Below, piece by piece: positions 1-64,000 of a stretch of DNA of 64,000 bases. Within the stretch, counting starts at the first letter, position 1, and every line of letters begins with the position of its first letter. The stretch lies in IMG/VR virus record IMGVR_UViG_3300027896_000034, positions 1 through 64,000 of that record. One strand, 5' to 3'. The position numbers and the translations under genes are program-made. Under the pieces are notes generated by a model. It was not told where the DNA came from and did not search any database. It was given only the letters and a program-made list of their open reading frames with translations. The DNA comes from a virus.

Positions 1-195
1 ATCCCCAAATTCAATAGTAAGTACAATATCTGCTGCAGAACTATTAAACGCCCATAACCATATTTCATCATAAGTACCTGCAGTTGTTGATGCAACCGCT
101 TGATGTATAGTTGTCCCAAGAGTCGCTGTCGCAGCAACTTTAATTCCCATTCCACTTGTACTACCACTAAGTTTATTTTTTGTTGCTGTTGCCAT
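1..195 (-). CDS. Virion-type protein, N-terminal 65 residues (partial)
   Basis: The reading frame opens with ATG at 193-195 behind an AGGAGG ribosome binding site at about 201-206 and stays open to the window edge. The 65 visible residues are rich in Ala, Thr, Ser and Gly (start MATATKNKLSGSTSGMG), followed by a probable beta-strand region around IWLWAFNSS. It lies directly downstream of the collagen-like fibre gene in the same direction. Those two facts suggest a structural or fibre-associated protein. I do not recognise the family. Confidence 0.7.
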   Translation of the reverse strand, partial: MATATKNKLSGSTSGMGIKVAATATLGTTIHQAVASTTAGTYDEIWLWAFNSSAADIVLTIEFGD

Positions 196-203
196 AATTC
201 CTC

Positions 204-3128
204 CTAAGTAAAAATTTGGACCAACAAGAAATCTCCTCCACCGCCTCCTCCTGATGTTCCGCTACTACCACTAGTTCCAGATACTCCTGTTCCACTAGAT
301 CCAGAAGAACCGGATGTTCCTGCTGGACCACTAGTTCCTGACGATCCACTAGTTCCTGTTTCTCCAGAAGAACCAGAAGTTCCTCCTGTACCTTTTGCTC
401 CTTGCATAGCCATAACAAGAAGGTCAACCCTATTTACACCAACTATTCCAGTTCCTGCAGATCTTCTAAATCTTCCTTGTACTGTATATGTAGCAGGAGC
501 TAGTGCTGCAGTTCGATGTGTAAATGATAATCCTCCAAAAGTTGGAGTTGCTGCAAGTTCTATTTGACCTTCGTCTGTATCTGATGAATTAACATTTATT
601 GCTACAGCCAGAGTAGTTGTTCCACCACTCACTAATAAACATTCTGCAGTCATAAATACAGCTATTGGTACTGTTTCATCCAATGTTATAGTAGTTACTG
701 CTCCTGTTATATTTTCAAGAGTTCCTGATGTAGTTGTTCTTTGATTAGTCATTTCAACATAACTACTAGGAAGTTCTCCAGCAACAGCACTGGCACCACT
801 ACTTCCACTACTTCCAGAAGAACCACTTGTTACTCCAGTTCCAGAAGTTCCAGAAGTTCCTGTTAATCCACTAGATCCAGATGATCCTGAACTTCCAGAA
901 GTTCCTGTAGCACCACTAGATCCAGAACTACCAGATGTTCCTGTTATACCAGATGATCCTGAACTACCCGATGTTCCTGTTAGACCAGATGATCCTGAAC
1001 TACCACTAGATCCATCTGTTCCACTACTTCCAGATGTTACACTTGTTGCAGAAGTTCCAGAACTACCGCTAGATCCATCAATTCCTGATGATCCACTGCT
1101 TCCGGAACTACCGCTAGATCCTGATGTTCCAGAACTACCGGACGATCCACTAATTCCAGATGAACCACTTGATCCTGAACTTCCGGATGTTCCACCAGTT
1201 CCAGTTGATCCAGACGTTCCACTAATTCCAGAACTACCACTTGATCCAGACGTTCCACTAATTCCAGAACTACCACTTGATCCAGCAGTTCCAGACGATC
1301 CTGAACTACCACTAGTTCCAGATGTACCTCCAGTACCAGTAGAACCTCTTGTTCCTGCTATTCCACTAGATCCTGACGATCCGCTTGTTCCACTGGTTCC
1401 TGCAATTCCAGTTCCATATTTTATATATAAAGAACCATCAGGTAATGCTGTTGTTCCTGATGTTCCTGTAGTTCCATAAGTTAAATTAAATGACGTTCCT
1501 GCTGTTCCGCTACTTCCAGATGAACCGCTAGATCCTGACGTTCCACTAGATCCACTACTACCACTAGTTACTCCAGTTCCAGAAGTTCCAGAAGTTCCAG
1601 GTCCCCCACTAGATCCAGATGTTCCAGAAGAACCACTTGTTCCTCCACTCCCAGAAGTTCCTATTCCACTAGTTCCAGATGAACCACTTGTTCCTGCACT
1701 ACCAGAAATTCCTGTTCCACTAGATCCACTACTTCCACTTGTTACTCCAGTTGCAGATGTTCCAGAAGTTCCATGTGACCCAGTTGTTCCACTACTTCCT
1801 GAACTACCACTAGATCCATCTGTCCCACTACTTCCAGATGTTACACTTGTTGCAGATGTTCCTGATGTTCCACCAGTTCCTGTAGAACCACTACTACCAG
1901 AAGATCCAGATGTTCCGTGTGACCCAGTTGTACCAGAAGTTCCACTACTACCAGAAGATCCACTTGTTACTCCAGTTGCAGATGTTCCTGATGTTCCCCC
2001 ACTTCCCGAAGTACCTATCCCACTAGTTCCACTACTACCGCTTGTTACTCCAGTTGCAGATGTTCCTGATGTTCCCGTTGATCCGCTAGATCCACTACTT
2101 CCAGAAGAACCACTAGATCCATCTGTCCCACTACTTCCACTTGTTACTCCAGTTGCAGATGTTCCTGATGTTCCCGTTGATCCACTGGATCCGCTACTTC
2201 CAGAAGTTCCATGTGACCCAGTTGTTCCACTACTACCAGAAGATCCAGATGTTACTCCAGTTCCAGAAGTTCCTGCTGTCCCACTACTACCAGAAGATCC
2301 AGATGTTCCATGTGACCCAGTTGTTCCAGATGTTCCGCTACTACCACTAGTTACTCCAGTTCCAGAAGTTCCAGAAGTTCCCCAACCACTTGTTCCAGAA
2401 GATCCAGATGTTCCGTGTGACCCAGTTGTACCGGAAGTTCCACTAGTTACTCCAGTTCCAGAAGTTCCTGCTGTTCCACTACTACCGGAAGAACCACTAC
2501 TACCTGATGTTTCAGAAGTTCCACTACTTCCACTAGTTACTCCAGTTCCAGAAGTTCCTGCTGTTCCACTACTTCCTGAAGACCCTGAAGACCCTGAAGT
2601 TCCATGTGACCCAGTTGTTCCACTACTACCAGAAGATCCAGATGTTACTCCAGTTCCAGAAGTTCCAGAAGTTCCCCAACCACTTGTTCCAGAAGATCCA
2701 GATGTTCCGTGTGACCCAGTTGTTCCAGATGTTCCACTAGTTACTCCAGTAGCAGAAGTTCCACTAGACCCAGATGTTCCTATTCCACTAGTACCAGATG
2801 TTCCAGAAGTTCCTGACCCACCAGTTCCTCCAGTTCCAGCAACAGCAGTTAAAACTCCTTCGCTATCAATAGTTAAACCATCACCAACTTTGATTCCACC
2901 AAGACCAGATGAAGATGCTATATTAAGTTCTAGTTCTCCATTAGTACTATCAAAATGTAAACCTTCTCCAATATTAAGTGATAAACTTCCAGTACTGTCA
3001 TATGTTAATCCTTCTCCAACATTAATTTCAGTTGATAAAACTCCAGTACTATCAATTATTAATCCTTGTCCAATTTTAACGGGAACAGCTAGATTATTTT
3101 TTGTTCCAATTAATTTTGTATCACTCAT
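204..3128 (-). CDS. Collagen-like tail fibre / virion surface protein
   Basis: A 974-residue protein. Residues 1-96 hold four copies of a short motif of the type VGxGLxxDSTGxL, which is common at the start of phage fibre proteins. Most of the rest is an uninterrupted Gly-X-Y series in which X and Y are almost always Ser or Thr (GTSGSSG), a triple-helix pattern nearly free of proline. The series is broken near residues 543-566 and by a globular segment at about 779-911. A short G-S-T tail and a run of six Gly lead to the C-terminal DFLLVQIFT. The neighbouring spike gene supports a tail or fibre role. The repeat is prone to copy-number change. Confidence 0.85.
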   Translation of the reverse strand: MSDTKLIGTKNNLAVPVKIGQGLIIDSTGVLSTEINVGEGLTYDSTGSLSLNIGEGLHFDSTNGELELNIASSSGLGGIKVGDGLTIDSEGVLTAVAGTGGTGGSGTSGTSGTSGIGTSGSSGTSATGVTSGTSGTTGSHGTSGSSGTSGWGTSGTSGTGVTSGSSGSSGTTGSHGTSGSSGSSGSSGTAGTSGTGVTSGSSGTSETSGSSGSSGSSGTAGTSGTGVTSGTSGTTGSHGTSGSSGTSGWGTSGTSGTGVTSGSSGTSGTTGSHGTSGSSGSSGTAGTSGTGVTSGSSGSSGTTGSHGTSGSSGSSGSTGTSGTSATGVTSGSSGTDGSSGSSGSSGSSGSTGTSGTSATGVTSGSSGTSGIGTSGSGGTSGTSATGVTSGSSGSSGTSGTTGSHGTSGSSGSSGSTGTGGTSGTSATSVTSGSSGTDGSSGSSGSSGTTGSHGTSGTSATGVTSGSSGSSGTGISGSAGTSGSSGTSGIGTSGSGGTSGSSGTSGSSGGPGTSGTSGTGVTSGSSGSSGTSGSSGSSGSSGTAGTSFNLTYGTTGTSGTTALPDGSLYIKYGTGIAGTSGTSGSSGSSGIAGTRGSTGTGGTSGTSGSSGSSGTAGSSGSSGISGTSGSSGSSGISGTSGSTGTGGTSGSSGSSGSSGISGSSGSSGTSGSSGSSGSSGSSGIDGSSGSSGTSATSVTSGSSGTDGSSGSSGSSGLTGTSGSSGSSGITGTSGSSGSSGATGTSGSSGSSGSSGLTGTSGTSGTGVTSGSSGSSGSSGASAVAGELPSSYVEMTNQRTTTSGTLENITGAVTTITLDETVPIAVFMTAECLLVSGGTTTLAVAINVNSSDTDEGQIELAATPTFGGLSFTHRTAALAPATYTVQGRFRRSAGTGIVGVNRVDLLVMAMQGAKGTGGTSGSSGETGTSGSSGTSGPAGTSGSSGSSGTGVSGTSGSSGTSGGGGGGDFLLVQIFT

Positions 3129-3142
3129 TTATTAAATTCCTC

Positions 3143-3565
3143 TTACCATTCTTTTTGAGAATTTGGTAAAGTTGTACAATAAGAATCCATATCAAAACTA
3201 CCATCTGGTTTATGTGGTAACTTAGCTTGTTCTTCTGGTGGAAGAGAATTATACCAATCTTGTAAAGCTGCTTTTTGTATATTTAATTTATCATTTAAAT
3301 CAGAAAGTAATTGATTATATTTTGTAGTTTTTAAAGATACTTCTGATTGAGCTTCTATTATTTTCGAAGTTGTAGTAGATAAAAGTTTATTTATAAGTGA
3401 AATAGGATCTAACATACCCCCAAGTTCACTAACTGTCAAATTTATAGCAGCAAGTTCATCAGCAAAATCTGCTGTTAATTTAATTTGAAAGTCTTTAATT
3501 CTGCAATATTCAGCTTTAGTTAAATCTATAGTAGTCTGAATATTATCAGTCATTGGAGTATTCAT
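3143..3565 (-). CDS. Unknown protein between fibre and spike genes
   Basis: A 140-residue protein with a long helical, probably coiled-coil centre (about residues 15-115) and a Pro-rich C-terminal tail (LPPEEQAKLPHKPDG). No domain is recognised. It sits between the tail spike and collagen-like fibre genes with short gaps, so a tail-assembly or fibre-chaperone role is plausible but only inferred from position. Confidence 0.65.
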   Translation of the reverse strand: MNTPMTDNIQTTIDLTKAEYCRIKDFQIKLTADFADELAAINLTVSELGGMLDPISLINKLLSTTTSKIIEAQSEVSLKTTKYNQLLSDLNDKLNIQKAALQDWYNSLPPEEQAKLPHKPDGSFDMDSYCTTLPNSQKEW

Positions 3566-3580
3566 TTTTGTTATTCCTCT

Positions 3581-4525
3581 TTATGTTATTTCCGTTACAA
3601 TTCCCTTAACTACAGTTACCATCCTTCCATCTAAACTTACAAAATTTCCATCAGCACCAGTACTAACTTTAAGATTTCCATTTACATGAACATCAGGGGA
3701 ATTAAAACTTATATCAGAAGGACTAGTCAATGATATTGCCCCACCTGCTTGTTTATAAATATTCCCAACTGTTGCAATTTCTATAATATCTCCAGTTTGA
3801 GAAGTTGTTGTAATATTTCCTTTTGCTAATGTAGTTATTGTTGAGTCAGTTGATGTTGTAGATATAGCCTGTTTTGCTTTTGTTGTTATTGTTGAATCCG
3901 TTGATTCTGTTGAAATAGATTCTTTAAAATTTGTTGTTAATGTTCGTTTTTCAATATCTACTTTTATATAATCGCCAAGATAAGTTTTAATTAAAATTTG
4001 TTGTTCGCCAGATTTTTCACTTAGTAAAATAGTAGTTTGATTACCCTCTATAGTGGAAACACTTGCAGTATCTCCAGAAGGGGGACTACTCAATAATCTC
4101 TTTAACCCTGTAATTTGAACTCTTTCATCATCAGGATCATCGGATACAACTATTGATCTTCCTTTATTGGATTTAAATATAACCCACTTTCTATGGGGTA
4201 ATGATCCAACTCTATTTTCTGGTAAAACTTTACTATTTTTTAAATCTAACCCACATAAATAAAAAGGTCTTTCTGGTCTTCCATTTTCAAAAAATATAAC
4301 AACCCAACTTCCTTTTTGCGGGATATAGGAAGACCCCATATACCAATGTTCTGGATTTCCATCTGAGTTTAATCCAGAAATTGGATTATTAGCTGGACTT
4401 GCCCATAGTCCAGTTTTATCTGAAACTTTTTGCATTAAATCTGGGATCCATACTTGAACTCTTCCATACTGTTGCGGATCATTCGCATTAATAACTTTTG
4501 CTCGATGAAATCCCTTATATACCAT
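3581..4525 (-). CDS. gp5/VgrG-like baseplate spike protein
   Basis: A 314-residue protein. Residues 1-105 match the OB-fold of phage gp5/VgrG spikes: the start YKGFHRAKVINANDPQQYGR is followed by VQVWIPDL, a Trp-rich strand region and the typical GSWVVIFFENGRPERPFYLCG. The C-terminal 170 residues are repetitive and Thr/Ser/Ile rich (STDSTITT repeats), as expected of the intertwined beta-helix of a membrane-puncturing spike. No lysozyme domain is inserted, unlike T4 gp5. It marks the virus as having a contractile tail. Confidence 0.82.
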   Translation of the reverse strand: MVYKGFHRAKVINANDPQQYGRVQVWIPDLMQKVSDKTGLWASPANNPISGLNSDGNPEHWYMGSSYIPQKGSWVVIFFENGRPERPFYLCGLDLKNSKVLPENRVGSLPHRKWVIFKSNKGRSIVVSDDPDDERVQITGLKRLLSSPPSGDTASVSTIEGNQTTILLSEKSGEQQILIKTYLGDYIKVDIEKRTLTTNFKESISTESTDSTITTKAKQAISTTSTDSTITTLAKGNITTTSQTGDIIEIATVGNIYKQAGGAISLTSPSDISFNSPDVHVNGNLKVSTGADGNFVSLDGRMVTVVKGIVTEIT

Positions 4526-4543
4526 TTTATCCTCTTAAAACTA

Positions 4544-5449
4544 TTATTTTTCTTTGAAGATCATCTTTGAGATTTCTAGCAATTTTAAATACTCGTCTCG
4601 ATTATATTTATTAATAAAGGTGGGCACGATACTAGACCCTGAAATACTTGATGTTGTTATAATTGAAATAAATCTTGAAAAGTCTTCAAAGGCTGGTAAA
4701 AAACTAGCTCCTAATAATCTATAAAGTTTGCTAGTAAATGAATACTTATTTAAACCTATCATAACTTTTAAATCTGATAGAGCTTGGATAAAATCAATAA
4801 TACTACTAAAATTATAATTTCCTGTTTCAAGAATTTCATGAATATCTTTTAAACTAATTCCTGATGCTGCAGCTGCTTTTCTATAAGCTTTTTCTTGTTC
4901 TTCACCAAAGAATGCAACTAGAACATAAGCAGATATTAAAAATTTTAATTTTGGTATTTCTGAAGAATAAGGACCTAATAATCCATACTCTCTTCCAAAA
5001 ATTTGTATAAACATACTAGTAATAAAACTTGATATTACACCAAAATATTTTTCTGGAACATGTATTTTATTATTAACTAAATTATAAAAACATATACCAT
5101 AAACAACAGAAGCATATATATTTTTAGGATCAGGATTATTTGGATATATATCATCAGTACCAAATCCAGAAAGATTAATAATTATTTGTTTAGTTGGATT
5201 ATTATAAGAAATATGTAATGGATAATCCGGCATATTAACTACTTCAAAAAACTTTCTTTTTTCTAAAATAGTAACAGAATCAAAAACTGTTTTCTTAGTA
5301 AAATGATCTATTTTATTTTCCATTAGTTTTAAAACAACAAAAACTTTTCTTGGTCCAATATCTACTTTAAATGGCTTTAATTTTAAACTAGGTAATTTTA
5401 ATATATTTGAAGTATCTTTAAGCAATTCAAATTCTTGTTTTATTACCAT
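4544..5449 (-). CDS. Unknown protein in baseplate gene block
   Basis: A 301-residue protein upstream of the spike gene, overlapping the 129-residue gene by 7 bases. The N-terminal third looks beta-rich (LKPFKVDIGPRKVFVVLKLM). The rest is helical, with an aromatic segment around SFITSMFIQIFGREYGLLG and an Ala-rich helix (AYRKAAAASG). No family is recognised. Position argues for a baseplate or virion component. Confidence 0.65.
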   Translation of the reverse strand: MVIKQEFELLKDTSNILKLPSLKLKPFKVDIGPRKVFVVLKLMENKIDHFTKKTVFDSVTILEKRKFFEVVNMPDYPLHISYNNPTKQIIINLSGFGTDDIYPNNPDPKNIYASVVYGICFYNLVNNKIHVPEKYFGVISSFITSMFIQIFGREYGLLGPYSSEIPKLKFLISAYVLVAFFGEEQEKAYRKAAAASGISLKDIHEILETGNYNFSSIIDFIQALSDLKVMIGLNKYSFTSKLYRLLGASFLPAFEDFSRFISIITTSSISGSSIVPTFINKYNRDEYLKLLEISKMIFKEK

Positions 5450-5832
5450 GTTACAGTCTCCAAATTTTCTAAGCTTTGAGGAGGAAATTTATCTTGACAT
5501 ATGTTTATAATTGAATTTAATGTTGGAATAACTACAGTGCTTAGATCAAAATCTTCTATGCAAAAAACATTATTGACATACATTAAAAGTTGTTCTAAAA
5601 TAACAGTTCCATATTGATCAAAAGATAAATATGAAGGTTTATATTTATACTGAGCATCAAACTTTTGTACAGTAGAATCTTTTAATAAAAGATATAAATT
5701 TTTTTCAATTGTCCACATACTTGGAGATGTAAATGTATAATACCCATTAGTAGTAACATATCGTTGAGCAAAGTTATCTATATTTAGAGGACTTCTTGCT
5801 CTCTGTTTTGATTCATCACTAATTAGAAGCAT
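5443..5832 (-). CDS. Possible gp53/LysM-like baseplate wedge protein
   Basis: A 129-residue protein. The stretch YKYKPSYLSFDQYGTVILEQ and then MYVNNVFCIEDFDLSTVVIP follows the pattern of short gp53-type wedge or LysM-like baseplate proteins: a YxPxxISxxxYG helix, a VN turn and a final V-x-IP strand. This is weak pattern similarity, not a firm match. It overlaps its neighbours on both sides, so it is co-translated with the baseplate genes. Confidence 0.5.
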   Translation of the reverse strand: MLLISDESKQRARSPLNIDNFAQRYVTTNGYYTFTSPSMWTIEKNLYLLLKDSTVQKFDAQYKYKPSYLSFDQYGTVILEQLLMYVNNVFCIEDFDLSTVVIPTLNSIINICQDKFPPQSLENLETVTW

Positions 5833-6442
5833 TTATTTTTAATCCTGGATAATTATCCTTTGACCAATCTTTATATTCATAATCTTTCATTGAAACAGCT
5901 AATTTTTCTTGTAAACTATCTAAGTCTTCAGATTCTAAATATTTTGAATATTCATTTAGAAAATAATTATAATCGCCTTTTACTAATTCAATAGGTATTT
6001 TTAAAAATCCATTATGTAGTTTTTCATGCATTGAACTAACGAGTGGAATATATCCTACTTTATTCTTAAAATGCAATTCTATTGCTTCAAGAGCAATATC
6101 AAATGTAGAAAAAATTTCTGTTTTATCTAATTTTTTATTTACTAAAGCTTTAATTAAAATAAATAAACTCGGAACTTGATGATGTATATCAATTGTTGCT
6201 TCAGAATTTATTTCTTTAGTTAAAGCACATTCATTAATTCCTAATACGTCTTTTATATAGTTAGTCCATAATCTATATTCTACTGATCCTCTAACTAATT
6301 TTTCACAATTTTTAACAAACTTATTATATTCAGTTTCATTCTCAAAATTAGATATTCGTAATGGTAAACTAAACGGATAATTATCACTATATAGCTCTAA
6401 TGATTCTTCTTTACTTTTTATTTCATTTAAGTTAATTTCCAT
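5819..6442 (-). CDS. HNH-like fold protein in virion operon
   Basis: A 207-residue protein. The segments TIDIHHQVPSLFILIKALV and NKVGYIPLVSSMHEKLHNG resemble a degenerate HNH/His-Me finger family found in large phages: a doublet HH strand, a helix, then a second strand with xxxHxxxHxG. Catalytic Asn and zinc Cys pairs are absent. It is embedded in the structural operon rather than standing alone, so it may be a structural or maturation factor that kept the fold. Confidence 0.5.
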   Translation of the reverse strand: MEINLNEIKSKEESLELYSDNYPFSLPLRISNFENETEYNKFVKNCEKLVRGSVEYRLWTNYIKDVLGINECALTKEINSEATIDIHHQVPSLFILIKALVNKKLDKTEIFSTFDIALEAIELHFKNKVGYIPLVSSMHEKLHNGFLKIPIELVKGDYNYFLNEYSKYLESEDLDSLQEKLAVSMKDYEYKDWSKDNYPGLKINASN

Positions 6443-6446
6443 ATAA

Positions 6447-7955
6447 TTATTTCCTATTTTTCATCTTTGCAAGTATTTTATCTTTAGCAACTCTAGCTTG
6501 TTCCTTGTATTTTTTCATACATTCACTTTTTTCTTTAGAATGTAAACCAGCACAAACTCTAGCTGCTTTTGTCATATAATTTCTATAAACTTCTGTTCCT
6601 ACAATAGTAGCTAAAGCACCAACTCCAATAGCTGTACCTACTTTTACTTTTGTTGGAGCAGCAGCATTTATTTTTTTTGCACCAGATACAATTTTTTCAG
6701 TTCTATCAATTATTTTTTCTGCTATTTTATCAGCTTTATTTAATGTCCATTCCTGAGCTTTTTTTCTATTAAAAATTTTCCTTCCTGCTTCATCAGCAGT
6801 TTCTTTAGCTTTATTTCCAAGATCTTCCTTAAAATCTTCATTTAAATAATCTAAGTAAGTTGATATTTTTGCTTCAATAACTGATTCTTTAAATAAATTT
6901 CTTGGACTAATTTTATGTTTAAAAAATGGACTTGTTACTTTTTGTATATCTTCAATTTTTTCATATACTTTATAATTTTCTTTACCAAAACTAGAAAATA
7001 AAAGACCATGTGGAACAGAAGAGCACATACCACCAAATTCTTTCATACAAAAATTTGTTCTTTTATTTACATCATCATTAATTATTATTGATCCCCAACC
7101 TAATCCAAATAATTTAGATACAGAACCTGCTTTTCTAAAATGTTTATCATCTTCTAAATCTTGTTGACTAAGCAAGCAGAAAATTTTTTCTTTATATTTA
7201 GTAGATGCAAATAAAATATCTTTTTCTATATTTCCACTTATATCTCTAGATTTCATAAAAGGTATTTTATCTGATAAAAAATCATAAACTTGATACCAAT
7301 ATTTAAATAATTCTCTAGTTTTACTATACATAAATTTATCTACTATATTAAATGATAAATCAGTACTAATCATTTTTTCAAGTTCTTCACTATTTTTTAT
7401 AGGATAAGGTATAACTTTTATTCCTAATAGTTTTGTTCCATTAGCTGTATCAACTGTACAAAAAGTTGGTTCTACATGCATACCCTCAACTCTTGGAAAA
7501 TCTATATGCATCGTTTTTTTAGACATAGCAGTTTCTATTTTACCTGTTTCTATATCTCTTAGTTCTCTTTCTTTAGATATACCTTGTTCAGTTTCCCTTT
7601 TCTCCCTTTCAGCTTTAAACATTCTTTCTCTTTCTTGTTCAGATCTTTCAGTTGCTTCTGCTGCATCTGCTGCTTTTTTATATGCTCTTGTTCTTTCGTA
7701 TTGTTCTGGACCTCCTTGATCACCTTTAACTTCTAACATAAAATTTTCATGTGCTCTATGTTTTAACATAAATTTTGAAGCTTGGCTTGCTAATCCTTCT
7801 ACACCACCAATAGTTATTTTTCCCTTTAATCTAAAACTTTGAGCAACATCTTCTAACTCATAAATCATAACAAATCTTTCTAATACTTTACATATACCTG
7901 GTAATACATTAGGGTTTATATTAGGAGAAACTAACATAGGGTAAACTGCGATCAT
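6447..7955 (-). CDS. Large unknown, probably virion-associated protein
   Basis: The start at 7955 (MIAVYPMLV) is chosen because a GGAGG site sits 8 bases upstream; a TTG at 7970 lies inside that site. The product has about 502 residues: a charged coiled coil at about 110-160 (EATERSEQERERMFKAER), a mixed central domain, and near the C-terminus a hydrophobic segment (VGTAIGVGALATIVG) followed by a basic tail carrying a Cys pair (VCAGLHSKEKSECMKKYK). A similar Cys-pair helix appears in the -1 frame extension at 8909-9094. No family is recognised. Confidence 0.65.
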   Translation of the reverse strand: MIAVYPMLVSPNINPNVLPGICKVLERFVMIYELEDVAQSFRLKGKITIGGVEGLASQASKFMLKHRAHENFMLEVKGDQGGPEQYERTRAYKKAADAAEATERSEQERERMFKAEREKRETEQGISKERELRDIETGKIETAMSKKTMHIDFPRVEGMHVEPTFCTVDTANGTKLLGIKVIPYPIKNSEELEKMISTDLSFNIVDKFMYSKTRELFKYWYQVYDFLSDKIPFMKSRDISGNIEKDILFASTKYKEKIFCLLSQQDLEDDKHFRKAGSVSKLFGLGWGSIIINDDVNKRTNFCMKEFGGMCSSVPHGLLFSSFGKENYKVYEKIEDIQKVTSPFFKHKISPRNLFKESVIEAKISTYLDYLNEDFKEDLGNKAKETADEAGRKIFNRKKAQEWTLNKADKIAEKIIDRTEKIVSGAKKINAAAPTKVKVGTAIGVGALATIVGTEVYRNYMTKAARVCAGLHSKEKSECMKKYKEQARVAKDKILAKMKNRK

Positions 7956-7973
7956 TTTAAAATCCTCCAATAA

Positions 7974-8885
7974 TTACATTAGAAAAACTGTTTTTGGTTT
8001 TTCTATAATTTTTTCATTAATTTTTTTAAATGGTTTCTCTATTTTACTTTCATCTTTTTCACAAAACTTTTTAAATAAACAATATCTACATTGTTCCTCT
8101 GTTGCATCACCAACATCAGGAACTTCTTTTTTTACAATATAATTTTGTAACTTCTTTCCTTTTAATAAATAAGATTCCGCTTCTTTACCATTTACTTTTA
8201 TTTCAAAAACAGCTGGTCTTTTTTTTAGATTATTTCTAAAAAAATATAATAGAACAACTGTATTAATATTCATATTATATTCATTATTTAATATAGTAGC
8301 GTATATGTTTCCTTGTTGATAATCATCTGGTCTATAAGTTCCAGAAAATTTATCTTCATCCAATGTTTTTATTTCATAAATAAAAGTTTCTTTTAAAGCA
8401 TCTAATCTTCCTTTAACTCCATATTTTTCACTAACTATAGTTTTCTCAGTTTCAGAAAAATCATAAACTGACTGTACTACAGAATGTACTGTATTCCCAA
8501 CTTCCTGCATTAATTTAAGATAAGAAAATTTAAATAGATCTTTAACATCTACTTGATACTTTAATCTTGCATAATAATTGCTTCTCATACAAGAAAATAA
8601 TTCACCTACAGAAATATATGGTCTTTCATAACTCTGCATTTTCTTATATTCATCAATTAATTTAGCACGCATTAAATTTTCAAATCTTGTAACATCAAAT
8701 CCTGCAGTGGATTTTGTGCTTTGAGGAACCTCAAATATATCAGATATTTGAGATTCCTCAATTATTTTATCTATTGTTTTAGAAACAGATTCTGCCTTAA
8801 CTTCCTCTTTTTTAGGAACTGGTTTTTTATCTGTTTCTTTTAAACTGTCTAAATATTCTAAAAGTTTATCGTATTCATTGTTCAC
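7974..8885 (-). CDS. Cas4/RecB-type PD-(D/E)XK nuclease with iron-sulphur cysteines
   Basis: A 303-residue protein. The nuclease core is seen as GRLDAL (about residue 160), EIKTLDED (the E-x-K strand) and QQGNIYATIL (the conserved Q-x-x-x-Y helix). One Cys lies in SCMRSNYYARL before the core, and three more are in CRYCLFKKFC after it. That four-Cys layout matches the 4Fe-4S site of Cas4 and AddB nucleases. The first 75 residues are a charged linker. It probably resects or processes DNA ends in recombination together with the UvsX-type protein nearby. No cas1 or cas2 is visible, so CRISPR adaptation is not implied. Confidence 0.8.
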   Translation of the reverse strand: MNNEYDKLLEYLDSLKETDKKPVPKKEEVKAESVSKTIDKIIEESQISDIFEVPQSTKSTAGFDVTRFENLMRAKLIDEYKKMQSYERPYISVGELFSCMRSNYYARLKYQVDVKDLFKFSYLKLMQEVGNTVHSVVQSVYDFSETEKTIVSEKYGVKGRLDALKETFIYEIKTLDEDKFSGTYRPDDYQQGNIYATILNNEYNMNINTVVLLYFFRNNLKKRPAVFEIKVNGKEAESYLLKGKKLQNYIVKKEVPDVGDATEEQCRYCLFKKFCEKDESKIEKPFKKINEKIIEKPKTVFLM

Positions 8886-8908
8886 TATTTAACTCCATCA
8901 TTAAAAAA

Positions 8909-9094
8909 TTAAACTTGTTTACATTTTTCCATACATGTTCTATATATTATCCCAACTCCAAGTTTATTTTTAATACCTTTTAATTTTGCGCAATTTGTCA
9001 TACATTCATCTTGTTTAATTTGTTTATTAGTAAAAGATGAATCTAAAGTAGCTTTAGCTCTTCTACCAAATCCAATTTTTTCTTCATTTATGAC
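8909..9094 (-). CDS. 61-residue twin CX3C extension, probable -1 frameshift product
   Basis: An open frame of 61 codons directly follows the 194-residue gene in its -1 frame and ends at TAA 8909-8911. It has no ATG, GTG or TTG before codon 32, so an independent start would need a rare codon. It carries two CX3C motifs, CMTNC and CMEKC, separated by a helix-like stretch. The two frames meet at nine A followed by G, giving the slippery heptamer A-AAA-AAG in the upstream frame. Reading through would give a fusion of about 254 residues. A homopolymer sequencing error would look the same. Confidence 0.55.
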   Translation of the reverse strand, partial: VINEEKIGFGRRAKATLDSSFTNKQIKQDECMTNCAKLKGIKNKLGVGIIYRTCMEKCKQV

Positions 9095-9672
9095 TTTTTT
9101 TTTGATTCATCCTCAACTACATTATCAAGAACATTAATAGATGCTTCAACCAAATTATCTCTTAACACTTTGTAAGCATCTTCAAGAATTTTTCCTTTCC
9201 AAGTATTTAATTTATCAAAACTTTCAGATTCAGTAATTGGTCTTGATATTAAAAGATTATCAACAGCTAGCCCATAAGCTTTTCTCTTAATTTCATTTTG
9301 AATTATTTCATCAATATTAACTTTCTTAGTTTTAACTTTTAATAATGATTCTCTTAAAGATTTTTTAACATCTTTTCTTCCATCACTAGATGATACTAAA
9401 ATCTTACAATTTTCCCTAGCTATTTCAGCACTCTCTTTAGCCATAGTTTTCAACACAGAAGTATCAATTTTTTCTTTTATAACTTCTGGATTATGACCAA
9501 TTAGTTCTTGTATTTCAATCATTACTGACATTAATGCACCTTTAGCAGATAGATATTCTTCAGTAAAGAATGGGCAACATACTCCCATTTTACTTAAAGG
9601 TTTTCCAAAAACAACATAGTCAATAGCTTGGAAATTCTCTAATATTCTAATTTTTGACTCTTTTGTTAACAT
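9088..9672 (-). CDS. Unknown helical protein with slippery 3' end
   Basis: A 194-residue mostly helical protein with no recognised domain. It has a conserved-looking patch VVFGKPLSKMGVCCPFFTEE near the N-terminus and a Lys/Glu-rich C-terminus. The last codons are TCA AAA AAA AAG TCA TAA. The A-AAA-AAG heptamer is the classic bacterial -1 slip site (as in dnaX), and a 61-codon frame lies open in -1. It precedes the Cas4-like gene in the operon. Confidence 0.7.
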   Translation of the reverse strand: MLTKESKIRILENFQAIDYVVFGKPLSKMGVCCPFFTEEYLSAKGALMSVMIEIQELIGHNPEVIKEKIDTSVLKTMAKESAEIARENCKILVSSSDGRKDVKKSLRESLLKVKTKKVNIDEIIQNEIKRKAYGLAVDNLLISRPITESESFDKLNTWKGKILEDAYKVLRDNLVEASINVLDNVVEDESKKKS

Positions 9673-9697
9673 AATTTATTTCCTCCCATAATTTAAC

Positions 9698-9997
9698 TTA
9701 ATTTTCTTTTTTATATGATTTAAAACTAGAATTTTCATCTTCTAAAATTTCTAGAACTACATTTCTAGAATGATCATCAAACTTTGTATTTTTTATAGCT
9801 GATGCTATAACTTTTAGAGATTCAATAGTTTTCCCTTTTCTTCCAATAACTTTACCACAATCATTTTTAGAAGTTTTAATTTGAACTAGTATTGTTTTTG
9901 TTGATGTTTTAATATCAACTAAAACTTCATTAGGCTCATCAACAATCATCTTAATAGTATCTTCAAGATACGTTTTCAAAATATCAGTCATTCCCAT
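9698..9997 (-). CDS. KhpA-like KH-domain RNA-binding protein
   Basis: A 99-residue protein consisting almost entirely of one KH domain. The signature GKVIGRKGKTIESLK contains the GxxG loop that grips single-stranded RNA or DNA. Preceding strands (VLVDIKT, ILVQIKT) and the last strand (NVVLEIL) fit the fold. It resembles the bacterial KhpA (YlqC) family in size. It sits just downstream of the recombinase. In this phage it may bind phage RNA; target unknown. Confidence 0.8.
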   Translation of the reverse strand: MGMTDILKTYLEDTIKMIVDEPNEVLVDIKTSTKTILVQIKTSKNDCGKVIGRKGKTIESLKVIASAIKNTKFDDHSRNVVLEILEDENSSFKSYKKEN

Positions 9998-10040
9998 TGT
10001 ATAGTTTCTCCCTTAGTAATAGTTTTTCCATATTTTTAAT

Positions 10041-10048
10041 TTGTTCTA
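10041..10048 (-). promoter_or_regulatory. TAGAACAA motif upstream of KH gene
   Basis: On the minus strand the 66-base gap after the recombinase stop holds a small AAAAGTTT-type inverted repeat and then TAGAACAAATT. The same octamer recurs in other intergenic gaps of this window and is probably a promoter part or RNA processing site. This is inferred from recurrence only. Confidence 0.3.
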
Positions 10049-10062
10049 AACTTTTAAAAGGT

Positions 10063-11343
10063 TTAGATCTCTGGATTATACTTATTAATAATTTCTGATT
10101 GTATTGTTTCTTTTGAAGCTCTATCAAAAGCTTCTTTAAAAATAGGATTTGTATTATATGTTGAAAGGAAATCTTTAGTTCTTATTTTAACGTTTGGTAA
10201 ATCTACTAAGTAATTCCAAGCTCCAGATACTATTCTATCATTACTTACTAAAAAGTCATAATTAGTCCACAGATTACTAAACCCAGTAACAAAATTTCCT
10301 ACTATTTCAACTGGAATATTTGGTGAGAATAGTTTATTTTTAACACACCATATTGAAGCTTTAATCCCATCAAATCCATATTTTTCTGGTTTTAAAACTT
10401 CTTTAATTTTCATTTCAAGTAAATGGAATGCATTAAACTTTAAAGTATTTCCTCCAGGAATAGTTTTTCCCATACTCATAAACTTTAATTCTTTAGCTGG
10501 AGTAAAATTACCAATTTGAATATTATCTCTTAATTGATTTATAGTTATAAAACATATATTAAAAACAGATAATTTTGAAACATACTTTGGTATTAATAAT
10601 GATAATAATCTTGCTTTATATCCAATAGCAGAATTTATATCTTCAACTTCTCTTTCTTTTTGACTTAAAGTATTTGCAATTGAATCCCATACAACAACAG
10701 ATGGTTGATCAACAATATTTTTCATTTCTTTGTATAAACATAATCCTTCTAAAAATTTAAATACTTTTTCAACTGTTATATCATTATATGGTTTTATTTT
10801 TGGATGTTTAACCCCAAGATTATACATTCTAGCGGTGGTAGTTGCTTCTTCTGAATCCAATAATGCAACTAATGTTCCTTCCCTATATTTTCTCTGCGCA
10901 GATCCCATACATTGAATTGCAACACAAGTCTTCCCAGATCCTGGTGCACCAACTAACATTCCCATTGTTCCTAGAGCAAAACCTCCTCCCATTACAGCAT
11001 CTAATAAATCAATACCAGTTGGAATTGTTTCCTTAACTCCAAGATCTTGTTTTATTTTTGCTTTATCCTCTAAGAATGAAGAAAATTCCATATATAAATC
11101 TTTAGATTCATTATCCATATTATCTACAATATCTTTATCTGACATTTCAGATTGTTCTTCTAAAGATGGAACACCATTCTTTGGTTTCCTTCCTGGTTTC
11201 TTTTTTTCAATAGGTTTATATTTTTCTTTATCATTATCATCTAGTTTAATTTTTAAAGCATCTAACTCAGCTTGGGTTGGTTCTACAAAAGCTATCTCTT
11301 CTTCTAAATTCTCTTCATTGACTATGATTTCATCTTTACTCAT
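10063..11343 (-). CDS. uvsX: RecA/UvsX-family recombinase
   Basis: A 426-residue protein. Walker A is GAPGSGKT (about 132-139) and Walker B is VVVWDS (near 216). A PGGNTLKFNAFHLLEM segment corresponds to the DNA-binding loop region. The first 100 residues form an acidic extension with a basic KKKPGRKPKNG patch like an AT-hook. It should form filaments on single-stranded DNA and drive strand exchange for recombination-dependent replication. UvsX is the closest functional name; the exact subfamily is inferred. Confidence 0.82.
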   Translation of the reverse strand: MSKDEIIVNEENLEEEIAFVEPTQAELDALKIKLDDNDKEKYKPIEKKKPGRKPKNGVPSLEEQSEMSDKDIVDNMDNESKDLYMEFSSFLEDKAKIKQDLGVKETIPTGIDLLDAVMGGGFALGTMGMLVGAPGSGKTCVAIQCMGSAQRKYREGTLVALLDSEEATTTARMYNLGVKHPKIKPYNDITVEKVFKFLEGLCLYKEMKNIVDQPSVVVWDSIANTLSQKEREVEDINSAIGYKARLLSLLIPKYVSKLSVFNICFITINQLRDNIQIGNFTPAKELKFMSMGKTIPGGNTLKFNAFHLLEMKIKEVLKPEKYGFDGIKASIWCVKNKLFSPNIPVEIVGNFVTGFSNLWTNYDFLVSNDRIVSGAWNYLVDLPNVKIRTKDFLSTYNTNPIFKEAFDRASKETIQSEIINKYNPEI

Positions 11344-11725
11344 TTATTGCCTCCAATTTTTTTTTGTCATCTTCTTTATTAAGTTGTTCTATTTTCTTTA
11401 CTATATATCTAACATCTGCTGTTCCAAAAATATCAGTATCACTATCTTTATCTTCAATATATCTACTTCTTAATTCAAATTCATCTTTTATATTTTTAGT
11501 TATTTCTTTTCTTATTTCTAAAATCCCCTTAAAAAGTTCTGTTACAGCTTTTATTTTTTCCTCTAAAAATCTAGAGTATCTAGCATCTAATTTTTCTGGA
11601 AATATTTTTTCAATTCCTATTTTTAATTTTTCTAATTCAGCAACCATTTCTTTTAGTTTATTTTTTTGCTCAACGTATTCTGCAATTAGTTTCTCACTAA
11701 CTGGATTTTTTGTTTCTTCTACCAT
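11336..11725 (-). CDS. Unknown coiled-coil protein
   Basis: A 129-residue, very charged protein predicted to be almost all helix (KNKLKEMVAELEKLKIGIEK and onward). It overlaps the recombinase start by 8 bases, so the two are translationally coupled. It could be a recombination accessory factor, but only position supports that. Confidence 0.6.
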   Translation of the reverse strand: MVEETKNPVSEKLIAEYVEQKNKLKEMVAELEKLKIGIEKIFPEKLDARYSRFLEEKIKAVTELFKGILEIRKEITKNIKDEFELRSRYIEDKDSDTDIFGTADVRYIVKKIEQLNKEDDKKKLEAINE

Positions 11726-11726
11726 T

Positions 11727-11939
11727 TTATTTATTCTCCATAATAACTTTCATTTTACCGGTTTCATCAAATTTACTTCTAAAACTACTTTCTGTAAATA
11801 CTCCTTCAACTGAAACTAAATCACATATAAAAGGTCCTGGTCTTTTTGAACTTCCACCTATACAGAAGTTTTGTCCTGTTTGATTATTATATGGACATGT
11901 TACAGAATATTTGCAAACTTCATACTCTTTTAATATCAT
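11727..11939 (-). CDS. Small Cys-rich protein
   Basis: A 70-residue protein with four Cys in the pattern CKYSVTC, FC and FICDL in its first 40 residues, suggesting a metal site, and a basic C-terminus. It is packed between the hydrolase and coiled-coil genes with a 1-base gap. No family is recognised. Confidence 0.55.
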   Translation of the reverse strand: MILKEYEVCKYSVTCPYNNQTGQNFCIGGSSKRPGPFICDLVSVEGVFTESSFRSKFDETGKMKVIMENK

Positions 11940-12646
11940 ATTTTTATCTCCTCTTCCAACATTTTTCCTATTATTCCATTTCCCATAAAATATTTTGCTG
12001 TTCCACCATGTTTATTAGATGGATAATCAAAAGTTTTTACAAATTCAAAATCTGAAATATAATCTACGTGCTTTATATCATCTTTACAAAACTTTCCGAA
12101 AAAAAGATTATATTTAGTTTTTATTCTTTTCTCTAAAATTAATTTTCTAGAATCAAAATCATCTATGTTATAATTAAATCCTTCTAGTTTTTCCTTTAAT
12201 AAATCTAAATTCTTAGTTATACTATACTTATTGTTCATAGAATCTCTCATATGTGTTTTAGGAGAAAAAGCATATACTGAATCTACATTTAAATGAGTTC
12301 CAAATAAAATAGCTCCTAGGGCTCCTTTTGAGGAACCAAGTGTTATAATTTTTCTATATTTATGTTCTGAAATTTTATTCTGTAAAAATTTTACAGCAGA
12401 ATGTATTCCATACCCTTCTATACCTTTATATTCTCCCATCCACCAAGAATTATCAAAATCTGCTATCCATATTTCATTTAAATCTAGATGTTTTACTCCT
12501 TTAGCTAAAAAATTTGACCAATCAAATTTTTCATTACTTATTGAAAAAGCTATAATTAATAAATCACTTGAATGCCCTAATGATTCTTGATACCATGGTA
12601 TTTCTTTTTGTGGATCTATAAATACTGGAATTTTTTCTTCACTCAT
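11936..12646 (-). CDS. Alpha/beta-hydrolase-like protein
   Basis: A 236-residue protein. The strand-nucleophile elbow KIITLGSSKGALGA has the G-x-S-x-G form typical of serine hydrolases, preceded by a central-sheet strand (DLLIIAFSIS). A late His in SNKHGGTAKYF could complete the triad. Overall shape resembles the small hydrolases found beside surface-polysaccharide genes. The substrate is unknown. It overlaps the reductase gene by 4 bases. Confidence 0.6.
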   Translation of the reverse strand: MSEEKIPVFIDPQKEIPWYQESLGHSSDLLIIAFSISNEKFDWSNFLAKGVKHLDLNEIWIADFDNSWWMGEYKGIEGYGIHSAVKFLQNKISEHKYRKIITLGSSKGALGAILFGTHLNVDSVYAFSPKTHMRDSMNNKYSITKNLDLLKEKLEGFNYNIDDFDSRKLILEKRIKTKYNLFFGKFCKDDIKHVDYISDFEFVKTFDYPSNKHGGTAKYFMGNGIIGKMLEEEIKI

Positions 12647-14373
12647 TTTTTATCACATAATCCACAATCTTTATCTTCTGCTGTTAAATCAGTTTTTACT
12701 TCTAATTCTGAGTTTACAATATAATCCATTGCATCTGATTCTGACAATCTATTATATATTTGACCTTCCCTAGATCCCTCTACATAAACTGTTACTCCCT
12801 TTAAATCATAAATATATTCAAGAAGTAATTTATCTAATTGTTCATATGTTGTTCCAAATGGTAAATTAATAGTTTTTGAGACTGAATTATCTGTATATTT
12901 TTGAACTATTCTTTGGGTTTCAAAATGATCTATAGCTGTTAGATCACCAATATCTACAAACCAATCTGGAACTTTAGCACCAGATAATAATAGTTTTTTA
13001 TATTGAGGATGAATATAAATTCTTTCACTAACTCGGTCAACTCTCTTATAAGCTTTGTATATTAGTGGTTCTATACCAGAAGATACTTCTGGAATTAAAG
13101 ATGTAGTTCCAGTTGGTGGTGATGTTAAATATGTAACATTTCTAATACCATTTTTCTTAATAGATAATCTTAATTCAGCAGGTAATTTTCTAACAAAAGA
13201 TGAACTACCAAATAAAACTGGATCAAATTTTGGAAATGATCCTTTTTCAATTGCTAACTCAACCCCAGTTTCATAAGCAACATCTCTTATAAATTTCATT
13301 AATCTTTCAATTTCAAAAATTGCTTTTTCAGATCCATATCTAGCTTCTTTAGCAAATAAATATTCTGCTAACCCCATAATTCCAAGACCTATTCTTCTTG
13401 AATTATGAGCTTTTATATCAAGTTCTTTTAAGGCGTATTTATTAATATCTATAACATTATCCAAAAATCTTATTGCTAATTTTATAGTAGTTTCAAGTTT
13501 TTTCCAATTAGTATTAGTGGTTCCAGTAACAAAATTTGGAAGAACTAAAGAACCTAAATCACAACATCCATACGGTTCCAATGGGATCTCACCACATGGA
13601 TTTGTTGCAATAACTGGATCATAATAATATGAATTATTCTTTGTTAAATTTGATGCATTCAATAAACCAGGTTCTGCATGTTTAATCATATTTGTAACAA
13701 TTAGTTTCCAAATATCTCTAGCAGGAACAGAATTATATTCTTTTTGTTTAAATTTAAAAGTCCATTTATCATTTCTTTCAACAGCTTTTAAGAAATCATT
13801 ATTAACTAAAACTGATATATTAAAATGATCTAAAATTCCTTCTGTCATTTTAGCATTTATAAAATCTATAATTTCTGGATGAGAGACTTCTACACATCCT
13901 AAAGCTGCAGCTCTTCTTTGACCACCACTTTCAATTGTTTTAGATACAGCATTCGCTGCTTCAATAAAACTAACTAATCCAGAACTTCTTCCACCCTTTC
14001 CTAATATTGAATCTCCCTTTGGTCTTAGAGAAGAAAAATTACATCCAGTTCCCCCGCCTTCACTCCATAAAATTAAACAATCTTTTATAAATTGTCCTAT
14101 TTCTTCAATTGAATCTCCAATGGGAACAACATAACAATTTAACATACTTCCTTTACTCTTACCAGAATTTCTTAATATTCGTCCAGCTGGAATAAAATCC
14201 ATATTATAAATCATATCAAAAAATTTAGTTTCGTAAATAGATTTATCTTTCTCTACAGATGAAACAGCACTTGCAGCTCTCCTTACACATCCTTCCCAAT
14301 CTTCGCCATTTTCAAAATATCTGGTTTGTGCTACTTTTTGAGCATTTTCAGATAATACCACTTTTTTCGACAT
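12643..14373 (-). CDS. nrdJ: Class II (B12-dependent) ribonucleotide reductase
   Basis: A 576-residue protein. Markers are FIPAGRILRNSG and SMLNCYV near the N-terminus, SEGGGTGCNFSSLRP, ESGGQRRAAALG, NPCGEIPLEPYGCCDLGS, and SPPTGTTSLIPEVSSGIEP. The C-terminus ends in a CGLC redox pair (residues about 571-574). This is the NrdJ type, which makes its radical with adenosylcobalamin and needs no small subunit; none is seen nearby. It supplies deoxynucleotides for phage DNA synthesis. It is shorter than monomeric class II enzymes such as that of Lactobacillus. Confidence 0.88.
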   Translation of the reverse strand: MSKKVVLSENAQKVAQTRYFENGEDWEGCVRRAASAVSSVEKDKSIYETKFFDMIYNMDFIPAGRILRNSGKSKGSMLNCYVVPIGDSIEEIGQFIKDCLILWSEGGGTGCNFSSLRPKGDSILGKGGRSSGLVSFIEAANAVSKTIESGGQRRAAALGCVEVSHPEIIDFINAKMTEGILDHFNISVLVNNDFLKAVERNDKWTFKFKQKEYNSVPARDIWKLIVTNMIKHAEPGLLNASNLTKNNSYYYDPVIATNPCGEIPLEPYGCCDLGSLVLPNFVTGTTNTNWKKLETTIKLAIRFLDNVIDINKYALKELDIKAHNSRRIGLGIMGLAEYLFAKEARYGSEKAIFEIERLMKFIRDVAYETGVELAIEKGSFPKFDPVLFGSSSFVRKLPAELRLSIKKNGIRNVTYLTSPPTGTTSLIPEVSSGIEPLIYKAYKRVDRVSERIYIHPQYKKLLLSGAKVPDWFVDIGDLTAIDHFETQRIVQKYTDNSVSKTINLPFGTTYEQLDKLLLEYIYDLKGVTVYVEGSREGQIYNRLSESDAMDYIVNSELEVKTDLTAEDKDCGLCDKK

Positions 14374-14412
14374 TATTAATTCTCCTTTATTTTATATAAA
14401 TATGTTCAATAA

Positions 14413-14733
14413 CTATTTTTTTATTTCTTTTTTATGTTGTATAATCTCTTTTATATTATTAGAAACAATAGCGCTATATAATCCTACCAATATTTTACTT
14501 GTATTTTTTGGATCTTCTTCTTTATAAATCATACCCATACAAAATAACGTTGTTATAATCTTAACAATTCCAAAACATTTTTTCTTAATAAAAAAATTAA
14601 CTATTGGATTTAACTCTTTACCACCAGTTTTTAAAATCTTTTTAGTTGTAACATAATCTGCTACATTTAATGCTCCAAATGTTAATGCCATAATAGAACT
14701 TTTATTAAAAATTTTTTCACTATTTTTATCCAT
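14413..14733 (-). CDS. Small membrane protein, DUF5658-like
   Basis: A 106-residue protein. The segment LNVADYVTTKKILKTGGKELNPIVNFFI fits a small membrane-protein family with a D-x-x-T-T helix and a G-x-E-x-N-P turn. Two or three hydrophobic helices follow. Function unknown; the family call is by pattern. It overlaps the methyltransferase gene by 8 bases. Confidence 0.55.
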   Translation of the reverse strand: MDKNSEKIFNKSSIMALTFGALNVADYVTTKKILKTGGKELNPIVNFFIKKKCFGIVKIITTLFCMGMIYKEEDPKNTSKILVGLYSAIVSNNIKEIIQHKKEIKK

Positions 14734-15934
14734 TATTTTTTAACCTCTTCTCAAAAAAATACCAGTATCTATTCGGATACTCACTTGATTTTGTATCTAT
14801 TAATTTCCAATTTTTTGCCATTGAAATTAAAAAATTATTTCTTGTATATTTTTCATCTAGTTCCCAATCTTTTATACAACAATCAGTTTTATTAATATAT
14901 TCAATTATTGCATATTTATTACAAATTTTATTCCATAACTCACATTGTTTTTTAAAGTCAAAACCACTTTTATATAAATGATGAATTATAGAAGAACAGA
15001 ATACAACATCAGATGCTATTTTTCTTTTCCATTCTTTTCCTAATACACTATTATATTTTTTTGTTATATCCATTTTTACACAAAAGATCTTTGTATTTTT
15101 ACTATTATTATATAATTTATCTAAAACATATTCACTATTATCAATAGCTATAACATTATATTTTTTTTTGCTAAATAAATGAGAAAATTCTCCAGAACAA
15201 CAACCAACATCAATAATAGATTTAATATCTTTCTTTGATTTTAACCAGTTAAATACAATATTAAATTCATAATCTAAATGAGCTGCATTTGAATAATCTC
15301 CCCAAGGACCTTTATCTAATTCAATATTAATTTTATTGATATCTTCTAGTAATATATTCCAATTATTTTTAAAAGTAAGACCAAATTTATTTATCATTTT
15401 TTGAACATGATCATTTATCCAGTCTCCTTTTTTTGTAGAAAAAGAACCAACATCTACATATACTGGTTTATAGTGATCAAACCCAAAATTAAACCAATTT
15501 ACATCTGTTAAAACATATTCACTTTTAAACTCTTCTAATAATATAGATATTTTACACATTAATCTTAAGCAATCTATTTCTTGACTAATTGTTTTAAAAT
15601 TATCACCAAAATCATCATATAAACAATAAACTTCATCAATAATTTTATAAATATCCCCATCTAAATAACCTTCTAATTTCATATCTGTTAGTTCATAGTT
15701 AGGAATAAATCCTTGTTTCATTAGTTCTTGAAATTCATTAGTATTCATAAATTCTTGAATTTTACTCCATCTTTCTTCTTGAATATTAGAATTAATAATT
15801 AATCTATATAAAGAGTTATTAAATCTAAAAACCCAGTTAACATCTCTATCATTATCAATTTCTAAAATTCTACCATCATGAATAATAGGATAATCAGTAG
15901 AAGGAATAATATCTTTTAAACTAATTAAATTCAT
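14726..15934 (-). CDS. SAM-dependent methyltransferase with kinase-like N-domain
   Basis: A 402-residue protein. The C-terminal half has a class I methyltransferase core: IIDVGCCSGEFSHLFS (SAM-binding loop), NVIAIDNSEYVL, and VVFCSSIIHHLY. The N-terminal half contains YVLTDVNWFNFGF and YVDVGSFS, reminiscent of a small-molecule kinase active site. The arrangement resembles NoeA-type modification proteins. Substrate unknown; a sugar or small molecule is plausible. Confidence 0.65.
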   Translation of the reverse strand: MNLISLKDIIPSTDYPIIHDGRILEIDNDRDVNWVFRFNNSLYRLIINSNIQEERWSKIQEFMNTNEFQELMKQGFIPNYELTDMKLEGYLDGDIYKIIDEVYCLYDDFGDNFKTISQEIDCLRLMCKISILLEEFKSEYVLTDVNWFNFGFDHYKPVYVDVGSFSTKKGDWINDHVQKMINKFGLTFKNNWNILLEDINKINIELDKGPWGDYSNAAHLDYEFNIVFNWLKSKKDIKSIIDVGCCSGEFSHLFSKKKYNVIAIDNSEYVLDKLYNNSKNTKIFCVKMDITKKYNSVLGKEWKRKIASDVVFCSSIIHHLYKSGFDFKKQCELWNKICNKYAIIEYINKTDCCIKDWELDEKYTRNNFLISMAKNWKLIDTKSSEYPNRYWYFFEKRLKNNG

Positions 15935-16344
15935 TCTATTTCCTTTTTTCCTTTAAAAAACATATACATTCTTTTTTTATGTTCTTTATATCCTCCAAAA
16001 ACAGAAACATTTATAAAATGATGAAGTCCTTTTAATTTAGATCCTTGAAAATTAACTGCCATTCTGGTTACTTTAAAGGTTATAACATCACAACTCCCAC
16101 CATCAATTTTTTTAATTACACCAGCACCATACTCTCCTTCTGGAACAGTTCCTGTAAATAATGCATTTTCTTCACTATGATCAGTTGTTCTTATACAAGT
16201 AAATTTTTCACCTTGTTTTAAATCTAATGGATTTTTTCTAAAAGCATAAGACGCCCAATTACTAGAATCTGGCATCTCAAATCTTAAATCCCAATGAAGA
16301 CCAGCTTTCTTAGCTTTATGTTCAACTAGAATAAATTTAGACAT
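15931..16344 (-). CDS. LigD-type 3'-phosphoesterase (PE) domain protein
   Basis: A 137-residue stand-alone protein. It matches the phosphoesterase module of bacterial ligase D: VEHKAKKAGLHWDLRFE holds the conserved His-Asp-Arg triad residues, followed by W-A-S-Y, DHSEEN and PEGEYGAG. The module trims 3' phosphates and ribonucleotides at DNA breaks. No ligase domain is attached. A LigD-polymerase-like protein is encoded at 52843-53532, so the modules are split across the genome. It overlaps its neighbours at both ends. Confidence 0.8.
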   Translation of the reverse strand: MSKFILVEHKAKKAGLHWDLRFEMPDSSNWASYAFRKNPLDLKQGEKFTCIRTTDHSEENALFTGTVPEGEYGAGVIKKIDGGSCDVITFKVTRMAVNFQGSKLKGLHHFINVSVFGGYKEHKKRMYMFFKGKKEIE

Positions 16345-16814
16345 TATTTTACCTCTTGTTGGATTGCGTATTTAGCTAAAGAAAATGCATCTGCTAAATC
16401 GTCACTATCAAATTCAACTCCAAATTTTTTATATACATGCAACAACATTAAATTCTTTTTACATTGTCCATTTCCAGTTATAAATTTTTTAATTGTTGTA
16501 GGAGCTATAGGTTTAAATTTTATATTATTTTGATGTAAAAACATTCTAATAAAAAAATTAACTCCAGCTAATTCAAATGAACTTTGTCCCCTACTAGCAT
16601 ATGATATTCCTTCAATATAAACAACTACAATATCATCTATAATATCTTTAATAAAAGATATTTGATTTAAAATATAACAAACTCTTTCCTCATAACTTTT
16701 AAAATTTTCTGGTTTTGTTTTTATTAATTTTTTATCTAAAATATTTCCTTTTTCATCTAAAATCATAACTGCAGAACTTGAAATCGATGGGTCTATACCT
16801 ATAAATTTTTTCAC
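16344..16814 (-). CDS. RuvC-like Holliday-junction nuclease
   Basis: A 156-residue protein starting at a GTG that overlaps the previous stop (GTGA). The RNase H-fold acidic residues are visible: IGIDPS (strand 1), VVYIEGISY (Glu) and DSDDLADAFSLA (C-terminal Asp helix). The family cuts four-way junctions; in phages it resolves branched replication DNA before packaging. Confidence 0.82.
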   Translation of the reverse strand: MKKFIGIDPSISSSAVMILDEKGNILDKKLIKTKPENFKSYEERVCYILNQISFIKDIIDDIVVVYIEGISYASRGQSSFELAGVNFFIRMFLHQNNIKFKPIAPTTIKKFITGNGQCKKNLMLLHVYKKFGVEFDSDDLADAFSLAKYAIQQEVK

Positions 16815-16966
16815 TTTTTATTTTTTTCCTTTCTTAATTTTTTAACTTGTTTTTTAAGAATATCATTTACAGCATATTCTATTAACTTTTCTTCTTCATT
16901 TCTATTTAAATCAATTGTAACTAGGGCACTACCATCTTTTTGTTCTTTAATTCTGATCACTTTCAT
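16811..16966 (-). CDS. Small unknown protein (51 aa)
   Basis: A short gene of 51 codons (start MKVIRIKEQKDGSALVTIDL). The second half is a charged helix ending in a run of Lys. It overlaps the RuvC-like gene by GTGA and the start of this gene overlaps the preceding lipoprotein gene by 20 bases. The pattern of a short strand pair then helix is common in small phage regulatory proteins; no family is assigned. Confidence 0.6.
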   Translation of the reverse strand: MKVIRIKEQKDGSALVTIDLNRNEEEKLIEYAVNDILKKQVKKLRKEKNKK

Positions 16967-17162
16967 ATTTTTCACCTTTATATTTTTTTAAATGAATTTC
17001 ATACATAACTATATCTTGAGGATAATTATCATTCTCATTAGCGCTATCACCAGGTAAAGATAAATAAATATTGGTTAGATCATCAGATTTAAGATCTTTA
17101 TTCCAACTACAATTTAAAAGAAATAAAATTGTTAATATTAATACTACTAACAATTTTTTCAT
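16947..17162 (-). CDS. Small lipoprotein
   Basis: A 71-residue protein with a lipoprotein signal: basic start MKKLL, hydrophobic core and lipobox-like LLNC near residues 15-18. The mature part is short and polar. It is probably anchored in the host membrane; role unknown. Confidence 0.6.
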   Translation of the reverse strand: MKKLLVVLILTILFLLNCSWNKDLKSDDLTNIYLSLPGDSANENDNYPQDIVMYEIHLKKYKGEKYESDQN

Positions 17163-17174
17163 TTTTTGTGTTCC

Positions 17175-17894
17175 TTATCCTATATTTAAAACTATATTTG
17201 TCATAATACTTGTATTGAGTTTATCTATAATTGCTGCTCTTTTTTCTTTACCTTCGTCCCCGATCTCAGCACTAATTGGAATATCCCCAAAAGGAGTCTT
17301 TAAATTTCCATCATATTTCTTTCTAATTCTTCCTATTAATATCATGATATCTGCACAAGCAAGATCACAAAATAACATTTGAAGATCATTAGGAATTTTG
17401 CTTAAATCTTTTGGTTGAGATCTCTCGTATTCTATTGCTACCCAGTGTTCAGAAGATAATGGCGATGGAGAAATTCTAACTATATTTGGAGATTTAAACT
17501 CATATGTATAATCCCAATTTGAAAATTGCTTCATCCAACCAGCAACTTCAACATCAAGTATCCATGATCTAAGTTCTCCAAAACTCATAGGACCAAATGG
17601 AGGATGCCCAAACATATATAAGTTTGCTCCAGAAAAATAAATATTAGCTATTCCAAAAATTTCTAATCCTAGTTCATCTTCAATATAATATTCATTTCCT
17701 TTTCCAGGAACTTTATTTGCTGGTGCACCAAGATTATATCCTATAGTTACAACATCAGGAATATAATAAGAAAATTCTCTAAGTGAAAAAGTTGTTACAT
17801 GTTCTAATATTTGTTGATCTGTATATTCTATCATTTGATACGGGAAACCCAAATTAACTTTTATATATTCTAAAACTCTACTTTGATTTAACAT
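17175..17894 (-). CDS. Putative virion (neck/connector) protein
   Basis: A 239-residue protein with aromatic-rich N-terminal half and the C-terminal motif KTPFGDIPISAEIGDEGKEK followed by an amphipathic helix. A similar helix-turn tail is seen in structural proteins of large myophages as far as I recall, but I cannot name the family with confidence. It lies next to the flap exonuclease gene. Confidence 0.45.
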   Translation of the reverse strand: MLNQSRVLEYIKVNLGFPYQMIEYTDQQILEHVTTFSLREFSYYIPDVVTIGYNLGAPANKVPGKGNEYYIEDELGLEIFGIANIYFSGANLYMFGHPPFGPMSFGELRSWILDVEVAGWMKQFSNWDYTYEFKSPNIVRISPSPLSSEHWVAIEYERSQPKDLSKIPNDLQMLFCDLACADIMILIGRIRKKYDGNLKTPFGDIPISAEIGDEGKEKRAAIIDKLNTSIMTNIVLNIG

Positions 17895-17896
17895 AA

Positions 17897-19045
17897 TTAA
17901 AAATCTCCTTGAGTGTAACTAGAGGTAGGATTTTTATAATATAAAGAATCATACTCGTTAGTTACGAAAACTCCTGTTTTATTTAAAGCGTCGGTTAATA
18001 TATTTAATTCTGTAACTTTCTTATTTTTTATGGAATCTTCAATAACTTTTCTTTTTTCAATTAATTCTGTTGAGTTTGGATTATCTAAAAATCTTGATAG
18101 AACTTCAAAACTAACTAATTTTAAATTTCTTGAAACTATATCTATATTTTCTACTACAGTTCTCATATATTTGTTCTGAATTTTACATGATTCTAAAGCA
18201 AGAATAGGTTTTTCTAATAGTACATTATTATATATTTCATTAATTCCACCACATTCTCCAACAAAATCTTCAATAAATTTTTCTATTGTTTTTGGACCTA
18301 TTCCTTTAATACCATCAACATTATCTCCTGGGTCTCCAATAATAGCCATAATCAGTGGAAGATATTCATCCGGATAATTCTTTGTATATTTAAGATAATG
18401 TTTTAAAACATTTCCTGATTTTATTAATTTTTTTCCAGATTGAGTTTTTGAGAATAAATAAGTATTTTTATTTATACATTGTAACATATCATGATCATTT
18501 GAATAAACTATATTTGCAGCATTAGTTTCATCTATCAATTTATTTCTAGTTAGATAATAAGGAACAAAATCAGCTTCTAAATTTTGTAATCTTATAACAT
18601 AAGTATCTGGTAATCTACTAGCTGCTTTTTCAATTAATAAGAAATTTTTCTGTAATACTTCAAAAAAGTAATCTCTCTTTTCTTTATCTAATCCATAAAG
18701 ATCATCTACTCTTCTAGAAATCTTATATTTTTTCCATATATTTGTATGAAAATAAGAATGACCAGATTCAAAAAATATATAAAAATTTATATCTATATGT
18801 CTACTAGCAGAATATACTTTATGAAAAGTTAGAAAAGAAATTAATGATGAAAATACAGAAGTATCTATAAATTTAGAATTTAAAGAATTTTCAATTATTC
18901 CTTCTATAGCATGTTTCATATAAGTTGTTTGAAGATTATTTTTAAGATCAAAAAATAAATTTAATTTTTTACATCCACTTTCAGATATTACCTCATCTAG
19001 AATAGCATAGTTTGGATAATAACTTAGTAAATTTTCATAACCCAT
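17897..19045 (-). CDS. FEN-family 5'-3' exonuclease / RNase H
   Basis: A 382-residue protein. Motif NIVYSNDHDMLQ carries acidic metal ligands, and GDPGDNVDGIKGIGPKTIEK is the helix-three-turn-helix DNA-binding element of flap nucleases. This family (T4 RNase H, T5 D15) removes RNA primers and flaps from the lagging strand. It belongs with the clamp, clamp loader and primase genes that follow. Confidence 0.85.
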   Translation of the reverse strand: MGYENLLSYYPNYAILDEVISESGCKKLNLFFDLKNNLQTTYMKHAIEGIIENSLNSKFIDTSVFSSLISFLTFHKVYSASRHIDINFYIFFESGHSYFHTNIWKKYKISRRVDDLYGLDKEKRDYFFEVLQKNFLLIEKAASRLPDTYVIRLQNLEADFVPYYLTRNKLIDETNAANIVYSNDHDMLQCINKNTYLFSKTQSGKKLIKSGNVLKHYLKYTKNYPDEYLPLIMAIIGDPGDNVDGIKGIGPKTIEKFIEDFVGECGGINEIYNNVLLEKPILALESCKIQNKYMRTVVENIDIVSRNLKLVSFEVLSRFLDNPNSTELIEKRKVIEDSIKNKKVTELNILTDALNKTGVFVTNEYDSLYYKNPTSSYTQGDF

Positions 19046-19226
19046 TTTTTATTTTATCCTCTATTTTTTTTAGTATATCTTTTTCAGTAAGTCTATCTTT
19101 AATCATAACTATAACCAAAACAATGGAATATATAGCCCAAAATCCAGTTGAAAATGTATCAATCCCTATCTTATTTAAAACTATACCAAGTAATATCCAA
19201 AAAAATAAGTATAATAAAGTAAACAT
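19035..19226 (-). CDS. Small membrane protein
   Basis: A 63-residue protein with two hydrophobic helices (LLYLFFWILLGIVL and FWAIYSIVLVIVM) and a charged C-terminal tail. It overlaps the exonuclease start by 11 bases. Function unknown. Confidence 0.6.
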   Translation of the reverse strand: MFTLLYLFFWILLGIVLNKIGIDTFSTGFWAIYSIVLVIVMIKDRLTEKDILKKIEDKIKNGL

Positions 19227-19227
19227 T

Positions 19228-19554
19228 TTATTTTTTTTGATCTATTCTTTCTTGAATTAATCCTTCAAGTAAAAATAAATAATTAATGTTATCATTAATT
19301 TTTTCATCTAATATTTCTTTAGAAGGTAGTTTTTGATCAGCTTCATTAATTATATCAATAATAGAAACTAAATGCTTAGTCCACATTCCCAATAAAGCTT
19401 TTTCTGGCGTAATATTTTCTAAAGTAGCTGCTCTTTTAAAATTATAAAGTTTATCACCACCTCTAGAATACTCAGCATCTTTTGGACCAAGCATTAATTT
19501 AGAACAACTTTCAAATCTATTATTAACAAGCTCCCTGAATTTAGATAACTCCAT
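19228..19554 (-). CDS. Conserved phage protein, DUF1599-like pattern
   Basis: A 108-residue helical protein. The order GPKDAEYSRGGDKLYNFKRA, then GMWTKHLVSIIDI, then EKINDNINYLFLLEGLI matches a family widespread in phages and similar to nucleotide-modification-associated domains. Biochemical function is not known to me. It is coupled to the sliding-clamp-like gene. Confidence 0.6.
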   Translation of the reverse strand: MELSKFRELVNNRFESCSKLMLGPKDAEYSRGGDKLYNFKRAATLENITPEKALLGMWTKHLVSIIDIINEADQKLPSKEILDEKINDNINYLFLLEGLIQERIDQKK

Positions 19555-19557
19555 ATT

Positions 19558-20295
19558 TTACTCCAATTCTTCTTCATTAAAAACTAATTTACCTCTTGTA
19601 TACAAGTTAATATTTATATCTGAAATTGTAGTTGAAAATCTACTCAAAACTCTATCCTCTCCATTTCTAAACATTTCAAATAAAATATCCCCATCATGAT
19701 CTATAATAAAAGGAATAGAAATTAAATTAGTTTTACAAACTATTTCTTGTTCAGTTCTTATATCACTAATAAAACTAGAATCTAAATCCTTAGATACAGT
19801 TGTAGTTGTTAAAGATGCTTCATTCCCAGTAAAAGCAACTTGAACATTTTCAACATGAAATCCCATAGTTACAACTTTAATTCTCTCAGAAATAATTGGA
19901 ATTATTGGAGTGCTAAGTATTAAATCTTCTCTATTAGTTGACATAACATTATTTAAATCTTCAGCAGAAATAAATTTATTATCTATAAAATCTTTATCTG
20001 GAACTTTAATTGTTAAAGATGAATACATATCTGAAAATTGAAAAGTTGTAGTATTATTTTCAATAGAGACATTTTGACCAATAAAAATTCTAAATAAATC
20101 AAGTTTTTCCTTTAGGTGAGATATTGGAACATTTAAATTTCCAATAACTGAATTTAAATCTACTTCAAAAACAACCAATTCATTATTTGTTTTTTGTCTA
20201 ATAACTCCTTCCCTAATATCAACATCATTACATAAATCTTTAAAAATTGAAATACATCTCATAAATTCGCTAAATTTCGTTAAATCTAAATTCAT
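19558..20295 (-). CDS. Sliding clamp-like protein (gp45 type)
   Basis: A 245-residue protein made of alternating strands and short helices with the two-domain rhythm of T4 gp45/PCNA clamps: F-x-x-x-M-x-x-I-x-I-F-K-D-L helix, paired strands and a central FQFSDMYSSLTIKVPD segment. The assignment rests mainly on pattern and on its place beside the clamp loader and primase genes. It would tether the polymerase to DNA. Confidence 0.6.
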   Translation of the reverse strand: MNLDLTKFSEFMRCISIFKDLCNDVDIREGVIRQKTNNELVVFEVDLNSVIGNLNVPISHLKEKLDLFRIFIGQNVSIENNTTTFQFSDMYSSLTIKVPDKDFIDNKFISAEDLNNVMSTNREDLILSTPIIPIISERIKVVTMGFHVENVQVAFTGNEASLTTTTVSKDLDSSFISDIRTEQEIVCKTNLISIPFIIDHDGDILFEMFRNGEDRVLSRFSTTISDININLYTRGKLVFNEEELE

Positions 20296-20702
20296 TCTTC
20301 ATTCTCCTTTATTTTTTTTATAAACGTTACATATGAAAATTTATCTTCTTTTACTTCTTTAAAACTTACATAATCTAAATTTATAAAACACTCTTCCATA
20401 ATTTTTAAAACATCCATAACTTTTTCAGATGGATGTTTTTTATCTTCTGAGTCTACTTTCTTTAAAGAAAAAGGAACAGAAAATATTATTATAATTGAAT
20501 CTTCTCCTTCAAATTCACAATTAAATAAACACATATTAAAATTAAACATTTTATGTATTTTATTTAATGATGTTGCTTTACATAACAATGAGTAATAATC
20601 TATATCTTCTATATCCTTTATTTGAACTTTATCTCCTGATTCAATAGTCTCGTTGTAAATATTTCTAATCCTCTCAATGTGAGATAACTTAGAAGATGTC
20701 AT
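20292..20702 (-). CDS. Unknown protein in replication block
   Basis: A 136-residue protein lying between primase and clamp genes, overlapping the latter by 4 bases. It shows an alpha/beta pattern (MCLFNCEFEGEDSIIIIFSV), but no motif is recognised. A small replication factor is the likely class; inferred from context. Confidence 0.55.
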   Translation of the reverse strand: MTSSKLSHIERIRNIYNETIESGDKVQIKDIEDIDYYSLLCKATSLNKIHKMFNFNMCLFNCEFEGEDSIIIIFSVPFSLKKVDSEDKKHPSEKVMDVLKIMEECFINLDYVSFKEVKEDKFSYVTFIKKIKENEE

Positions 20703-20719
20703 TATTTGGATTCTCCTTT

Positions 20720-21703
20720 TTAAATTATAAATTTTTCTATAGAAGCAGGAACATCAGCAAAATCTTTTCCTCTTCTATTATAATATACTGTTAAAGAATC
20801 AATTATATGATTATTGAATCTTTTTAATTTCTTATAATAATCTAAACTTATACCATTATCTGAAATAACATGAACATTTAATCTAAAAATATTTTCATAA
20901 AAAACTACACTTTTGCAAAGTGAATCATAAAAAGTAGATAAACCTGCAGCATATAATTTTACTTTATCTCGTAAATTAATGGAATCAAATATATGTTCTA
21001 GAACTACATCAAATATTCCCTCCCCAAGAATTACAATATTCGAATTATAATCAGGTCCAAATACTTTATAATAATCAGTAAATACAGGATTATAAATATT
21101 AAATTTATAATGTCTAAAACTTGATTCTATATCTATATTTCTAAAAACTATAATTGAATTATGTTCAGTTGTAAAACCAATAAAATTAGAATGTAAATAT
21201 TCTTTAATCTTAAAAAGTTTTGGATCTATTGGAATATTATTAATATCAAAAAAAGAGTTTACATCAAAAATTAATCCTTTTATATTATTTAAATTCATCT
21301 GATTAAATCTTAATCTCTTTTTAAGATATAATGATTTTAACTTAAATTTATCTTCATTTATTTCTGGAAATTTTAATTCTATTTGATTATGATTATATTT
21401 AGAAACTTTAATTACTGTTTGTGGTAATTTTGAAATTTCATTTTTATCTACATATTTTTCAGAAGTATCATTACCAGATATCTTCTCAAAAAGTTTTGAA
21501 ATTATTCCACTTTTATTACATCCTGCATGAAAACAATGAAAAATTGGTGCATCTAAAGCTATATAAAAATGATAGTGATCTTTTTTGGTATTATATTCAC
21601 ACCAAGGACAACTGGTAATTATATTCTTTCCAGTTATTTTTGGTTCAACTCCTAAATTATCTCTTAAATAATTTAGAAAAGAATCTTGATAAATTCCTAT
21701 CAT
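20720..21703 (-). CDS. DnaG-type DNA primase
   Basis: A 327-residue protein. The N-terminus holds a zinc ribbon, CPWCEY ... HFYIALDAPIFHCFHAGCNK, as in CHC2-type primases. Later segments VILGEGIFDVVLEH and VHVISDNG are the Toprim Glu and Asp motifs. It should lay RNA primers for lagging-strand synthesis. No helicase domain is fused. Confidence 0.82.
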   Translation of the reverse strand: MIGIYQDSFLNYLRDNLGVEPKITGKNIITSCPWCEYNTKKDHYHFYIALDAPIFHCFHAGCNKSGIISKLFEKISGNDTSEKYVDKNEISKLPQTVIKVSKYNHNQIELKFPEINEDKFKLKSLYLKKRLRFNQMNLNNIKGLIFDVNSFFDINNIPIDPKLFKIKEYLHSNFIGFTTEHNSIIVFRNIDIESSFRHYKFNIYNPVFTDYYKVFGPDYNSNIVILGEGIFDVVLEHIFDSINLRDKVKLYAAGLSTFYDSLCKSVVFYENIFRLNVHVISDNGISLDYYKKLKRFNNHIIDSLTVYYNRRGKDFADVPASIEKFII

Positions 21704-22050
21704 TAAACATCTCCTACTATTGCGTCAACCCAATCTGCGAATCCTTTTCCTTTACACTTACTACATCTAATCCCAAAAAGATATCCATACCCTTTACAAT
21801 TTTTACATATATAAAAAGGATATGATAATTTTAAATCAAATTTTTCTACTCCACTTCCTTTACATATATTACAATAATCTTCTTGAGTTCCTTGTAAATT
21901 TGGATATTTATAATGATTTAATCCAGTTCCTTTACATTTTTTACATCCTTGTAATTGTTCTACATTTCCAGCTTTAAATTGTTTTGAAATAAATTTTTTA
22001 AAATCATCAAATCTTGAAGATGGTTCCTCTCCATAATAGACTTCACTCAT
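21703..22050 (-). CDS. DnaJ-type zinc-finger protein, DW family member
   Basis: A 115-residue protein with four CxxCxGxG-type repeats (CKKCKGTG, CNICKGSG, CKNCKGYG, CSKCKGKG), as in the central domain of DnaJ but without a J-domain. It ends in FADWVDAIVGDV. The DW-x-x-I-x-G ending recurs in three tandem paralogues at 30020-30792. Located between clamp loader and primase. Confidence 0.7.
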   Translation of the reverse strand: MSEVYYGEEPSSRFDDFKKFISKQFKAGNVEQLQGCKKCKGTGLNHYKYPNLQGTQEDYCNICKGSGVEKFDLKLSYPFYICKNCKGYGYLFGIRCSKCKGKGFADWVDAIVGDV

Positions 22051-23030
22051 TTTTTTCCTACCATTTGATTATATTGTTTCATTGTTTTTATCATATCAAA
22101 TATCATTGCTGAGAAATGCAAATTTGGTAATAAACAATCTTTATGAGAATTAGCATATTTATTAATAACTATCTTAGCTTGAATTGGAACATCTTTATTA
22201 AAAAACAAATCAGAATATATTGCTCTAAAATCTAGATCAATTTCATTTAGATATTTTACTATATTAGATAAGTTTGAACTTATTTTATGATCTTCATTAT
22301 TTTTTATAAAATTTATAATTTCTAATGCGTTTCCTATAACTATTTTTTCATTAGTTAAAACTGAATCTTTATTTACTCTTAAAGAACCAGTCATTGAATT
22401 CTTTTGTAAACATTGAACTATCTTTCTAATATCAGGATACAAATTTCCTACAACATATTTTAACTGTTGTTCATCAAATTTAACATTTTCAGTATTTAAA
22501 ATTTTAGAACAATAAGATTCTACAAATTCTACTGGCATCCTTTTAAATTCATATGGTTGTGTTCTACTGACTATTGCATCGGGTATTTTAGAAACATAAT
22601 TACATGTAAAAATAAATCTTGCATATTTTTCAAATTTTTCAATAGTTCCCCTTAAAGAATGAGCAGCTTCATCTGTAAGATAATCTGCTTCATCAATAAA
22701 TATTATTTTTTGTTTATCAGGATTAGCTGGAGGGATTTTAAAATATGGTTCTATAATATCATTTACAAATGATATTCCTCTAGTTGACTTACTACTTCCA
22801 TTTATTGTTAAACAATTATCTTTTGGATTTTGTAATACTCCATTCTTAGATGTTAAAATTCTTGCAATACAAGATTTTCCAGAACCAGGAGGTCCATAAA
22901 ATAAAAGATTATTTACTTCTTGGTTTTTAATACAAATTACAAAATCTTCCCTATATTCATTTGGAAGAATCATATCTTCTAATTTATTAGGTCGATATTT
23001 TTCTACCCACAGACTGTTCAATATTTCCAC
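22047..23030 (-). CDS. Clamp-loader large subunit (gp44/RFC-like AAA+)
   Basis: A 327-residue protein. Start SLWVEKYRPNKLEDMILP is the RFC-type signature, followed by Walker A FYGPPGSGKS, Walker B IIFIDEADYL, and sensor FTCNYVSKIPDAIVSRTQP with the arginine finger SRT. It opens the sliding clamp on primed DNA. A separate gp62-like partner is not recognised nearby. Confidence 0.87.
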   Translation of the reverse strand: MEILNSLWVEKYRPNKLEDMILPNEYREDFVICIKNQEVNNLLFYGPPGSGKSCIARILTSKNGVLQNPKDNCLTINGSSKSTRGISFVNDIIEPYFKIPPANPDKQKIIFIDEADYLTDEAAHSLRGTIEKFEKYARFIFTCNYVSKIPDAIVSRTQPYEFKRMPVEFVESYCSKILNTENVKFDEQQLKYVVGNLYPDIRKIVQCLQKNSMTGSLRVNKDSVLTNEKIVIGNALEIINFIKNNEDHKISSNLSNIVKYLNEIDLDFRAIYSDLFFNKDVPIQAKIVINKYANSHKDCLLPNLHFSAMIFDMIKTMKQYNQMVGKK

Positions 23031-23211
23031 TATTCTCTCCTTCTTTATTACATTCTAAACATCCAAAAACTGGATTAATAATTTCTCCACATATATTGCA
23101 TGAATAAATTGCTACTGGTGATTTACCACTCAGTAAATTATTTCTAAAAAAATTTCTTTCATCTTCATCATTATGAATATTATTTATTTTTCTCCATTCA
23201 CTAATTTTCAT
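22987..23211 (-). CDS. Small zinc-ribbon protein
   Basis: A 74-residue protein with two CxxC knuckles, CNICGE and CLEC. It overlaps the clamp-loader start by 44 bases, an unusually long overlap here. It might be a zinc adaptor for the loader; inferred only from position. Confidence 0.5.
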   Translation of the reverse strand: MKISEWRKINNIHNDEDERNFFRNNLLSGKSPVAIYSCNICGEIINPVFGCLECNKEGENSGNIEQSVGRKIST

Positions 23212-23226
23212 TATTTATATGTTCTC

Positions 23227-23625
23227 CTAACATTTATATCCATCTGCTTGCATTAAAAAATGTTTTTCAGATTGATATTTTACAAAATCTTTAATAACTT
23301 TCTCAGCTTTTTTGCTTTCAAATAACTCAAAAGCTTGATCTCCATCTAAATAATTTCCAGTATCATCAAATATAAATGCTTCTGTAACAAATATTTTAAA
23401 ACCTTTAATCTCATTTAAAGTTAGAGCAATAATTACAGCATCTTCTATTCTACTTGAAACATGAAAAGAAATAGAAATATCTTTTCTTTTTTGATTTATT
23501 ATAATTATTGAATCTTGTGTTGCTATCATATATTCATTATTATCTTCATCTAATTCTTTTTCATTTACTATTTCAATATTTATTTTTTGTAGTTTATCAG
23601 TAACTAAATCTTTTATTTTATTCAT
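23227..23625 (-). CDS. Unknown protein
   Basis: A 132-residue alpha/beta protein (strands DSIIIINQKRKDISISF and AVIIALTLN). No family recognised. It overlaps the next gene by 8 bases and shares the operon with the clamp loader. Confidence 0.55.
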   Translation of the reverse strand: MNKIKDLVTDKLQKINIEIVNEKELDEDNNEYMIATQDSIIIINQKRKDISISFHVSSRIEDAVIIALTLNEIKGFKIFVTEAFIFDDTGNYLDGDQAFELFESKKAEKVIKDFVKYQSEKHFLMQADGYKC

Positions 23626-23896
23626 GATAATTTTCCATTAATTTATTTAGTTCTTCTGATAGATACATAAAAATCTTATCCACTTCTTTAATTTTCTTTA
23701 CTTTTATTTTTATTCCCAACTGAACTCTCATATTATTTAGAAACTTATTTATAGATATTTCTGTTAAATCAGCTTCTGTTTTTGGTTCATTATCTTTTAC
23801 CATTGGACATTTTCCACGAACTGGTGGATGATAAGTTCCGCATTCTGCACAAAGAGAAAAAGACGGTGCTAAACCATGACCAGGACCCATAACCAA
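23618..23896 (-). CDS. Small zinc-finger protein
   Basis: A 92-residue protein. The N-terminal CAECGTYHPPVRGKCPM is a Cys/His knuckle found in several phage proteins, followed by a helical tail. It is the first gene downstream of a strong terminator at 23953-23992, so it heads the replication operon. Confidence 0.6.
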   Translation of the reverse strand: MVMGPGHGLAPSFSLCAECGTYHPPVRGKCPMVKDNEPKTEADLTEISINKFLNNMRVQLGIKIKVKKIKEVDKIFMYLSEELNKLMENYHE

Positions 23897-23919
23897 TAAC
23901 CTCCTCTAAATTTTTAATA

Positions 23920-23926
23920 TGTTCTA
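23920..23926 (-). promoter_or_regulatory. TAGAACA motif heading replication operon
   Basis: Between the terminator and the 92-residue gene the minus strand reads AACTAGAACATATT, about 25 bases before the start codon and followed by AGAGGAGG. It matches the recurring TAGAACAA motif. Promoter role is inferred from position after a terminator. Confidence 0.35.
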
Positions 23927-23952
23927 GTTATTATAAAAAAAATCTAAACAAA

Positions 23953-23992
23953 AAAAATAATGGGGAAATCTAACCATTCCCCCATTATTTTT
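23953..23992 (-). terminator. Rho-independent terminator
   Basis: A perfect 13-bp stem (AAAAATAATGGGG at 23953-23965 pairing with 23980-23992) with a 14-base loop. On the minus strand it ends in a run of T. It closes the operon that begins upstream around 24-31 kb and separates it from the replication genes. Confidence 0.8.
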
Positions 23993-24004
23993 AGAACAAT
24001 TTAT

Positions 24005-24211
24005 TTATATCTCTCTTCCTTCTTTATAAGCTTTTCCTTTTCCCATTCTCCATTTAGAAGCTTGTCTTGCTAAACTAGTAAATGCAGATCCTTTTATATC
24101 ACCTTTTCTACGGTGAATATGCGGAATATGATTTCCCAAATCTACTTTTTGACAAGCTTTTTTAAATACTTCGTCAGTTCTACTAAACTCTAAATTTGTA
24201 ACTACTGCCAT
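24005..24211 (-). CDS. Small basic unknown protein
   Basis: A 68-residue protein. Its C-terminus TSLARQASKWRMGKGKAYKEG matches a basic tail pattern I associate with small proteins of many phages. Function unknown. It is the last gene before the terminator. Confidence 0.6.
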   Translation of the reverse strand: MAVVTNLEFSRTDEVFKKACQKVDLGNHIPHIHRRKGDIKGSAFTSLARQASKWRMGKGKAYKEGREI

Positions 24212-24226
24212 TTTTCACTATTCTCC

Positions 24227-24766
24227 TTATTTCATATGTCTTTTTCTTGTTTTATTAGGACCAAAAATAACCATTCCAAAATGAAGCAACTTCTTTCCAT
24301 CAATATTTATATCATGCCATCTTTCATTCAACTCTTCATAGGAAAGAAATGTTCTAAGAGTTGATGAAGGATCTTGAAAGTAAATTTTTTTATCATCATA
24401 ACCAATAGGAATTACATAATGTCCATTAGCCCATGATCTTGAGTATTTAAAATTTTGTGATTTTCCACTATAAGCTTGAATTGTAATAATAACAGGACAA
24501 TGACGATCTATATATTTTTTCAAATCATCAATTGACATATTAGTAAAAGTTTTATATTTAACTCCAAACTTTTTAGAAACTCTTTTCAAACCCTTTATAT
24601 AAGTTCCATCTTTAGTGGTCCCTGCTATTTTAAAAATTTTATCTTCTAGATCAATAAAACCAAAAAATGTAAGAACAGATTCCATACAAGCAGAACCACA
24701 ATCATAACTATATTTTTGCATCTTTGATGGAAAAGTCATTTCTACATAATTATTTCCATTACTCAT
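24227..24766 (-). CDS. C39-like cysteine peptidase
   Basis: A 179-residue protein. KYSYDCGSACMESVLTFFG carries the active Cys with the preceding Gln/Asp-type context, ANGHYVIPIGYDD the catalytic His, and YFQDPSS the Asp/Asn. This layout is that of C39 bacteriocin-processing peptidases. It has no signal peptide or transporter domain. Role in the phage unknown; processing of a phage or host peptide is possible. Confidence 0.72.
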   Translation of the reverse strand: MSNGNNYVEMTFPSKMQKYSYDCGSACMESVLTFFGFIDLEDKIFKIAGTTKDGTYIKGLKRVSKKFGVKYKTFTNMSIDDLKKYIDRHCPVIITIQAYSGKSQNFKYSRSWANGHYVIPIGYDDKKIYFQDPSSTLRTFLSYEELNERWHDINIDGKKLLHFGMVIFGPNKTRKRHMK

Positions 24767-24784
24767 AATTAATTTCCTTCTTTT

Positions 24785-25135
24785 TTAATAAACACTTACT
24801 ATTTCTTTTAGAATTTTTTCTCTATATTTAGGATCAAATTCCTCTATGGATTTTGATTCTAAATACCAAGTACTGTTTCCCCAATGTACCATTTTAAAAA
24901 CAATTTTACAATAAATACAAACTAAATCATTTTTTTCATATACATCTAGATGTTTATAAAATCCTTCCTTTTTATGACAGTATGGACAACGTAAAAATAC
25001 TAAATTCATATTACCATCAAACCATAAATCTTCATACTCTATACAAAAGTTTTTTGGTTTAGTTTCTTTAATTGTATCTGATGTTAAAGAAAAAACATCT
25101 ACTATATCATTTTCTAGGTGCTCATGTAAAATCAT
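24785..25135 (-). CDS. Zinc-ribbon protein
   Basis: A 116-residue protein with two CxxC pairs (CPYCHKKEG and CIYCKIVF) about 28 residues apart, forming a probable zinc ribbon. No enzyme domain is seen. Lies just downstream of tRNA-Gln. Confidence 0.55.
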   Translation of the reverse strand: MILHEHLENDIVDVFSLTSDTIKETKPKNFCIEYEDLWFDGNMNLVFLRCPYCHKKEGFYKHLDVYEKNDLVCIYCKIVFKMVHWGNSTWYLESKSIEEFDPKYREKILKEIVSVY

Positions 25136-25152
25136 ATTTTAACCTTTTCATG

Positions 25153-25230
25153 TGGTTCACTCGGAAGGCTTCGAACCTCCAAAAATCGTGCTTCAAAGGC
25201 ACGTGACTTTACCAGTTCGTCTACGAGTGA
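25153..25230 (-). tRNA. tRNA-Gln (UUG)
   Basis: Minus-strand cloverleaf with acceptor pair TCACTCG/CGAGTGA, anticodon loop CTTTGAA (anticodon TTG), T-loop TTCGAAG, and encoded CCA. It stands alone, 30 kb from the main tRNA array, beside the prepilin gene. Confidence 0.9.
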
Positions 25231-25235
25231 TTAGA

Positions 25236-25577
25236 TCATTCAAAATGGTAATCATAATATCCTTGTTTATGCTTATATACTTTAACTGAGTTATATTTTA
25301 TTCTACAATTACCAAGATCAACTGGAGCATAAGTATACATACCATCAGATGTATAAAAAGTAATAGAATTATTCTCTTTATTGGTATCTACTTTAGTTAT
25401 ATTAGTAAGTATCTGAATTAATTCTGGAGCATATTGCGCATACTCACTATTTGTGGTTTGATGGCGTCCACGATTTTTATAAGACGTATACTGCGGAATT
25501 GCTATAGCTGCTAGGATACCAATAATCATTATAACTATCATCATTTCTATTAATGTAAAACCTTTTTTATTTTTCAT
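25236..25577 (-). CDS. Type IV prepilin-like protein
   Basis: A 113-residue protein with a textbook class III signal: basic leader MKNKKG, then [20 protein letters not shown], including Glu at position 5 after the cleavage Gly. [12 protein letters not shown] follows as in PilA, GspG and related pilins. The mature domain is short (about 75 residues) with one Cys in LGNCRIKY. Host prepilin peptidase would be needed, since none is encoded here. Phage-encoded pilins are unusual; it lies 5 bases from a tRNA gene. Confidence 0.85.
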
Positions 25578-25607
25578 AATTCTCTAATTTCTCCTTTAAT
25601 TATTTCA

Positions 25608-26054
25608 TTACCAAGATTTAAAATTTAATTGATCTCTTTTTTTCATTATTAATTTTCCAAGAATATTCTTACCATTTCCTGTTTTTAAATCAACCCCCCA
25701 GAAAGTATCACCCCATCTATTTCCTTCTTGTATAATTTGATCTTTTGTTTCCAATAATTTTGTTTTAAAAGGTTCTTGATTGAATTTTTGATCTATAAGA
25801 ATCTTCATTACCTTTATTTTTTGTTCATCCCAAACGTTCCTATCAACTTCAATTTTTTTAGATTCTATTTTTATCAATCCTGGTTTTATAGTATCTCTAC
25901 AGAATTTCTTCCAAACTGAGTCTTTACTTTTTGCAGATTGATAAGCATGTTCAACACTTATATATTCTACCCCTTCAAAAATAACTTTACATGGATAAAA
26001 ATTACTTAACCACCTATATTCATTTTGAAATTCTTTTATCATATTATTTCTCAA
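25608..26054 (-). CDS. NADAR-family protein (YbiA-like)
   Basis: A 148-residue protein. FQNEYRWLSNFYPCKVIF, YISVEHAYQSAKS and GNRWGDTFWGVDLKTGNGKN are the three signature blocks of NADAR/DUF1768 proteins. The family breaks N-glycosidic bonds linked to ADP-ribose, and some members remove ADP-ribose from DNA guanine. In a phage this could counter NAD-based host defence; that is inference. The start may be TTG at 26054 or ATG at 26042. Confidence 0.85.
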   Translation of the reverse strand: MRNNMIKEFQNEYRWLSNFYPCKVIFEGVEYISVEHAYQSAKSKDSVWKKFCRDTIKPGLIKIESKKIEVDRNVWDEQKIKVMKILIDQKFNQEPFKTKLLETKDQIIQEGNRWGDTFWGVDLKTGNGKNILGKLIMKKRDQLNFKSW

Positions 26055-26275
26055 GCTAAAGGAAATTCTTTTTCCATTAATTCATTATGAAACTTTTTAA
26101 ATTCTTTATCATATTTACTTGTTAATTTTTTCTCTGTATTCATAAATATAGATGGTTGTATCATACTTTCTTTTAATTCCTCAAAACAATCGTTACAAAT
26201 ATAACCATAGATTGAAGAATATCTATCACATAAGATACATTCACAACCCTTTCTTCCACATTGCATCACGCTCAT
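26051..26275 (-). CDS. Small zinc-binding protein
   Basis: A 74-residue protein. CGRKGCECILCDRYSSIYGYICNDCFEEL holds six Cys in a compact metal site, a pattern common in small phage proteins. The rest is a charged helix. It overlaps the NADAR gene by 4 bases. Confidence 0.6.
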   Translation of the reverse strand: MSVMQCGRKGCECILCDRYSSIYGYICNDCFEELKESMIQPSIFMNTEKKLTSKYDKEFKKFHNELMEKEFPLA

Positions 26276-26532
26276 TTTTTGATATCCTCAAAAATTGTCA
26301 TTGATTTATCCAACTCAAAAATTATTATTGGTTTATTCCAATAATACCTTTTACTTCTATGAATCCCATCAAAACCATTTATTGTACAAGACCCAGTATG
26401 ATTACCTTTTATACTTCTTAACTGTATTAGAAAATAATCATCAACAATAGATTCAACAATCATTATTCTTTTTTCAAATGAATCCCATATTCTGTCTTTT
26501 TCTTTTATTCCTTTGAAATATTTAAAAGACAT
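26272..26532 (-). CDS. Unknown small protein
   Basis: An 86-residue protein with a strand-rich centre (DYFLIQLRSIKGNHTG). No domain recognised. It overlaps both neighbours, so it is part of the same translational unit. Confidence 0.5.
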   Translation of the reverse strand: MSFKYFKGIKEKDRIWDSFEKRIMIVESIVDDYFLIQLRSIKGNHTGSCTINGFDGIHRSKRYYWNKPIIIFELDKSMTIFEDIKK

Positions 26533-26935
26533 TTTTTTTATCCTTATCTTTATTAATTGGAGAATTATTTACTGGATGATGAAATATTAAATACCAATAA
26601 TACCAATGCCACCAAGAATAAGAATAATTATTATAATACACTGATCCATAATGATAAACAGGTGTATTATAGTAATGTACTGTAGTATGACCAACTGGTA
26701 TAGTTGATTTTGTAGCAGTTTTTGTTTTAGTTACAGTTTTTGTTTTAGATGAAGCATAAGAAGGAGTAGATTTTGATTTTGACACACTTGATTTACTTGT
26801 TGATGTGTGAGATCTAGTCGACGAATGGGAGCTACAGGATGAGTGTCCTCCTCCGCCACCGCCCCCTTTTGCTAATCCTATACTTGTTACAAAAAATATA
26901 GTAATCAATGAAAATATACTTATTTTTTTAAACAT
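26522..26935 (-). CDS. Exported Gly/Ser-rich, Tyr/His/Trp-rich protein
   Basis: A 137-residue protein with a signal peptide (MFKKISIFSLITIFFVTSIGLA). The mature part starts with seven Gly, then a Ser/Thr/Lys-rich low-complexity region (about 30-80), then an aromatic block rich in Tyr, His and Trp. There is no known domain. It is probably secreted or placed at the host surface. The composition is unlike its neighbours. Confidence 0.6.
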   Translation of the reverse strand: MFKKISIFSLITIFFVTSIGLAKGGGGGGGHSSCSSHSSTRSHTSTSKSSVSKSKSTPSYASSKTKTVTKTKTATKSTIPVGHTTVHYYNTPVYHYGSVYYNNYSYSWWHWYYWYLIFHHPVNNSPINKDKDKKNVF

Positions 26936-26947
26936 TTTTTTCTCCTT

Positions 26948-27517
26948 TTAGTGCTGACATTCATTTAACAAATAAAAGTCTTTTTCTTTAATTATTAGAT
27001 TGTCTCTATTATAATCCATTGCTACTGCATTTCCTCCACAAATTTGACCGTGATTATCACCAAATTCTATTCTTAGAAAACTAGAAAGACCCTTTCCTTT
27101 AGCTTCTTTAAGTTCTCTTATAGTTACTCGGTATGATTCCGCATAATCTTCATACCGTATAGAAGCATCAGGATCTCTTTTTTCAGGTCTTTCTAATTCT
27201 TTTTTAACTTCATTTTCCCAATATACTACTTGTTCTTCATAATCTTTAATTAGTTTTTTAATTGGTTCAATTTTACATTGACTATATTCATCATATTTAT
27301 CATCTTCTGTTATAACACTATCAATTGAATCAATTACATAACCTGAATCACATGAACGAGTATCTTCTACATTTCCAAAACCATAATCTACTGATTGATT
27401 AAATATTTTTTTATATTTTCTAATTAAATTAAATAGTTTTTCTTTCTTTTTTCCTGAGAATATAAAAAAGAAAGCTGTTGAACTTGAGTTTGTAATGAAA
27501 TCATCCTTTAGTTTCAT
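26948..27517 (-). CDS. Phage protein with DFITNSSST N-terminus
   Basis: A 189-residue protein whose start MKLKDDFITNSSSTAFFFIF matches a recurrent N-terminal signature (DFVTNSSSxSF) seen in many phage proteins of unknown role. A charged helix follows at about 85-135 and a Cys/Gly-rich segment near the end (GDNHGQICGGNA). Confidence 0.6.
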   Translation of the reverse strand: MKLKDDFITNSSSTAFFFIFSGKKKEKLFNLIRKYKKIFNQSVDYGFGNVEDTRSCDSGYVIDSIDSVITEDDKYDEYSQCKIEPIKKLIKDYEEQVVYWENEVKKELERPEKRDPDASIRYEDYAESYRVTIRELKEAKGKGLSSFLRIEFGDNHGQICGGNAVAMDYNRDNLIIKEKDFYLLNECQH

Positions 27518-27527
27518 TTTTAAACTC

Positions 27528-27782
27528 CTACTTATTACTTTGACTTATGGAAACTATAGATGGTACTAATTTTTGAATTTGCTCTCCCAAAAATGTACAT
27601 ACCAAAAATATACCAACTATGTGCCAATATGGTATATTTAAAAATACTGTAGGAATATATGCAATTAAATATTTTGGTGCTATACAATTCCAAGCGAAAT
27701 ACATTGGTATTGCACTAACTATAGAAAAAGCAACATTAAACGCTATTTTTACAAATGCCAAAACATATTCTAACCCAAACAT
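27528..27782 (-). CDS. Small membrane protein
   Basis: An 84-residue protein with two or three hydrophobic helices (VLAFVKIAFNVAFSIVSAIP and a second around VGIFLVCTFLGE). Unknown function; possibly membrane-modifying. Confidence 0.55.
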   Translation of the reverse strand: MFGLEYVLAFVKIAFNVAFSIVSAIPMYFAWNCIAPKYLIAYIPTVFLNIPYWHIVGIFLVCTFLGEQIQKLVPSIVSISQSNK

Positions 27783-27783
27783 A

Positions 27784-28005
27784 TTATTTTCCTCCTTTAG
27801 ATATGATTTTATTTATTTCCAACTTAGCTTGCTCTAATCCGAAGTTATATCCTTCTGTGTATATTCTATTAATATCATATGCCACATCTGCAGTTGAAGT
27901 GCAGTGGATTTTAAATAATGTATCTCCAATTTTTCTAATATTATATTGTAAACAAAAACCAGGTTTCACTTTGGAATTTTCAATCGCTTGTTCTATTTTT
28001 GTCAT
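27784..28005 (-). CDS. Unknown small protein
   Basis: A 73-residue alpha/beta protein (start MTKIEQAIENSKVKPGF), separated by 1 base from the next gene. No family recognised. Confidence 0.5.
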   Translation of the reverse strand: MTKIEQAIENSKVKPGFCLQYNIRKIGDTLFKIHCTSTADVAYDINRIYTEGYNFGLEQAKLEINKIISKGGK

Positions 28006-28010
28006 TTTAT

Positions 28011-28448
28011 TTACTCCAAAACTCTTACTGAATCAAATGCAATTATTCCTGTATAATCGTTTCGTGGATCAAAATATTCCTTTGTATCATCTAAAAAATT
28101 AAATAAATTTACACCACCGCAACGAACTCTAAAATTCCCTACTCTTTTTCCAAAACCTTTAACTCGAATTATTACTGATGGTGTTTTTAAATCACTAACG
28201 ATACCTCTAAAATATTCAGCATCCATAAAATTACTAAAACAAAGTATTCCAACACTTCCTGATTTTGCTTTAACTAGTTTTCCTTTATCATATTTTTTTA
28301 TATAAGGTTTTATTTTTTTAAGACTAGGATATACTCTAAAAATTTCATCTAATGTCATTCCTTTATTATATTCAAAAGCAGTAACATTTGATCCATACCT
28401 TCTTTCTTTACCAACTACTTTAAATACTATTTCCCCTTTATTTTTCAT
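28011..28448 (-). CDS. Unknown protein
   Basis: A 145-residue basic protein with probable beta-rich second half (SVIIRVKGFGKRVGNFRVRC). No recognised motif. It is in the run of small accessory genes between the tRNA-Gln and helicase genes. Confidence 0.55.
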   Translation of the reverse strand: MKNKGEIVFKVVGKERRYGSNVTAFEYNKGMTLDEIFRVYPSLKKIKPYIKKYDKGKLVKAKSGSVGILCFSNFMDAEYFRGIVSDLKTPSVIIRVKGFGKRVGNFRVRCGGVNLFNFLDDTKEYFDPRNDYTGIIAFDSVRVLE

Positions 28449-28458
28449 TTTTATCTCC

Positions 28459-28632
28459 TTACTTATTCAGAATATATAAAGAATAAACTTCTTTTTTATA
28501 AAAATCTACTTCACCTTTAGTTAACCCTACTACCTTTGGTTTATTATTTAAAAATACAGCCCAACTATGTGAATCATCACCACCATATTTTTTTGCTGTA
28601 ATACCATGTTTTTTATAATTAATTTTCTCCAA
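28459..28632 (-). CDS. Small protein with TTG start (57 aa)
   Basis: A 57-codon gene using TTG at 28630-28632, placed 5-6 bases after a strong AGGAGG. The product (start LEKINYKKHGITAKKYGGDD) is basic and ends VYSLYILNK. The site GGAGG overlaps the end of the preceding gene, so the two are coupled. Function unknown. Confidence 0.6.
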   Translation of the reverse strand: MEKINYKKHGITAKKYGGDDSHSWAVFLNNKPKVVGLTKGEVDFYKKEVYSLYILNK

Positions 28633-28633
28633 A

Positions 28634-28819
28634 TTATTCTTCCTCCTTTGGTGGGAAAGTCCAAATCAACCACTTAGATATTTCTTCTATTGGTTTCCCA
28701 AAACATTTAGCATCACTATTCCTTGAATTACATTCTGGATCTTCACATAATCCATTACCCTCTTTCATATAAACACACTTTATTTTATCACATTTTACTG
28801 CCCAGTTAGGTAACCACAT
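28634..28819 (-). CDS. Small Cys-rich protein
   Basis: A 61-residue protein with five Cys (CDKIKCVYMKEGNGLCEDPEC ... C), which probably binds zinc, and a short acidic tail. No family recognised. Confidence 0.55.
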   Translation of the reverse strand: MWLPNWAVKCDKIKCVYMKEGNGLCEDPECNSRNSDAKCFGKPIEEISKWLIWTFPPKEEE

Positions 28820-28827
28820 AACATCTC

Positions 28828-30033
28828 CTAATCATAAGACATAATTATAAGTCTTTCTGATGCTCTTGTTATCCCTGTATATAACCATTTTGCATAAAGT
28901 GAATCAGGCCAATTCCAAGCTCTTTCTTCTAAAAGAACAACTCTTTTCCACTCACTTCCTTGAGATTTATGAACAGTTATGCAATATCCCCAATCAAAAT
29001 AATCAAGATAACTAAAGTTTGTATTTTTTATTGCTTCTTGAATTTTTTTATATTTATCTTTTGGTAAATTAAAAATATTATCATATGATTCTTTACCAAA
29101 AACTCTTTCATAAATTAAACCATTATATAATTCTTTTTCACCATCCATTTGTATACATGCTTCTAATATATCTGGTGATTCATGTAAAATCATCATTAAC
29201 ATTCCAAGTTGTCCATTAAAAATTCCAGAGCGTCTATTGTTTCTTAAACAAATTAATCTTTCACCAGGATATAAAATATCATCTTTAAAACCTAAATTTT
29301 TTCTTATGATACTATTATATTCAACTCTAGTTTTATTAAGACCACAAAGAACAATACTGTCTTCAGTCCATCCTACTTTATTAAACCATTCTTTACTTTT
29401 TTCATCTGTTCTTTTTATTTTTGCAACTTCTGGTTTAAAAACTCCAAAAGGAATGGATCCAGATTTTCTAGCAATTTCTGATAAAGCTATTATTGGATTA
29501 TTATAGGCTTGTCTAAAAATTTCTTCTAATTTATATTCTGGATTTTTCATTAAACTAAAATTAGATTCTTGTATTGGTGGAAGTTGACCATGATCTCCAA
29601 CCGCTAAAATATTAACACCAAATGAGTTTAAATCATTAAAAATTTCTTCAGAAACCATACTAGCTTCATCTATTATGATTAAATCCCTGTCAATATCTTC
29701 TACCCTATCCCAACCAACAACAACACGATCATTCATTTTAGGATTCCATCTAAATCTTGGTCTATAAATTAAAGAATGTATAGTTCCTGTAGAATGTTTA
29801 GACTCATCAATACCTCCTAATTTCTGACGTAAAACACTTGAAGCTTTTCCAGTAAATGCTGTAAATGCCATTTTAGTTTTAGGATTTTCTTTTTCAAGAG
29901 TTTTTCGTACTTGTGAAATTAAGAAAGTTTTTCCTGTTCCAGCATATCCACCTAATGTAGTTAAAGATTTTTGACTTTTAATACCATCAATTATACAATC
30001 ATGTATATTTTTTTGAGTTTTAGATAGGTCCAT
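28828..30033 (-). CDS. Dda/RecD2-like SF1B DNA helicase
   Basis: A 401-residue protein. Helicase motifs in order: I GGYAGTGKTF (about 28-37), II LIIIDEASM, III VGDHGQLPPI, V/VI CITVHKSQGSEW and YTGITRASERLI. Size and layout match T4 Dda, a 5'-3' helicase that supports origin firing and recombination. It overlaps the upstream zinc protein by 14 bases. Confidence 0.87.
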   Translation of the reverse strand: MDLSKTQKNIHDCIIDGIKSQKSLTTLGGYAGTGKTFLISQVRKTLEKENPKTKMAFTAFTGKASSVLRQKLGGIDESKHSTGTIHSLIYRPRFRWNPKMNDRVVVGWDRVEDIDRDLIIIDEASMVSEEIFNDLNSFGVNILAVGDHGQLPPIQESNFSLMKNPEYKLEEIFRQAYNNPIIALSEIARKSGSIPFGVFKPEVAKIKRTDEKSKEWFNKVGWTEDSIVLCGLNKTRVEYNSIIRKNLGFKDDILYPGERLICLRNNRRSGIFNGQLGMLMMILHESPDILEACIQMDGEKELYNGLIYERVFGKESYDNIFNLPKDKYKKIQEAIKNTNFSYLDYFDWGYCITVHKSQGSEWKRVVLLEERAWNWPDSLYAKWLYTGITRASERLIIMSYD

Positions 30034-30283
30034 TTATTCTCTCTTCTTCCTTTTTAAATTTAACAAAATCTGATTTTTTTCTTTCAACAATACTCCAAAT
30101 AACTTCTTCTAAAAAACTTTCATCAGCTCCAGTTATAATTTCAGTCCAGTCTAAAAATCTTTTTCCTAAACAAAATAAACAAACTTTTAATGTAATTAAA
30201 TTATCAGATTTAAATTCTATATCATCAAATGATACAGGAATTCCGTGACAAACAGGACATAATAACTTTATTTCATTTTCCAT
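30020..30283 (-). CDS. DW-family zinc protein, paralogue 3
   Basis: An 87-residue protein with CPVCHG at the N-terminus and CLFCLGKRFLDWTEIITGADES. The second half-knuckle plus DW-x-x-I-x-G is shared with its two upstream neighbours and with the DnaJ-finger protein at 21703-22050. A zinc-ribbon adaptor is the likely class. Confidence 0.6.
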   Translation of the reverse strand: MENEIKLLCPVCHGIPVSFDDIEFKSDNLITLKVCLFCLGKRFLDWTEIITGADESFLEEVIWSIVERKKSDFVKFKKEEERINGPI

Positions 30284-30286
30284 AAT

Positions 30287-30526
30287 TCACACCTTCTTAA
30301 TATTATGTTTTTTAAGTTTCATATCCATTGAATTAAAATTTACATTAAACCAACTCTCATCTACACCTATTATTATTTCAGTCCAATCTAAAAGTTTTTT
30401 TCCTAAACAAAATCCACAAATTGTTATAATTAGTCCTAATTTATCATTGTATTCTTTTTTGATATAATTACCTTTGCAAATAGGACATGTAAAAAATCCA
30501 GAAATTTCTTTTGTATTTTCTTCCAT
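30287..30526 (-). CDS. DW-family zinc protein, paralogue 2
   Basis: A 79-residue protein with CPICKG and CGFCLGKKLLDWTEIIIGVDES, clearly a recent tandem copy of paralogue 3. Its N-terminal 91 bases overlap the out-of-frame 3' end of paralogue 1. It ends NIKKV. Confidence 0.6.
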   Translation of the reverse strand: MEENTKEISGFFTCPICKGNYIKKEYNDKLGLIITICGFCLGKKLLDWTEIIIGVDESWFNVNFNSMDMKLKKHNIKKV

Positions 30527-30792
30527 AAACTTCCACTCTTATTTAATTCATTAAGTTTTTTTATATTAAATTCTTTATTACTACGAAAAATATCTATATC
30601 TCTAGCTTCTGGAGATATATACCATTTTTCTACTCCAGTTATGCATTCAATCCAATCTAAATATTTTTTTCCTTTACAAAAATTACATACATTTTTTACA
30701 GGAATAGTTATTCTATTATTATCTATAATTACTTTTTCAAATTTTTCTAATGACCCCAATCCTCCACATATAGGACAAATATTTAGTTCCAT
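30436..30792 (-). CDS. DW-family zinc protein, paralogue 1 (extended)
   Basis: A 118-residue protein with CPICGG, CNFCKGKKYLDWIECITGVEKW and then NIKKL where its sister ends. After that point it continues for about 34 residues into the next gene in another frame (LWKKIQKKFLDFLHVL). This suggests its original stop was lost by a small indel. Confidence 0.6.
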   Translation of the reverse strand: MELNICPICGGLGSLEKFEKVIIDNNRITIPVKNVCNFCKGKKYLDWIECITGVEKWYISPEARDIDIFRSNKEFNIKKLNELNKSGSLWKKIQKKFLDFLHVLFAKVIISKKNTMIN

Positions 30793-30825
30793 AATCTTAA
30801 TAAACCTTTCTTTTAAATAAAAAAA

Positions 30826-30868
30826 TGTAGGAAACCTATATATAAAAATATAGGTTCCTACAAATTTT
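30826..30868 (-). terminator. Rho-independent terminator
   Basis: A 14-bp stem (30826-30840 with 30849-30862, one bulged A) around TGTAGGAA/TTCCTACA. On the minus strand it is followed by seven T. It lies directly after the 111-residue membrane protein gene and ends that leading two-gene operon. Confidence 0.78.
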
Positions 30869-31204
30869 TTATTTCTTTAATTTTTGTTTTTCTATTTTAT
30901 CAGGTGGTGCTTCAGGAACAGGAGCTGGTGTTGTTATTGAATTTGGATCTGGATTTGCATTTACACTCAACAAAATTTTATACGGTTGGTCTTTATAAAT
31001 CATCCCACCAATTTTAATTGATTTATCCATTGATATTTCTTGATCATGAACCCAATATTTAATAGTTGTGCATATACCAATAGATATTCCAATCAGAATG
31101 AAAACCAAACTCATAAAATATATATTATTGTAAATCCAACATTTGGTAATTTTAACTCTTTTTTCAATCCAATTATCTTTATTTATGTTTTCGTCATCAT
31201 TCAT
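30869..31204 (-). CDS. Membrane protein with Pro-rich tail
   Basis: A 111-residue protein: polar N-terminus, one hydrophobic helix (FMSLVFILIGISIGICTTI, about 29-47), then a periplasm-type domain and a Pro/Ala-rich tail (TTPAPVPEAPPDKIEKQ). It overlaps the transglycosylase gene by 4 bases. A lysis-related role (spanin or holin partner) is possible from context only. Confidence 0.55.
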   Translation of the reverse strand: MNDDENINKDNWIEKRVKITKCWIYNNIYFMSLVFILIGISIGICTTIKYWVHDQEISMDKSIKIGGMIYKDQPYKILLSVNANPDPNSITTPAPVPEAPPDKIEKQKLKK

Positions 31205-31734
31205 ACTTTCACTCCTTTAATTTTGTTTCTTTCCAGTAACTTGTTATACAAGATATATGTTTCTTTAGCATAGCGCCTTGCTAAAGGATTATCTCCACCT
31301 TTATATAAAGCTAGGGCTTGTAATAAGTCACCGTGAGTCATAGTTAATTTTGTTTGAAGTATTTTTGCTCCATGAAGTATATCTACTTCTGCATATATTT
31401 TAGTTGCACTTGGAGTCTGCATTAATCCAACATAATTTTTACTGGATTTTGCATCATATTTAAAATTAGATTCTGTTTTAACTATTGCTGTTAATAATTC
31501 TTTATCAACTCTAGTCATATTTGAAACCATTATTATTGAATGAGCTAGATCTTTGACCTTTTCTTGAGGAGCACCTAACTCTTCAAGATTTTTTTCTGTT
31601 GTAATTGTTTGTTGTTCATTGTTTGCGCTAAGTTGTGCTGGAACAATTGTTTTCTGAATTGAAGTTAATTCTGCATTTATAAAGAATAAAAATGCTAGAA
31701 TAACTAAAAATTCAAAAATCTTCGTTTTTTGCAT
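31201..31734 (-). CDS. Membrane-anchored lytic transglycosylase (SLT-like)
   Basis: Start at 31734 (MQKTKIFEFLVIL) is preferred because GGAGG lies 9 bases upstream; an in-frame GTG at 31764 is possible. About 177 residues: N-terminal signal/anchor helix, linker, then an SLT fold with VDKELLTAIVKTESNFKYDA (catalytic Glu in TES), NYVGLMQTPS and ALALYKGGDN. It would cut peptidoglycan, probably as the lysis enzyme or in entry. Confidence 0.78.
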   Translation of the reverse strand: MQKTKIFEFLVILAFLFFINAELTSIQKTIVPAQLSANNEQQTITTEKNLEELGAPQEKVKDLAHSIIMVSNMTRVDKELLTAIVKTESNFKYDAKSSKNYVGLMQTPSATKIYAEVDILHGAKILQTKLTMTHGDLLQALALYKGGDNPLARRYAKETYILYNKLLERNKIKGVKV

Positions 31735-31794
31735 AAGATAGTACCTCCATACCTTTTTGTTCACTAACTATTACAAATTTACTATAATTTTCTC

Positions 31795-31816
31795 CTTTAG
31801 TATTAATATATATAGT
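31795..31816 (-). promoter_or_regulatory. Conserved 22-base promoter-like element, copy 1
   Basis: On the minus strand this reads ACTATATATATTAAT, one variable base, then CTAAAG. It lies 61 bases before the preferred transglycosylase start. It is 21/22 identical to 54699-54720, which also heads a minus-strand run of exported proteins. A phage-type promoter is the likely meaning. Confidence 0.5.
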
Positions 31817-31992
31817 TCGAGAAACTAACTATAAAGATATTTTTTTATTTTTTGATGTTATGATAATTTAGTACTTATCAGAAACAAACTAATCAGATTC
31901 CAAGAAAATTTTCTAGAACAAATCATTGAACTCAATGAAGGAGACAATCTTCAGTAGAAATAACATTAGGAAAAAGTTGTAGGAAAAATTCA

Positions 31993-32055
31993 AGCACCCC
32001 AGGTAGATCGCACCGCTACGCCCCCCCTGGTGCTGCAAAATCTGCGGTGACCCTG
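31993..32055 (+). ncRNA. GC-rich structured element, possible pseudoknot RNA
   Basis: In an otherwise very AT-rich gap, AGCACC..CCAGG (31993-32003) can pair with CCTGGTGCT (32026-32034). Inside it GTAG (32003-32006) pairs CTAC (32016-32019), and the loop CACCGC (32011-32016) matches GCGGTG (32044-32049), which would form a pseudoknot. Either strand is possible. It could be a small RNA or a leader structure. Confidence 0.4.
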
Positions 32056-32164
32056 GTTTAGTTAACGTTGTATTCTAAAAACTGTAACTGTAATTTTAGA
32101 TTTGAAATTATATTATAATATTTGATATAAATTATATTTTAATCAAAAAGTCGACTACGAACAA

Positions 32165-32209
32165 AAAAGATAACCACCAACGACCCTGTCGGGCGTGTGG
32201 TGTCCTTTT
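32165..32209. other. GC-rich stem-loop with A/T flanks
   Basis: ACCAC (32173-32177) pairs GTGGT (32197-32201), and ACG-CCC (32180-32186, one bulge) pairs GGG-CGT (32191-32196) around a TGTC loop. AAAAG and CTTTT extend the base. It could be a bidirectional terminator or an attenuator before the late plus-strand operon at 32311. Confidence 0.45.
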
Positions 32210-32261
32210 ACTTAGGATTACATATTATTCATTAATTTTTTCAGATAAAATTTCAATTATA

Positions 32262-32269
32262 TAGAACAA
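32262..32269 (+). promoter_or_regulatory. TAGAACAA motif upstream of right-arm operon
   Basis: The plus strand reads ATATAGAACAAACAAATAG, 42 bases before the ATG at 32311 and ahead of the AAAGGGAG binding site. It belongs to the recurring TAGAACAA set and is a candidate promoter part for the right arm. Confidence 0.35.
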
Positions 32270-32310
32270 ACAAATAGTATAGAATATCTAACGAAAGGGA
32301 GTTAAAAAAT

Positions 32311-34269
32311 ATGAATGAAGAAAAGATATGGTTTAATCAGCAGTTGTTTTATTTTAGAGATAAAATATACACAGTAAATGGATGTTTAGAAATTTCAATA
32401 AATAGTAGTACAATTGATTATCAAACATTTTCAACAATAGGTTTAAATTTAACAATTAGTAATGATCAAATTAGAAAAACTCAAAGTTTAAATTATTATA
32501 ATACTATTGATTTAATTAATTCTTTAGAAGAAATTAGAAAAGTAGAAAAGAATTTATTTGAATCAAAAACTAATGTAAATGATATAACTAAAAAATATTC
32601 AAATAAAACTTTTAGATTATCTTTTAAAATATCAAAGACAGATGAAAAAATTTGTATTATATCAATTGTTGATAATGAAACTGATTTTACTAGAGTTGTT
32701 ATACCTTATGAGTTAGTTATAACAATATTAGAAATATTAAAATCTTTTAGAAATGATTTTATTAATATAAATTCAAATTTTATAAATAGATGTATAAATA
32801 CAGAAGTTTTAAATCAAATTAAAAATACAAGAGATAGTATTAAAGCTTTACCAAGTTTCTTTGGATCATTAAATACAAATAATACTAATGTAAAAAATAT
32901 ATTATTAGAAGAAGCAAAAGAAATAGATACATCTGTAGTAGAAGAAAATATTAATGATTTAGATAAATTTTTAGGTGAAGATATGTCAAATATTAAAATC
33001 CCTGAAATAGATAGTCCTAAGAAAACATCTGAAGATAAAAATCCAATAGTTGTAAGTGATTTCATTAATAATTTTTTAAAAAATGACTTATTTAATTTAG
33101 AAAATGTTTTAATGTCAAGTGCATTAAATGATAATCCATTTTTATCTATAGTTAATAATATTGAAGGAAGTCTTCAATTAAATGATTCTTTAATTCCAGA
33201 AATATCTCAAAATGATTTAAAATCTATTTCTTACATGTCAAAGAAAATTTATCTTGAAATTTTAAAGAAATGTACTGAATATAATGAAAAGGTTCCAAGT
33301 TCAATTTTTGTAATAAAATATAATATTATAGATCCAGAGAAAGTAAAAGAAATAAATAAAAATTTAGCTTTAGATTTATTAGTTATATTATCTTATTTTA
33401 AGAACTTAAAAGAAAAATTAGAATTAAGAGAACCAGATCTAGTAAAAAATAAAAATTTGTTATATTTAAATTTTAGATTATTTATGGATCCACTAATATT
33501 TACTTTCTTAAATCTTATAGATGTAAATGTTATAAAACCATTAGTAAGAGATAAGTATTCTAAATATTCAAAAATTGGATTATTTAATACATATTCAAAT
33601 TTACTTAGTACATATAATTTAGATGATGTTAGTGAAAATAAAATAATTGAATTTATAGATATGTTGGTTGATAAAGTTGTAAGTCAATCTAAAACGATTG
33701 ATGTTGTTCATAAGAACTTTTATGATTCAAAAATGTTAAAGTTACCGTATGAAAATGACTTAACATTAGAACAAATAATAAATGAATTTATTCCGAAAGA
33801 ATTATTTTATATTTTTAGAAAAGATAATTCTATAAGCTTAGAACAAGCATTTATTGAAAAATTCGGAAAAGATCAAGAACTTACTGATAAATATTTTCTA
33901 AGTAAAGTTCTTGGTGAACAAGAAATATCTAAAAAACTGGATAAAAAATCTAATATAGAAAGATTATCTCAGTTTTTTACTAATGAAGTTCCAGAAAAAT
34001 ATAAAGAGGAATTTACATCTTATATAAAATCTTTAAAGAAAGAAAATTTTATACCAGAACAATTAAGTTTTAATTTAATAGAACTTGGTGATAATATTTT
34101 AAAGATTATTTATATTTGGAATAATAGCGAAAAAACAGAAACATATACAGATTTCTCAACAAAAGTTGAAAGTTGTATATTAGATAAAAATACAATACTA
34201 TCATCTTTTACTTCTAAAAAAGATGATGAAGTTGTTAATAATGAATGGGATTTAAGTTTATTAAATTGA
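32311..34269 (+). CDS. Large unknown protein, first gene of right arm
   Basis: A 652-residue protein led by an AAAGGGAG site. The first 160 residues look beta-rich with a terminal helix (RLSFKISKTDEKICIISIVD). The remainder is mainly helical with an acidic linker at about 200-250. No family recognised. As the first gene of a late-type plus-strand operon followed by structural-type genes it may be a virion or head protein. Confidence 0.65.
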   Translation: MNEEKIWFNQQLFYFRDKIYTVNGCLEISINSSTIDYQTFSTIGLNLTISNDQIRKTQSLNYYNTIDLINSLEEIRKVEKNLFESKTNVNDITKKYSNKTFRLSFKISKTDEKICIISIVDNETDFTRVVIPYELVITILEILKSFRNDFININSNFINRCINTEVLNQIKNTRDSIKALPSFFGSLNTNNTNVKNILLEEAKEIDTSVVEENINDLDKFLGEDMSNIKIPEIDSPKKTSEDKNPIVVSDFINNFLKNDLFNLENVLMSSALNDNPFLSIVNNIEGSLQLNDSLIPEISQNDLKSISYMSKKIYLEILKKCTEYNEKVPSSIFVIKYNIIDPEKVKEINKNLALDLLVILSYFKNLKEKLELREPDLVKNKNLLYLNFRLFMDPLIFTFLNLIDVNVIKPLVRDKYSKYSKIGLFNTYSNLLSTYNLDDVSENKIIEFIDMLVDKVVSQSKTIDVVHKNFYDSKMLKLPYENDLTLEQIINEFIPKELFYIFRKDNSISLEQAFIEKFGKDQELTDKYFLSKVLGEQEISKKLDKKSNIERLSQFFTNEVPEKYKEEFTSYIKSLKKENFIPEQLSFNLIELGDNILKIIYIWNNSEKTETYTDFSTKVESCILDKNTILSSFTSKKDDEVVNNEWDLSLLN

Positions 34270-34281
34270 AAGCAATATAAT

Positions 34282-34920
34282 ATGGGATTAGTTTTAGGAA
34301 AATCATTAAATAGAAATTATAATATAAGATTACCTTTTCTTGATGGATTTTATAATGTTGGTTTATTTTATAATACAAAATCTCCATTTTTATTGTTTAG
34401 TGTTGATCCAGTTATTTCATCTAGTGAATTAAAACACTCTGTAAAAGTAAATATGTTTAAAAATATTGAATCTTCTAAATTTGTAGAAACTTTTTTAAAT
34501 CTTCATAACTATAAAAGTTATAATTTAGATATAATAAATCAATTTAATGAAATAAAACCAGATTATGTTAGTGATGTAAATTTTATATTAAATGAAAATT
34601 TAGTTTTATCTAAAATACAAGTAGATGAAGATAAAACTTTTATAGACCAATTAGTTTTATATGGACTAACACTAACTTCTTACTCATCAGAAATAATATT
34701 TTTAATTGCAGAAAGACAAAATATAGTATCTAAATTAAGGAAAAAAATAGTTAGAACATCTGCTCTTCAAATTTCTACAATAGGTGCAATGAATATGATT
34801 GATGATTATTTTGAAGAGTTGAGAAAAAGACAAAAAAATGAAAACAAATATTTATCTCATGAAGCTATAAATTTTAATGAGATAGAAAAAGAGGAGATTG
34901 AAAAAATTGACAGAACTTAA
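34282..34920 (+). CDS. Unknown protein
   Basis: A 212-residue protein with a mixed N-terminal half and a helical C-terminal half ending in a charged tail. It overlaps the next gene by 23 bases, which supports co-translation. Position suggests a virion assembly role. Confidence 0.6.
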   Translation: MGLVLGKSLNRNYNIRLPFLDGFYNVGLFYNTKSPFLLFSVDPVISSSELKHSVKVNMFKNIESSKFVETFLNLHNYKSYNLDIINQFNEIKPDYVSDVNFILNENLVLSKIQVDEDKTFIDQLVLYGLTLTSYSSEIIFLIAERQNIVSKLRKKIVRTSALQISTIGAMNMIDDYFEELRKRQKNENKYLSHEAINFNEIEKEEIEKIDRT

Positions 34921-36160
34921 AGATAGTGATAGAAACCCAAATAGATATCATTATGAATTTATACATAATGTTCTTGGGAATTTTATGAAAGATCTTTTAG
35001 ATTATTTTTCTACATATTTATACCCAAGATTTCAATGGACTGCTATTGGAACATATGATAAAGCTGTTGCTTATTTAACTCAAAATGAAAAATATGGAAG
35101 AGAAACAGATCAAGCAATGAAACCAGCTTTAATTTTAAATCCTTCTGGAGATTTTGATTTTGATGAAACTTATGGGAAGTTATTTTGGAGATTTCCAAAT
35201 CTTGCTCCAGGTATGGTTAAAAGAATTCTTGATCCAATATATCAAGATCAAAATGTAATTATAAATCTTGGTTATAGTAGATTGAAGGGTGAAGTAGAAT
35301 TTATAGCTTTGGTAAATTCTTTTTATGAATATATTGATGTTAAAATGTATTTAGGATTAATTTTTGGTGGAAAAGATAGATATATTTATCCTACATCTTT
35401 TGATTCATTTATAATATTACCAAAAGAAATTTATAATTATCAATATAATAATGAATATACTGGTGTAGCATATAAATTAAATATTCCGGAAGCACAAAGT
35501 AAATTAATAGAAACAACTAATTTAACAGAAGTTGTCTATCCTCTTAAATTAACTCCAAAATTTAAATTAATAGGAATGTCTGATGCATCTGAAAGATTAG
35601 GTGGAACAGATAGGATGCCTACTTGGAAACTTATTTTTAATATAGAATATGAAATTGAAGTTCCATCTTGGTTAATTTTAGAGAGTGATTATTTAGTTCA
35701 AAATATAAAAATGAATATAAAATATGGTTCTTGTTTTTCAGAAAATACTTCTTATAATCTAGAAGAAGTTCCAGTTAATATTTCAATAATTAATGGCGAA
35801 ATGAAGTATATGGATAGCACTACTGGATTAGAGATAGATATTGATAGTACATCACCAGTTGATGTTAGAGTTGGAATTCCAGAATCAAGTGTAAAAAGTG
35901 AAAGAGATTTAGAATTTAAAACTAGATATTTTCATGTAGTTACAAAACCAGAAGAAGAATCTACAACTACAATATCATTTGATTTACCAGAGCCAATTTT
36001 AGATATAGAATTAATAATTGTAAATACTAAAAATGGAAAATTAAATTATGGTGATAATTATACTATTAGTAATGATGGTTTAGTTATTACAATTAATAAA
36101 GAAACAGTAACATTAACTGAAAATGATATTCTTGAACTTTACGTATATGAGGATATTTAA
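34898..36160 (+). CDS. Putative virion structural protein
   Basis: A 420-residue protein starting at TTG (34898-34900) with GAGGAG just upstream. The N-terminal half has a helical arm and aromatic strands (DLLDYFSTYLYPRFQWTAIG, GKLFWRFPNLAPGMVKR). The last 100 residues form an Ig-like or beta-sandwich domain (TTTISFDLPEPILDIELIIV). The architecture fits a tail or neck protein. Confidence 0.55.
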   Translation: MKKLTELKDSDRNPNRYHYEFIHNVLGNFMKDLLDYFSTYLYPRFQWTAIGTYDKAVAYLTQNEKYGRETDQAMKPALILNPSGDFDFDETYGKLFWRFPNLAPGMVKRILDPIYQDQNVIINLGYSRLKGEVEFIALVNSFYEYIDVKMYLGLIFGGKDRYIYPTSFDSFIILPKEIYNYQYNNEYTGVAYKLNIPEAQSKLIETTNLTEVVYPLKLTPKFKLIGMSDASERLGGTDRMPTWKLIFNIEYEIEVPSWLILESDYLVQNIKMNIKYGSCFSENTSYNLEEVPVNISIINGEMKYMDSTTGLEIDIDSTSPVDVRVGIPESSVKSERDLEFKTRYFHVVTKPEEESTTTISFDLPEPILDIELIIVNTKNGKLNYGDNYTISNDGLVITINKETVTLTENDILELYVYEDI

Positions 36161-36682
36161 ATGAGTTTAAAACCATACCTTGAATTTTTAATGGATAAAT
36201 ATAAAAATGTTAAAAGAAAAATAAATGTTGCTGGTGGAGTAATTATAAAAAAGAGTGAAACAGGAGATGATATACTTCTTTTAATTCAAAGATCATCAGA
36301 TGATAATTATCCTTTATTTTTTGAGTTTCCACGAGGAAAATGTGATAAAGGAGATAAAAATAGATTAACTGATTGTTTAAAACGTGAGGTTAAAGAAGAA
36401 ACAGGATTAGATGTAATTCCAATAAAATTTATAGATAAATTTACATATATAGCAGATGAAGGTGAAAGAGAATCTACTCAATATAATTATCTTTGTAAAT
36501 TGAAAGACCCAAATCAAGAAGTTAAATTATCAAAAGAACATCAAGATTATAAGTGGGTGTCCTCAGTAGGAGAAGTAGAATTATTATGTCAACCTGAGAT
36601 TAAAAAAACCATATCTAGAGTTTTTAATACTGAAATGAAAACAGTAATTTATCCAGAAAAAAATGAGGAAATTGAAGAGTGA
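36161..36682 (+). CDS. Nudix hydrolase
   Basis: A 173-residue protein. The Nudix box is GKCDKGDKNRLTDCLKREVK followed by EETGLDV (about 68-94), with the REVKEETG core intact and Asp in place of the usual first Glu. The family hydrolyses nucleoside-diphosphate-X compounds. It might clean nucleotide pools, remove RNA caps or act on sugar nucleotides of the glycan cassette; not decided by sequence. Confidence 0.8.
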   Translation: MSLKPYLEFLMDKYKNVKRKINVAGGVIIKKSETGDDILLLIQRSSDDNYPLFFEFPRGKCDKGDKNRLTDCLKREVKEETGLDVIPIKFIDKFTYIADEGERESTQYNYLCKLKDPNQEVKLSKEHQDYKWVSSVGEVELLCQPEIKKTISRVFNTEMKTVIYPEKNEEIEE

Positions 36683-37173
36683 TAATATTAGAAATAAAGG
36701 ATCCTGGTCATTTTTTAAATATTCCCGGATTTAAAGAAATAAGAACTCCTATAAGAATGGATGTAACAAAAAAAGATTTAACTCTAATATTAACTTATTT
36801 GAGAAAAATGAGTATAACTAATTATACGTTAAAAACTCCAAGTGAGGATGAAGAAAAAATAGAACAAAATAAAGAAAATATCGATTTAAATAAAAAAATG
36901 GAAAACATAGAAGGGTTATTAAATAAACTTCTTCAAAAACAACCACAATTAACACAACAAATAATAAGCGTAGATAATACAGTTTTAACTAAAAAAGAAA
37001 AAGAAGTTGAAGTTGATAATAGTTTTATACCAGAAATTGATATAAGTGGATTATCAACAAAAGGAGAATTAACCAAAACAACTGTTCAATCTGATAGTAA
37101 TAGCAGTATTAGAGAGTCCGCTAACTTATTAAAAACATTAAGGAAAAAATCTTTAAAAGATTATCATGGTTAA
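36679..37173 (+). CDS. Unknown, possibly virion protein
   Basis: A 164-residue protein with a GTG start overlapping the Nudix stop (GTGA). N-terminal ILEIKDPGHFLNIPGFKEIR is followed by a coiled coil and a disordered, Ser-rich tail. The pattern resembles short structural proteins of large phages; weakly supported. Confidence 0.55.
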   Translation: MIILEIKDPGHFLNIPGFKEIRTPIRMDVTKKDLTLILTYLRKMSITNYTLKTPSEDEEKIEQNKENIDLNKKMENIEGLLNKLLQKQPQLTQQIISVDNTVLTKKEKEVEVDNSFIPEIDISGLSTKGELTKTTVQSDSNSSIRESANLLKTLRKKSLKDYHG

Positions 37174-37194
37174 ATACCAGAACTGGTATTTTCC
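37172..37194 (+). terminator. Rho-independent terminator
   Basis: AAATACCA (37172-37179), loop GAAC, TGGTATTT (37184-37191) and further T. It ends the first plus-strand operon immediately after the gene ending at 37173; a new ribosome site and gene start follow about 90 bases on. Confidence 0.7.
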
Positions 37195-37283
37195 AAGGTA
37201 TAAACTATTGAAATTAAAAAGGAAAAAATCTTAATTTTAATGGTTTTAAGAACTTTTGAGTTAGATTTAAAAAGGAGATAAAA

Positions 37284-38348
37284 ATGTCTGATGATATAAC
37301 TGAAGTTTTAGAGAGTTTTAATCAAGAGAAGAAAAAGAATCCTATTTTATGTTGTGGAGTAGATTGTGGGACTATGTTTGTCGCTGTAGCTAGATCAGAT
37401 TCTGACGATATTAAAATTATAAGAAACGCATATCTTAGTTTAGATAAAGAAGAAATTTCTTTATCAGAACTTACTGATATAAATTATGTAAAATCTGATG
37501 ATGGTGAAATTTACATAATTGGCGAAGATGCTTTTAAATTAGCAAATTTATTTAATAAACAAATTTCTAGACCAATGGAAAAGGGAATGATCTCACCAAA
37601 AGAAGTTAATGCAATAGATATTTTAACTTTAGAACTAAAAAGTATTTTAGGAGATATTAAAGATAAAGATGTATATTGCACATATAGTATACCAGCTCCT
37701 ACTATTGATGAGGAGGGAAGATCTGTAATTTATCATGAAAAAGTATTTTCTAAAATATTTAATTCTCTTGGAATAAATAATACATCTTGTAATGAAGCAG
37801 CAGCAATTGTTTATTCGGAAGCATCTACTGAAAAGTTTAGCGCATGTTCAATTTCTTTTGGTGCTGGAATGGTCAACGTTGCAATTTTATATAGAGGAAT
37901 AGAAGTTCTAAAATTTTCAACTTCAAGAAGTGGGGACTGGATAGATAAAAGTGTTGCTGAATCTTTAAATATAATTCAAAATAGAGTTTCTAGTGTAAAA
38001 GAAAAGTTGTTTGATTTAGAAACTGACTATAAAAATAATCCGGATAAAAAGAAAAGAAGAATACTTGAAGCACTTGGTTATTTTTATGAAAATCTTATAA
38101 ATTATACAATTAAAAATATTATAAAACAATTTGAACAAAAAGTAGATATAGAAATAAATGAAGCCATTCCAATTATTATAGCTGGAGGAACATCAATTCC
38201 AAATGGATTTATAAATTTATTTAAAAGTGTAATTTCTAAATATATTTTACCTTTTGAAGTTAGTGAGATTAGACAAGCAAAAAATCCTTTAACTGCAGTA
38301 GCAAAAGGTCTTTTAATTAAAACTATGAGTGACGTAGGAGATAAGTAA
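37284..38348 (+). CDS. Actin-like (ParM/FtsA/Hsp70 fold) ATPase
   Basis: A 354-residue protein with AAGGAGAT ahead of its ATG. Phosphate-1 loop CCGVDCGTMFVAVARS (about 23-38), connect region NEAAAIVYSEA, phosphate-2 CSISFGAGMVNVAILYRG (about 180-197), and adenosine motif PIIIAGGTSIPNG (about 298-310). This is the actin superfamily layout. Phage actins can segregate or position DNA, but the chaperone-like alternative cannot be excluded. Confidence 0.8.
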   Translation: MSDDITEVLESFNQEKKKNPILCCGVDCGTMFVAVARSDSDDIKIIRNAYLSLDKEEISLSELTDINYVKSDDGEIYIIGEDAFKLANLFNKQISRPMEKGMISPKEVNAIDILTLELKSILGDIKDKDVYCTYSIPAPTIDEEGRSVIYHEKVFSKIFNSLGINNTSCNEAAAIVYSEASTEKFSACSISFGAGMVNVAILYRGIEVLKFSTSRSGDWIDKSVAESLNIIQNRVSSVKEKLFDLETDYKNNPDKKKRRILEALGYFYENLINYTIKNIIKQFEQKVDIEINEAIPIIIAGGTSIPNGFINLFKSVISKYILPFEVSEIRQAKNPLTAVAKGLLIKTMSDVGDK

Positions 38349-38365
38349 CTAAAATTAATTTTTTA

Positions 38366-38373
38366 TAGAACAA
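38366..38373 (+). promoter_or_regulatory. TAGAACAA motif before small gene
   Basis: The plus strand reads TTTTATAGAACAAAAAGG, then TATATATATTTATA, then AAAGGGAGG before the ATG at 38413. It follows the actin-like gene and may start the glycan operon. It is a member of the recurring motif set. Confidence 0.35.
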
Positions 38374-38412
38374 AAAGGAAAGTATATATATTTATACCAA
38401 AGGGAGGTATTT

Positions 38413-38619
38413 ATGAACTTAGCAGAATTTGATGATATAACTGATTCTTACATTAATTTATTATGCGAAAACAATTATCGAGAGTTTTTTAAAAAGAAAT
38501 TAAAAGCAAGAGGAATAAAATCACCATTTGCTCTTCAAGGTGAAGAAAGATCAGCTTTCTTTAAAGAACTAAGTAAAGAATGGGCAGCTGAAAAGGCAAA
38601 AACTCAACCTCAAGAATAA
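38413..38619 (+). CDS. Small conserved phage-type protein
   Basis: A 68-residue helical protein (FFKKKLKARGIKSPFALQGE then FFKELSKEWAAEKA). A similar pattern (short helix, GI-x-SP, then FF and W) is, as I recall, frequent in small proteins of cyanophage-type and other myoviruses. Function unknown. Confidence 0.6.
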   Translation: MNLAEFDDITDSYINLLCENNYREFFKKKLKARGIKSPFALQGEERSAFFKELSKEWAAEKAKTQPQE

Positions 38620-38645
38620 AAAATAGAAAGTGAAAGGGGATTTAA

Positions 38646-39890
38646 GTGAACAATATAAACAGAGATTTTAAAAGTATTACTAATAATGAATTAAATGAAC
38701 TTGGAATAAAACTAGATAAACAATTTGTTGAAACAATTGATGATCTAAAATCCTCACCTCCGAGTATTGTTATTGCAGAATGTGTAAAATCATTTAAGTT
38801 CACGCAAAATCAATATCCAAATAATCAGCAATTAACTAAGAAAAATAAATATATTATGGGACTCGGAATCTATCAGCAATTACATTTTGATACTAGAGTA
38901 AAAGAACAACTTCTAAAACCATCTCAAGTAAAATTTAAAAATATGTATAGACCATATACCGGTCAAGATTTAACAGATAAAACTCTTTTAATTTGGAGAA
39001 CCGGTGGTATTGGTGATCTTCTTTTTATTCAACCAAACTTATTTTATTTGAAAGAAAAATATCCTACGTGCGAAATTTTGTTTGCATGTGGACCTCAATA
39101 TCAAAGTATGGTTAGAACTTGGGATTGTATAGACGAAGTTATAGATTTACCATTTAATATGAGTTATATGATTGATTCTGATTACCATGCAATTTTTGAA
39201 GGAGTTATAGAAAGAACAAAACAAGCTGAAAAAGAAAACTCTTACCATCTTTTTACTAAATGGTTGGGATTAAATTTACCAGATGAACTATTAACACCAA
39301 AACAATCTGTAGATGAAGAATCTGTAATTAAATGTATAGAAGTTTTAGATAAATTTGGAGTAAAAGAAAAAGATTTTATATTACTACAAATGAGATCTTC
39401 TTCACCAATTAGAAATCCAAACACAAAAATTTGGAAAACAATTATAGATGAGTTAACAAAAAATGGACATAAAATTATACTTACAGATAGTTCTCATCAT
39501 GAAAAAGAAATTACAAGATTTATAGAAACACTTAATGATAAAGATAAAGTATTTAATTTTGCAGAACATTCAAAAGAAATTGCTGATACTATAGCTTTAG
39601 CTAGTTTAGCAAAATTATGTATTGGAACAGATTCAGCTTTAAATCATATTGCAATTTCAGTTGGAACAAAATCTTTTGGAATTTTTGGACCTTTTCCTGG
39701 AGAAATAAGATTATCAACTTATCCTAAAAATTTATGTGACTGGATAAATGTTGAAGATAATTGCACACCATGTTTTATACACTCAATGGGTAATTGTAAG
39801 AATACAGATATTTCTGGATTTTCCAAGTGTTATCATAAATTAGATATAAATTTATGTATTGAGAAAATAGAGAAATTATTAACTTTATAG
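38646..39890 (+). CDS. GT9 (heptosyltransferase-like) glycosyltransferase
   Basis: A 414-residue protein with GTG start and AGGGG site. LLIWRTGGIGDLLFIQPNL is the nucleotide-sugar loop start of the ADP-heptose transferase family; ASLAKLCIGTDSALNHIAIS and FGIFGPF complete the C-terminal Rossmann half. It opens the glycan cassette. The family normally builds LPS core in Gram-negative bacteria. Confidence 0.8.
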   Translation: MNNINRDFKSITNNELNELGIKLDKQFVETIDDLKSSPPSIVIAECVKSFKFTQNQYPNNQQLTKKNKYIMGLGIYQQLHFDTRVKEQLLKPSQVKFKNMYRPYTGQDLTDKTLLIWRTGGIGDLLFIQPNLFYLKEKYPTCEILFACGPQYQSMVRTWDCIDEVIDLPFNMSYMIDSDYHAIFEGVIERTKQAEKENSYHLFTKWLGLNLPDELLTPKQSVDEESVIKCIEVLDKFGVKEKDFILLQMRSSSPIRNPNTKIWKTIIDELTKNGHKIILTDSSHHEKEITRFIETLNDKDKVFNFAEHSKEIADTIALASLAKLCIGTDSALNHIAISVGTKSFGIFGPFPGEIRLSTYPKNLCDWINVEDNCTPCFIHSMGNCKNTDISGFSKCYHKLDINLCIEKIEKLLTL

Positions 39891-39905
39891 AAAGGCGAAT
39901 GTTGA

Positions 39906-40736
39906 ATGATAAAAATATTTTTGAGCGTGAGGAATAGATTATCTATTACTACAAAATGTATTACAGCTTTATATAAACATTCAACTTTACCGCACCAAAT
40001 CTATGTGTATGACAATTTGACAAATTATAAAATAGATGAACATTATATGTATTTTAGTTTATTAATGCAAAAAGGAATAATAGATCAAGTTACGTTTACA
40101 AGTTCTAATTCAACTTTTAATGCTTTTTCCAAAGCTGCTAGCTGTAATTTTTTTGGTCTTCAACATCAAATGGATCCAAAAAAAGATAAATATGATTTTT
40201 TACTTTTTATAGATAATGATATAATTGTAAGTCCAGGTTGGGATGAAATTTTAAAACAATCTTGGGAAGAAGTTAAAAAATTGGGTTTAAATAATATAAA
40301 AATAATCTCACAATTTCCTGGTGGGATAAAAGGAAAAATAGAGTTAAGTCAAAAAATAGCTGGAAAACAATCTGTTACTGGAAAATTTGGAGGGTCTGGA
40401 TTTTGGTCAGTCCCTTCAAATTTTTTTGACGATGTTGGTTTTTTAAATTTAAAAGAATTAGTAGGACATCATAAAAAACATGATCAAAGTTATTGGAGGT
40501 TATTAGAAAAATCTTCAGGTGGTAAAGATTATATATTGGGATTAAAAGATAAGTTAGCTAGACATTGTGGAGGAAAAATATCTGGTTCAGTTTGTAATAC
40601 TCTTACAAGAAATAATATGAGTGATAAAAAATTAGATTTAATTAAATTTGAAGATTCTGAAAAGAGAATAGATGAAATGACATTTGATGAATTTTATGAA
40701 ATGATTAATAAAGATGAAAGTCTTTGGGTGTGGTGA
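39906..40736 (+). CDS. Family 2-type (GT-A) glycosyltransferase
   Basis: A 276-residue protein. IKIFLSVRNRLSITTKCITAL is the N-terminal GT-A strand-helix, and FLLFIDNDIIVSPGWDEIL has the D-x-D metal motif. Acceptors unknown; belongs to the glycan cassette. Confidence 0.72.
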   Translation: MIKIFLSVRNRLSITTKCITALYKHSTLPHQIYVYDNLTNYKIDEHYMYFSLLMQKGIIDQVTFTSSNSTFNAFSKAASCNFFGLQHQMDPKKDKYDFLLFIDNDIIVSPGWDEILKQSWEEVKKLGLNNIKIISQFPGGIKGKIELSQKIAGKQSVTGKFGGSGFWSVPSNFFDDVGFLNLKELVGHHKKHDQSYWRLLEKSSGGKDYILGLKDKLARHCGGKISGSVCNTLTRNNMSDKKLDLIKFEDSEKRIDEMTFDEFYEMINKDESLWVW

Positions 40737-40739
40737 AAA

Positions 40740-41258
40740 ATGAACACAAAAAAATTGATTAAAAAAATAGATATAGATAAAAGAATTAAAGAATTAGGAG
40801 AAGAAATTTCAAAAGATTATGAAGGTAAAGATTTAGTAATAATTGGAGTCTTAAAAGGATCTTTTATTTTTTTAGCTGATTTAGTTAGACAAATAACAGT
40901 CCCACATATTATTGACTTTATACAAGTTTCTAGTTATAATTCTAAAACATTTAGTTCAGGAAGAATTAAATTTATAAAAGATATTACAGAAAAAATAAAT
41001 GGAAAAGAAGTTTTGTTAATTGAAGATATAATTGATACAGGATTAACTGTATCTGCTATTCTTAGTCATATAGCTAGAAATTATGAAGTTTCTTCAATAA
41101 ATGTTTGTTCTCTTTTAGATAAACCATCTAGAAGAAAAGTATATTTTATTCCAGATTATATTGGTTTTAGTATTGATAATGATTTTGTAATTGGATATGG
41201 ATTAGATTATGATCAAAAATATAGATCATTACCATATATTTTAAAGGTTATAGAATAG
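40740..41258 (+). CDS. hpt: Hypoxanthine phosphoribosyltransferase-like
   Basis: A 172-residue protein. LVIIGVLKGSFIFLADL, DFIQVSSYN and EVLLIEDIIDTGLT (PRPP loop) followed by VCSLLDKPSRR and DFVIGYGLDY are the full set of HPRT signatures. It converts hypoxanthine or guanine plus PRPP to IMP or GMP. A salvage enzyme in the middle of a glycan operon, possibly to feed GDP-sugar supply; that link is inferred. Confidence 0.9.
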   Translation: MNTKKLIKKIDIDKRIKELGEEISKDYEGKDLVIIGVLKGSFIFLADLVRQITVPHIIDFIQVSSYNSKTFSSGRIKFIKDITEKINGKEVLLIEDIIDTGLTVSAILSHIARNYEVSSINVCSLLDKPSRRKVYFIPDYIGFSIDNDFVIGYGLDYDQKYRSLPYILKVIE

Positions 41259-42154
41259 TGGAAAAATCAAAAGCTATAATTTCAATGTTTTTAGGAGAGT
41301 TATATTGGGAGTTTGCTAGATTTGCTCCACATATTATATATAAAAAATTAAAACAGTATAAAGATCAAGACATAAAATTAATAGTTGCAACAAGAGAAGA
41401 TCGTTTAGATATTTATGGAGAAATAGCAGATATTTTTGTTCCCATAAGATTAGATGAAACTAATATGGTTCAAGATTGTTTTAGATTAACCAATTACCCA
41501 GAAAATGAATATAATAATTTAGTAAAATGTTTAGAAATTCAATTTAAAGATAGATATGAAATAATTGAAAAAATTTATCCTAAAATAGATGGAAGAAATT
41601 TTTGTAATAAGTTTCAGTTTCCTAAAGATAAAATGACTTATAAATATTTTCCAAGAGAAGAAAATAAAAAAACTATTGAAGATCAAATAATTACAAATAA
41701 AAAGATTGTTGTAATAGCTCCAAGATATAGAAAGGGTTTAAGTAGAAATTGGATTTATTGGGATAAATTATATAATTTAATATATGAAAATAAAGAGTTA
41801 ACTAATAGATTTGAATTTGTTATATGCGGAAAAAATCCAGATTATGCTCCAGATGAAAAAAATAGATTTTTAGATATAAATAATTTTTCAAAAAATGAAA
41901 AAGAATCTTTAATTGGATTAACAATTGAATTAATAAAAAAATCTATTTTAACAGTGGGAAGTCAATCAGGAATTCCAAATATTTCATTATTACTTGGTGT
42001 TCCTGTTTTAGAGTGGGGAAATCAAAAAGTTTTACATACCGTATCTTATAATGTTCTAAAAACACCAGTAACATTTTTAGATGATATGAATTTTAATTTA
42101 TCCCCAGAAAAAATTTATGAAGAAATGTTAAAAATTTTAAATAAAGGAGAATAA
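41258..42154 (+). CDS. GT-B-like glycosyltransferase
   Basis: A 298-residue protein with GTG start overlapping the previous stop. KKIVVIAPRYRKGLSRNWIYWDKLYN and SILTVGSQSGIPNISLLLGVP resemble the C-terminal donor half of GT9-like enzymes. The N-terminal half is less clear. It sits in the glycan cassette. Confidence 0.6.
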   Translation: MEKSKAIISMFLGELYWEFARFAPHIIYKKLKQYKDQDIKLIVATREDRLDIYGEIADIFVPIRLDETNMVQDCFRLTNYPENEYNNLVKCLEIQFKDRYEIIEKIYPKIDGRNFCNKFQFPKDKMTYKYFPREENKKTIEDQIITNKKIVVIAPRYRKGLSRNWIYWDKLYNLIYENKELTNRFEFVICGKNPDYAPDEKNRFLDINNFSKNEKESLIGLTIELIKKSILTVGSQSGIPNISLLLGVPVLEWGNQKVLHTVSYNVLKTPVTFLDDMNFNLSPEKIYEEMLKILNKGE

Positions 42155-42157
42155 AAG

Positions 42158-42415
42158 ATGAGTAATAATACTAGTTGGTACAGTAAGAATTTAAAGTATT
42201 TAAATGGATTAATTGATAGATTAGAAAAATACATGCTTCAAGGTTCTTTTGAACGAGAATTAGACCTTAAAGAAATTATTAATGTAATAAGAAGTATGGG
42301 TATGGAAATAACTTCGCTTCAAAATAAACTTTTAGAAAGAGATATAACAATTGGTCAGTTAAAACTTGATGCTCAAAAATTAACAAATAAAAAAGATCGT
42401 AATATTAATAAGTAA
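42158..42415 (+). CDS. Small coiled-coil protein
   Basis: An 85-residue protein, almost all helix with a leucine-type heptad pattern (LNGLIDRLEKYMLQG onwards). It is linked to the next gene by TAATG. Unknown function; possible scaffold for the glycan enzymes. Confidence 0.55.
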   Translation: MSNNTSWYSKNLKYLNGLIDRLEKYMLQGSFERELDLKEIINVIRSMGMEITSLQNKLLERDITIGQLKLDAQKLTNKKDRNINK

Positions 42416-43392
42416 TGGAAATTTTATTTAATCTTGTTGGAAGCAATCTTGGAAATAATGGTGGGAGTCATACGATAGTTAGATCTTCTAATATTTTAAT
42501 AGATTTAGGGTATAAAGTTAAATTAATAGTTGATGGGAGAAATCAATATACATGGACTGATGTAAAATCAGAAATTATTGTTTCTAGAGACCCAAATGAG
42601 ATTCCAGATTCGGATGTAATTATAGCGACTAGTTTTTGGAGTGTTGATTCTACAAATAGATGTAATATAAAAAATAAGTTCTGGTGGATTAGAGGATGGG
42701 AAAATTGGACTAATAAAGAAAGTAGTTTAGTAAGTATTTTAAAAAATTCTCCATCTAAAAAAATAGTTAATAGTATTGGATTACAAAATAAATTAAAAAG
42801 TTTTAATATTGATTCAACCATTGTATATCCAGGATATGATTTTAATGAAATATATCCTTTAAATATTAGAAATTTAGATAATGATATTATTTTAGGTGGT
42901 TTATACAATAATGGAAAGAAAAGATCTTCTAAAAGAACAGATTGGATATTTAAATGTTATCAAAAATTAAAAAAGAAATATCCAATAAAATTATTTATGT
43001 TTGGAATAGAGGGTTCCCCAGGTAATTTAGTTGACTATTATATTAAAAATCCAAATATAGAAGAGAAAAATAAGATGTATAATTCTATTAATATTTGGTT
43101 ATCATCTAGTGAAAATGAAGGATTGCATTTAACTCCAGCAGAAGCAATGATGACAGAATGTTGTGTAGTTGGAAATTCTTCATTACTATCTGGAACTATA
43201 GACTATTTAATAAATCAAAAAACTGGATTAGTTTCTGAAAACAACTTTGATTCATTTATTAATTGTGTTGAGGTTTTAATAAATGATAAAAATTTAAGAG
43301 AAGAACTTGGAAGAAATGGGAGAGAAAAAATAACATCAATAGGAAGTAGAGAAGAAAATATGAAAAAGATGATAGAGGTTTTGAGTGGATAA
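42415..43392 (+). CDS. GT4-type glycosyltransferase
   Basis: A 325-residue protein. NNGGSHTIVRSSNILIDLGY marks the acceptor half, and INIWLSSSENEGLHLTPAEAM the GT4 donor-binding E-x7-E-like motif. It is co-translated through a TAATG overlap. Confidence 0.78.
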   Translation: MEILFNLVGSNLGNNGGSHTIVRSSNILIDLGYKVKLIVDGRNQYTWTDVKSEIIVSRDPNEIPDSDVIIATSFWSVDSTNRCNIKNKFWWIRGWENWTNKESSLVSILKNSPSKKIVNSIGLQNKLKSFNIDSTIVYPGYDFNEIYPLNIRNLDNDIILGGLYNNGKKRSSKRTDWIFKCYQKLKKKYPIKLFMFGIEGSPGNLVDYYIKNPNIEEKNKMYNSINIWLSSSENEGLHLTPAEAMMTECCVVGNSSLLSGTIDYLINQKTGLVSENNFDSFINCVEVLINDKNLREELGRNGREKITSIGSREENMKKMIEVLSG

Positions 43393-44077
43393 AATTGATA
43401 TCACAATGGTAGCAACTATTAGACCTAATATTTTAGATAGAACTTTAGAATCTTTTTGTTTAAATTTATTTATAGATAATAATAGATATAATTTAATTTT
43501 AAATATAGATAATATTGGTGAAAAAAAACCAAGAGAAGAAGTTTTTAAAGTAGCTTCTAAGTATTTTAAAAATATAATTGTTAACTATCCAGAAGAGCCT
43601 AGTTTTAGTAAAGCTGTTATATGGACTTTTAGTCAAACAACTGAAAAATATGTATTTCATCTAGAAGATGATTGGATTTTATTAAGACCATTAAATATAG
43701 AATTAATGATTGAATGTTTAGAAAAATATTCTAATTTAGCTTCTTTAAGATTAAATAAAAATAAACTAGAAAAACGAACAATAATAGGAGACTATACTTT
43801 ATCCCCTCTAAATATGTTAAGTTTAAATCCAACATTATTTAAAGGAGATTTTATAAGAAATATTTATCCTTTAATGAAACCTAATTTAAATCCAGAAAAA
43901 CAATTAAGAAAAGATGAAAAAACTAAAAGAGGAAACTATATAAATCAATGGAATTTTGGGATACATACAAAAGAAACTTCCTCGATTGTAATTTTAGATA
44001 TAGGAAGAGATTGGTTGAAAAGAACAAAATATTGTAAAGATTCAGATTTTATAAACTGGGGAATTAAAAAGAAATGA
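43385..44077 (+). CDS. GT-A-fold glycosyltransferase-like
   Basis: A 230-residue protein with a GTG start overlapping the previous gene. VFHLEDDWILLRPLN carries the E-D-D metal motif near residue 95, and the Rossmann-like start DITMVATIRPNILDRTLESF supports the fold. Sugar specificity unknown. Confidence 0.68.
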   Translation: MDKIDITMVATIRPNILDRTLESFCLNLFIDNNRYNLILNIDNIGEKKPREEVFKVASKYFKNIIVNYPEEPSFSKAVIWTFSQTTEKYVFHLEDDWILLRPLNIELMIECLEKYSNLASLRLNKNKLEKRTIIGDYTLSPLNMLSLNPTLFKGDFIRNIYPLMKPNLNPEKQLRKDEKTKRGNYINQWNFGIHTKETSSIVILDIGRDWLKRTKYCKDSDFINWGIKKK

Positions 44078-44757
44078 AAATACCAGTTCTAACATATCAT
44101 AAAGTTGATGATTATTCCTACAGTGGAAATTGGGTAACAACCAATAAATTTGAAGAACATTTAGAAACTATAAAAAAATATAAATATACTCCTATTTTTT
44201 TAGATGATATTTATAAAGATAATTCAATTATTATTACTTTTGATGATGGATATGAAAATTTTTATACTAAAGCTTATCCGGTTTTAAAGAAGTATAATTT
44301 TAAATGTACAAATTTTATATCAACTAATTTTATATCTTATAATGGTGATACAAGACATTACAATACTGAGTGGGAAAATAATAAAGTAGAAATGAATTTT
44401 CCTGTAAAACATCTAACTTGGGAAGAAATTAAACTAATGAAAGATGATGGATTTAAGTTTGAATGTCATACAAAAAGCCATTCTGATTTAACTGTATTAT
44501 CTTTGAATAATATAAAAAATGAAATTGTTGAAAGTAAAAAAATTATAGAAGAAAATTTACAAGAACCTGTTTATTTTTTTTCAGCTCCGTATTCTAGATA
44601 TAATAAATATATTGAAAATATATTAGTAAAAAATGGATTTCATGGAGCAGTAAAAACTAACAAATATAAATTTAGTACAAAGAATCTTATTGGAATAAAT
44701 AGGTTAGCAATAAATATGGGCACAAACATTAATAGTATTTTGGAGAGGAAAGAATGA
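44074..44757 (+). CDS. Polysaccharide deacetylase (CE4)
   Basis: A 227-residue protein. IIITFDDGYENF is motif 1 (catalytic and metal Asp), FECHTKSHSDLT motif 2 (His-His metal ligands), and VYFFSAPYSRYN motif 3. No signal peptide, so it acts in the cytoplasm, probably removing N-acetyl groups from a sugar or oligosaccharide precursor. Confidence 0.85.
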   Translation: MKIPVLTYHKVDDYSYSGNWVTTNKFEEHLETIKKYKYTPIFLDDIYKDNSIIITFDDGYENFYTKAYPVLKKYNFKCTNFISTNFISYNGDTRHYNTEWENNKVEMNFPVKHLTWEEIKLMKDDGFKFECHTKSHSDLTVLSLNNIKNEIVESKKIIEENLQEPVYFFSAPYSRYNKYIENILVKNGFHGAVKTNKYKFSTKNLIGINRLAINMGTNINSILERKE

Positions 44758-45653
44758 ATATATATTTTTATAATGCATGGCACAATGGTGATTTACATGT
44801 ATCCAGAACTTTTGTAAGATATATAATGGAAAATATTAAAGCTAAAAATTATTATTATTGTCATTCTAATTCTAAAAAAATTTTAAGTGATATAGAAAAC
44901 TTAAAACAAATTCCTTTTGATTGTATTAATAAAAATGATGAAAGAGGATATTTTATGCAAAGTGATCAAGATTATTATATAAATACTTGGTATGGTTCAT
45001 ATGATTTTAGTTACTTAAATAATCAAGAATTAAATCTTTATACTTTGTTTAATATTTTTAAAAGAACATTAAAAGAACTATTCAATCATAAAATTTTAAA
45101 TGATCCAATATTTTTTTTACCAAAAGTAGATTTTACAAAATTTGATGTAAGAGATATAGATAATTTTATTTTAAAAGATAATAGAAAAAAAGTTTTAATT
45201 TGTAATAATGAGGTAGATTCTGGGCAGTCTGAGAATTTTGATTTCAATCCAATTATTAAAAGATTATCTGATGAATACCCAAACATTTTATTTATAATAA
45301 CAAATGTTATAGATAATAATTTAATAGAAAAAGATAATATAGTTTATTGTAGAAATATTATTAATTCTAATGATAATGATTTAAACGAAATTGGGTATCT
45401 TAGTAAATTTTGTGATATAGTTGTTGGAAGATATTCTGGTCCTTATACTTTTGCTACTACTTATGAAACTTTATTAGATCCAAATAAAATATTTATAAAT
45501 TTTGTTAATAAAAAAACTAGAACTTATAACTATGGTGATGGGTCTTTTGGAATTTCAGCTTTTTTACCAGAAGGAAAAAGAACAAAGTTTGTTACCTCAT
45601 CAAATTTTTCAGAAAGTAATATTATTAATGTTATAAAAGGAGAATTAATATGA
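44754..45653 (+). CDS. Glycosyltransferase-like protein of unknown family
   Basis: A 299-residue protein. VSRTFVRYIMENIKAKNYYY and IVVGRYSGPYTFATTYETLL suggest a GT-B fold with sugar-nucleotide pocket late in the chain, but no strong signature is seen. Context is the main evidence. Confidence 0.5.
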   Translation: MNIYFYNAWHNGDLHVSRTFVRYIMENIKAKNYYYCHSNSKKILSDIENLKQIPFDCINKNDERGYFMQSDQDYYINTWYGSYDFSYLNNQELNLYTLFNIFKRTLKELFNHKILNDPIFFLPKVDFTKFDVRDIDNFILKDNRKKVLICNNEVDSGQSENFDFNPIIKRLSDEYPNILFIITNVIDNNLIEKDNIVYCRNIINSNDNDLNEIGYLSKFCDIVVGRYSGPYTFATTYETLLDPNKIFINFVNKKTRTYNYGDGSFGISAFLPEGKRTKFVTSSNFSESNIINVIKGELI

Positions 45654-46291
45654 AATCAATATGGATGTTTTCAGCATCTGGATTTTCAAAAGAAAATTAT
45701 GGAGTTGCTAGAAGATGTGGATTAAAAGTTGCTGGTTTTGTTGAAAAAGACAAACAACCTGCAGGTTTGACTTTTGATGGTTTACCAATTATATGTGAAG
45801 ACGACTTTGGTGTAATAGTAGATCCACCAGAAGCTGCAATCATTTCAGTTGGAGATCCTAAATTAAAGGAAAAAATATATAATAATATTATATCTAAATT
45901 TCCGGATTGTGAGTTTCCAAATGCTATTGATCCAAGTTGTGTTTTTCTAATTCCAGAGAGTATTAAGTTTGGGAAAGGAGTTATTTTACATGCGTGGTGT
46001 TTAGCAACTTATAATGTAACATTTGGGGATTTTTGTCAGTCTGGAAGTGGTTTAATAATAGGACATGATTGTGTTGTTGGAGATTATGGAATTTTTGGGA
46101 TAGCAGCAAGTATAGCAGGTCATGCAACCATCGGAAAATCGGTAAGGATTGGTTCTAATGTTGCAACAAGAGAAGGAACAACAATATGTGATAATGTCAC
46201 TTTAGGAGTTGGTGCAGTTGTTGTTAAAGATATAACAGAACCTGGAGTATATATTGGAAATCCAGCTAAGAAATTAGTTAAGGAGAAGTAA
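45650..46291 (+). CDS. NeuD/PglD-type sugar O- or N-acyltransferase
   Basis: A 213-residue protein. N-terminal Rossmann-like half (IWMFSASGFSKENYGVARRC) binds the sugar. The C-terminal half shows left-handed beta-helix hexapeptides with GHDCVVGDYGIFGI and HATIGKSVRIGSNVATREG. This is the NeuD/PglD family, which acetylates amino sugars such as those made by the DegT-type enzyme encoded downstream. Confidence 0.85.
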   Translation: MKSIWMFSASGFSKENYGVARRCGLKVAGFVEKDKQPAGLTFDGLPIICEDDFGVIVDPPEAAIISVGDPKLKEKIYNNIISKFPDCEFPNAIDPSCVFLIPESIKFGKGVILHAWCLATYNVTFGDFCQSGSGLIIGHDCVVGDYGIFGIAASIAGHATIGKSVRIGSNVATREGTTICDNVTLGVGAVVVKDITEPGVYIGNPAKKLVKEK

Positions 46292-46584
46292 TGGATACAT
46301 TAGGATCTTTAGTAGATAAACTTTCTGTTGTAAATCTAAAAATGTGGTCAGCTCAGGAGGGGTTATATACAATAAGAAGAATGACTTTAGAACAATTTAA
46401 AGAGAAATATTATAATGATAAAGGAATAGAAGAATTATTTAATTCATTAAATAAAGCTGCAGATTTAAATGTCCAAAGGAATGTTTTGATTGATAGTATA
46501 GATGAATTAGTTGTTGAAATGATACAATCAAAAGAAGATTTGGATAGTGGAAAATATATACAAAGGAAACATAAAACTTATTAA
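46291..46584 (+). CDS. DUF4254-like protein
   Basis: A 97-residue protein. MDTLGSLVDKLSVVNLKMW matches a helical family (DUF4254) found beside glycosyltransferases in bacteria; function unknown. It lies between the acyltransferase and another glycosyltransferase-like gene. Confidence 0.6.
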   Translation: MDTLGSLVDKLSVVNLKMWSAQEGLYTIRRMTLEQFKEKYYNDKGIEELFNSLNKAADLNVQRNVLIDSIDELVVEMIQSKEDLDSGKYIQRKHKTY

Positions 46585-46585
46585 T

Positions 46586-47566
46586 ATGACAATATACATT
46601 AGTTTTATAAATGATCCAGAAGGATACAAAGATAAAGAAAAAATAATATCACATGATCAAATAGCTTATTTTATATATAAAGACTTAAGTAAAAGATTTA
46701 GTAATATTGTTTATCATCCATTTCATAAACCAATAGATTTATCTGGGGATGATATACTAGTAACTTGTATTCCAAATAAAAATATAACAAAGTGGAAAGA
46801 TAGAACTATTATTGTAGATAATGATACTTTTGAAGTAGATAAATGGAAATATGGAAAATTTAAAAAATATGGTCTAGATAAAAATATAGATTATACTTAT
46901 TGTTTTAATAATTATTTGGAGGGATTATATGGTGCTTTAATTATGACTAATGATATAGCAATTATGAAATTAAGCAATAATCATCCAGATGTTTTAGAAA
47001 AAAAGAATTTTATAGAATCTAATATTAAACATTTTTTTTGCACACCACATCCAATAGATAAGAAATACTTTTCTGAAAATTATAATAAAGATCTAAAACT
47101 TTTATCCCCAAAAATGTTAGTTTATTATAATGGTGAAAGAAAGAATGCTTATGAATTAATAGAAATACTTAAATCAGATTCATTTTTTAATGATAAATAT
47201 GATGTTGTAAATTTAATTGAAAGAACAACTAATATAGAATATTCTAAAAAATATAATTATTTTGCTCATGTATCTTTATCCGAAAGTGGTCCTTATCTAG
47301 CATATGAACTATTATGTCAAGGAATTGTTACTTATGGTCATGAAGAATGGTGGGATGGATACGGATATGATATTCTTAGATATACTTATAATCCAGAAGA
47401 AAATGATAGAAATATATCTAATCTAAAAAAACTTTTATCTAATGATTTTTTAGAACAATATTACTTGATGAGGAATGATATACTTTTAAAATATCTAAGT
47501 AGAACAGATAATGAATGGAATTATTTTAATAATATTTTAACTAATTTAATAAAAGGATTATTATGA
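46586..47566 (+). CDS. Unknown glycosyltransferase-like protein
   Basis: The start at ATG 46586-46588 directly after the previous stop (TAATATG) is preferred over an upstream in-frame GTG at 46547. The product has about 326 residues. Late segments FAHVSLSESGPYLAYELLCQ and HEEWWDGYGYD suggest a GT-B-type donor pocket. No firm family. Confidence 0.5.
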   Translation: MTIYISFINDPEGYKDKEKIISHDQIAYFIYKDLSKRFSNIVYHPFHKPIDLSGDDILVTCIPNKNITKWKDRTIIVDNDTFEVDKWKYGKFKKYGLDKNIDYTYCFNNYLEGLYGALIMTNDIAIMKLSNNHPDVLEKKNFIESNIKHFFCTPHPIDKKYFSENYNKDLKLLSPKMLVYYNGERKNAYELIEILKSDSFFNDKYDVVNLIERTTNIEYSKKYNYFAHVSLSESGPYLAYELLCQGIVTYGHEEWWDGYGYDILRYTYNPEENDRNISNLKKLLSNDFLEQYYLMRNDILLKYLSRTDNEWNYFNNILTNLIKGLL

Positions 47567-48312
47567 TAATTTATAAAACAACCAATTTAATAACTGGAAA
47601 GATTTATGTTGGACAAGATTCTAAAAATAAACCAAATTATTTAGGATCTGGAAAATATCTCTGGAACGCTATTAATAAACACGGGAAAGAAAATTTTAAA
47701 AAAGAAATTATTTGTGAATGTTTCTCTAAAGAAGATCTAAATGAAAAAGAAAAATATTGGATTAAAACTTTAAATTGTAAAGTTCCAAATGGATATAATA
47801 TTACAGAAGGCGGAGATGGAGTAGTAGGACGAAAACATACAGAAGAAGAAAAAGTTCAAATTAGAGAACAAATGAAGGGAAATAAGTATTCTTTAGGATC
47901 TAAGAGGAGTGAAGAATTTAAAAATAATATAAGAGAAATAAACAAAGGAAATAAATATAATTTGGGAAGAAAACAAACAGAAGAACATAAGAGAAAAACA
48001 GGAGAAAAATCAAAAGGAAGAGTAAAGTCATTTGAAGAGAGAAAAAATATTAGTATAAGAATGAAAGGAAATAAAAATTGTATTGGAAGAAAACATACAG
48101 ATGAAGAAAAGAAAAAAATTGGTGAAAAAAGTAAAGGAAAAAGACTCTCAGAAGAAACAAAACTAAAAATGAGAAAACCAAAATCTAATACAGAAAAGAT
48201 TGGGAAATATAAAAGAACAGAAGAAATAAAACTAAAAATGAGAAATTCCCGAAAGTTATATTTGGAGAAAAGAAAAAATGAAAATTCCGATTTATCAACC
48301 TTACCTTCCTAA
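47563..48312 (+). CDS. GIY-YIG homing endonuclease with NUMOD3 repeats
   Basis: A 249-residue protein. IIYKTTNLITGKIYVGQDSK is the GIY-YIG strand pair, then YLGSGKYLWNAINKHG and a catalytic Glu in CKVPNGYNITEGGDG. Residues about 85-235 hold at least five NUMOD3-type DNA-binding repeats (GRKHTEEEK-like). It starts at the stop of the gene before it (TTATGATAA) and its end overlaps the next gene by 35 bases, so it is inserted between two co-transcribed glycan genes. Confidence 0.88.
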   Translation: MIIYKTTNLITGKIYVGQDSKNKPNYLGSGKYLWNAINKHGKENFKKEIICECFSKEDLNEKEKYWIKTLNCKVPNGYNITEGGDGVVGRKHTEEEKVQIREQMKGNKYSLGSKRSEEFKNNIREINKGNKYNLGRKQTEEHKRKTGEKSKGRVKSFEERKNISIRMKGNKNCIGRKHTDEEKKKIGEKSKGKRLSEETKLKMRKPKSNTEKIGKYKRTEEIKLKMRNSRKLYLEKRKNENSDLSTLPS

Positions 48313-49375
48313 AAAAAGTTTAAAGTATGCTCATGAAGCTATAGACTCTGGATGGATTTCTTCACTAGGAAAATATAAAAATTTATGTGAAGAAAAACTA
48401 AAAGAAATGTTTGGATATAAATATCTTCTTTTAGTTAACAATGGAACTGCAGCAATACATCTTGTTTCTAAATGTTTAAAATATAGATATCCGCATATTG
48501 AGAGAGTAATTGTTCCAAATAATATTTATTGCGCTGGGTGGAACGCTTTTTTATATGATAAAGATTTTAAATTATTTTGTTCTAAAATAGATATAGATAC
48601 TTGGAATATTAAATTAGAATCTGTTAGACAATGTGATGCAATATTAATAGTTCATAATTTAGGAAATATTTTTAATGTTCCAAAACTAAAAAGAGAAATT
48701 AATAATGTTATAGTAGAAGACAATTGCGAAGGACTAGGTGGGAAATATGAAGGTTTTTATTCTGGAACTAAATCTATATGTTCTTCATTATCATTTTTTG
48801 CAAACAAAAATATTACTTGTGGAGAAGGTGGTGCTTTTTGTACAGAAGATGAAGAACTATATGATTATGCAAATTTAGTTCATGGTCAAGGACAATCTAA
48901 AAAAAGATATATTCATAGTATTTTAGGATATAACTTTAGAATGACAAATATTCAAGCTGCATTATTACTAGGACAACTAGAAATATTCGATGAAATAATG
49001 AAAAGAAAACAAGAAATATTTAATTACTATAGAGAGGAATTATTAAAAGTAGAAGAAGTTAAAATACAAAAAATTGAGGATAATACTTCTCCATCAAACT
49101 GGATGTTTGGAATAAGAATTCCTGGAGAAGATGGTTATACAGAGATAGAGAAATATTTTAATGATAAAGGAATAGAAACTCGTCCACTTTTTTATCCAAT
49201 TGATTATCATGCACATTTATGGTCTAACTCTTTTGTTGATATAGATAAGAATGATAGACTTCCATCAATATTATCTGATGAATGTTTTATGATTCCTAGT
49301 TATCCAGAATTGACAAAAAATGATCAAAAATATATTATAGAAACTATTAAAAATTATTGTAGAGGAAATCTATGA
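48278..49375 (+). CDS. DegT/DnrJ/EryC1-type PLP aminotransferase
   Basis: A 365-residue protein. Start IPIYQPYLPKKSLKYAHEAI and SGWISSLGKY, then VNNGTAAIHLVSKCL, VEDNCEGLGGKY and SFFANKNITCGEGGAFCT, where the Lys of ANKN is the PLP site. The family aminates nucleotide-linked keto-sugars. It works with the NeuD-like acyltransferase to make an N-acyl amino sugar. Its start codon overlaps the homing endonuclease gene. Confidence 0.87.
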   Translation: MKIPIYQPYLPKKSLKYAHEAIDSGWISSLGKYKNLCEEKLKEMFGYKYLLLVNNGTAAIHLVSKCLKYRYPHIERVIVPNNIYCAGWNAFLYDKDFKLFCSKIDIDTWNIKLESVRQCDAILIVHNLGNIFNVPKLKREINNVIVEDNCEGLGGKYEGFYSGTKSICSSLSFFANKNITCGEGGAFCTEDEELYDYANLVHGQGQSKKRYIHSILGYNFRMTNIQAALLLGQLEIFDEIMKRKQEIFNYYREELLKVEEVKIQKIEDNTSPSNWMFGIRIPGEDGYTEIEKYFNDKGIETRPLFYPIDYHAHLWSNSFVDIDKNDRLPSILSDECFMIPSYPELTKNDQKYIIETIKNYCRGNL

Positions 49376-51408
49376 TCAACTTATTTATTAATTATTATAC
49401 TATATCAAATGAAGAAAGACAAGAAGAATTAGACTATTGCGTCCAAAAAAATATAGATAATATTTTAATAGATAATATTTATATTTTTTTAGATAAAAGA
49501 ATAAAAATTCCATTTATATCTAGTAAGATAAAACTTATAAATTTAGAAAGACCGACATATGCTGATATTATTAATTACATAAACTCAAAAAAAGATTTTA
49601 GAGATTCATATAATATTATTTCAAATACAGATCTATATTTTGATAGAACTCTGTTACTTTTAGATAGAATAGATATGAAAAATACTTGTGTTGTATTAAA
49701 TAGATGGAATGTTAATCCAGATGGATCATCTAAATTTTTGGAAACAAAAGGTTCTCAAGATGTATGGATATTTAAAGGAAAAATTAAACAAGATCTATCT
49801 GATATTTCTAATTTTTACTTAGGAAAAAGATGTTGTGATAATGTTTTCTTAAATAATTTATATCTTGTTGATTATAGAAGCATAAGTCCATCATATGATA
49901 TTAAAGCTTTTCATTTACATAATGTAGATTTTAGAACTTGGCAGTGGGGAATAGATGAAATCCCAGGAAAACATATGTATATAAATTTATGTCATATAGA
50001 AGATGTTTTAGAAGGAAAATCTATTATGGACTATTATGATACTACTACAGAAGTTGACCAGAAAGAAATTAGAAAGAAAATAAATCTTTTTATTAATTAT
50101 TATAAATCTGAAAATAAACAGAGACAAGAAGAAATTGATAAATGTCTTCTTAAAAATCATGAGAATCCTTGTATATATAGAATTTATGCATTTTGTGATA
50201 AGAATATAATACCAAAAATAGTATCTGAAAAAATAATATATGTAAATATAGAAAGAGTTACTTATAGTGATTTTATATGCTATATAAATAGTCATATAAA
50301 ATTTTTGAATTCTTATAATATTATTTCAAATTCAGATATTTACTTTGATGAATCTATTTTACTACTTGATAAAATTGATATGGAAAATACTTGTGTTTCT
50401 TTAACTAGGTGGAATGTTCAACGAGATGGGTCATTAAAATTTTATAAAACAAAAACTTCTCAAGATGTATGGATATTTAAAGGAAAAATTAAAATAGAAC
50501 TAGAAAATACTTGTAAATTTATTTTAGGGCAACAATGTTGTGATAATGTTTTTATTCATAGATTGTATACTGCAGGATATAGAACCATAAATCCTTGTGG
50601 GGATATTAAAGTTTATCATTTACATAATGTTAATTTTAGGAAATGGAATTATTCAAATAGAAATACTGGACCGCATATGTATTTATATCATTGTGATTTG
50701 CATGAGGTTACTAAAGATAAGCCATTAAAAAGTTGTTATGATATAGACAGACCAATTAAAACTAATCTATTTATAAATTATTATGAAGATGAAAATAAAG
50801 AAAGACAAAAAGAACTTATTTTTTGTTTGAATGAAAATATGAATAATAGACGTATTGATGTTGTTACTATATTTTCTGAAACTGATAATATTCCAGATTT
50901 TGTTCCTCATGGTGATGTTAATATTATTAAAATTGGAAGACCTACTTATGAATCTATTGTAAAATATATAAATGATAGACCTCAATATCATGATTCTTAT
51001 AATATAATTACAAATGCTGATATATTTTTTGATAATACATTATCCATATTACATAAAATTGATTTTAAATCTAAGAAAACTTGTTTAGCTTTATCTAGAC
51101 ATGAAGTAAATAAAAAAGAAGTAATTAAAATACCTTCACAAAAATTTACTAAAGATAGTCAAGATGCTTGGATATTTAAAGGAAATATTGAAATAAAAGA
51201 TACAAGTACTGTTCATTTTAATTTTGGAGTTCCTGGATGTGATAATAGATTTGCTTTTGAATTAAATAAAAATGGATATAATCTTATAAATTTATGTTAT
51301 GATATTAAAATTTATCATTATCATTTACAAAGACCAGAAAAAAAAGGAATAGTAATTCCAGGTCCTTATACATTAGTTGGAGCAAGTCGTAGAGGATTTA
51401 GTATATAA
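49372..51408 (+). CDS. Triple-repeat glycosyltransferase-like protein
   Basis: A 678-residue protein made of three tandem copies of a roughly 230-residue domain. Each copy has NLFINYY, an ER-x-E-x-x-x-C-x-x-x-N helix, IISNSDIYFD (a D-x-x-D-type motif in a GT-A-like position), SQDVWIFKG and a C-D-N helix. Copies start near residues 2, 235 and 464. The same domain is encoded once more in the following gene. Sugar transfer is inferred from context and the D-x-D-like motif. Confidence 0.6.
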   Translation: MINLFINYYTISNEERQEELDYCVQKNIDNILIDNIYIFLDKRIKIPFISSKIKLINLERPTYADIINYINSKKDFRDSYNIISNTDLYFDRTLLLLDRIDMKNTCVVLNRWNVNPDGSSKFLETKGSQDVWIFKGKIKQDLSDISNFYLGKRCCDNVFLNNLYLVDYRSISPSYDIKAFHLHNVDFRTWQWGIDEIPGKHMYINLCHIEDVLEGKSIMDYYDTTTEVDQKEIRKKINLFINYYKSENKQRQEEIDKCLLKNHENPCIYRIYAFCDKNIIPKIVSEKIIYVNIERVTYSDFICYINSHIKFLNSYNIISNSDIYFDESILLLDKIDMENTCVSLTRWNVQRDGSLKFYKTKTSQDVWIFKGKIKIELENTCKFILGQQCCDNVFIHRLYTAGYRTINPCGDIKVYHLHNVNFRKWNYSNRNTGPHMYLYHCDLHEVTKDKPLKSCYDIDRPIKTNLFINYYEDENKERQKELIFCLNENMNNRRIDVVTIFSETDNIPDFVPHGDVNIIKIGRPTYESIVKYINDRPQYHDSYNIITNADIFFDNTLSILHKIDFKSKKTCLALSRHEVNKKEVIKIPSQKFTKDSQDAWIFKGNIEIKDTSTVHFNFGVPGCDNRFAFELNKNGYNLINLCYDIKIYHYHLQRPEKKGIVIPGPYTLVGASRRGFSI

Positions 51409-51430
51409 AAAATAATAGGAGATTTTTTAA

Positions 51431-52117
51431 TTGATTAATTTATTTATTAATTATTATATATCTTTAAATAAGGAACGTCAAGATGAGATAGATTATTGTT
51501 TTAGAAAAAATTTAGATAATCTTTTAATAGATAAAATTTATGTTTTTGTATCTAAAAAAATAAATTTTCCATTTGGTTCTGGTGATGGAAGAATTCAATT
51601 AATAGATTTAGAAAGACCAAAATATTCTGACATTCTTCATTATTTTAATTCAAGGGATGAATTTAAAGAATCTTATAATGTAATTTCAAATTCTGATATT
51701 TATTTTGATTATTCAATTTCTTTTTTAGATAGAATTGATATGAATAATACTTGTGTTGTTTTAAATAGATGGAATATTAAAAAAGATGAAAATCCTAGTC
51801 ATTCTGATAAAATAAAATCTCAAGATGTATGGATTTTTAAAGGTCATACAAAAAAAGAATTAGAAGCATCATCAAATTTTTATATGGGGAAAAAAGCTTG
51901 TGATTGTGTATTTTTAAATAAATTATATAAGACAGGTTATAGAAGTGTTTGCCCATCTTATGATATTAAAGCTTATCATTTACATCTTAGTAATTATAGA
52001 ACGTGGAAAGATGGCAATGATGATATTTTAGGTAAACGTATGTATATTAGATTGTGTAATATAGAAGATATTGAGAAAGGAAAAGATCAGGTAAATTATT
52101 ATATCAATAAATTATAG
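51431..52117 (+). CDS. Single-domain copy of the repeat glycosyltransferase-like family
   Basis: A 228-residue protein with a TTG start preceded by AGGAG. It is a stand-alone fourth copy of the domain in the gene before it (NLFINYYISLNKERQDEID, VISNSDIYFDYS, SQDVWIFKG). Probably a product of duplication then separation. Confidence 0.6.
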   Translation: MINLFINYYISLNKERQDEIDYCFRKNLDNLLIDKIYVFVSKKINFPFGSGDGRIQLIDLERPKYSDILHYFNSRDEFKESYNVISNSDIYFDYSISFLDRIDMNNTCVVLNRWNIKKDENPSHSDKIKSQDVWIFKGHTKKELEASSNFYMGKKACDCVFLNKLYKTGYRSVCPSYDIKAYHLHLSNYRTWKDGNDDILGKRMYIRLCNIEDIEKGKDQVNYYINKL

Positions 52118-52128
52118 GATACAATACT

Positions 52129-52842
52129 ATGAAAGTTATGGATAGAATTGAAACATTAGATTATATAAAAAATAAGATGAATAATAATGAAAGAACAGTT
52201 GTATCCCGTTATAATGATGGTGAATATCTTTTAATGAATAATACAAAAAAATATATTGCTAAATCTCATTCTGGAAAAATTTCTGAATTATTAAAAAAAT
52301 CAATTAAAGTAAAAGGTCAACTAGTTTGTGTTAATTATTTAAAATCACATAATTTAAAAAGAAAAGATAGTTGGTATTTAGCTCATAATTATTTAGTACA
52401 AGAAGGTGGTCATAATTTATATGGTTGTAGTAATTACAATACTTATGATTTTTCAAATGATAGTTCTTTATTAATAAAACAATTTTCTGGAAAAGTAATA
52501 TTAGTAACTGGATTAGTTGATGAATCAAAAAAATTTTTTAGACATATAAAAAAAGATATAGATTTTTATGAAACACCATTAGAAGATGCAGTTTCTAATT
52601 ACGAGCAAATAAAAAATAATTTAACTAGTATAGGGAATAACTATGAAACTATAATATTCTCATGTGGACCTTTAGGGAAGGTTTTAGTAGCAGATTTAAT
52701 TAATAAATGTAATTGTAATCTAATTGATTTGGGATCAGTTTTAAATGCTATTTTAAATTTAACTAATCAATGGACAATGAGTTGGATTAAAGAGATTAAT
52801 TTAAAAGAACAAATAGATATATTTAAAAGAGGTATAAGATAA
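52129..52842 (+). CDS. GT-D-type (DUF1792-like) glycosyltransferase
   Basis: A 237-residue protein. SRYNDGEYLLMNN fits the GT-D acidic motif D-G-E, and IIFSCGPLGKVLVADLINKC followed by LIDLGSVLNAI fits the conserved GP-x-GK and final strand of that fold. It is the last glycan gene before the polymerase-like gene. Confidence 0.65.
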   Translation: MKVMDRIETLDYIKNKMNNNERTVVSRYNDGEYLLMNNTKKYIAKSHSGKISELLKKSIKVKGQLVCVNYLKSHNLKRKDSWYLAHNYLVQEGGHNLYGCSNYNTYDFSNDSSLLIKQFSGKVILVTGLVDESKKFFRHIKKDIDFYETPLEDAVSNYEQIKNNLTSIGNNYETIIFSCGPLGKVLVADLINKCNCNLIDLGSVLNAILNLTNQWTMSWIKEINLKEQIDIFKRGIR

Positions 52843-53532
52843 ATGAGTATTCCAAAAAATCCAGAAACTCTTGTTATTAAAAATCAATTTTACCCACAAG
52901 GTTTACGAGAGATTGATGTTTGGAATTACTATCAAAAAATTAAACCTACTTTTTTTAGAGAAGTACTTGGTAAGAATCTAACAATTTATTTTGCGGTAGA
53001 ATTAAATAAGATTGTAGTTATGAGAAGAGCAAAAACACCAACAGGTTTTTTAAGAATACATTGGTCAAATTATGATGAAGTTATTTCTGGTAGGACTATA
53101 TCAATACATTCAAATTTTGGTAAGACTTCAGACTTTGGAATAATTGATATTGATATAGCAGATTTTGATTTATCTAGGAGAGCAACTTTAAATGTTTATA
53201 ATTACTTAATTAGAAAATGTAATTTTATTGATTCAGCTCTTATTAAATATACAGGTAAAGAATCATTTCATATAATTTGTAATTTAAAAAGAACAATGTA
53301 TATAGATAACATTAGAATTTTAATTAGAAAATTTTTACAAGAATCTGAGTTAAGTAAAATATATACAGTTGAAAGTAAAAGATTTCCAAAGATACCAAAT
53401 CTAGATCTTTCAAGTAATAAGTATCTTGGAGGTTATATAACATTAAATTCTTTGTCAACTATTGGATTAAGATCAATAGTTGTTCCTGATAATAAAATTT
53501 TAAGATTTAGAAAAGAGGATGCAAAAATTTAG
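52843..53532 (+). CDS. LigD-polymerase-like AEP (PrimPol) protein
   Basis: A 229-residue protein. Pattern of the archaeo-eukaryotic primase fold as in the LigD polymerase domain: YYQKIKPTFFREVLGKN, IHWSNYDEV, then FGIIDIDIADFD with the metal Asp pair, and KYTGKESFHIICNL matching S/T-G-x-x-x-H. LigD polymerases fill and extend DNA ends. There is no fused ligase, but the phosphoesterase module is encoded separately at 15931-16344. It begins one base after the previous stop. Confidence 0.7.
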   Translation: MSIPKNPETLVIKNQFYPQGLREIDVWNYYQKIKPTFFREVLGKNLTIYFAVELNKIVVMRRAKTPTGFLRIHWSNYDEVISGRTISIHSNFGKTSDFGIIDIDIADFDLSRRATLNVYNYLIRKCNFIDSALIKYTGKESFHIICNLKRTMYIDNIRILIRKFLQESELSKIYTVESKRFPKIPNLDLSSNKYLGGYITLNSLSTIGLRSIVVPDNKILRFRKEDAKI

Positions 53533-53533
53533 A

Positions 53534-53557
53534 AAAAAATACCCGAAGGTATTTTTT
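53534..53557. terminator. Bidirectional terminator at convergent junction
   Basis: A perfect 10-bp stem (AAAAAATACC, loop CGAA, GGTATTTTTT) ends both the plus-strand operon stopping at 53532 and the minus-strand operon stopping at 53556. T or A runs on each side serve both directions. Confidence 0.85.
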
Positions 53558-53906
53558 ATTCTTCGTCATCATCCGAAGATGGATCGAATTCTACAAGATC
53601 TTTCTTCTGAGGTATAGGACGACAACTAATATATCTTGATTCAATTTCTCTTAGTTTATTAGGTGGAATTATTACTTCAGGAACAATATGAATTGGACCA
53701 CCATTTTTTATATATTCTTCTATTGATCTTGATACAATTTTTTTAGTTTCTGCTCTTCTCATTTCTGCTGTATGATGACATGATATGGAATGTTTTATAT
53801 TTCTACCATCCATAATATTTACACCAGTCATTTCTTCGAGGTCTTTAGCAAATTCAACTTGCTCTAATTCATTATTTTCGTAACATCTTTTCATTTTTAA
53901 TAACAT
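53556..53906 (-). CDS. Unknown acidic-tailed protein
   Basis: A 116-residue protein. Basic N-terminus, MTGVNIMDGRNIKHSISCHH in the middle, a helix AETKKIVSRSIEEYIKNGGP, and a very acidic end (FDPSSDDDEE). It could bind nucleic acid or mimic DNA; no family recognised. Confidence 0.55.
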   Translation of the reverse strand: MLLKMKRCYENNELEQVEFAKDLEEMTGVNIMDGRNIKHSISCHHTAEMRRAETKKIVSRSIEEYIKNGGPIHIVPEVIIPPNKLREIESRYISCRPIPQKKDLVEFDPSSDDDEE

Positions 53907-53933
53907 AATGATCTTCCACCTCCTTTTTTATTA

Positions 53934-54269
53934 TTAAATTTCAATCTTAGCCCAATTATTTTTGGTATTTTCAATTGATGAATGATATAAAATCCACGCA
54001 TGTTTAATAGCTTCTTCTTTTGTAGAATCTGTAAATGCTGATGAATGTCCTTTATCACCACAAGGTCTATATCTTTTTGTGACTGAATTATATTCTATTG
54101 TATATCCTTTTGGTAGTTTGATAGAACTTTCTTTTTTTGGATATTCTTCCTTAATTTTTTTCTTTTTTTGAAACCACAACTTACCTTGTAGATACAAATA
54201 TATAATTCTTCCTGTTATTGCACCAGCTATAAAACCAATAATTATTTGCAATATTCCCATTATTTCCAT
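53934..54269 (-). CDS. Membrane-anchored small protein
   Basis: A 111-residue protein with an N-terminal hydrophobic helix (GILQIIIGFIAGAITGRIIY) then a basic linker and a small domain (YTIEYNSVTKRYRPCGDKG, TKEEAIKHAWILYHS) that looks like a short alpha/beta module seen in phage proteins. Function unknown. Confidence 0.55.
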   Translation of the reverse strand: MEIMGILQIIIGFIAGAITGRIIYLYLQGKLWFQKKKKIKEEYPKKESSIKLPKGYTIEYNSVTKRYRPCGDKGHSSAFTDSTKEEAIKHAWILYHSSIENTKNNWAKIEI

Positions 54270-54290
54270 TTTATTTTCTCCTTTTATAAT

Positions 54291-54656
54291 TTATCTACTT
54301 TTTATATTCCAGATAACCCAATCAGGATTAAATGGTTTTTTCTCATAATTTAGAATTTTTATTATTTTCCAGTCTTCAGCATATACTGTACAGAATCTTA
54401 TACAGTTTTTATAACCTTTGTCTTGTGATGATATATCATGACATCCCTGCTCTGTCATACATTGTTCATTAATATAATTTATATCTCTTTTTTCTTTTAC
54501 AAATCCTAACTTTACAATTGAATCTGCATCATTGTTTCTATCCGAAATTAAAACCCACACTGGTCTTAATCTAACTTCTTTATCGTTGTCTCTACTATAA
54601 AGAAGACAAGGAACTAACATTATAAATATTATTACTAAAACAAATATTTTTTTCAT
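54291..54656 (-). CDS. Exported protein
   Basis: A 121-residue protein with a signal peptide (MKKIFVLVIIFIMLVPCLLY). The mature part has four Cys (CMTEQGC, NCIRFC), probably disulphide-bonded in the periplasm. It heads its operon behind the 54699-54720 promoter-like element. Confidence 0.6.
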   Translation of the reverse strand: MKKIFVLVIIFIMLVPCLLYSRDNDKEVRLRPVWVLISDRNNDADSIVKLGFVKEKRDINYINEQCMTEQGCHDISSQDKGYKNCIRFCTVYAEDWKIIKILNYEKKPFNPDWVIWNIKSR

Positions 54657-54683
54657 AATTATCTCCTATTTTAAATAATTTTT

Positions 54684-54691
54684 TAGAACAA
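54684..54691 (+). promoter_or_regulatory. TAGAACAA motif, inverted relative to neighbour genes
   Basis: The octamer lies on the plus strand just after the conserved 22-base element, in the leader of the minus-strand exported-protein operon. This orientation contrasts with most other copies, so its role here is unclear. Confidence 0.25.
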
Positions 54692-54698
54692 CTCACTA

Positions 54699-54720
54699 CT
54701 TTAGGATTAATATATATAGT
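54699..54720 (-). promoter_or_regulatory. Conserved 22-base promoter-like element, copy 2
   Basis: Minus strand: ACTATATATATTAAT then CCTAAAG, 43 bases before the exported-protein start. It is 21/22 identical to copy 1 at 31795-31816. Both precede genes with signal peptides. Likely an early or host-polymerase promoter. Confidence 0.5.
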
Positions 54721-54759
54721 AAAATATGATAAAACTAGAATGGAATTTTAACAAAAAAA

Positions 54760-54848
54760 TGGCGGAAGGTAAAGGGATCAAACCTTTGCACCTTTTACAG
54801 TGGCCACGGTTTAGCAAACCGGCACAGTTATCGCTCTGTCAACCTTCC
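54760..54848 (-). tRNA. tRNA-Ser (GCU), copy 1
   Basis: Acceptor GGAAGGT/ACCTTCC, anticodon loop TTGCTAA (GCT), long variable arm, T-arm AAAGGTTTGATCCCTTT and encoded CCA. This canonical copy begins the main array; a second Ser-GCU lies at 55555-55637. Confidence 0.88.
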
Positions 54849-54857
54849 ATTTTATTC

Positions 54858-54969
54858 ATTCAACTATTTCTACGAATCCCGATTCTCCACGTAGAATTCA
54901 ACCCTTGGTGGTTCCGCTAAAGTTGTGTTTTGTTTTTATTGATCGTCTACTTAAACTAAATAGTTGAAT
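54858..54969. ncRNA. 112-nt structured element closed by 12-bp stem
   Basis: ATTCAACTATTT (54858-54869) pairs perfectly with AAATAGTTGAAT (54958-54969). Inside are CTACG/CGTAG (54870-54874 and 54890-54894) and other short pairs such as AACC/GGTT near 54900. It sits between tRNA-Ser and a protein gene stop. It is not a tRNA. It may be a small RNA; the transcribed strand is unknown, minus is more likely from context. Confidence 0.4.
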
Positions 54970-54970
54970 A

Positions 54971-55222
54971 TTATAAACTTTTTTTAATTTCTTTAACTTT
55001 TTTCTTAACCATTTCTGTATGTTCTTTTTTAAACACCATTGGTTTAATAACTGGTGTATTTACTTTTTTTAAGTGAATCATGATATCTGGAGAATAATTA
55101 TATCCTTCCATTGATCGGATTGCATATTCTTTTTCCCCATACCAAAATTCTATTCTTGCATTTTCTCTATCTTCCTCTTTTACTTCTTTAGACAGAGTAT
55201 CTATTAATTCTTTTACGTTCAT
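54971..55222 (-). CDS. Small conserved phage-type protein
   Basis: An 83-residue protein. MNVKELIDTLSKEVKEEDRE, ARIEFWYGEKEYAIRSMEGY and SPDIMIHL form a pattern seen in small phage proteins (helix then strand pair). The basic C-terminal helix KKVKEIKKSL may bind nucleic acid. Function unknown. Confidence 0.6.
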   Translation of the reverse strand: MNVKELIDTLSKEVKEEDRENARIEFWYGEKEYAIRSMEGYNYSPDIMIHLKKVNTPVIKPMVFKKEHTEMVKKKVKEIKKSL

Positions 55223-55380
55223 AAATTCCTCTTTAAATAATCAAAAGTTTTTACTGAAATTATAATTAACACCGATATTATTAGTGCCCTCCAAAAAGGT
55301 TCACATTGAGTTATCATATAACCTGCTACCATTGCAGATATTGGGCAACATATCATTGCTAAAGTTTTTTTAATTTTCAT
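55219..55380 (-). CDS. Small membrane protein (53 aa)
   Basis: A 53-residue gene overlapping the next by ATGA. Two hydrophobic segments (TLAMICCPISAMVAGYMI and RALIISVLIIISV). Function unknown. Confidence 0.6.
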   Translation of the reverse strand: MKIKKTLAMICCPISAMVAGYMITQCEPFWRALIISVLIIISVKTFDYLKRNL

Positions 55381-55399
55381 TTTTTATCCTTTTTTATTG

Positions 55400-55463
55400 G
55401 GATCTTGGTTGGATTTGAACCAACTGGGTAGCCACCCCCTAGTCCTAAAGACCACAAGATCCA
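55400..55463 (-). pseudogene. tRNA-like remnant lacking a D-arm (Leu-type)
   Basis: An 8-bp acceptor GGATCTTG/CAAGATCC and a T-arm GTTGG-TTCAAAT-CCAAC are clear. Between them are only two small hairpins: TGGT-CTTTAGG-ACTA and GGGT-GGCT-ACCC. The first reads best as an anticodon arm (anticodon TTA or, shifted, TAG as in Leu tRNAs) and the second as the long variable arm of a Leu tRNA, leaving no D-arm. No CCA. Most likely a decayed tRNA-Leu; identity uncertain. Confidence 0.45.
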
Positions 55464-55473
55464 TGATTATATT

Positions 55474-55548
55474 TGGCGAGAGTGCTAGGATTTGAACCCA
55501 GAGTCCTGGTTCTGGAGACCAGAGGTTTTCCAATTAACCGACACTCCC
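55474..55548 (-). tRNA. tRNA-Trp (CCA)
   Basis: Acceptor GGGAGTG/CACTCTC, anticodon stem CTGGT/ACCAG with loop CTCCAGA (CCA), T-loop TTCAAAT and encoded CCA end. Confidence 0.9.
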
Positions 55549-55554
55549 GAATTG

Positions 55555-55637
55555 CGGAGTCGATAGGACTCGAACCTACAATGGTGTTACCCACGCATGT
55601 TTAGCAAACATGTTTCTTACCATTAGAATACGCCTCC
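55555..55637 (-). tRNA. tRNA-Ser (GCU), copy 2, overlapped by homing endonuclease
   Basis: Acceptor GGAGGCG/CGACTCC with one mismatch, anticodon stem CATGT/ACATG with loop TTGCTAA (GCT), variable arm, T-loop TTCGAGT. No CCA. The GIY-YIG gene at 55601-56305 reads through its 5' half and takes its stop codon from the anticodon loop. Confidence 0.8.
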
Positions 55638-56305
55638 GGACTAAATACTCTTCCTCTTTTCCACCCTTGTAATTCCCAATTTTGAAACTCCTCTTTTTTA
55701 ATAGTTTTACAGATATTATCCTTATAAATCCAACAATTTCCAAATTGAGAATTATTGACGCCAAAATGGTTAAGTTTGTTAGATTTTCTTATTTTATTTT
55801 TTGAATCTTCTGAATGGTTTTTACCTAAAAATCCCATAACAGGACTTTTTCTTTTTAATAATATTCCGTCTTTTATTCTGTCACTGTGCTTCTTTTTAAA
55901 CTCTTCATTATTTTTCATTAAATATTTAAATTGTATCACAGCTCTCTTAAGTTTTTTAATTGCTTCTTCGTTTTTATTATCGTGATTTATATTTTCTAAA
56001 TGATTTTTATTTATATATGAAAATCCACCTTTTCCGCCAGTTAATAAATTATATGTTTTCCCGGTATTTTTTAAAAGAAATTGGTCTGTTAATATCTCTT
56101 TTTCTTTATTTTTCATATCTTCTTCATCTTTACAAATGAAAAGAACTTCTTTATTAAATTTTTCTTTTCCATATTTTTTTATAGCTGCTTGAAGATATTT
56201 ACCAGAACCAAGATAATCATCATTTAAATTTTTGGTTTTGTGAAAACCTATATAAAACTTCCCAGTTTCTATATTTGTGGTTTTATATATAATAAAATAA
56301 TACAT
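55601..56305 (-). CDS. GIY-YIG homing endonuclease ending inside tRNA-Ser
   Basis: A 234-residue protein. YFIIYKTTNIETGKFYIGFH is the GIY-YIG pair, YLGSGKYLQAAIKKYGKEKF the catalytic helix, and TYNLLTGGKGG the Glu/Asn-region. Tail NCWIYKDNICKTIKKEEF and GWKRGRVF is a common DNA-binding tail. The last 13 residues (PEAYSNGKKHVC) are encoded by the tRNA-Ser gene and the TAA stop lies in its anticodon loop. Confidence 0.85.
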   Translation of the reverse strand: MYYFIIYKTTNIETGKFYIGFHKTKNLNDDYLGSGKYLQAAIKKYGKEKFNKEVLFICKDEEDMKNKEKEILTDQFLLKNTGKTYNLLTGGKGGFSYINKNHLENINHDNKNEEAIKKLKRAVIQFKYLMKNNEEFKKKHSDRIKDGILLKRKSPVMGFLGKNHSEDSKNKIRKSNKLNHFGVNNSQFGNCWIYKDNICKTIKKEEFQNWELQGWKRGRVFSPEAYSNGKKHVC

Positions 56306-56324
56306 GTTAAATCCTCCTATATAT

Positions 56325-56332
56325 TTGTTCTA
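56325..56332 (-). promoter_or_regulatory. TAGAACAA motif before GIY-YIG gene
   Basis: Minus strand: CCTATATAGAACAAATATAT then AGGAGG, about 20 bases ahead of the start at 56305. It is almost the same leader as that of the HNH gene (59467-59474), which suggests shared expression control of the two homing nucleases. Confidence 0.4.
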
Positions 56333-56351
56333 TATAGGAGGTGATATCGTG

Positions 56352-56441
56352 CGGAAGGTAGAGGACTTGAACCCCCATAACGACTCACATCGTATACACT
56401 CGATCTCAAGTCGAGTCTCTTACCAATTAGAGTAACCTTCC
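56352..56441 (-). tRNA. tRNA-Ser (UGA)
   Basis: Acceptor GGAAGGT/ACCTTCC, anticodon stem CTCGA/TCGAG with loop CTTGAGA (TGA), long variable arm, T-loop TTCAAGT; no CCA encoded. Confidence 0.88.
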
Positions 56442-56458
56442 AGATTTATTATATAATT

Positions 56459-56534
56459 TGGTAGTCGTGAGAAGAATTGAACTTCTGACATATCGCTTAT
56501 CAAGCGATTGCTCTACCAACTGAGCTACACGACT
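56459..56534 (-). tRNA. tRNA-Ile (GAU)
   Basis: Acceptor AGTCGTG/CACGACT, D-arm AGCTCAGTTGGTAGAGC, anticodon loop TTGATAA (GAT), T-loop TTCAATT, encoded CCA. Confidence 0.9.
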
Positions 56535-56540
56535 ATAATT

Positions 56541-56617
56541 TGGTGCTGGTGAAAGGACTTGAACCTTTAAAATTTAGAGTTTGAATCTAACATGTGTGCC
56601 AATTTCATCACACCAGC
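56541..56617 (-). tRNA. tRNA-Leu (CAA), short variable region
   Basis: Acceptor GCTGGTG/CACCAGC, Leu-type D-arm, anticodon stem TTAGA/TCTAA with loop TTCAAAC (CAA), T-loop TTCAAGT and encoded CCA. The variable region is about 5 bases, whereas bacterial Leu tRNAs normally have a long arm, so charging is uncertain. Confidence 0.78.
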
Positions 56618-56627
56618 TCTTTTAAAT

Positions 56628-56703
56628 TGGTAGTCCTGGAGTGATTTGAACACTCGACCAAAGCCTTATAAGGACTCTGCTCTACCAACTGAGCTACAGG
56701 ACA
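56628..56703 (-). tRNA. tRNA-Ile (UAU)
   Basis: D-arm AGCTCAGTTGGTAGAGC, anticodon loop CTTATAA (TAT) on a stem with two G-U pairs, T-loop TTCAAAT, encoded CCA; 1-72 is a T-T mismatch. It reads AUA directly without needing a lysidine-modified CAU tRNA, useful because AUA is frequent in these AT-rich genes. Confidence 0.82.
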
Positions 56704-56708
56704 ATATT

Positions 56709-56789
56709 TGGTGCGAGAGGAGAGATTCGAACTCTCACCCGAAGACTAGGTTCTAAGCCTAGCACGTCTACCAATTCCATCACTCTCGC
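56709..56789 (-). tRNA. tRNA-Leu (UAG)
   Basis: Acceptor GCGAGAG/CTCTCGC, anticodon stem CTAGG/CCTAG with loop CTTAGAA (TAG), medium variable arm, T-loop TTCGAAT, encoded CCA. Confidence 0.9.
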
Positions 56790-56793
56790 TTTT

Positions 56794-56882
56794 TGGTGGG
56801 AGCGGAGAGGGTCGAACTCTCAATCCCTTGTGGGCATGTGATCTTAAGCCACATGTGTATGCCAAGATTCCACCACGCTCCC
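56794..56882 (-). tRNA. tRNA-Leu (UAA)
   Basis: Acceptor GGGAGCG/CGCTCCC, anticodon loop CTTAAGA (TAA), long variable arm, T-loop TTCGACC, encoded CCA. Two overlapping ORFs here are shadows. Confidence 0.9.
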
Positions 56883-56896
56883 ATATAAAAATAAAT

Positions 56897-56972
56897 TGGG
56901 TGAATAGAGGGACTCGAACCCTCAAACTGGGAGCCACAATCCCAGGTCTTATCCATTTTGACGATATCCACC
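56897..56972 (-). tRNA. tRNA-His (GUG)
   Basis: Acceptor GGTGGAT/ATTCACC, anticodon loop TTGTGGC (GTG), T-arm GAGGG-TTCGAGT-CCCTC, encoded CCA. A G at the -1 position pairs with C73 as expected for histidine tRNA. Confidence 0.87.
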
Positions 56973-56986
56973 ATTAAATTCATCTT

Positions 56987-57502
56987 TTATTCCTTTTTAT
57001 ATAACCAACACGTTTCATTTAATAAAATAGTAGCAGTTGGAAGAAGTTCATCAACACATTTTTTTACATCTGGATAATATTCAACATAATCATGCCCTGC
57101 TAATATTCCCCCCTTTTTAACTTTTGGAAGCCAATTAATTATATCATTTTTAACGCACTCATAATCATGATTAGTGTCTATAAAAACAAAATCTAAACTT
57201 TCATCATCATATAGTTTTGAAGCTACATCACTATCTTTTTTAATTAGGTTTACAATATCTTTTACTGACTTGAGTGTTTCTAAACACATTTCATAATCAC
57301 CATCACCCCTCCAATGATCTACAAGATCTAATTTTATTTTCTTTTCACTATTAGCAATACAAACAGCTATAAATGCAGCACTTCTCCCTTTAAAAACTCC
57401 AACTTCTACAAAATGATCCCCATCTTTTGCTTTATTCACCATATCTTGATATAATCCTTCAAAAGTGAAATATCCTTCTATATTCTCATAAAAATGCTCC
57501 AT
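56987..57502 (-). CDS. Class I SAM methyltransferase (family 24 type)
   Basis: A 171-residue protein. HFVEVGVFKGRSAAFIA is the SAM loop, KLDLVDHWRGDG the following strand, FVFIDTNHDYECVKNDI the acidic motif and GGILAGHDYVEYYPDV the metal-type loop. The family methylates sugars and antibiotics. It sits next to a glycosyltransferase, in the tRNA array, and may methylate a glycan. Confidence 0.82.
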   Translation of the reverse strand: MEHFYENIEGYFTFEGLYQDMVNKAKDGDHFVEVGVFKGRSAAFIAVCIANSEKKIKLDLVDHWRGDGDYEMCLETLKSVKDIVNLIKKDSDVASKLYDDESLDFVFIDTNHDYECVKNDIINWLPKVKKGGILAGHDYVEYYPDVKKCVDELLPTATILLNETCWLYKKE

Positions 57503-57516
57503 AAAAATACTCCCTT

Positions 57517-58389
57517 TTATTTCTCCATTTCAAATTTAGTTTTCATCATTGTATTAAGCATGAATAATGTTCTTGCTGAATAAGAATGATTTAGAGCCCA
57601 TTTCTGTCCATATTCAGCAGAAATTTCAGCTTTTGTTAAAGCTTCATCATATACTTTTTGCATCTTACTAAGATCTGATCTTTCAAAATAAGATATAAAT
57701 TTATCTATTCCCTCCAGCATCGGTGACGAATGATCTACTGTTCTATCAGCCATCACAGGGATACCTGATGCTATAATCTCTATATTTCTACAATTAAAAT
57801 CTCCACCAAGAGAAACATTTAAACCCACACGAGTCTTTCTTAATTCTGGTACATATTGATCATGAGGAAGATTTTCAGATAATTTAACTATACAATTTGG
57901 TAATAATGATTTCATTTTTGCCAATATCTTTATTCTACTATCACCAAAAACATGATATGGGATAGAAGCTTGAAATACATCATACTCTCTTATTTTATTA
58001 GGAGGTCCCCATTCATCTATAGATATGATATGATTTGTGCAACATGGCATATGATATATATCTTTTCCTGGTAACTCCCTTTTAAAATCATTTATATAAT
58101 GACTATGAGCTATAAAAATATATGGAAGTAGTCTTGCTAATTTCATCTCTTCTTCAAATAATACATGACTATCTAAAAACCAAACTCCAACAGGGCACTT
58201 ATATTTAGTTATTCCAAGATTAATTACTCTAGATGAAGCAGAACCAAAACAAGTAATTAAAACTGCATCAAAATCCTCATCTGGTAACTCTTTTACCGCC
58301 CAAGGTGCATTTACATTAATAAGATTTATTTCAGATGGAATATACTTCAATTCATTACCATGATCAGGTCCAACCATTAGAACCCTCAT
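57517..58389 (-). CDS. CgeB/DUF3880-like glycosyltransferase
   Basis: Start ATG at 58387-58389 has GGAGG 8 bases upstream; the longer frame to 58404 only adds residues encoded by that site. About 290 residues. Segments GVWFLDSHVLFEEE, RVGLNVSLGGDFNCRNIEII and SYFERSDLSKMQKVYD match the CgeB-type GT-B family. Glycosyl acceptor unknown. Confidence 0.72.
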   Translation of the reverse strand: MRVLMVGPDHGNELKYIPSEINLINVNAPWAVKELPDEDFDAVLITCFGSASSRVINLGITKYKCPVGVWFLDSHVLFEEEMKLARLLPYIFIAHSHYINDFKRELPGKDIYHMPCCTNHIISIDEWGPPNKIREYDVFQASIPYHVFGDSRIKILAKMKSLLPNCIVKLSENLPHDQYVPELRKTRVGLNVSLGGDFNCRNIEIIASGIPVMADRTVDHSSPMLEGIDKFISYFERSDLSKMQKVYDEALTKAEISAEYGQKWALNHSYSARTLFMLNTMMKTKFEMEK

Positions 58390-58415
58390 TAAACTAACCT
58401 CCAATTGTTAATTAT

Positions 58416-58491
58416 TGGTGAGACTAGAGAGATTCGAACTCTCGACTTACTGGTTAAAAGCCAGCTACTCTACCAACTGAGTTATAGTCCC
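58416..58491 (-). tRNA. tRNA-Lys (UUU)
   Basis: Acceptor GGGACTA/TAGTCTC, D-arm AACTCAGTTGGTAGAGT, anticodon loop CTTTTAA (TTT), T-loop TTCGAAT, encoded CCA. Its 5' end encodes the last residues of the preceding small gene. Confidence 0.9.
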
Positions 58492-58659
58492 AATTATAAA
58501 TTTTCCATTTTTAAAAGTTCCACGATCAGTTTTTCCATTAAGTTCTCGAATCATTATATTAGAATTATTTTCATCCAACCAATATAATGGAACATTCTTT
58601 TTTCTTCTTATTTTAATACCTGGTTTTAAAAGAAAATTTAAATTCCAATTTTTGTTCAT
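58465..58659 (-). CDS. Small protein ending in tRNA-Lys (64 aa)
   Basis: Start at ATG 58657-58659 with GGAGAG upstream is preferred; the longer frame reads into a tRNA. Product MNKNWNLNFLLKPGIKIRRK then LNGKTDRGTFKNGKFII. The last residues GTITQLVE are encoded by the tRNA-Lys gene, and the TAG stop is in its D-arm. Function unknown. Confidence 0.6.
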   Translation of the reverse strand: MNKNWNLNFLLKPGIKIRRKKNVPLYWLDENNSNIMIRELNGKTDRGTFKNGKFIIGTITQLVE

Positions 58660-58680
58660 TTTTTCTCTCCATTTATTTAT

Positions 58681-58758
58681 TGGAACGTCTGAAGGGACTC
58701 GAACCCTCATGTATCTTGGTTCGTAGCCAAGCGCCTATCCAAGTTAGACTACAGACGC
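58681..58758 (-). tRNA. tRNA-Arg (ACG)
   Basis: Acceptor GCGTCTG/CAGACGT, anticodon stem CTTGG/CCAAG with loop CTACGAA (ACG), T-loop TTCGAGT, encoded CCA. The A34 would need host TadA to become inosine. Confidence 0.9.
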
Positions 58759-58764
58759 ATTTAT

Positions 58765-59451
58765 TTATAACTTGTTAGATTTTGCTAATTTACTATAATG
58801 GTTATTGTAATATTCATTATAATAATCATACCTCTTTCCTTTTCCTTTATTAGCACCTTTATATGTTTTTGTTAAAGAGTGACAGTTTGGACACAAAAGA
58901 TCAACATTATTTGGATTATTGTTTTCTGGGTTTCCATCTATGTGCTCTAATTCTAAAGGAATTGTTTTAGAAAATGGATTAATTTCTCCCCATCCGCATT
59001 TGGAACATTTGTTATTATATTTTTTTAATAAATATTTTTTTACATAACTGGCGTGTCCAAAAGTTTTGCACCCACCACTTATTTTTCCTTCCAACCAATC
59101 TTTAATTAAATTGTTTAATGTAAATTCTGCTTTACAAGTGTTGTTGCAAAACATTCTTAATACAGGTTTTCCACAATTTAAACATGGTTTCATAGTTGGT
59201 ATAGTTCCGATTCCACCTAATGAAATGCTAATTTTTCTTCTAGTCTCAGTTGATTGTTTTCTTCCAGGACTATTCACTTTACCTGCACAAGTTGGACAAC
59301 AAAATTTATTTTTAGGTTTTATATTGTTAAAACATTCAGGATTTAAACATTTTTTAAATTGATTACATGGTATTTTTCTTCTTAAGTGTTGAATCAGAGC
59401 TGAAGGTTTTTTAAAATCAACTCCACACTTTTCACATATTATCATAATCAT
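58765..59451 (-). CDS. HNH homing endonuclease
   Basis: A 228-residue protein. Several zinc knuckles (CEKCGVDF, CLNPEC, CCPTC, CLNCGK) and a NUMOD-like GRKQSTETRRKISISLGG precede the HNH core CSKCGW ... LELEHIDGNPENNNPNNVDL and LCPNCHSLTKTYKG. It is a free-standing intron-less nuclease in the tRNA array, flanked by tRNA-Arg genes on both sides. Confidence 0.9.
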   Translation of the reverse strand: MIMIICEKCGVDFKKPSALIQHLRRKIPCNQFKKCLNPECFNNIKPKNKFCCPTCAGKVNSPGRKQSTETRRKISISLGGIGTIPTMKPCLNCGKPVLRMFCNNTCKAEFTLNNLIKDWLEGKISGGCKTFGHASYVKKYLLKKYNNKCSKCGWGEINPFSKTIPLELEHIDGNPENNNPNNVDLLCPNCHSLTKTYKGANKGKGKRYDYYNEYYNNHYSKLAKSNKL

Positions 59452-59466
59452 TCCTCCTTTTTATAT

Positions 59467-59474
59467 TTGTTCTA
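59467..59474 (-). promoter_or_regulatory. TAGAACAA motif before HNH gene
   Basis: Minus strand: TCCTTAGAACAAATATAAAA then AGGAGG, about 20 bases before the start at 59451. Same leader type as the GIY-YIG gene at 56325. Confidence 0.4.
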
Positions 59475-59509
59475 AGGAATGATTCGAACTAGTAAGTAAT
59501 TGAATACGT

Positions 59510-59585
59510 TGGAACGCCAGATGGGGCTCGAACCCATATAGGACAGATTAGAAGTCTGTTGCAGATCCAATTTTGCTACTGGCGT
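59510..59585 (-). tRNA. tRNA-Arg (UCU)
   Basis: Acceptor ACGCCAG/CTGGCGT, anticodon stem CAGA/TCTG with loop CTTCTAA (TCT), T-loop TTCGAGC, encoded CCA. It reads AGA, the main Arg codon in this AT-rich genome. Confidence 0.9.
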
Positions 59586-59606
59586 TTAATTATTAAATAA
59601 TCATTG

Positions 59607-59679
59607 AGTAGACGGCTGGTTGAACCACCAATTCACGTAAGCTGAAATTACTATTCGCTATAACCGCTCCACCGTCTAC
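59607..59679 (-). tRNA. Aberrant tRNA-like gene, apparent anticodon UCA
   Basis: Acceptor GTAGACG/CGTCTAC is perfect and the length is about 73. The centre hairpin GTAA-TTTCAGC-TTAC puts TCA at the anticodon position, which would read UGA. But the D-arm cannot be paired well, the T-arm has a 6-base loop (TTGGT-GGTTCA-ACCAG) and no CCA is encoded. It may be a degenerate or a very unusual tRNA. Confidence 0.4.
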
Positions 59680-59795
59680 CTTTTGATTCCTCTGGTTAAA
59701 TTATAATATTGAATTAAAGATTTTTTCATTAATTTGTAATAAATTAATCCAGAAGTACCAGAAATAATACAAATAATAATTACAAATGTTAACAT
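59676..59795 (-). CDS. Very small membrane protein (39 aa)
   Basis: Start MLTFVIIICIISGTSGLIYY is a hydrophobic helix, followed by a basic tail KKSLIQYYNLTRGIKR. An AAAGGAG site lies upstream. The TAG stop is taken from the 5' end of the tRNA-like gene at 59607-59679. Confidence 0.5.
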   Translation of the reverse strand: MLTFVIIICIISGTSGLIYYKLMKKSLIQYYNLTRGIKR

Positions 59796-59817
59796 TAATA
59801 TTCTCCTTTGGTTTTAG

Positions 59818-59893
59818 TGGAGCCGATAGTAGGAATTGAACCCACAACAAGATGATTACAGATCACCTGCTCTACCTATTGAGCTATACCGGC
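59818..59893 (-). tRNA. tRNA-Thr (UGU), likely
   Basis: Acceptor GCCGGTA/TATCGGC, D-arm AGCTCAATAGGTAGAGC, anticodon stem GGTGA/TCATC with loop TCTGTAA (TGT), T-loop TTCAATT, encoded CCA. Position 33 is C instead of T. A reading as Tyr is less likely because a Tyr tRNA exists elsewhere in the array. Confidence 0.65.
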
Positions 59894-59895
59894 AT

Positions 59896-59976
59896 TGGAG
59901 CGGAAGACGGGGTTCGAACCCGCAAGCCGAAGCACTAGTTTGGAAGACTAGCCACTTACCATTAGTGTACTCCCGC
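59896..59976 (-). tRNA. tRNA-Gly (UCC)
   Basis: Acceptor GCGGGAG/CTTCCGC, anticodon stem CTAGT/ACTAG with loop CTTCCAA (TCC), T-loop TTCGAAC, encoded CCA. Confidence 0.88.
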
Positions 59977-59981
59977 ATTAC

Positions 59982-60323
59982 TTATTTTAATGAAGAATCC
60001 ATTGATTCAATCAATCGAATAGTATCTATTGAATGTTCTACATCATGAAGATTTTTAAAAATATCATTTTTTATATGATTAAAGACATGTTGTCTTCTTT
60101 CTCCTGTTATAACTTTTACTTTTTCTTTCCCATCAATTCCTCCGCAAAAAGGACCACCATAACTATCTTGATAGTCAAAATATGTATAATCTACTTTGAC
60201 GAATCCTGTTTTTGCAATTACCAGAACAATATCATCATATTTCACTCTTCTTTTTATACCAATAATCATTCCTGGTTTGATTTTTGATGCTTCAATAAAA
60301 TCATCACTATTCTTTTTTTTCAT
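59982..60323 (-). CDS. Unknown protein
   Basis: A 113-residue protein. Basic N-terminus, then KPGMIIGIKRRVKYDDIVLV (an SH3-like strand pattern) and a helical C-terminus rich in His/Asp. It overlaps the next gene by 4 bases. No family recognised. Confidence 0.55.
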   Translation of the reverse strand: MKKKNSDDFIEASKIKPGMIIGIKRRVKYDDIVLVIAKTGFVKVDYTYFDYQDSYGGPFCGGIDGKEKVKVITGERRQHVFNHIKNDIFKNLHDVEHSIDTIRLIESMDSSLK

Positions 60324-60487
60324 TTCTTTCTCCTACTTTTCTTATCTGGAATAAATGATTTATGGGTTCTACAAAATTCCTTAAAATCTTCATCACACAT
60401 AGGTGGTAATCCAGCACATTTTCTTGTGTTAAGATGAAGAGCAATAGTATTAATTCCATATTGAATTTTTTTCTTTTTTAACTTCAT
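60320..60487 (-). CDS. Small basic protein (55 aa)
   Basis: Start MKLKKKKIQYGINTIALHLN, with two or three Cys (CAGLPPMC, FC) and a basic end KKSRRKK. It overlaps the Pth2 gene and the unknown gene by 4 bases each. Function unknown. Confidence 0.55.
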   Translation of the reverse strand: MKLKKKKIQYGINTIALHLNTRKCAGLPPMCDEDFKEFCRTHKSFIPDKKSRRKK

Positions 60488-60891
60488 AATAATTTTAAAT
60501 CTCCAGTTATTCCATCAATTTTATCTTCATAATCTGGTCCGATTGCGCAACAAGTTTTAGTTGGAACTCCATTAAACTCTGTTAAACCAGCGTCTTCAAT
60601 TAAAGAACAAAGAATATTTTTTTCAAGAGCGTCTCCATAAACTCTCATTAGTTCATCTTCGCTATTTACATAAACTACAACTTTTGTAAATAATCCACTC
60701 AACCATAAATCTAATGGAGATCCTTTTTCTGTATACAATTCTTTTGAAATATCATCTTCACCATTCCATATATCTACCATCTGGTCTAAAATAACTTTCA
60801 TACTTGCGTGAGATCCTTGAGCAATCATTTTCCCTTTTCGCATATTTAGATCTTTTCTTATTACGATAACTTGTTTAATTTTTTTATCCAT
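60484..60891 (-). CDS. pth2: Peptidyl-tRNA hydrolase, Pth2 family
   Basis: Start ATG at 60889-60891 (MDKKIKQ) is preferred over a TTG at 60906. About 135 residues. KQVIVIRKDLNMRKGKMIAQ and GSHASMK are the hallmark of Pth2, and EDAGLTEFNGVPTKTCCAIG the second block. It recycles peptidyl-tRNA that drops off ribosomes. Its place inside a tRNA array suggests a role in keeping phage tRNAs in use. Confidence 0.87.
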   Translation of the reverse strand: MDKKIKQVIVIRKDLNMRKGKMIAQGSHASMKVILDQMVDIWNGEDDISKELYTEKGSPLDLWLSGLFTKVVVYVNSEDELMRVYGDALEKNILCSLIEDAGLTEFNGVPTKTCCAIGPDYEDKIDGITGDLKLL

Positions 60892-61171
60892 CCCATTCCC
60901 ACTCAAATACTATTTCTTTAATAACTCTAATTGTAGCTTTGGTTGAAGAATCAATAGGTTTTTTTCTTTTTATTATTTTTTTAATTATAAGTTGTAGTGA
61001 ATCCCAAAATATAGTAATCATAAACCAGAAACAAAGAACAGGAAGAACTACTACCCAAAAGATAGAACATAATATAACAATTATATTAAAAATGTTAACA
61101 TCATATTTAACTTTACAAAAAGCTGCATATATTACAATTACTATTATACCAAAAAACCATAAACCACCCAT
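60884..61171 (-). CDS. Small membrane protein
   Basis: A 95-residue protein with two strong hydrophobic helices (WFFGIIVIVIYAAF and IIVILCSIFWVVVLPVLCFW) and a basic then acidic tail. It overlaps Pth2 by a few bases. Function unknown. Confidence 0.6.
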   Translation of the reverse strand: MGGLWFFGIIVIVIYAAFCKVKYDVNIFNIIVILCSIFWVVVLPVLCFWFMITIFWDSLQLIIKKIIKRKKPIDSSTKATIRVIKEIVFEWEWDG

Positions 61172-61172
61172 A

Positions 61173-61358
61173 TTACAATTCTCCTTTTACCTTTTTAATT
61201 TTAATAATAATTCCTTCTATTTTTAAAGATACATCTTTAACTTTATATTTATTTTTATCTTGATCAATTAGTGTAATGTTTTCTGAACCAACTTCTTTGT
61301 GTCCATCAATTTCATTAAAAAACACTTTAATGAAATCGTCAACTGTATTTATTTTCAT
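61173..61358 (-). CDS. Small unknown protein (61 aa)
   Basis: A 61-residue alpha/beta protein (start MKINTVDDFIKVFFNEIDGH). It ends 1 base from the next gene. No family. Confidence 0.5.
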   Translation of the reverse strand: MKINTVDDFIKVFFNEIDGHKEVGSENITLIDQDKNKYKVKDVSLKIEGIIIKIKKVKGEL

Positions 61359-61399
61359 TATTTTCTCCTATTTTTATTTTTAGTTATTTTAAATATTTT

Positions 61400-61545
61400 T
61401 GGAACACGTGGTAGGAATTCGATATCCCACAAGGATGCGCTATCTAGCCTTATTCCGCACCACCACCGGTTTGCTAGCCACCAGATCCCGTTATTTGCCC
61501 ACCTCCGGACTACGTTCCCGGAGGATTTGCTTTGGTTACACGTAT
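61400..61545 (-). ncRNA. 146-nt tRNA-like structured RNA with internal insertion
   Basis: The ends look like a tRNA: 5' ATACGTG pairs with 3' CACGTGT and is followed by T-CCA, and a T-arm-like GTGGG/CCTAC precedes it with loop core TATCGAA. The 146-base length is double that of a tRNA and the interior holds a 7-bp CCTCCGG/CCGGAGG hairpin, CTGGT/ACCGG, and TGCG/CGCA. G+C is far above the surroundings. It may be a tRNA with an inserted structured RNA or a novel tRNA-like RNA. ORFs crossing it are shadows. Confidence 0.45.
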
Positions 61546-61558
61546 TCACTTTTTATTT

Positions 61559-61636
61559 TGGAGATGACAGCTGGATTCGGACCAGCGATAGAATGCTTTG
61601 CAGGCATCCGCCTTAACCGGACTTGGCTATGTCATC
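61559..61636 (-). tRNA. tRNA-Cys (GCA)
   Basis: Acceptor GATGACA/TGTCATC, anticodon stem GATGC/GCATT with loop CTGCAAA (GCA), T-arm GCTGG-TCCGAAT-CCAGC, encoded CCA. Confidence 0.87.
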
Positions 61637-61649
61637 CCTTTAGTATTAT

Positions 61650-61994
61650 TTACTGGTGTGTTTCTACATAAGAATGATACCAATCAAAATTATCATAATC
61701 CTCACACTCTTTTGGATCCTCAACTTTTTTACCATATTCAAAAACCATTTTTTTAGCTACGTCTCTTTTAAATTTAAAATTTTTATCATCTGGATATTTA
61801 GATAGAAAATCATTATACATAGATAATTTATCGTTCCATCTAAAAAATTCTCTATCATTATGTTCAATACAAAAATATTTACTCATTTCTTTATAACTAA
61901 TTATTTTTTTATCTTTAACATGAAGATCAAAAAGAAATCCATAAGTTATTACAATCATAAGAAAACTAAGAAAAAATATTTTAATGTAACTCAT
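61650..61994 (-). CDS. Membrane-anchored unknown protein
   Basis: A 114-residue protein with N-terminal helix (IKIFFLSFLMIVITYGFLF) as signal anchor, then a charged domain with two Cys (YFCIEH, KECEDY). Probably periplasmic; function unknown. Confidence 0.55.
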   Translation of the reverse strand: MSYIKIFFLSFLMIVITYGFLFDLHVKDKKIISYKEMSKYFCIEHNDREFFRWNDKLSMYNDFLSKYPDDKNFKFKRDVAKKMVFEYGKKVEDPKECEDYDNFDWYHSYVETHQ

Positions 61995-62016
61995 AATTTA
62001 CTCCTTATATTTAAAT

Positions 62017-62107
62017 TGGTGGGTAGTGATGGGTTCGAACCACCGTGGAGTTAAACTCCGTCTGATCTACAGTCAGATGCCATTGTCCTATTCTCGACCA
62101 ACTACCC
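62017..62107 (-). tRNA. tRNA-Tyr (GUA)
   Basis: Acceptor GGGTAGT/ACTACCC, anticodon stem TCTGA/TCAGA with loop CTGTAGA (GTA), variable arm GGAG-TTTAA-CTCC, T-loop TTCGAAC, encoded CCA. Confidence 0.92.
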
Positions 62108-62110
62108 ATT

Positions 62111-62186
62111 TGGTGATCTCGCAGAGGTTCGAACTCTGGTCATGTGAGTGAAAGTCACATTGCCTAACCAATTAGCAGACGAGATC
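62111..62186 (-). tRNA. tRNA-Glu (UUC)
   Basis: Acceptor GATCTCG/CGAGATC, anticodon stem TGTGA/TCACA with loop CTTTCAC (TTC), T-arm CAGAG-TTCGAAC-CTCTG, encoded CCA. Confidence 0.92.
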
Positions 62187-62191
62187 ATTTA

Positions 62192-62467
62192 TTATTTACT
62201 TCTTGCAAAAAATAAACTCGGTTTTGCGTTTTTAGTATTTCTTGAATCTAAAGAATTAGATCTTACTGTATTCAAAGATTCTACTTCTACTTGTAAAATA
62301 TTTTTTATAGATTTTATTCTTGTTTCTTGAAGAGAATTAGAAACACTATGATATTCCTCGTCGATTATTTTTTCGACATAAATCCCTTCATCTTCTAAAG
62401 CTTTAACAATTATTTTTGCAACTGTTGTTTTACCCTCTCCTAAATGTCCTGTTATAAGTATTCTCAT
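62192..62467 (-). CDS. Small P-loop NTPase
   Basis: A 91-residue protein. MRILITGHLGEGKTTVAKII is a Walker A strand-loop-helix resembling a small kinase such as an adenylylsulphate or nucleotide kinase. It lacks a clear Walker B and lid, so it is either truncated or a minimal binding protein. Located between tRNA-Glu and tRNA-Asp. Confidence 0.65.
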   Translation of the reverse strand: MRILITGHLGEGKTTVAKIIVKALEDEGIYVEKIIDEEYHSVSNSLQETRIKSIKNILQVEVESLNTVRSNSLDSRNTKNAKPSLFFARSK

Positions 62468-62485
62468 ATTTCAATCCTTTCGTGC

Positions 62486-62561
62486 GATGATGGCGGGATT
62501 CGAACCCGCGAATAACCAGATCGACAATCTGGCGCCTTAGACCAAACTGGGCTACATCACC
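62486..62561 (-). tRNA. tRNA-Asp (GUC)
   Basis: Acceptor GGTGATG/CATCATC, anticodon stem CCAGA/TCTGG with loop TTGTCGA (GTC), T-loop TTCGAAT; CCA is not encoded. First tRNA of the array in the direction of transcription. Confidence 0.9.
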
Positions 62562-62576
62562 ATTATTAATCATATC

Positions 62577-62602
62577 AAAAAAAAATCCTTTCATGATTTT
62601 TT
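62577..62602 (-). terminator. Terminator after the structured RNA
   Basis: On the minus strand AAAAAATC, loop ATGAAAG, GATTTTTT plus further T. It lies about 12 bases beyond the 3' end of the 106-nt structured element and before tRNA-Asp, so it would end a transcript containing that element. Confidence 0.65.
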
Positions 62603-62614
62603 AGTATAACGTCG

Positions 62615-62720
62615 CCCCAGTTTAAGGTTACTCTCTAGAGTTACATGTGACGAAAAAAGAAAGGAAACGTCACATGCGTCCTCTCGGTGAGGGGGAAAAT
62701 GATTTCACCTTAAACTGGGG
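62615..62720 (-). ncRNA. 106-nt structured RNA closed by a perfect 14-bp stem (candidate Y RNA)
   Basis: CCCCAGTTTAAGGT (62615-62628) pairs perfectly with 62707-62720. Inside are CATGTGACG/CGTCACATG (62644-62652 and 62668-62676) with a 15-base loop that on the minus strand is all pyrimidine, and CCTC/GAGG (62680-62683 and 62689-62692). A terminator follows on the minus strand. It is not a tRNA. Nearness to a Ro60-like gene and joined 5'/3' ends suggest a Y-type RNA. Confidence 0.55.
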
Positions 62721-62733
62721 GTTATTAATTAAA

Positions 62734-63033
62734 TTATTTCATGCTATCTAGAAGAGCATCCTTTTCTGCTTGAAGAGCAGCTCTTCTTTCTTCACGACCC
62801 ATTGTAGCTCTCAGCATCGAGTCTATTTTTTTCAGTTTCGCCAATTTTTCAGCTTTTGATAAAGACTTAATTTCAGCTTCTACTTCATTTAATTTTTCAT
62901 CAACCCAGTCAGGAATATCCAACTGAAGTTCTGCGTAGTTGGTTGCAACTAATTTGATCTCTGCCCTTACACCAACCATCGTTTCAATATCATTGTTTTT
63001 AACTTTAAAATTTTTTAATCCTTCGATATTCAT
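62734..63033 (-). CDS. Unknown coiled-coil protein
   Basis: A 99-residue protein: a short strand-rich N-terminus (KNNDIETMVGVRAEIKLVAT), then a helical region ending REERRAALQAEKDALLDSMK. It lies between the Ro60-like gene and the structured RNA. No family recognised. Confidence 0.6.
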   Translation of the reverse strand: MNIEGLKNFKVKNNDIETMVGVRAEIKLVATNYAELQLDIPDWVDEKLNEVEAEIKSLSKAEKLAKLKKIDSMLRATMGREERRAALQAEKDALLDSMK

Positions 63034-63150
63034 AAGTAAAATAGTTCTCCCTTATTAAATAAATTTAATTTAAGTTATAGTTATAAGGTGAATCCTATTT
63101 ATGTTTTGTTTATTCTCTAATTATAAATGCGAATAAATAAATTTTTAATC

Positions 63151-64000
63151 TTATTTTCTTTTTTCAAATATTTTGTCAAATGTTAACAATGGAAAGTTCA
63201 TGATTTCGTCCATTAAACTATAGCGACTAGTTTTCATAGTTGCAACTAAATTAGGTAAAGCATAGTAATCTGTTTTCTCCATATTAAAAAATTCTACTGG
63301 AATATTTGCTTTTTTACAATACTGAGATAAATAATCACTATCTCCATGTACATGATATAAATAAACAGTAGGTTCAATATCTAATTTTTTACAATAATTT
63401 TTATATGCATCATGAAAAAGAGGAGATGTATTATCTCCACCATCAGAAACTAAAGCAATACCATTTATAATTATATTTTTATCTTGTAAATATTTTAATC
63501 CACATCCACAAGATGTTCCTCCCCAAGCTTGAATGTGTTTTGCTTCTTTTTCTATTTCTTCAAGTTTCTTCCCAGTTACATCAAATACTCTTGGTTCAGT
63601 ATTAAAGAAAATTAAATAAACTTTTCCTGCTACTGATTTAGTAATATATGATGCAATTTCTTTAGCAAGTTTAACAGCTGACTGCATAGACCCAGAACAA
63701 TCACCAAGGATCAACCAGTCACCTTCTATGGTCTTTTGAGAAATTTTAGCTTCTTGAAGTTTTGAAAGTTTTTCAATTATATCCTTATTAATATCTGGAT
63801 CATTTTCTTCTAAAGATTTCATAGCTTTACTTGCTTTTAAAGTCGAAACTTTTTTATCTTTTGTTGCTCTAGTGAGAGCTTTATCATATTCACTTTTTAA
63901 CATTTTGGATCTAAATACACCAATAGATTCCAAAAATTTTGTACTATTTATAAGTTGTTGCCCTGACATTCCATTTATAAGTGCAAGAATAAATTCTGGA
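63151..64000 (-). CDS. TROVE/VWA (Ro60-like) protein, partial
   Basis: The frame is open to the window edge, so the N-terminus is missing; the ATG at 63969 is probably internal because the reading before it (PEFILALINGM) continues the fold. LINSTKFLESIGVFRSKM resembles TROVE helices, then WLILGDCSGSMQS is the MIDAS loop D-x-S-x-S of the VWA domain, WGGTSCGCGLKYL and ALVSDGGDNTSP its other loops. Ro60 proteins bind misfolded RNA and Y RNAs. A plain VWA protein is the alternative. Confidence 0.6.
   Translation of the reverse strand, partial: PEFILALINGMSGQQLINSTKFLESIGVFRSKMLKSEYDKALTRATKDKKVSTLKASKAMKSLEENDPDINKDIIEKLSKLQEAKISQKTIEGDWLILGDCSGSMQSAVKLAKEIASYITKSVAGKVYLIFFNTEPRVFDVTGKKLEEIEKEAKHIQAWGGTSCGCGLKYLQDKNIIINGIALVSDGGDNTSPLFHDAYKNYCKKLDIEPTVYLYHVHGDSDYLSQYCKKANIPVEFFNMEKTDYYALPNLVATMKTSRYSLMDEIMNFPLLTFDKIFEKRK

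What the first reader, a model, noticed from the sequence alone, without database searches (positions are those of the whole stretch)
62577..64000. Candidate phage Ro60/Y-RNA module
A TROVE/VWA-like gene runs off the window and, about 430 bases downstream of its stop, the same strand carries a 106-nt RNA-like element whose ends join in a perfect 14-bp stem, with a 9-bp hairpin bearing a pyrimidine-only loop, followed by a terminator and then the tRNA array. Known Y RNAs have joined ends, bind Ro60 through that stem and are usually encoded near the Ro60 gene; bacterial Y RNAs can mimic tRNA. Sequence shows the structure; the Y-RNA reading is inference.
Basis: partly seen in the sequence, partly recalled or inferred. 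Interest (0 to 1): 0.82.

Follow-up and report, generated by a model that had tools for sequence, protein, structure and literature searches.

The report
Phage Ro60 with tRNA-mimic RNA array

Summary
The cut-off gene is complete on the contig (515 aa, 63151-64698 minus). No TROVE profile finds it, but its predicted structure matches Ro60 over the full length. The 106-nt element (62615-62720, minus) folds as described (z about -7 to -8). It has no homologue in 15 relative loci, lacks the stem motif shared by the real Ro60-linked RNAs, and sits where several relatives have a terminator-like hairpin, so its Y-RNA reading is not supported. The Y-like RNAs lie upstream of the gene, outside the window: five elements at contig 64728-65402, each with joined ends as P1 - small loop - P2 - UACANNN - cargo - P2' - loop with ACU(U/A) - P1'. 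This module occurs 48 times on the gene strand in 14 of 17 non-redundant Ro60 loci, against 2 on the other strand, and resembles YrlA Y RNA. Cargoes include tRNA-like domains, some (in relatives) circularly permuted with sealed acceptor stems and intact anticodon arms; two cyanobacterial plasmids carry a 23S rRNA GTPase-centre plus sarcin-ricin mimic. Best explanation: a Ro60/Y-RNA system displaying translation-RNA mimics, as decoys or tethers. Architecture is shown computationally; binding, expression and decoy role are inference. New variant of a known kind.

The parts
63151..64000 (-). Divergent Ro60 (TROVE/VWA) protein gene, 515 aa; in full contig 63151-64698, so it runs past the window end. 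The five Y-like RNAs also lie beyond the window, on the same strand upstream of this gene, in contig coordinates: 64728-64789 (62 nt, short cargo), 64890-65009 (hairpin cargo), 65016-65134 (hairpin cargo), 65144-65271 (tRNA-like D, anticodon and T arms), 65284-65402 (complete tRNA-like domain, 8-nt anticodon loop)
   Evidence: Gene; AF2 model from 11 homologues pLDDT 79.9; Foldseek PDB: 13 best hits all Ro60/TROVE, E 8e-10 to 9e-7, full length; invariant MIDAS-type residues D333, S335, S337, T395, D419. Y-like RNAs: descriptor (scores 31.0, 31.8, 31.2, 37.7, 31.5); fold z -4.0, -2.0, -6.0, -5.7, -2.6; Rfam tRNA matches at 65188-65244 (E 2e-4) and 65309-65382 (E 1e-8)
62734..63033 (-). 99-aa conserved ORF directly downstream of the Ro60 gene; likely partner gene in the operon
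   Evidence: Similar ~100-aa ORFs downstream of the Ro60 gene in L020, L021, L022, L023, L024, L028 (23-27% identity); no convincing Pfam match
62615..62720 (-). 106-nt structured RNA of the finding: 14-bp closing stem, four inner hairpins, one with a pyrimidine-only loop; 3' UTR position; not a Y module
   Evidence: no homologue in 15 relative loci; no Rfam family; relatives L021-L024 have a terminator-like hairpin at the equivalent place
54760..62561 (-). tRNA array (19 tRNA genes) on the same strand, next to the module
   Evidence: Rfam

Best explanation
The locus is a phage Ro60/Y-RNA system attached to a tRNA array. A highly divergent Ro60 ring protein is encoded together with a small helical-looking protein. 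A set of Y-like RNAs is encoded just upstream on the same strand. Each RNA has a terminal two-part stem (P1, asymmetric internal loop with ACU(U/A) on the 3' side, P2, then UACANNN) proposed to dock on Ro60, and a variable cargo. Many cargoes imitate RNA of the translation machinery: tRNAs in normal order, circularly permuted tRNAs with the acceptor end sealed (in relatives), or (in plasmid relatives) 23S rRNA pieces. Most likely they act as Ro60-anchored mimics: decoys that draw off nucleases or factors that act on tRNA and rRNA during infection, or tethers that bring such enzymes to Ro60. Shown here by computation: Ro60 fold, conserved RNA module, tRNA/rRNA resemblance, linkage to tRNA arrays. 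Inferred: expression, Ro60 binding, and the decoy/tether role. The 106-nt element is a separate structured 3' UTR RNA of this phage, probably for transcript end-formation or stability.
For: Ro60 fold: AF2 pLDDT 79.9, top 13 PDB matches all Ro60/TROVE; a two-sequence profile also hits TROVE chains 9l5y/9kop (E 0.0044). RNA module: 3 strict hits in the 67-kb genome, all within about 700 nt upstream of the gene, 0 in 40 simulated genomes at score >=30; 23 strict hits >=30 in 150.7 kb of relative loci against 0 in 100 kb of unrelated DNA; 48 sense against 2 antisense, with 37 different P1 and 40 different P2 sequences. YrlA link: a Kovacikia plasmid element matches Rfam YrlA over its full length, E 9e-6 in a 181-nt search and 4e-4 in 8 kb; the YrlA consensus has AAACUUG between P2' and P1', as in several elements here. 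tRNA cargo: Rfam tRNA hits inside modules; permuted order with UUCG/GCAA-capped acceptor stems and intact anticodon arms in L024, L028, L002, and a 7-nt cap in L020. rRNA cargo: 50 nt at 74% and 84% identity to E. coli 23S 1054-1103, score 50/60 against shuffle maxima of 33/31. Linkage to tRNA arrays in most relatives. PMC7790460 suggests that the YrlA tRNA-like domain might competitively inhibit an anticodon nuclease.
Against: No expression or binding data. Pfam TROVE does not recognise the protein. No element in this phage reaches a Y-RNA family in Rfam. Three of the five cargoes here are plain hairpins with no recognisable target. The descriptor was built by eye from L001 and L002, and the relaxed version after seeing L028, so only the other loci are partly independent tests. 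Cellular Ro60/Y RNA is described as a PNPase tether (PMC8394870), a role that needs no decoy.
Confidence: 0.62

Rival explanations
1. Classical Y-RNA tether: the tRNA-like cargo recruits an exoribonuclease such as PNPase to Ro60 for decay or surveillance of structured RNA, as in RYPER, here serving quality control of phage tRNAs; no decoy function.
For: The YrlA design is shared; tethering is the described role of YrlA and Rsr (PMC8394870); the Ro60 gene sits in large tRNA arrays.
Against: YrlA is described with D, T and acceptor-like arms only; here many cargoes keep a full anticodon arm, and others are rRNA GTPase-centre mimics; up to six different modules per locus are more than one tether would need.
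Confidence: 0.25
2. The upstream elements are tRNA genes in unusual precursors: flanking stems aid excision, and the RNAs become working tRNAs, including permuted tRNAs matured as in red algae. Ro60 is incidental or a tRNA chaperone.
For: Some cargoes score as complete tRNAs; the permuted cargo of L015 and L018 has ACCA in the acceptor loop.
Against: Several acceptor ends are sealed by UUCG or GCAA tetraloops; many modules hold no tRNA; the terminal-stem module is conserved irrespective of cargo.
Confidence: 0.1
3. One reading: the 106-nt element itself is the Y RNA of this Ro60.
For: Ends joined in a 14-bp stem, very stable fold, near the gene; L020 has its Y array on the same downstream side.
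Against: No homologue in 15 relative loci, no internal loop, P2 or UACANNN, no Rfam match; five better candidates lie upstream; L021-L024 have a terminator-like hairpin at this place.
Confidence: 0.07
4. Chance: AT-rich intergenic repeats that look alike, with no RNA function.
For: The descriptor was chosen after inspection.
Against: 48 sense against 2 antisense; 0 hits at score >=30 in 40 simulated genomes; present in AT-rich and GC-rich loci alike.
Confidence: 0.02

Closest known systems
Bacterial Y RNA YrlA (Rfam RF02553) with Rsr
   Same: Joined ends; Ro60-side stem split by an internal loop with AAACUUG on the 3' side; circularly permuted tRNA-like domain (in relatives of this phage); next to a Ro60 gene
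   Different: Five elements in one phage; in-order tRNAs, hairpins and (in relatives) rRNA mimics as cargo; full anticodon arms; no element here scores above Rfam thresholds
Ro60 of Thermus phage phiLo (PDB 9l5y) and Rsr of D. radiodurans (PDB 2nvo)
   Same: Full-length fold match
   Different: 14-15% identity in the structural alignment; not recognised by Pfam TROVE
TROVE genes in archaeal tRNA gene clusters (PMC6333295)
   Same: TROVE gene inside tRNA arrays in 20 of 29 clusters
   Different: The passage read describes no Y RNAs; different hosts
ROT/TROVE proteins of jumbo phages (PMC7824862)
   Same: Phage TROVE proteins noted as an RNA-repair platform with a tRNA-like partner
   Different: The passage read gives no RNA array, cargo or module

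Membership tests
Ro60/TROVE protein | HEAT-repeat ring plus VWA fold | tested here: met
   full-length match to human, frog, Deinococcus and phage Ro60 structures
Ro60/TROVE protein | Match to the Pfam TROVE profile PF05731 | tested here: not met
   no hit; PHROG_850 'RNA-binding protein' E 3.5e-5 over the VWA part. A detection threshold rather than a biological definition, but it makes membership rest on fold
Ro60/TROVE protein | MIDAS-type metal motif (DxSxS...T...D) | tested here: met
   Invariant D333, S335, S337, T395, D419 in 11 sequences
Ro60/TROVE protein | Binds Y RNA or misfolded RNA | not testable with these tools
   Needs a binding assay
Y RNA (YrlA type), upstream elements | 5' and 3' ends joined in a stem with a Ro60-side internal-loop motif | tested here: met
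   Five elements in this genome; 48 in all loci; the YrlA consensus shows the same arrangement
Y RNA (YrlA type), upstream elements | Encoded next to a Ro60 gene | tested here: met
   30 to 704 nt upstream, same strand
Y RNA (YrlA type), upstream elements | tRNA-like domain | tested here: met
   2 of the 5 elements, in normal tRNA order; the permuted form that YrlA has occurs in relatives only
Y RNA (YrlA type), upstream elements | Reaches an Rfam Y-RNA model | tested here: not met
   None in this phage; one plasmid relative scores 32.7 bits against a cut-off of 69
Y RNA (YrlA type), upstream elements | Transcribed and bound by Ro60 | not testable with these tools
   Needs small-RNA sequencing and pull-down
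Y RNA, the 106-nt element | Ends joined in a stem | tested here: met
Y RNA, the 106-nt element | Ro60-stem internal motif shared with the locus family | tested here: not met
   Uninterrupted 14-bp helix, no UACANNN; not found by the descriptor
Y RNA, the 106-nt element | Conserved with compensatory changes in related phages | tested here: not met
   No homologue in the 15 relative loci fetched by then, L002 and L013-L026, nor by inspection after the small ORF of L028; covariation itself untestable

The most novel reading that the evidence does not exclude
Phages and phage-like plasmids use Ro60 as a scaffold for a multiplexed RNA decoy display: a standard docking stem plus interchangeable cargoes that mimic the targets of translation-attacking nucleases (various tRNAs with sealed acceptor ends, the 23S GTPase centre joined to the sarcin-ricin loop), a counter-defence shield for translation that uses mimicry instead of RNA repair.
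Probability: 0.3. Interest if true: 0.9.

Novelty: new variant of a known kind. Interest (0 to 1): 0.72.

Why it matters
Ro60 is a long-studied human autoantigen whose Y RNAs still lack a unified function. Here one docking module is reused with many natural cargoes in one genome, which gives a ready comparative set for what the cargo is for. If the cargoes are decoys, this would be a new kind of phage counter-defence; if tethers, it shows how Y RNAs are swapped to re-aim a ring nuclease complex. It would also help explain why TROVE genes sit in tRNA arrays, as already reported for archaea (PMC6333295).

Tried and rejected
Homologues by automatic peptide patterns in viral contigs: none; a hand-made DNA pattern built on conserved VWA-domain peptides found 12. 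The DNA pattern of the hairpin-capped element of LR756511 in viral contigs gave 10 stretches with no Ro60 homologue, used later as negative controls. Single-sequence AlphaFold was poor (pLDDT 47). Rfam on the 106-nt element: only chance matches. Similarity of the 106-nt element and of this phage's cargoes to E. coli rRNA: none beyond shuffles; a 9-base match of the element to the sarcin-ricin loop core (CGAGAGGAC) is treated as chance. L025 6759-6909 holds a 23S-like string (GGGATAAC) but is not above shuffles. Comparing A1 with A2 by hhalign was uninformative because both hold the query. A whole-genome copy in the Python box was not available, and the genome search could not be centred on the cyanobacterial plasmids.

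Full report
What was claimed and what is there. The 106-nt element is exactly as described: a perfect 14-bp stem at 62615-62628/62707-62720, a 9-bp hairpin with a 15-nt pyrimidine-only loop, and a fold far more stable than shuffles. The window lies in a 67,255-bp virus record. The gene that runs off the window is complete there: 515 aa, 63151-64698, minus strand.

The protein. Pfam TROVE does not recognise it or any of its ten aligned homologues; only VWA-type profiles and PHROG_850 'RNA-binding protein' do. A hand-made DNA pattern found 12 viral contigs with homologues at 38-49% identity; others are a 595-kb phage, LR756511, two cyanobacterial plasmids and three MAG contigs. With eleven sequences AlphaFold gave pLDDT 79.9, and Foldseek ranked 13 Ro60/TROVE structures first, over the whole length. 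It is a divergent Ro60 by fold. Whether it binds RNA is untested.

Where the Y-like RNAs are. Reading the 1.3 kb upstream of the gene (contig 64700-65969, outside the window) showed several RNAs with joined ends and a common 3' strand of the type ...CUUAACUAGCC. Together with the array of LR756511 this became a descriptor: P1 stem, 2-9 nt, P2 stem, UACANNN, cargo, P2', a loop with ACU(U/A), P1'. The strict form finds three elements in the whole 67-kb genome on both strands, all within about 700 nt upstream of the gene, and none at score >=30 in 40 simulated genomes. Over the Ro60 loci it finds 23 hits >=30, and none in 100 kb of unrelated DNA. The relaxed form finds five in this genome (64728-64789, 64890-65009, 65016-65134, 65144-65271, 65284-65402) and 48 in 14 of 17 non-redundant loci on the gene strand, against 2 on the opposite strand, with 37 different P1 and 40 different P2 sequences. 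That is strong evidence for a selected RNA structure. Caveat: the descriptor came from two of these loci by eye, and the relaxed form was set after seeing L028. Of the three loci without a module, one (L017) is cut off just upstream of the gene.

Relation to known Y RNAs. An element on the Kovacikia plasmid matches the Rfam YrlA model over its full length, E = 9e-6 in the short search and 4e-4 in 8 kb, though below the curated cut-off. The YrlA consensus shows the same layout, with AAACUUG between P2' and P1'; the same string occurs in LR756511 and the plasmids (for example L025 2991-3121). Published work states that YrlA's tRNA-like domain superimposes on tRNA by circular permutation (PMC11472068). 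From memory, vertebrate Y RNAs carry ...CACUUGACUAGCC on this strand; this was not tested here.

Cargo. In this phage, elements 4 and 5 carry tRNA-like domains (Rfam tRNA E 2e-4 and 1e-8); the other three carry hairpins. In relatives both normal-order tRNAs and circularly permuted tRNAs occur. Permuted tRNAs with a sealed acceptor stem and a complete anticodon arm are seen in L024 and L028 (UUCG cap), LR756511 (GCAA cap) and L020 (7-nt cap). Permuted forms without an anticodon arm, as in YrlA, are seen in L015, L018 and L025. The two plasmids share a module (81% identical) whose cargo joins a sarcin-ricin-like string to a copy of the 23S GTPase-associated centre (50 nt at 74% and 84% identity to E. 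coli 1054-1103; score far above shuffles). LR756511 also has 17 of 18 bases of 23S 1919-1936 in one element (score 31, shuffle maximum 29: weak).

Setting. The Ro60 gene sits in or beside large tRNA arrays in most relatives and is followed by a similar ~100-aa ORF in the relatives checked. TROVE genes in archaeal tRNA clusters are published (PMC6333295).

The 106-nt element. It has no homologue in 15 relative loci, no Rfam match, and no Ro60-stem module. In L021, L022, L023 and L024 the same place, just after the small ORF, has a terminator-like hairpin. The simplest reading is a 3' UTR element of the operon in this phage, for end-formation or stability. It remains possible that Ro60 also binds it.

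Mechanism. Most likely Ro60 holds these RNAs by the terminal stem and shows their cargo. Sealed acceptor ends preclude aminoacylation as drawn, while anticodon arms are kept, which fits decoys for enzymes that act on anticodon loops; the rRNA mimic fits decoys for factors or nucleases of the GTPase centre. Hughes et al. raised a similar idea for YrlA (PMC7790460). The tether model (RYPER) is the main rival. Probabilities: Ro60/Y-like RNA system about 0.9; decoy as main role about 0.3-0.4; the 106-nt element as a Y RNA about 0.07. The 0.62 confidence is for the combined statement (system plus display of mimics as decoys or tethers).

Noticed in passing
window 61399-61549, minus: About 150-nt structured RNA in the tRNA array; ends pair (AUACGUG/CACGUGU) and it ends UCCA with a T-arm-like hairpin: possibly a tRNA with a large insert, not called by ARAGORN.
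   Followed up: partly
L001 5803-5887 (contig 65803-65887), minus: 85-nt element closed by a perfect 13-bp stem (GGUCUUAUGUAGA), z -6.5, upstream of the Y array; of the same look as the 106-nt element.
   Followed up: no
window 60484-60906, minus: Peptidyl-tRNA hydrolase PTH2 (Pfam E 2e-31) inside the tRNA array.
   Followed up: no
window 58765-59451 and 55601-56305, minus: HNH endonuclease and a GIY-YIG-like ORF (by eye) inserted in the tRNA array, the second running into tRNA-Ser at 55554-55637.
   Followed up: no
window 204-3128, minus: 974-aa protein with collagen-like repeats, probably a tail fibre.
   Followed up: no
L025 10155-10370 and L026 2362-2590 (cyanobacterial plasmids): Y-like module whose cargo joins the 23S sarcin-ricin loop string AGTACGAGAGGA with the GTPase-associated centre; 81% identical between the two plasmids.
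   Followed up: partly
L002 1829-1880, 2030-2081, 2289-2340, 3768-3905 and 5944-5983: In phage LR756511 the module also occurs turned inside out: P1 capped by a GAAA-type loop and the open end inserted into tRNA bodies (for example the tRNA at 1804-1930); one copy lies in the leader of the Ro60 gene itself, which would fit self-regulation.
   Followed up: partly
L015 2862-3002 and L018 8631-8769: Permuted tRNA-like cargo with ACCA in the loop that joins the acceptor strands, as if descended from a real tRNA gene.
   Followed up: no
L001 5309-5382 (contig 65309-65382, element 5): tRNA-like domain with an 8-nt anticodon loop CUUUGAAA.
   Followed up: no
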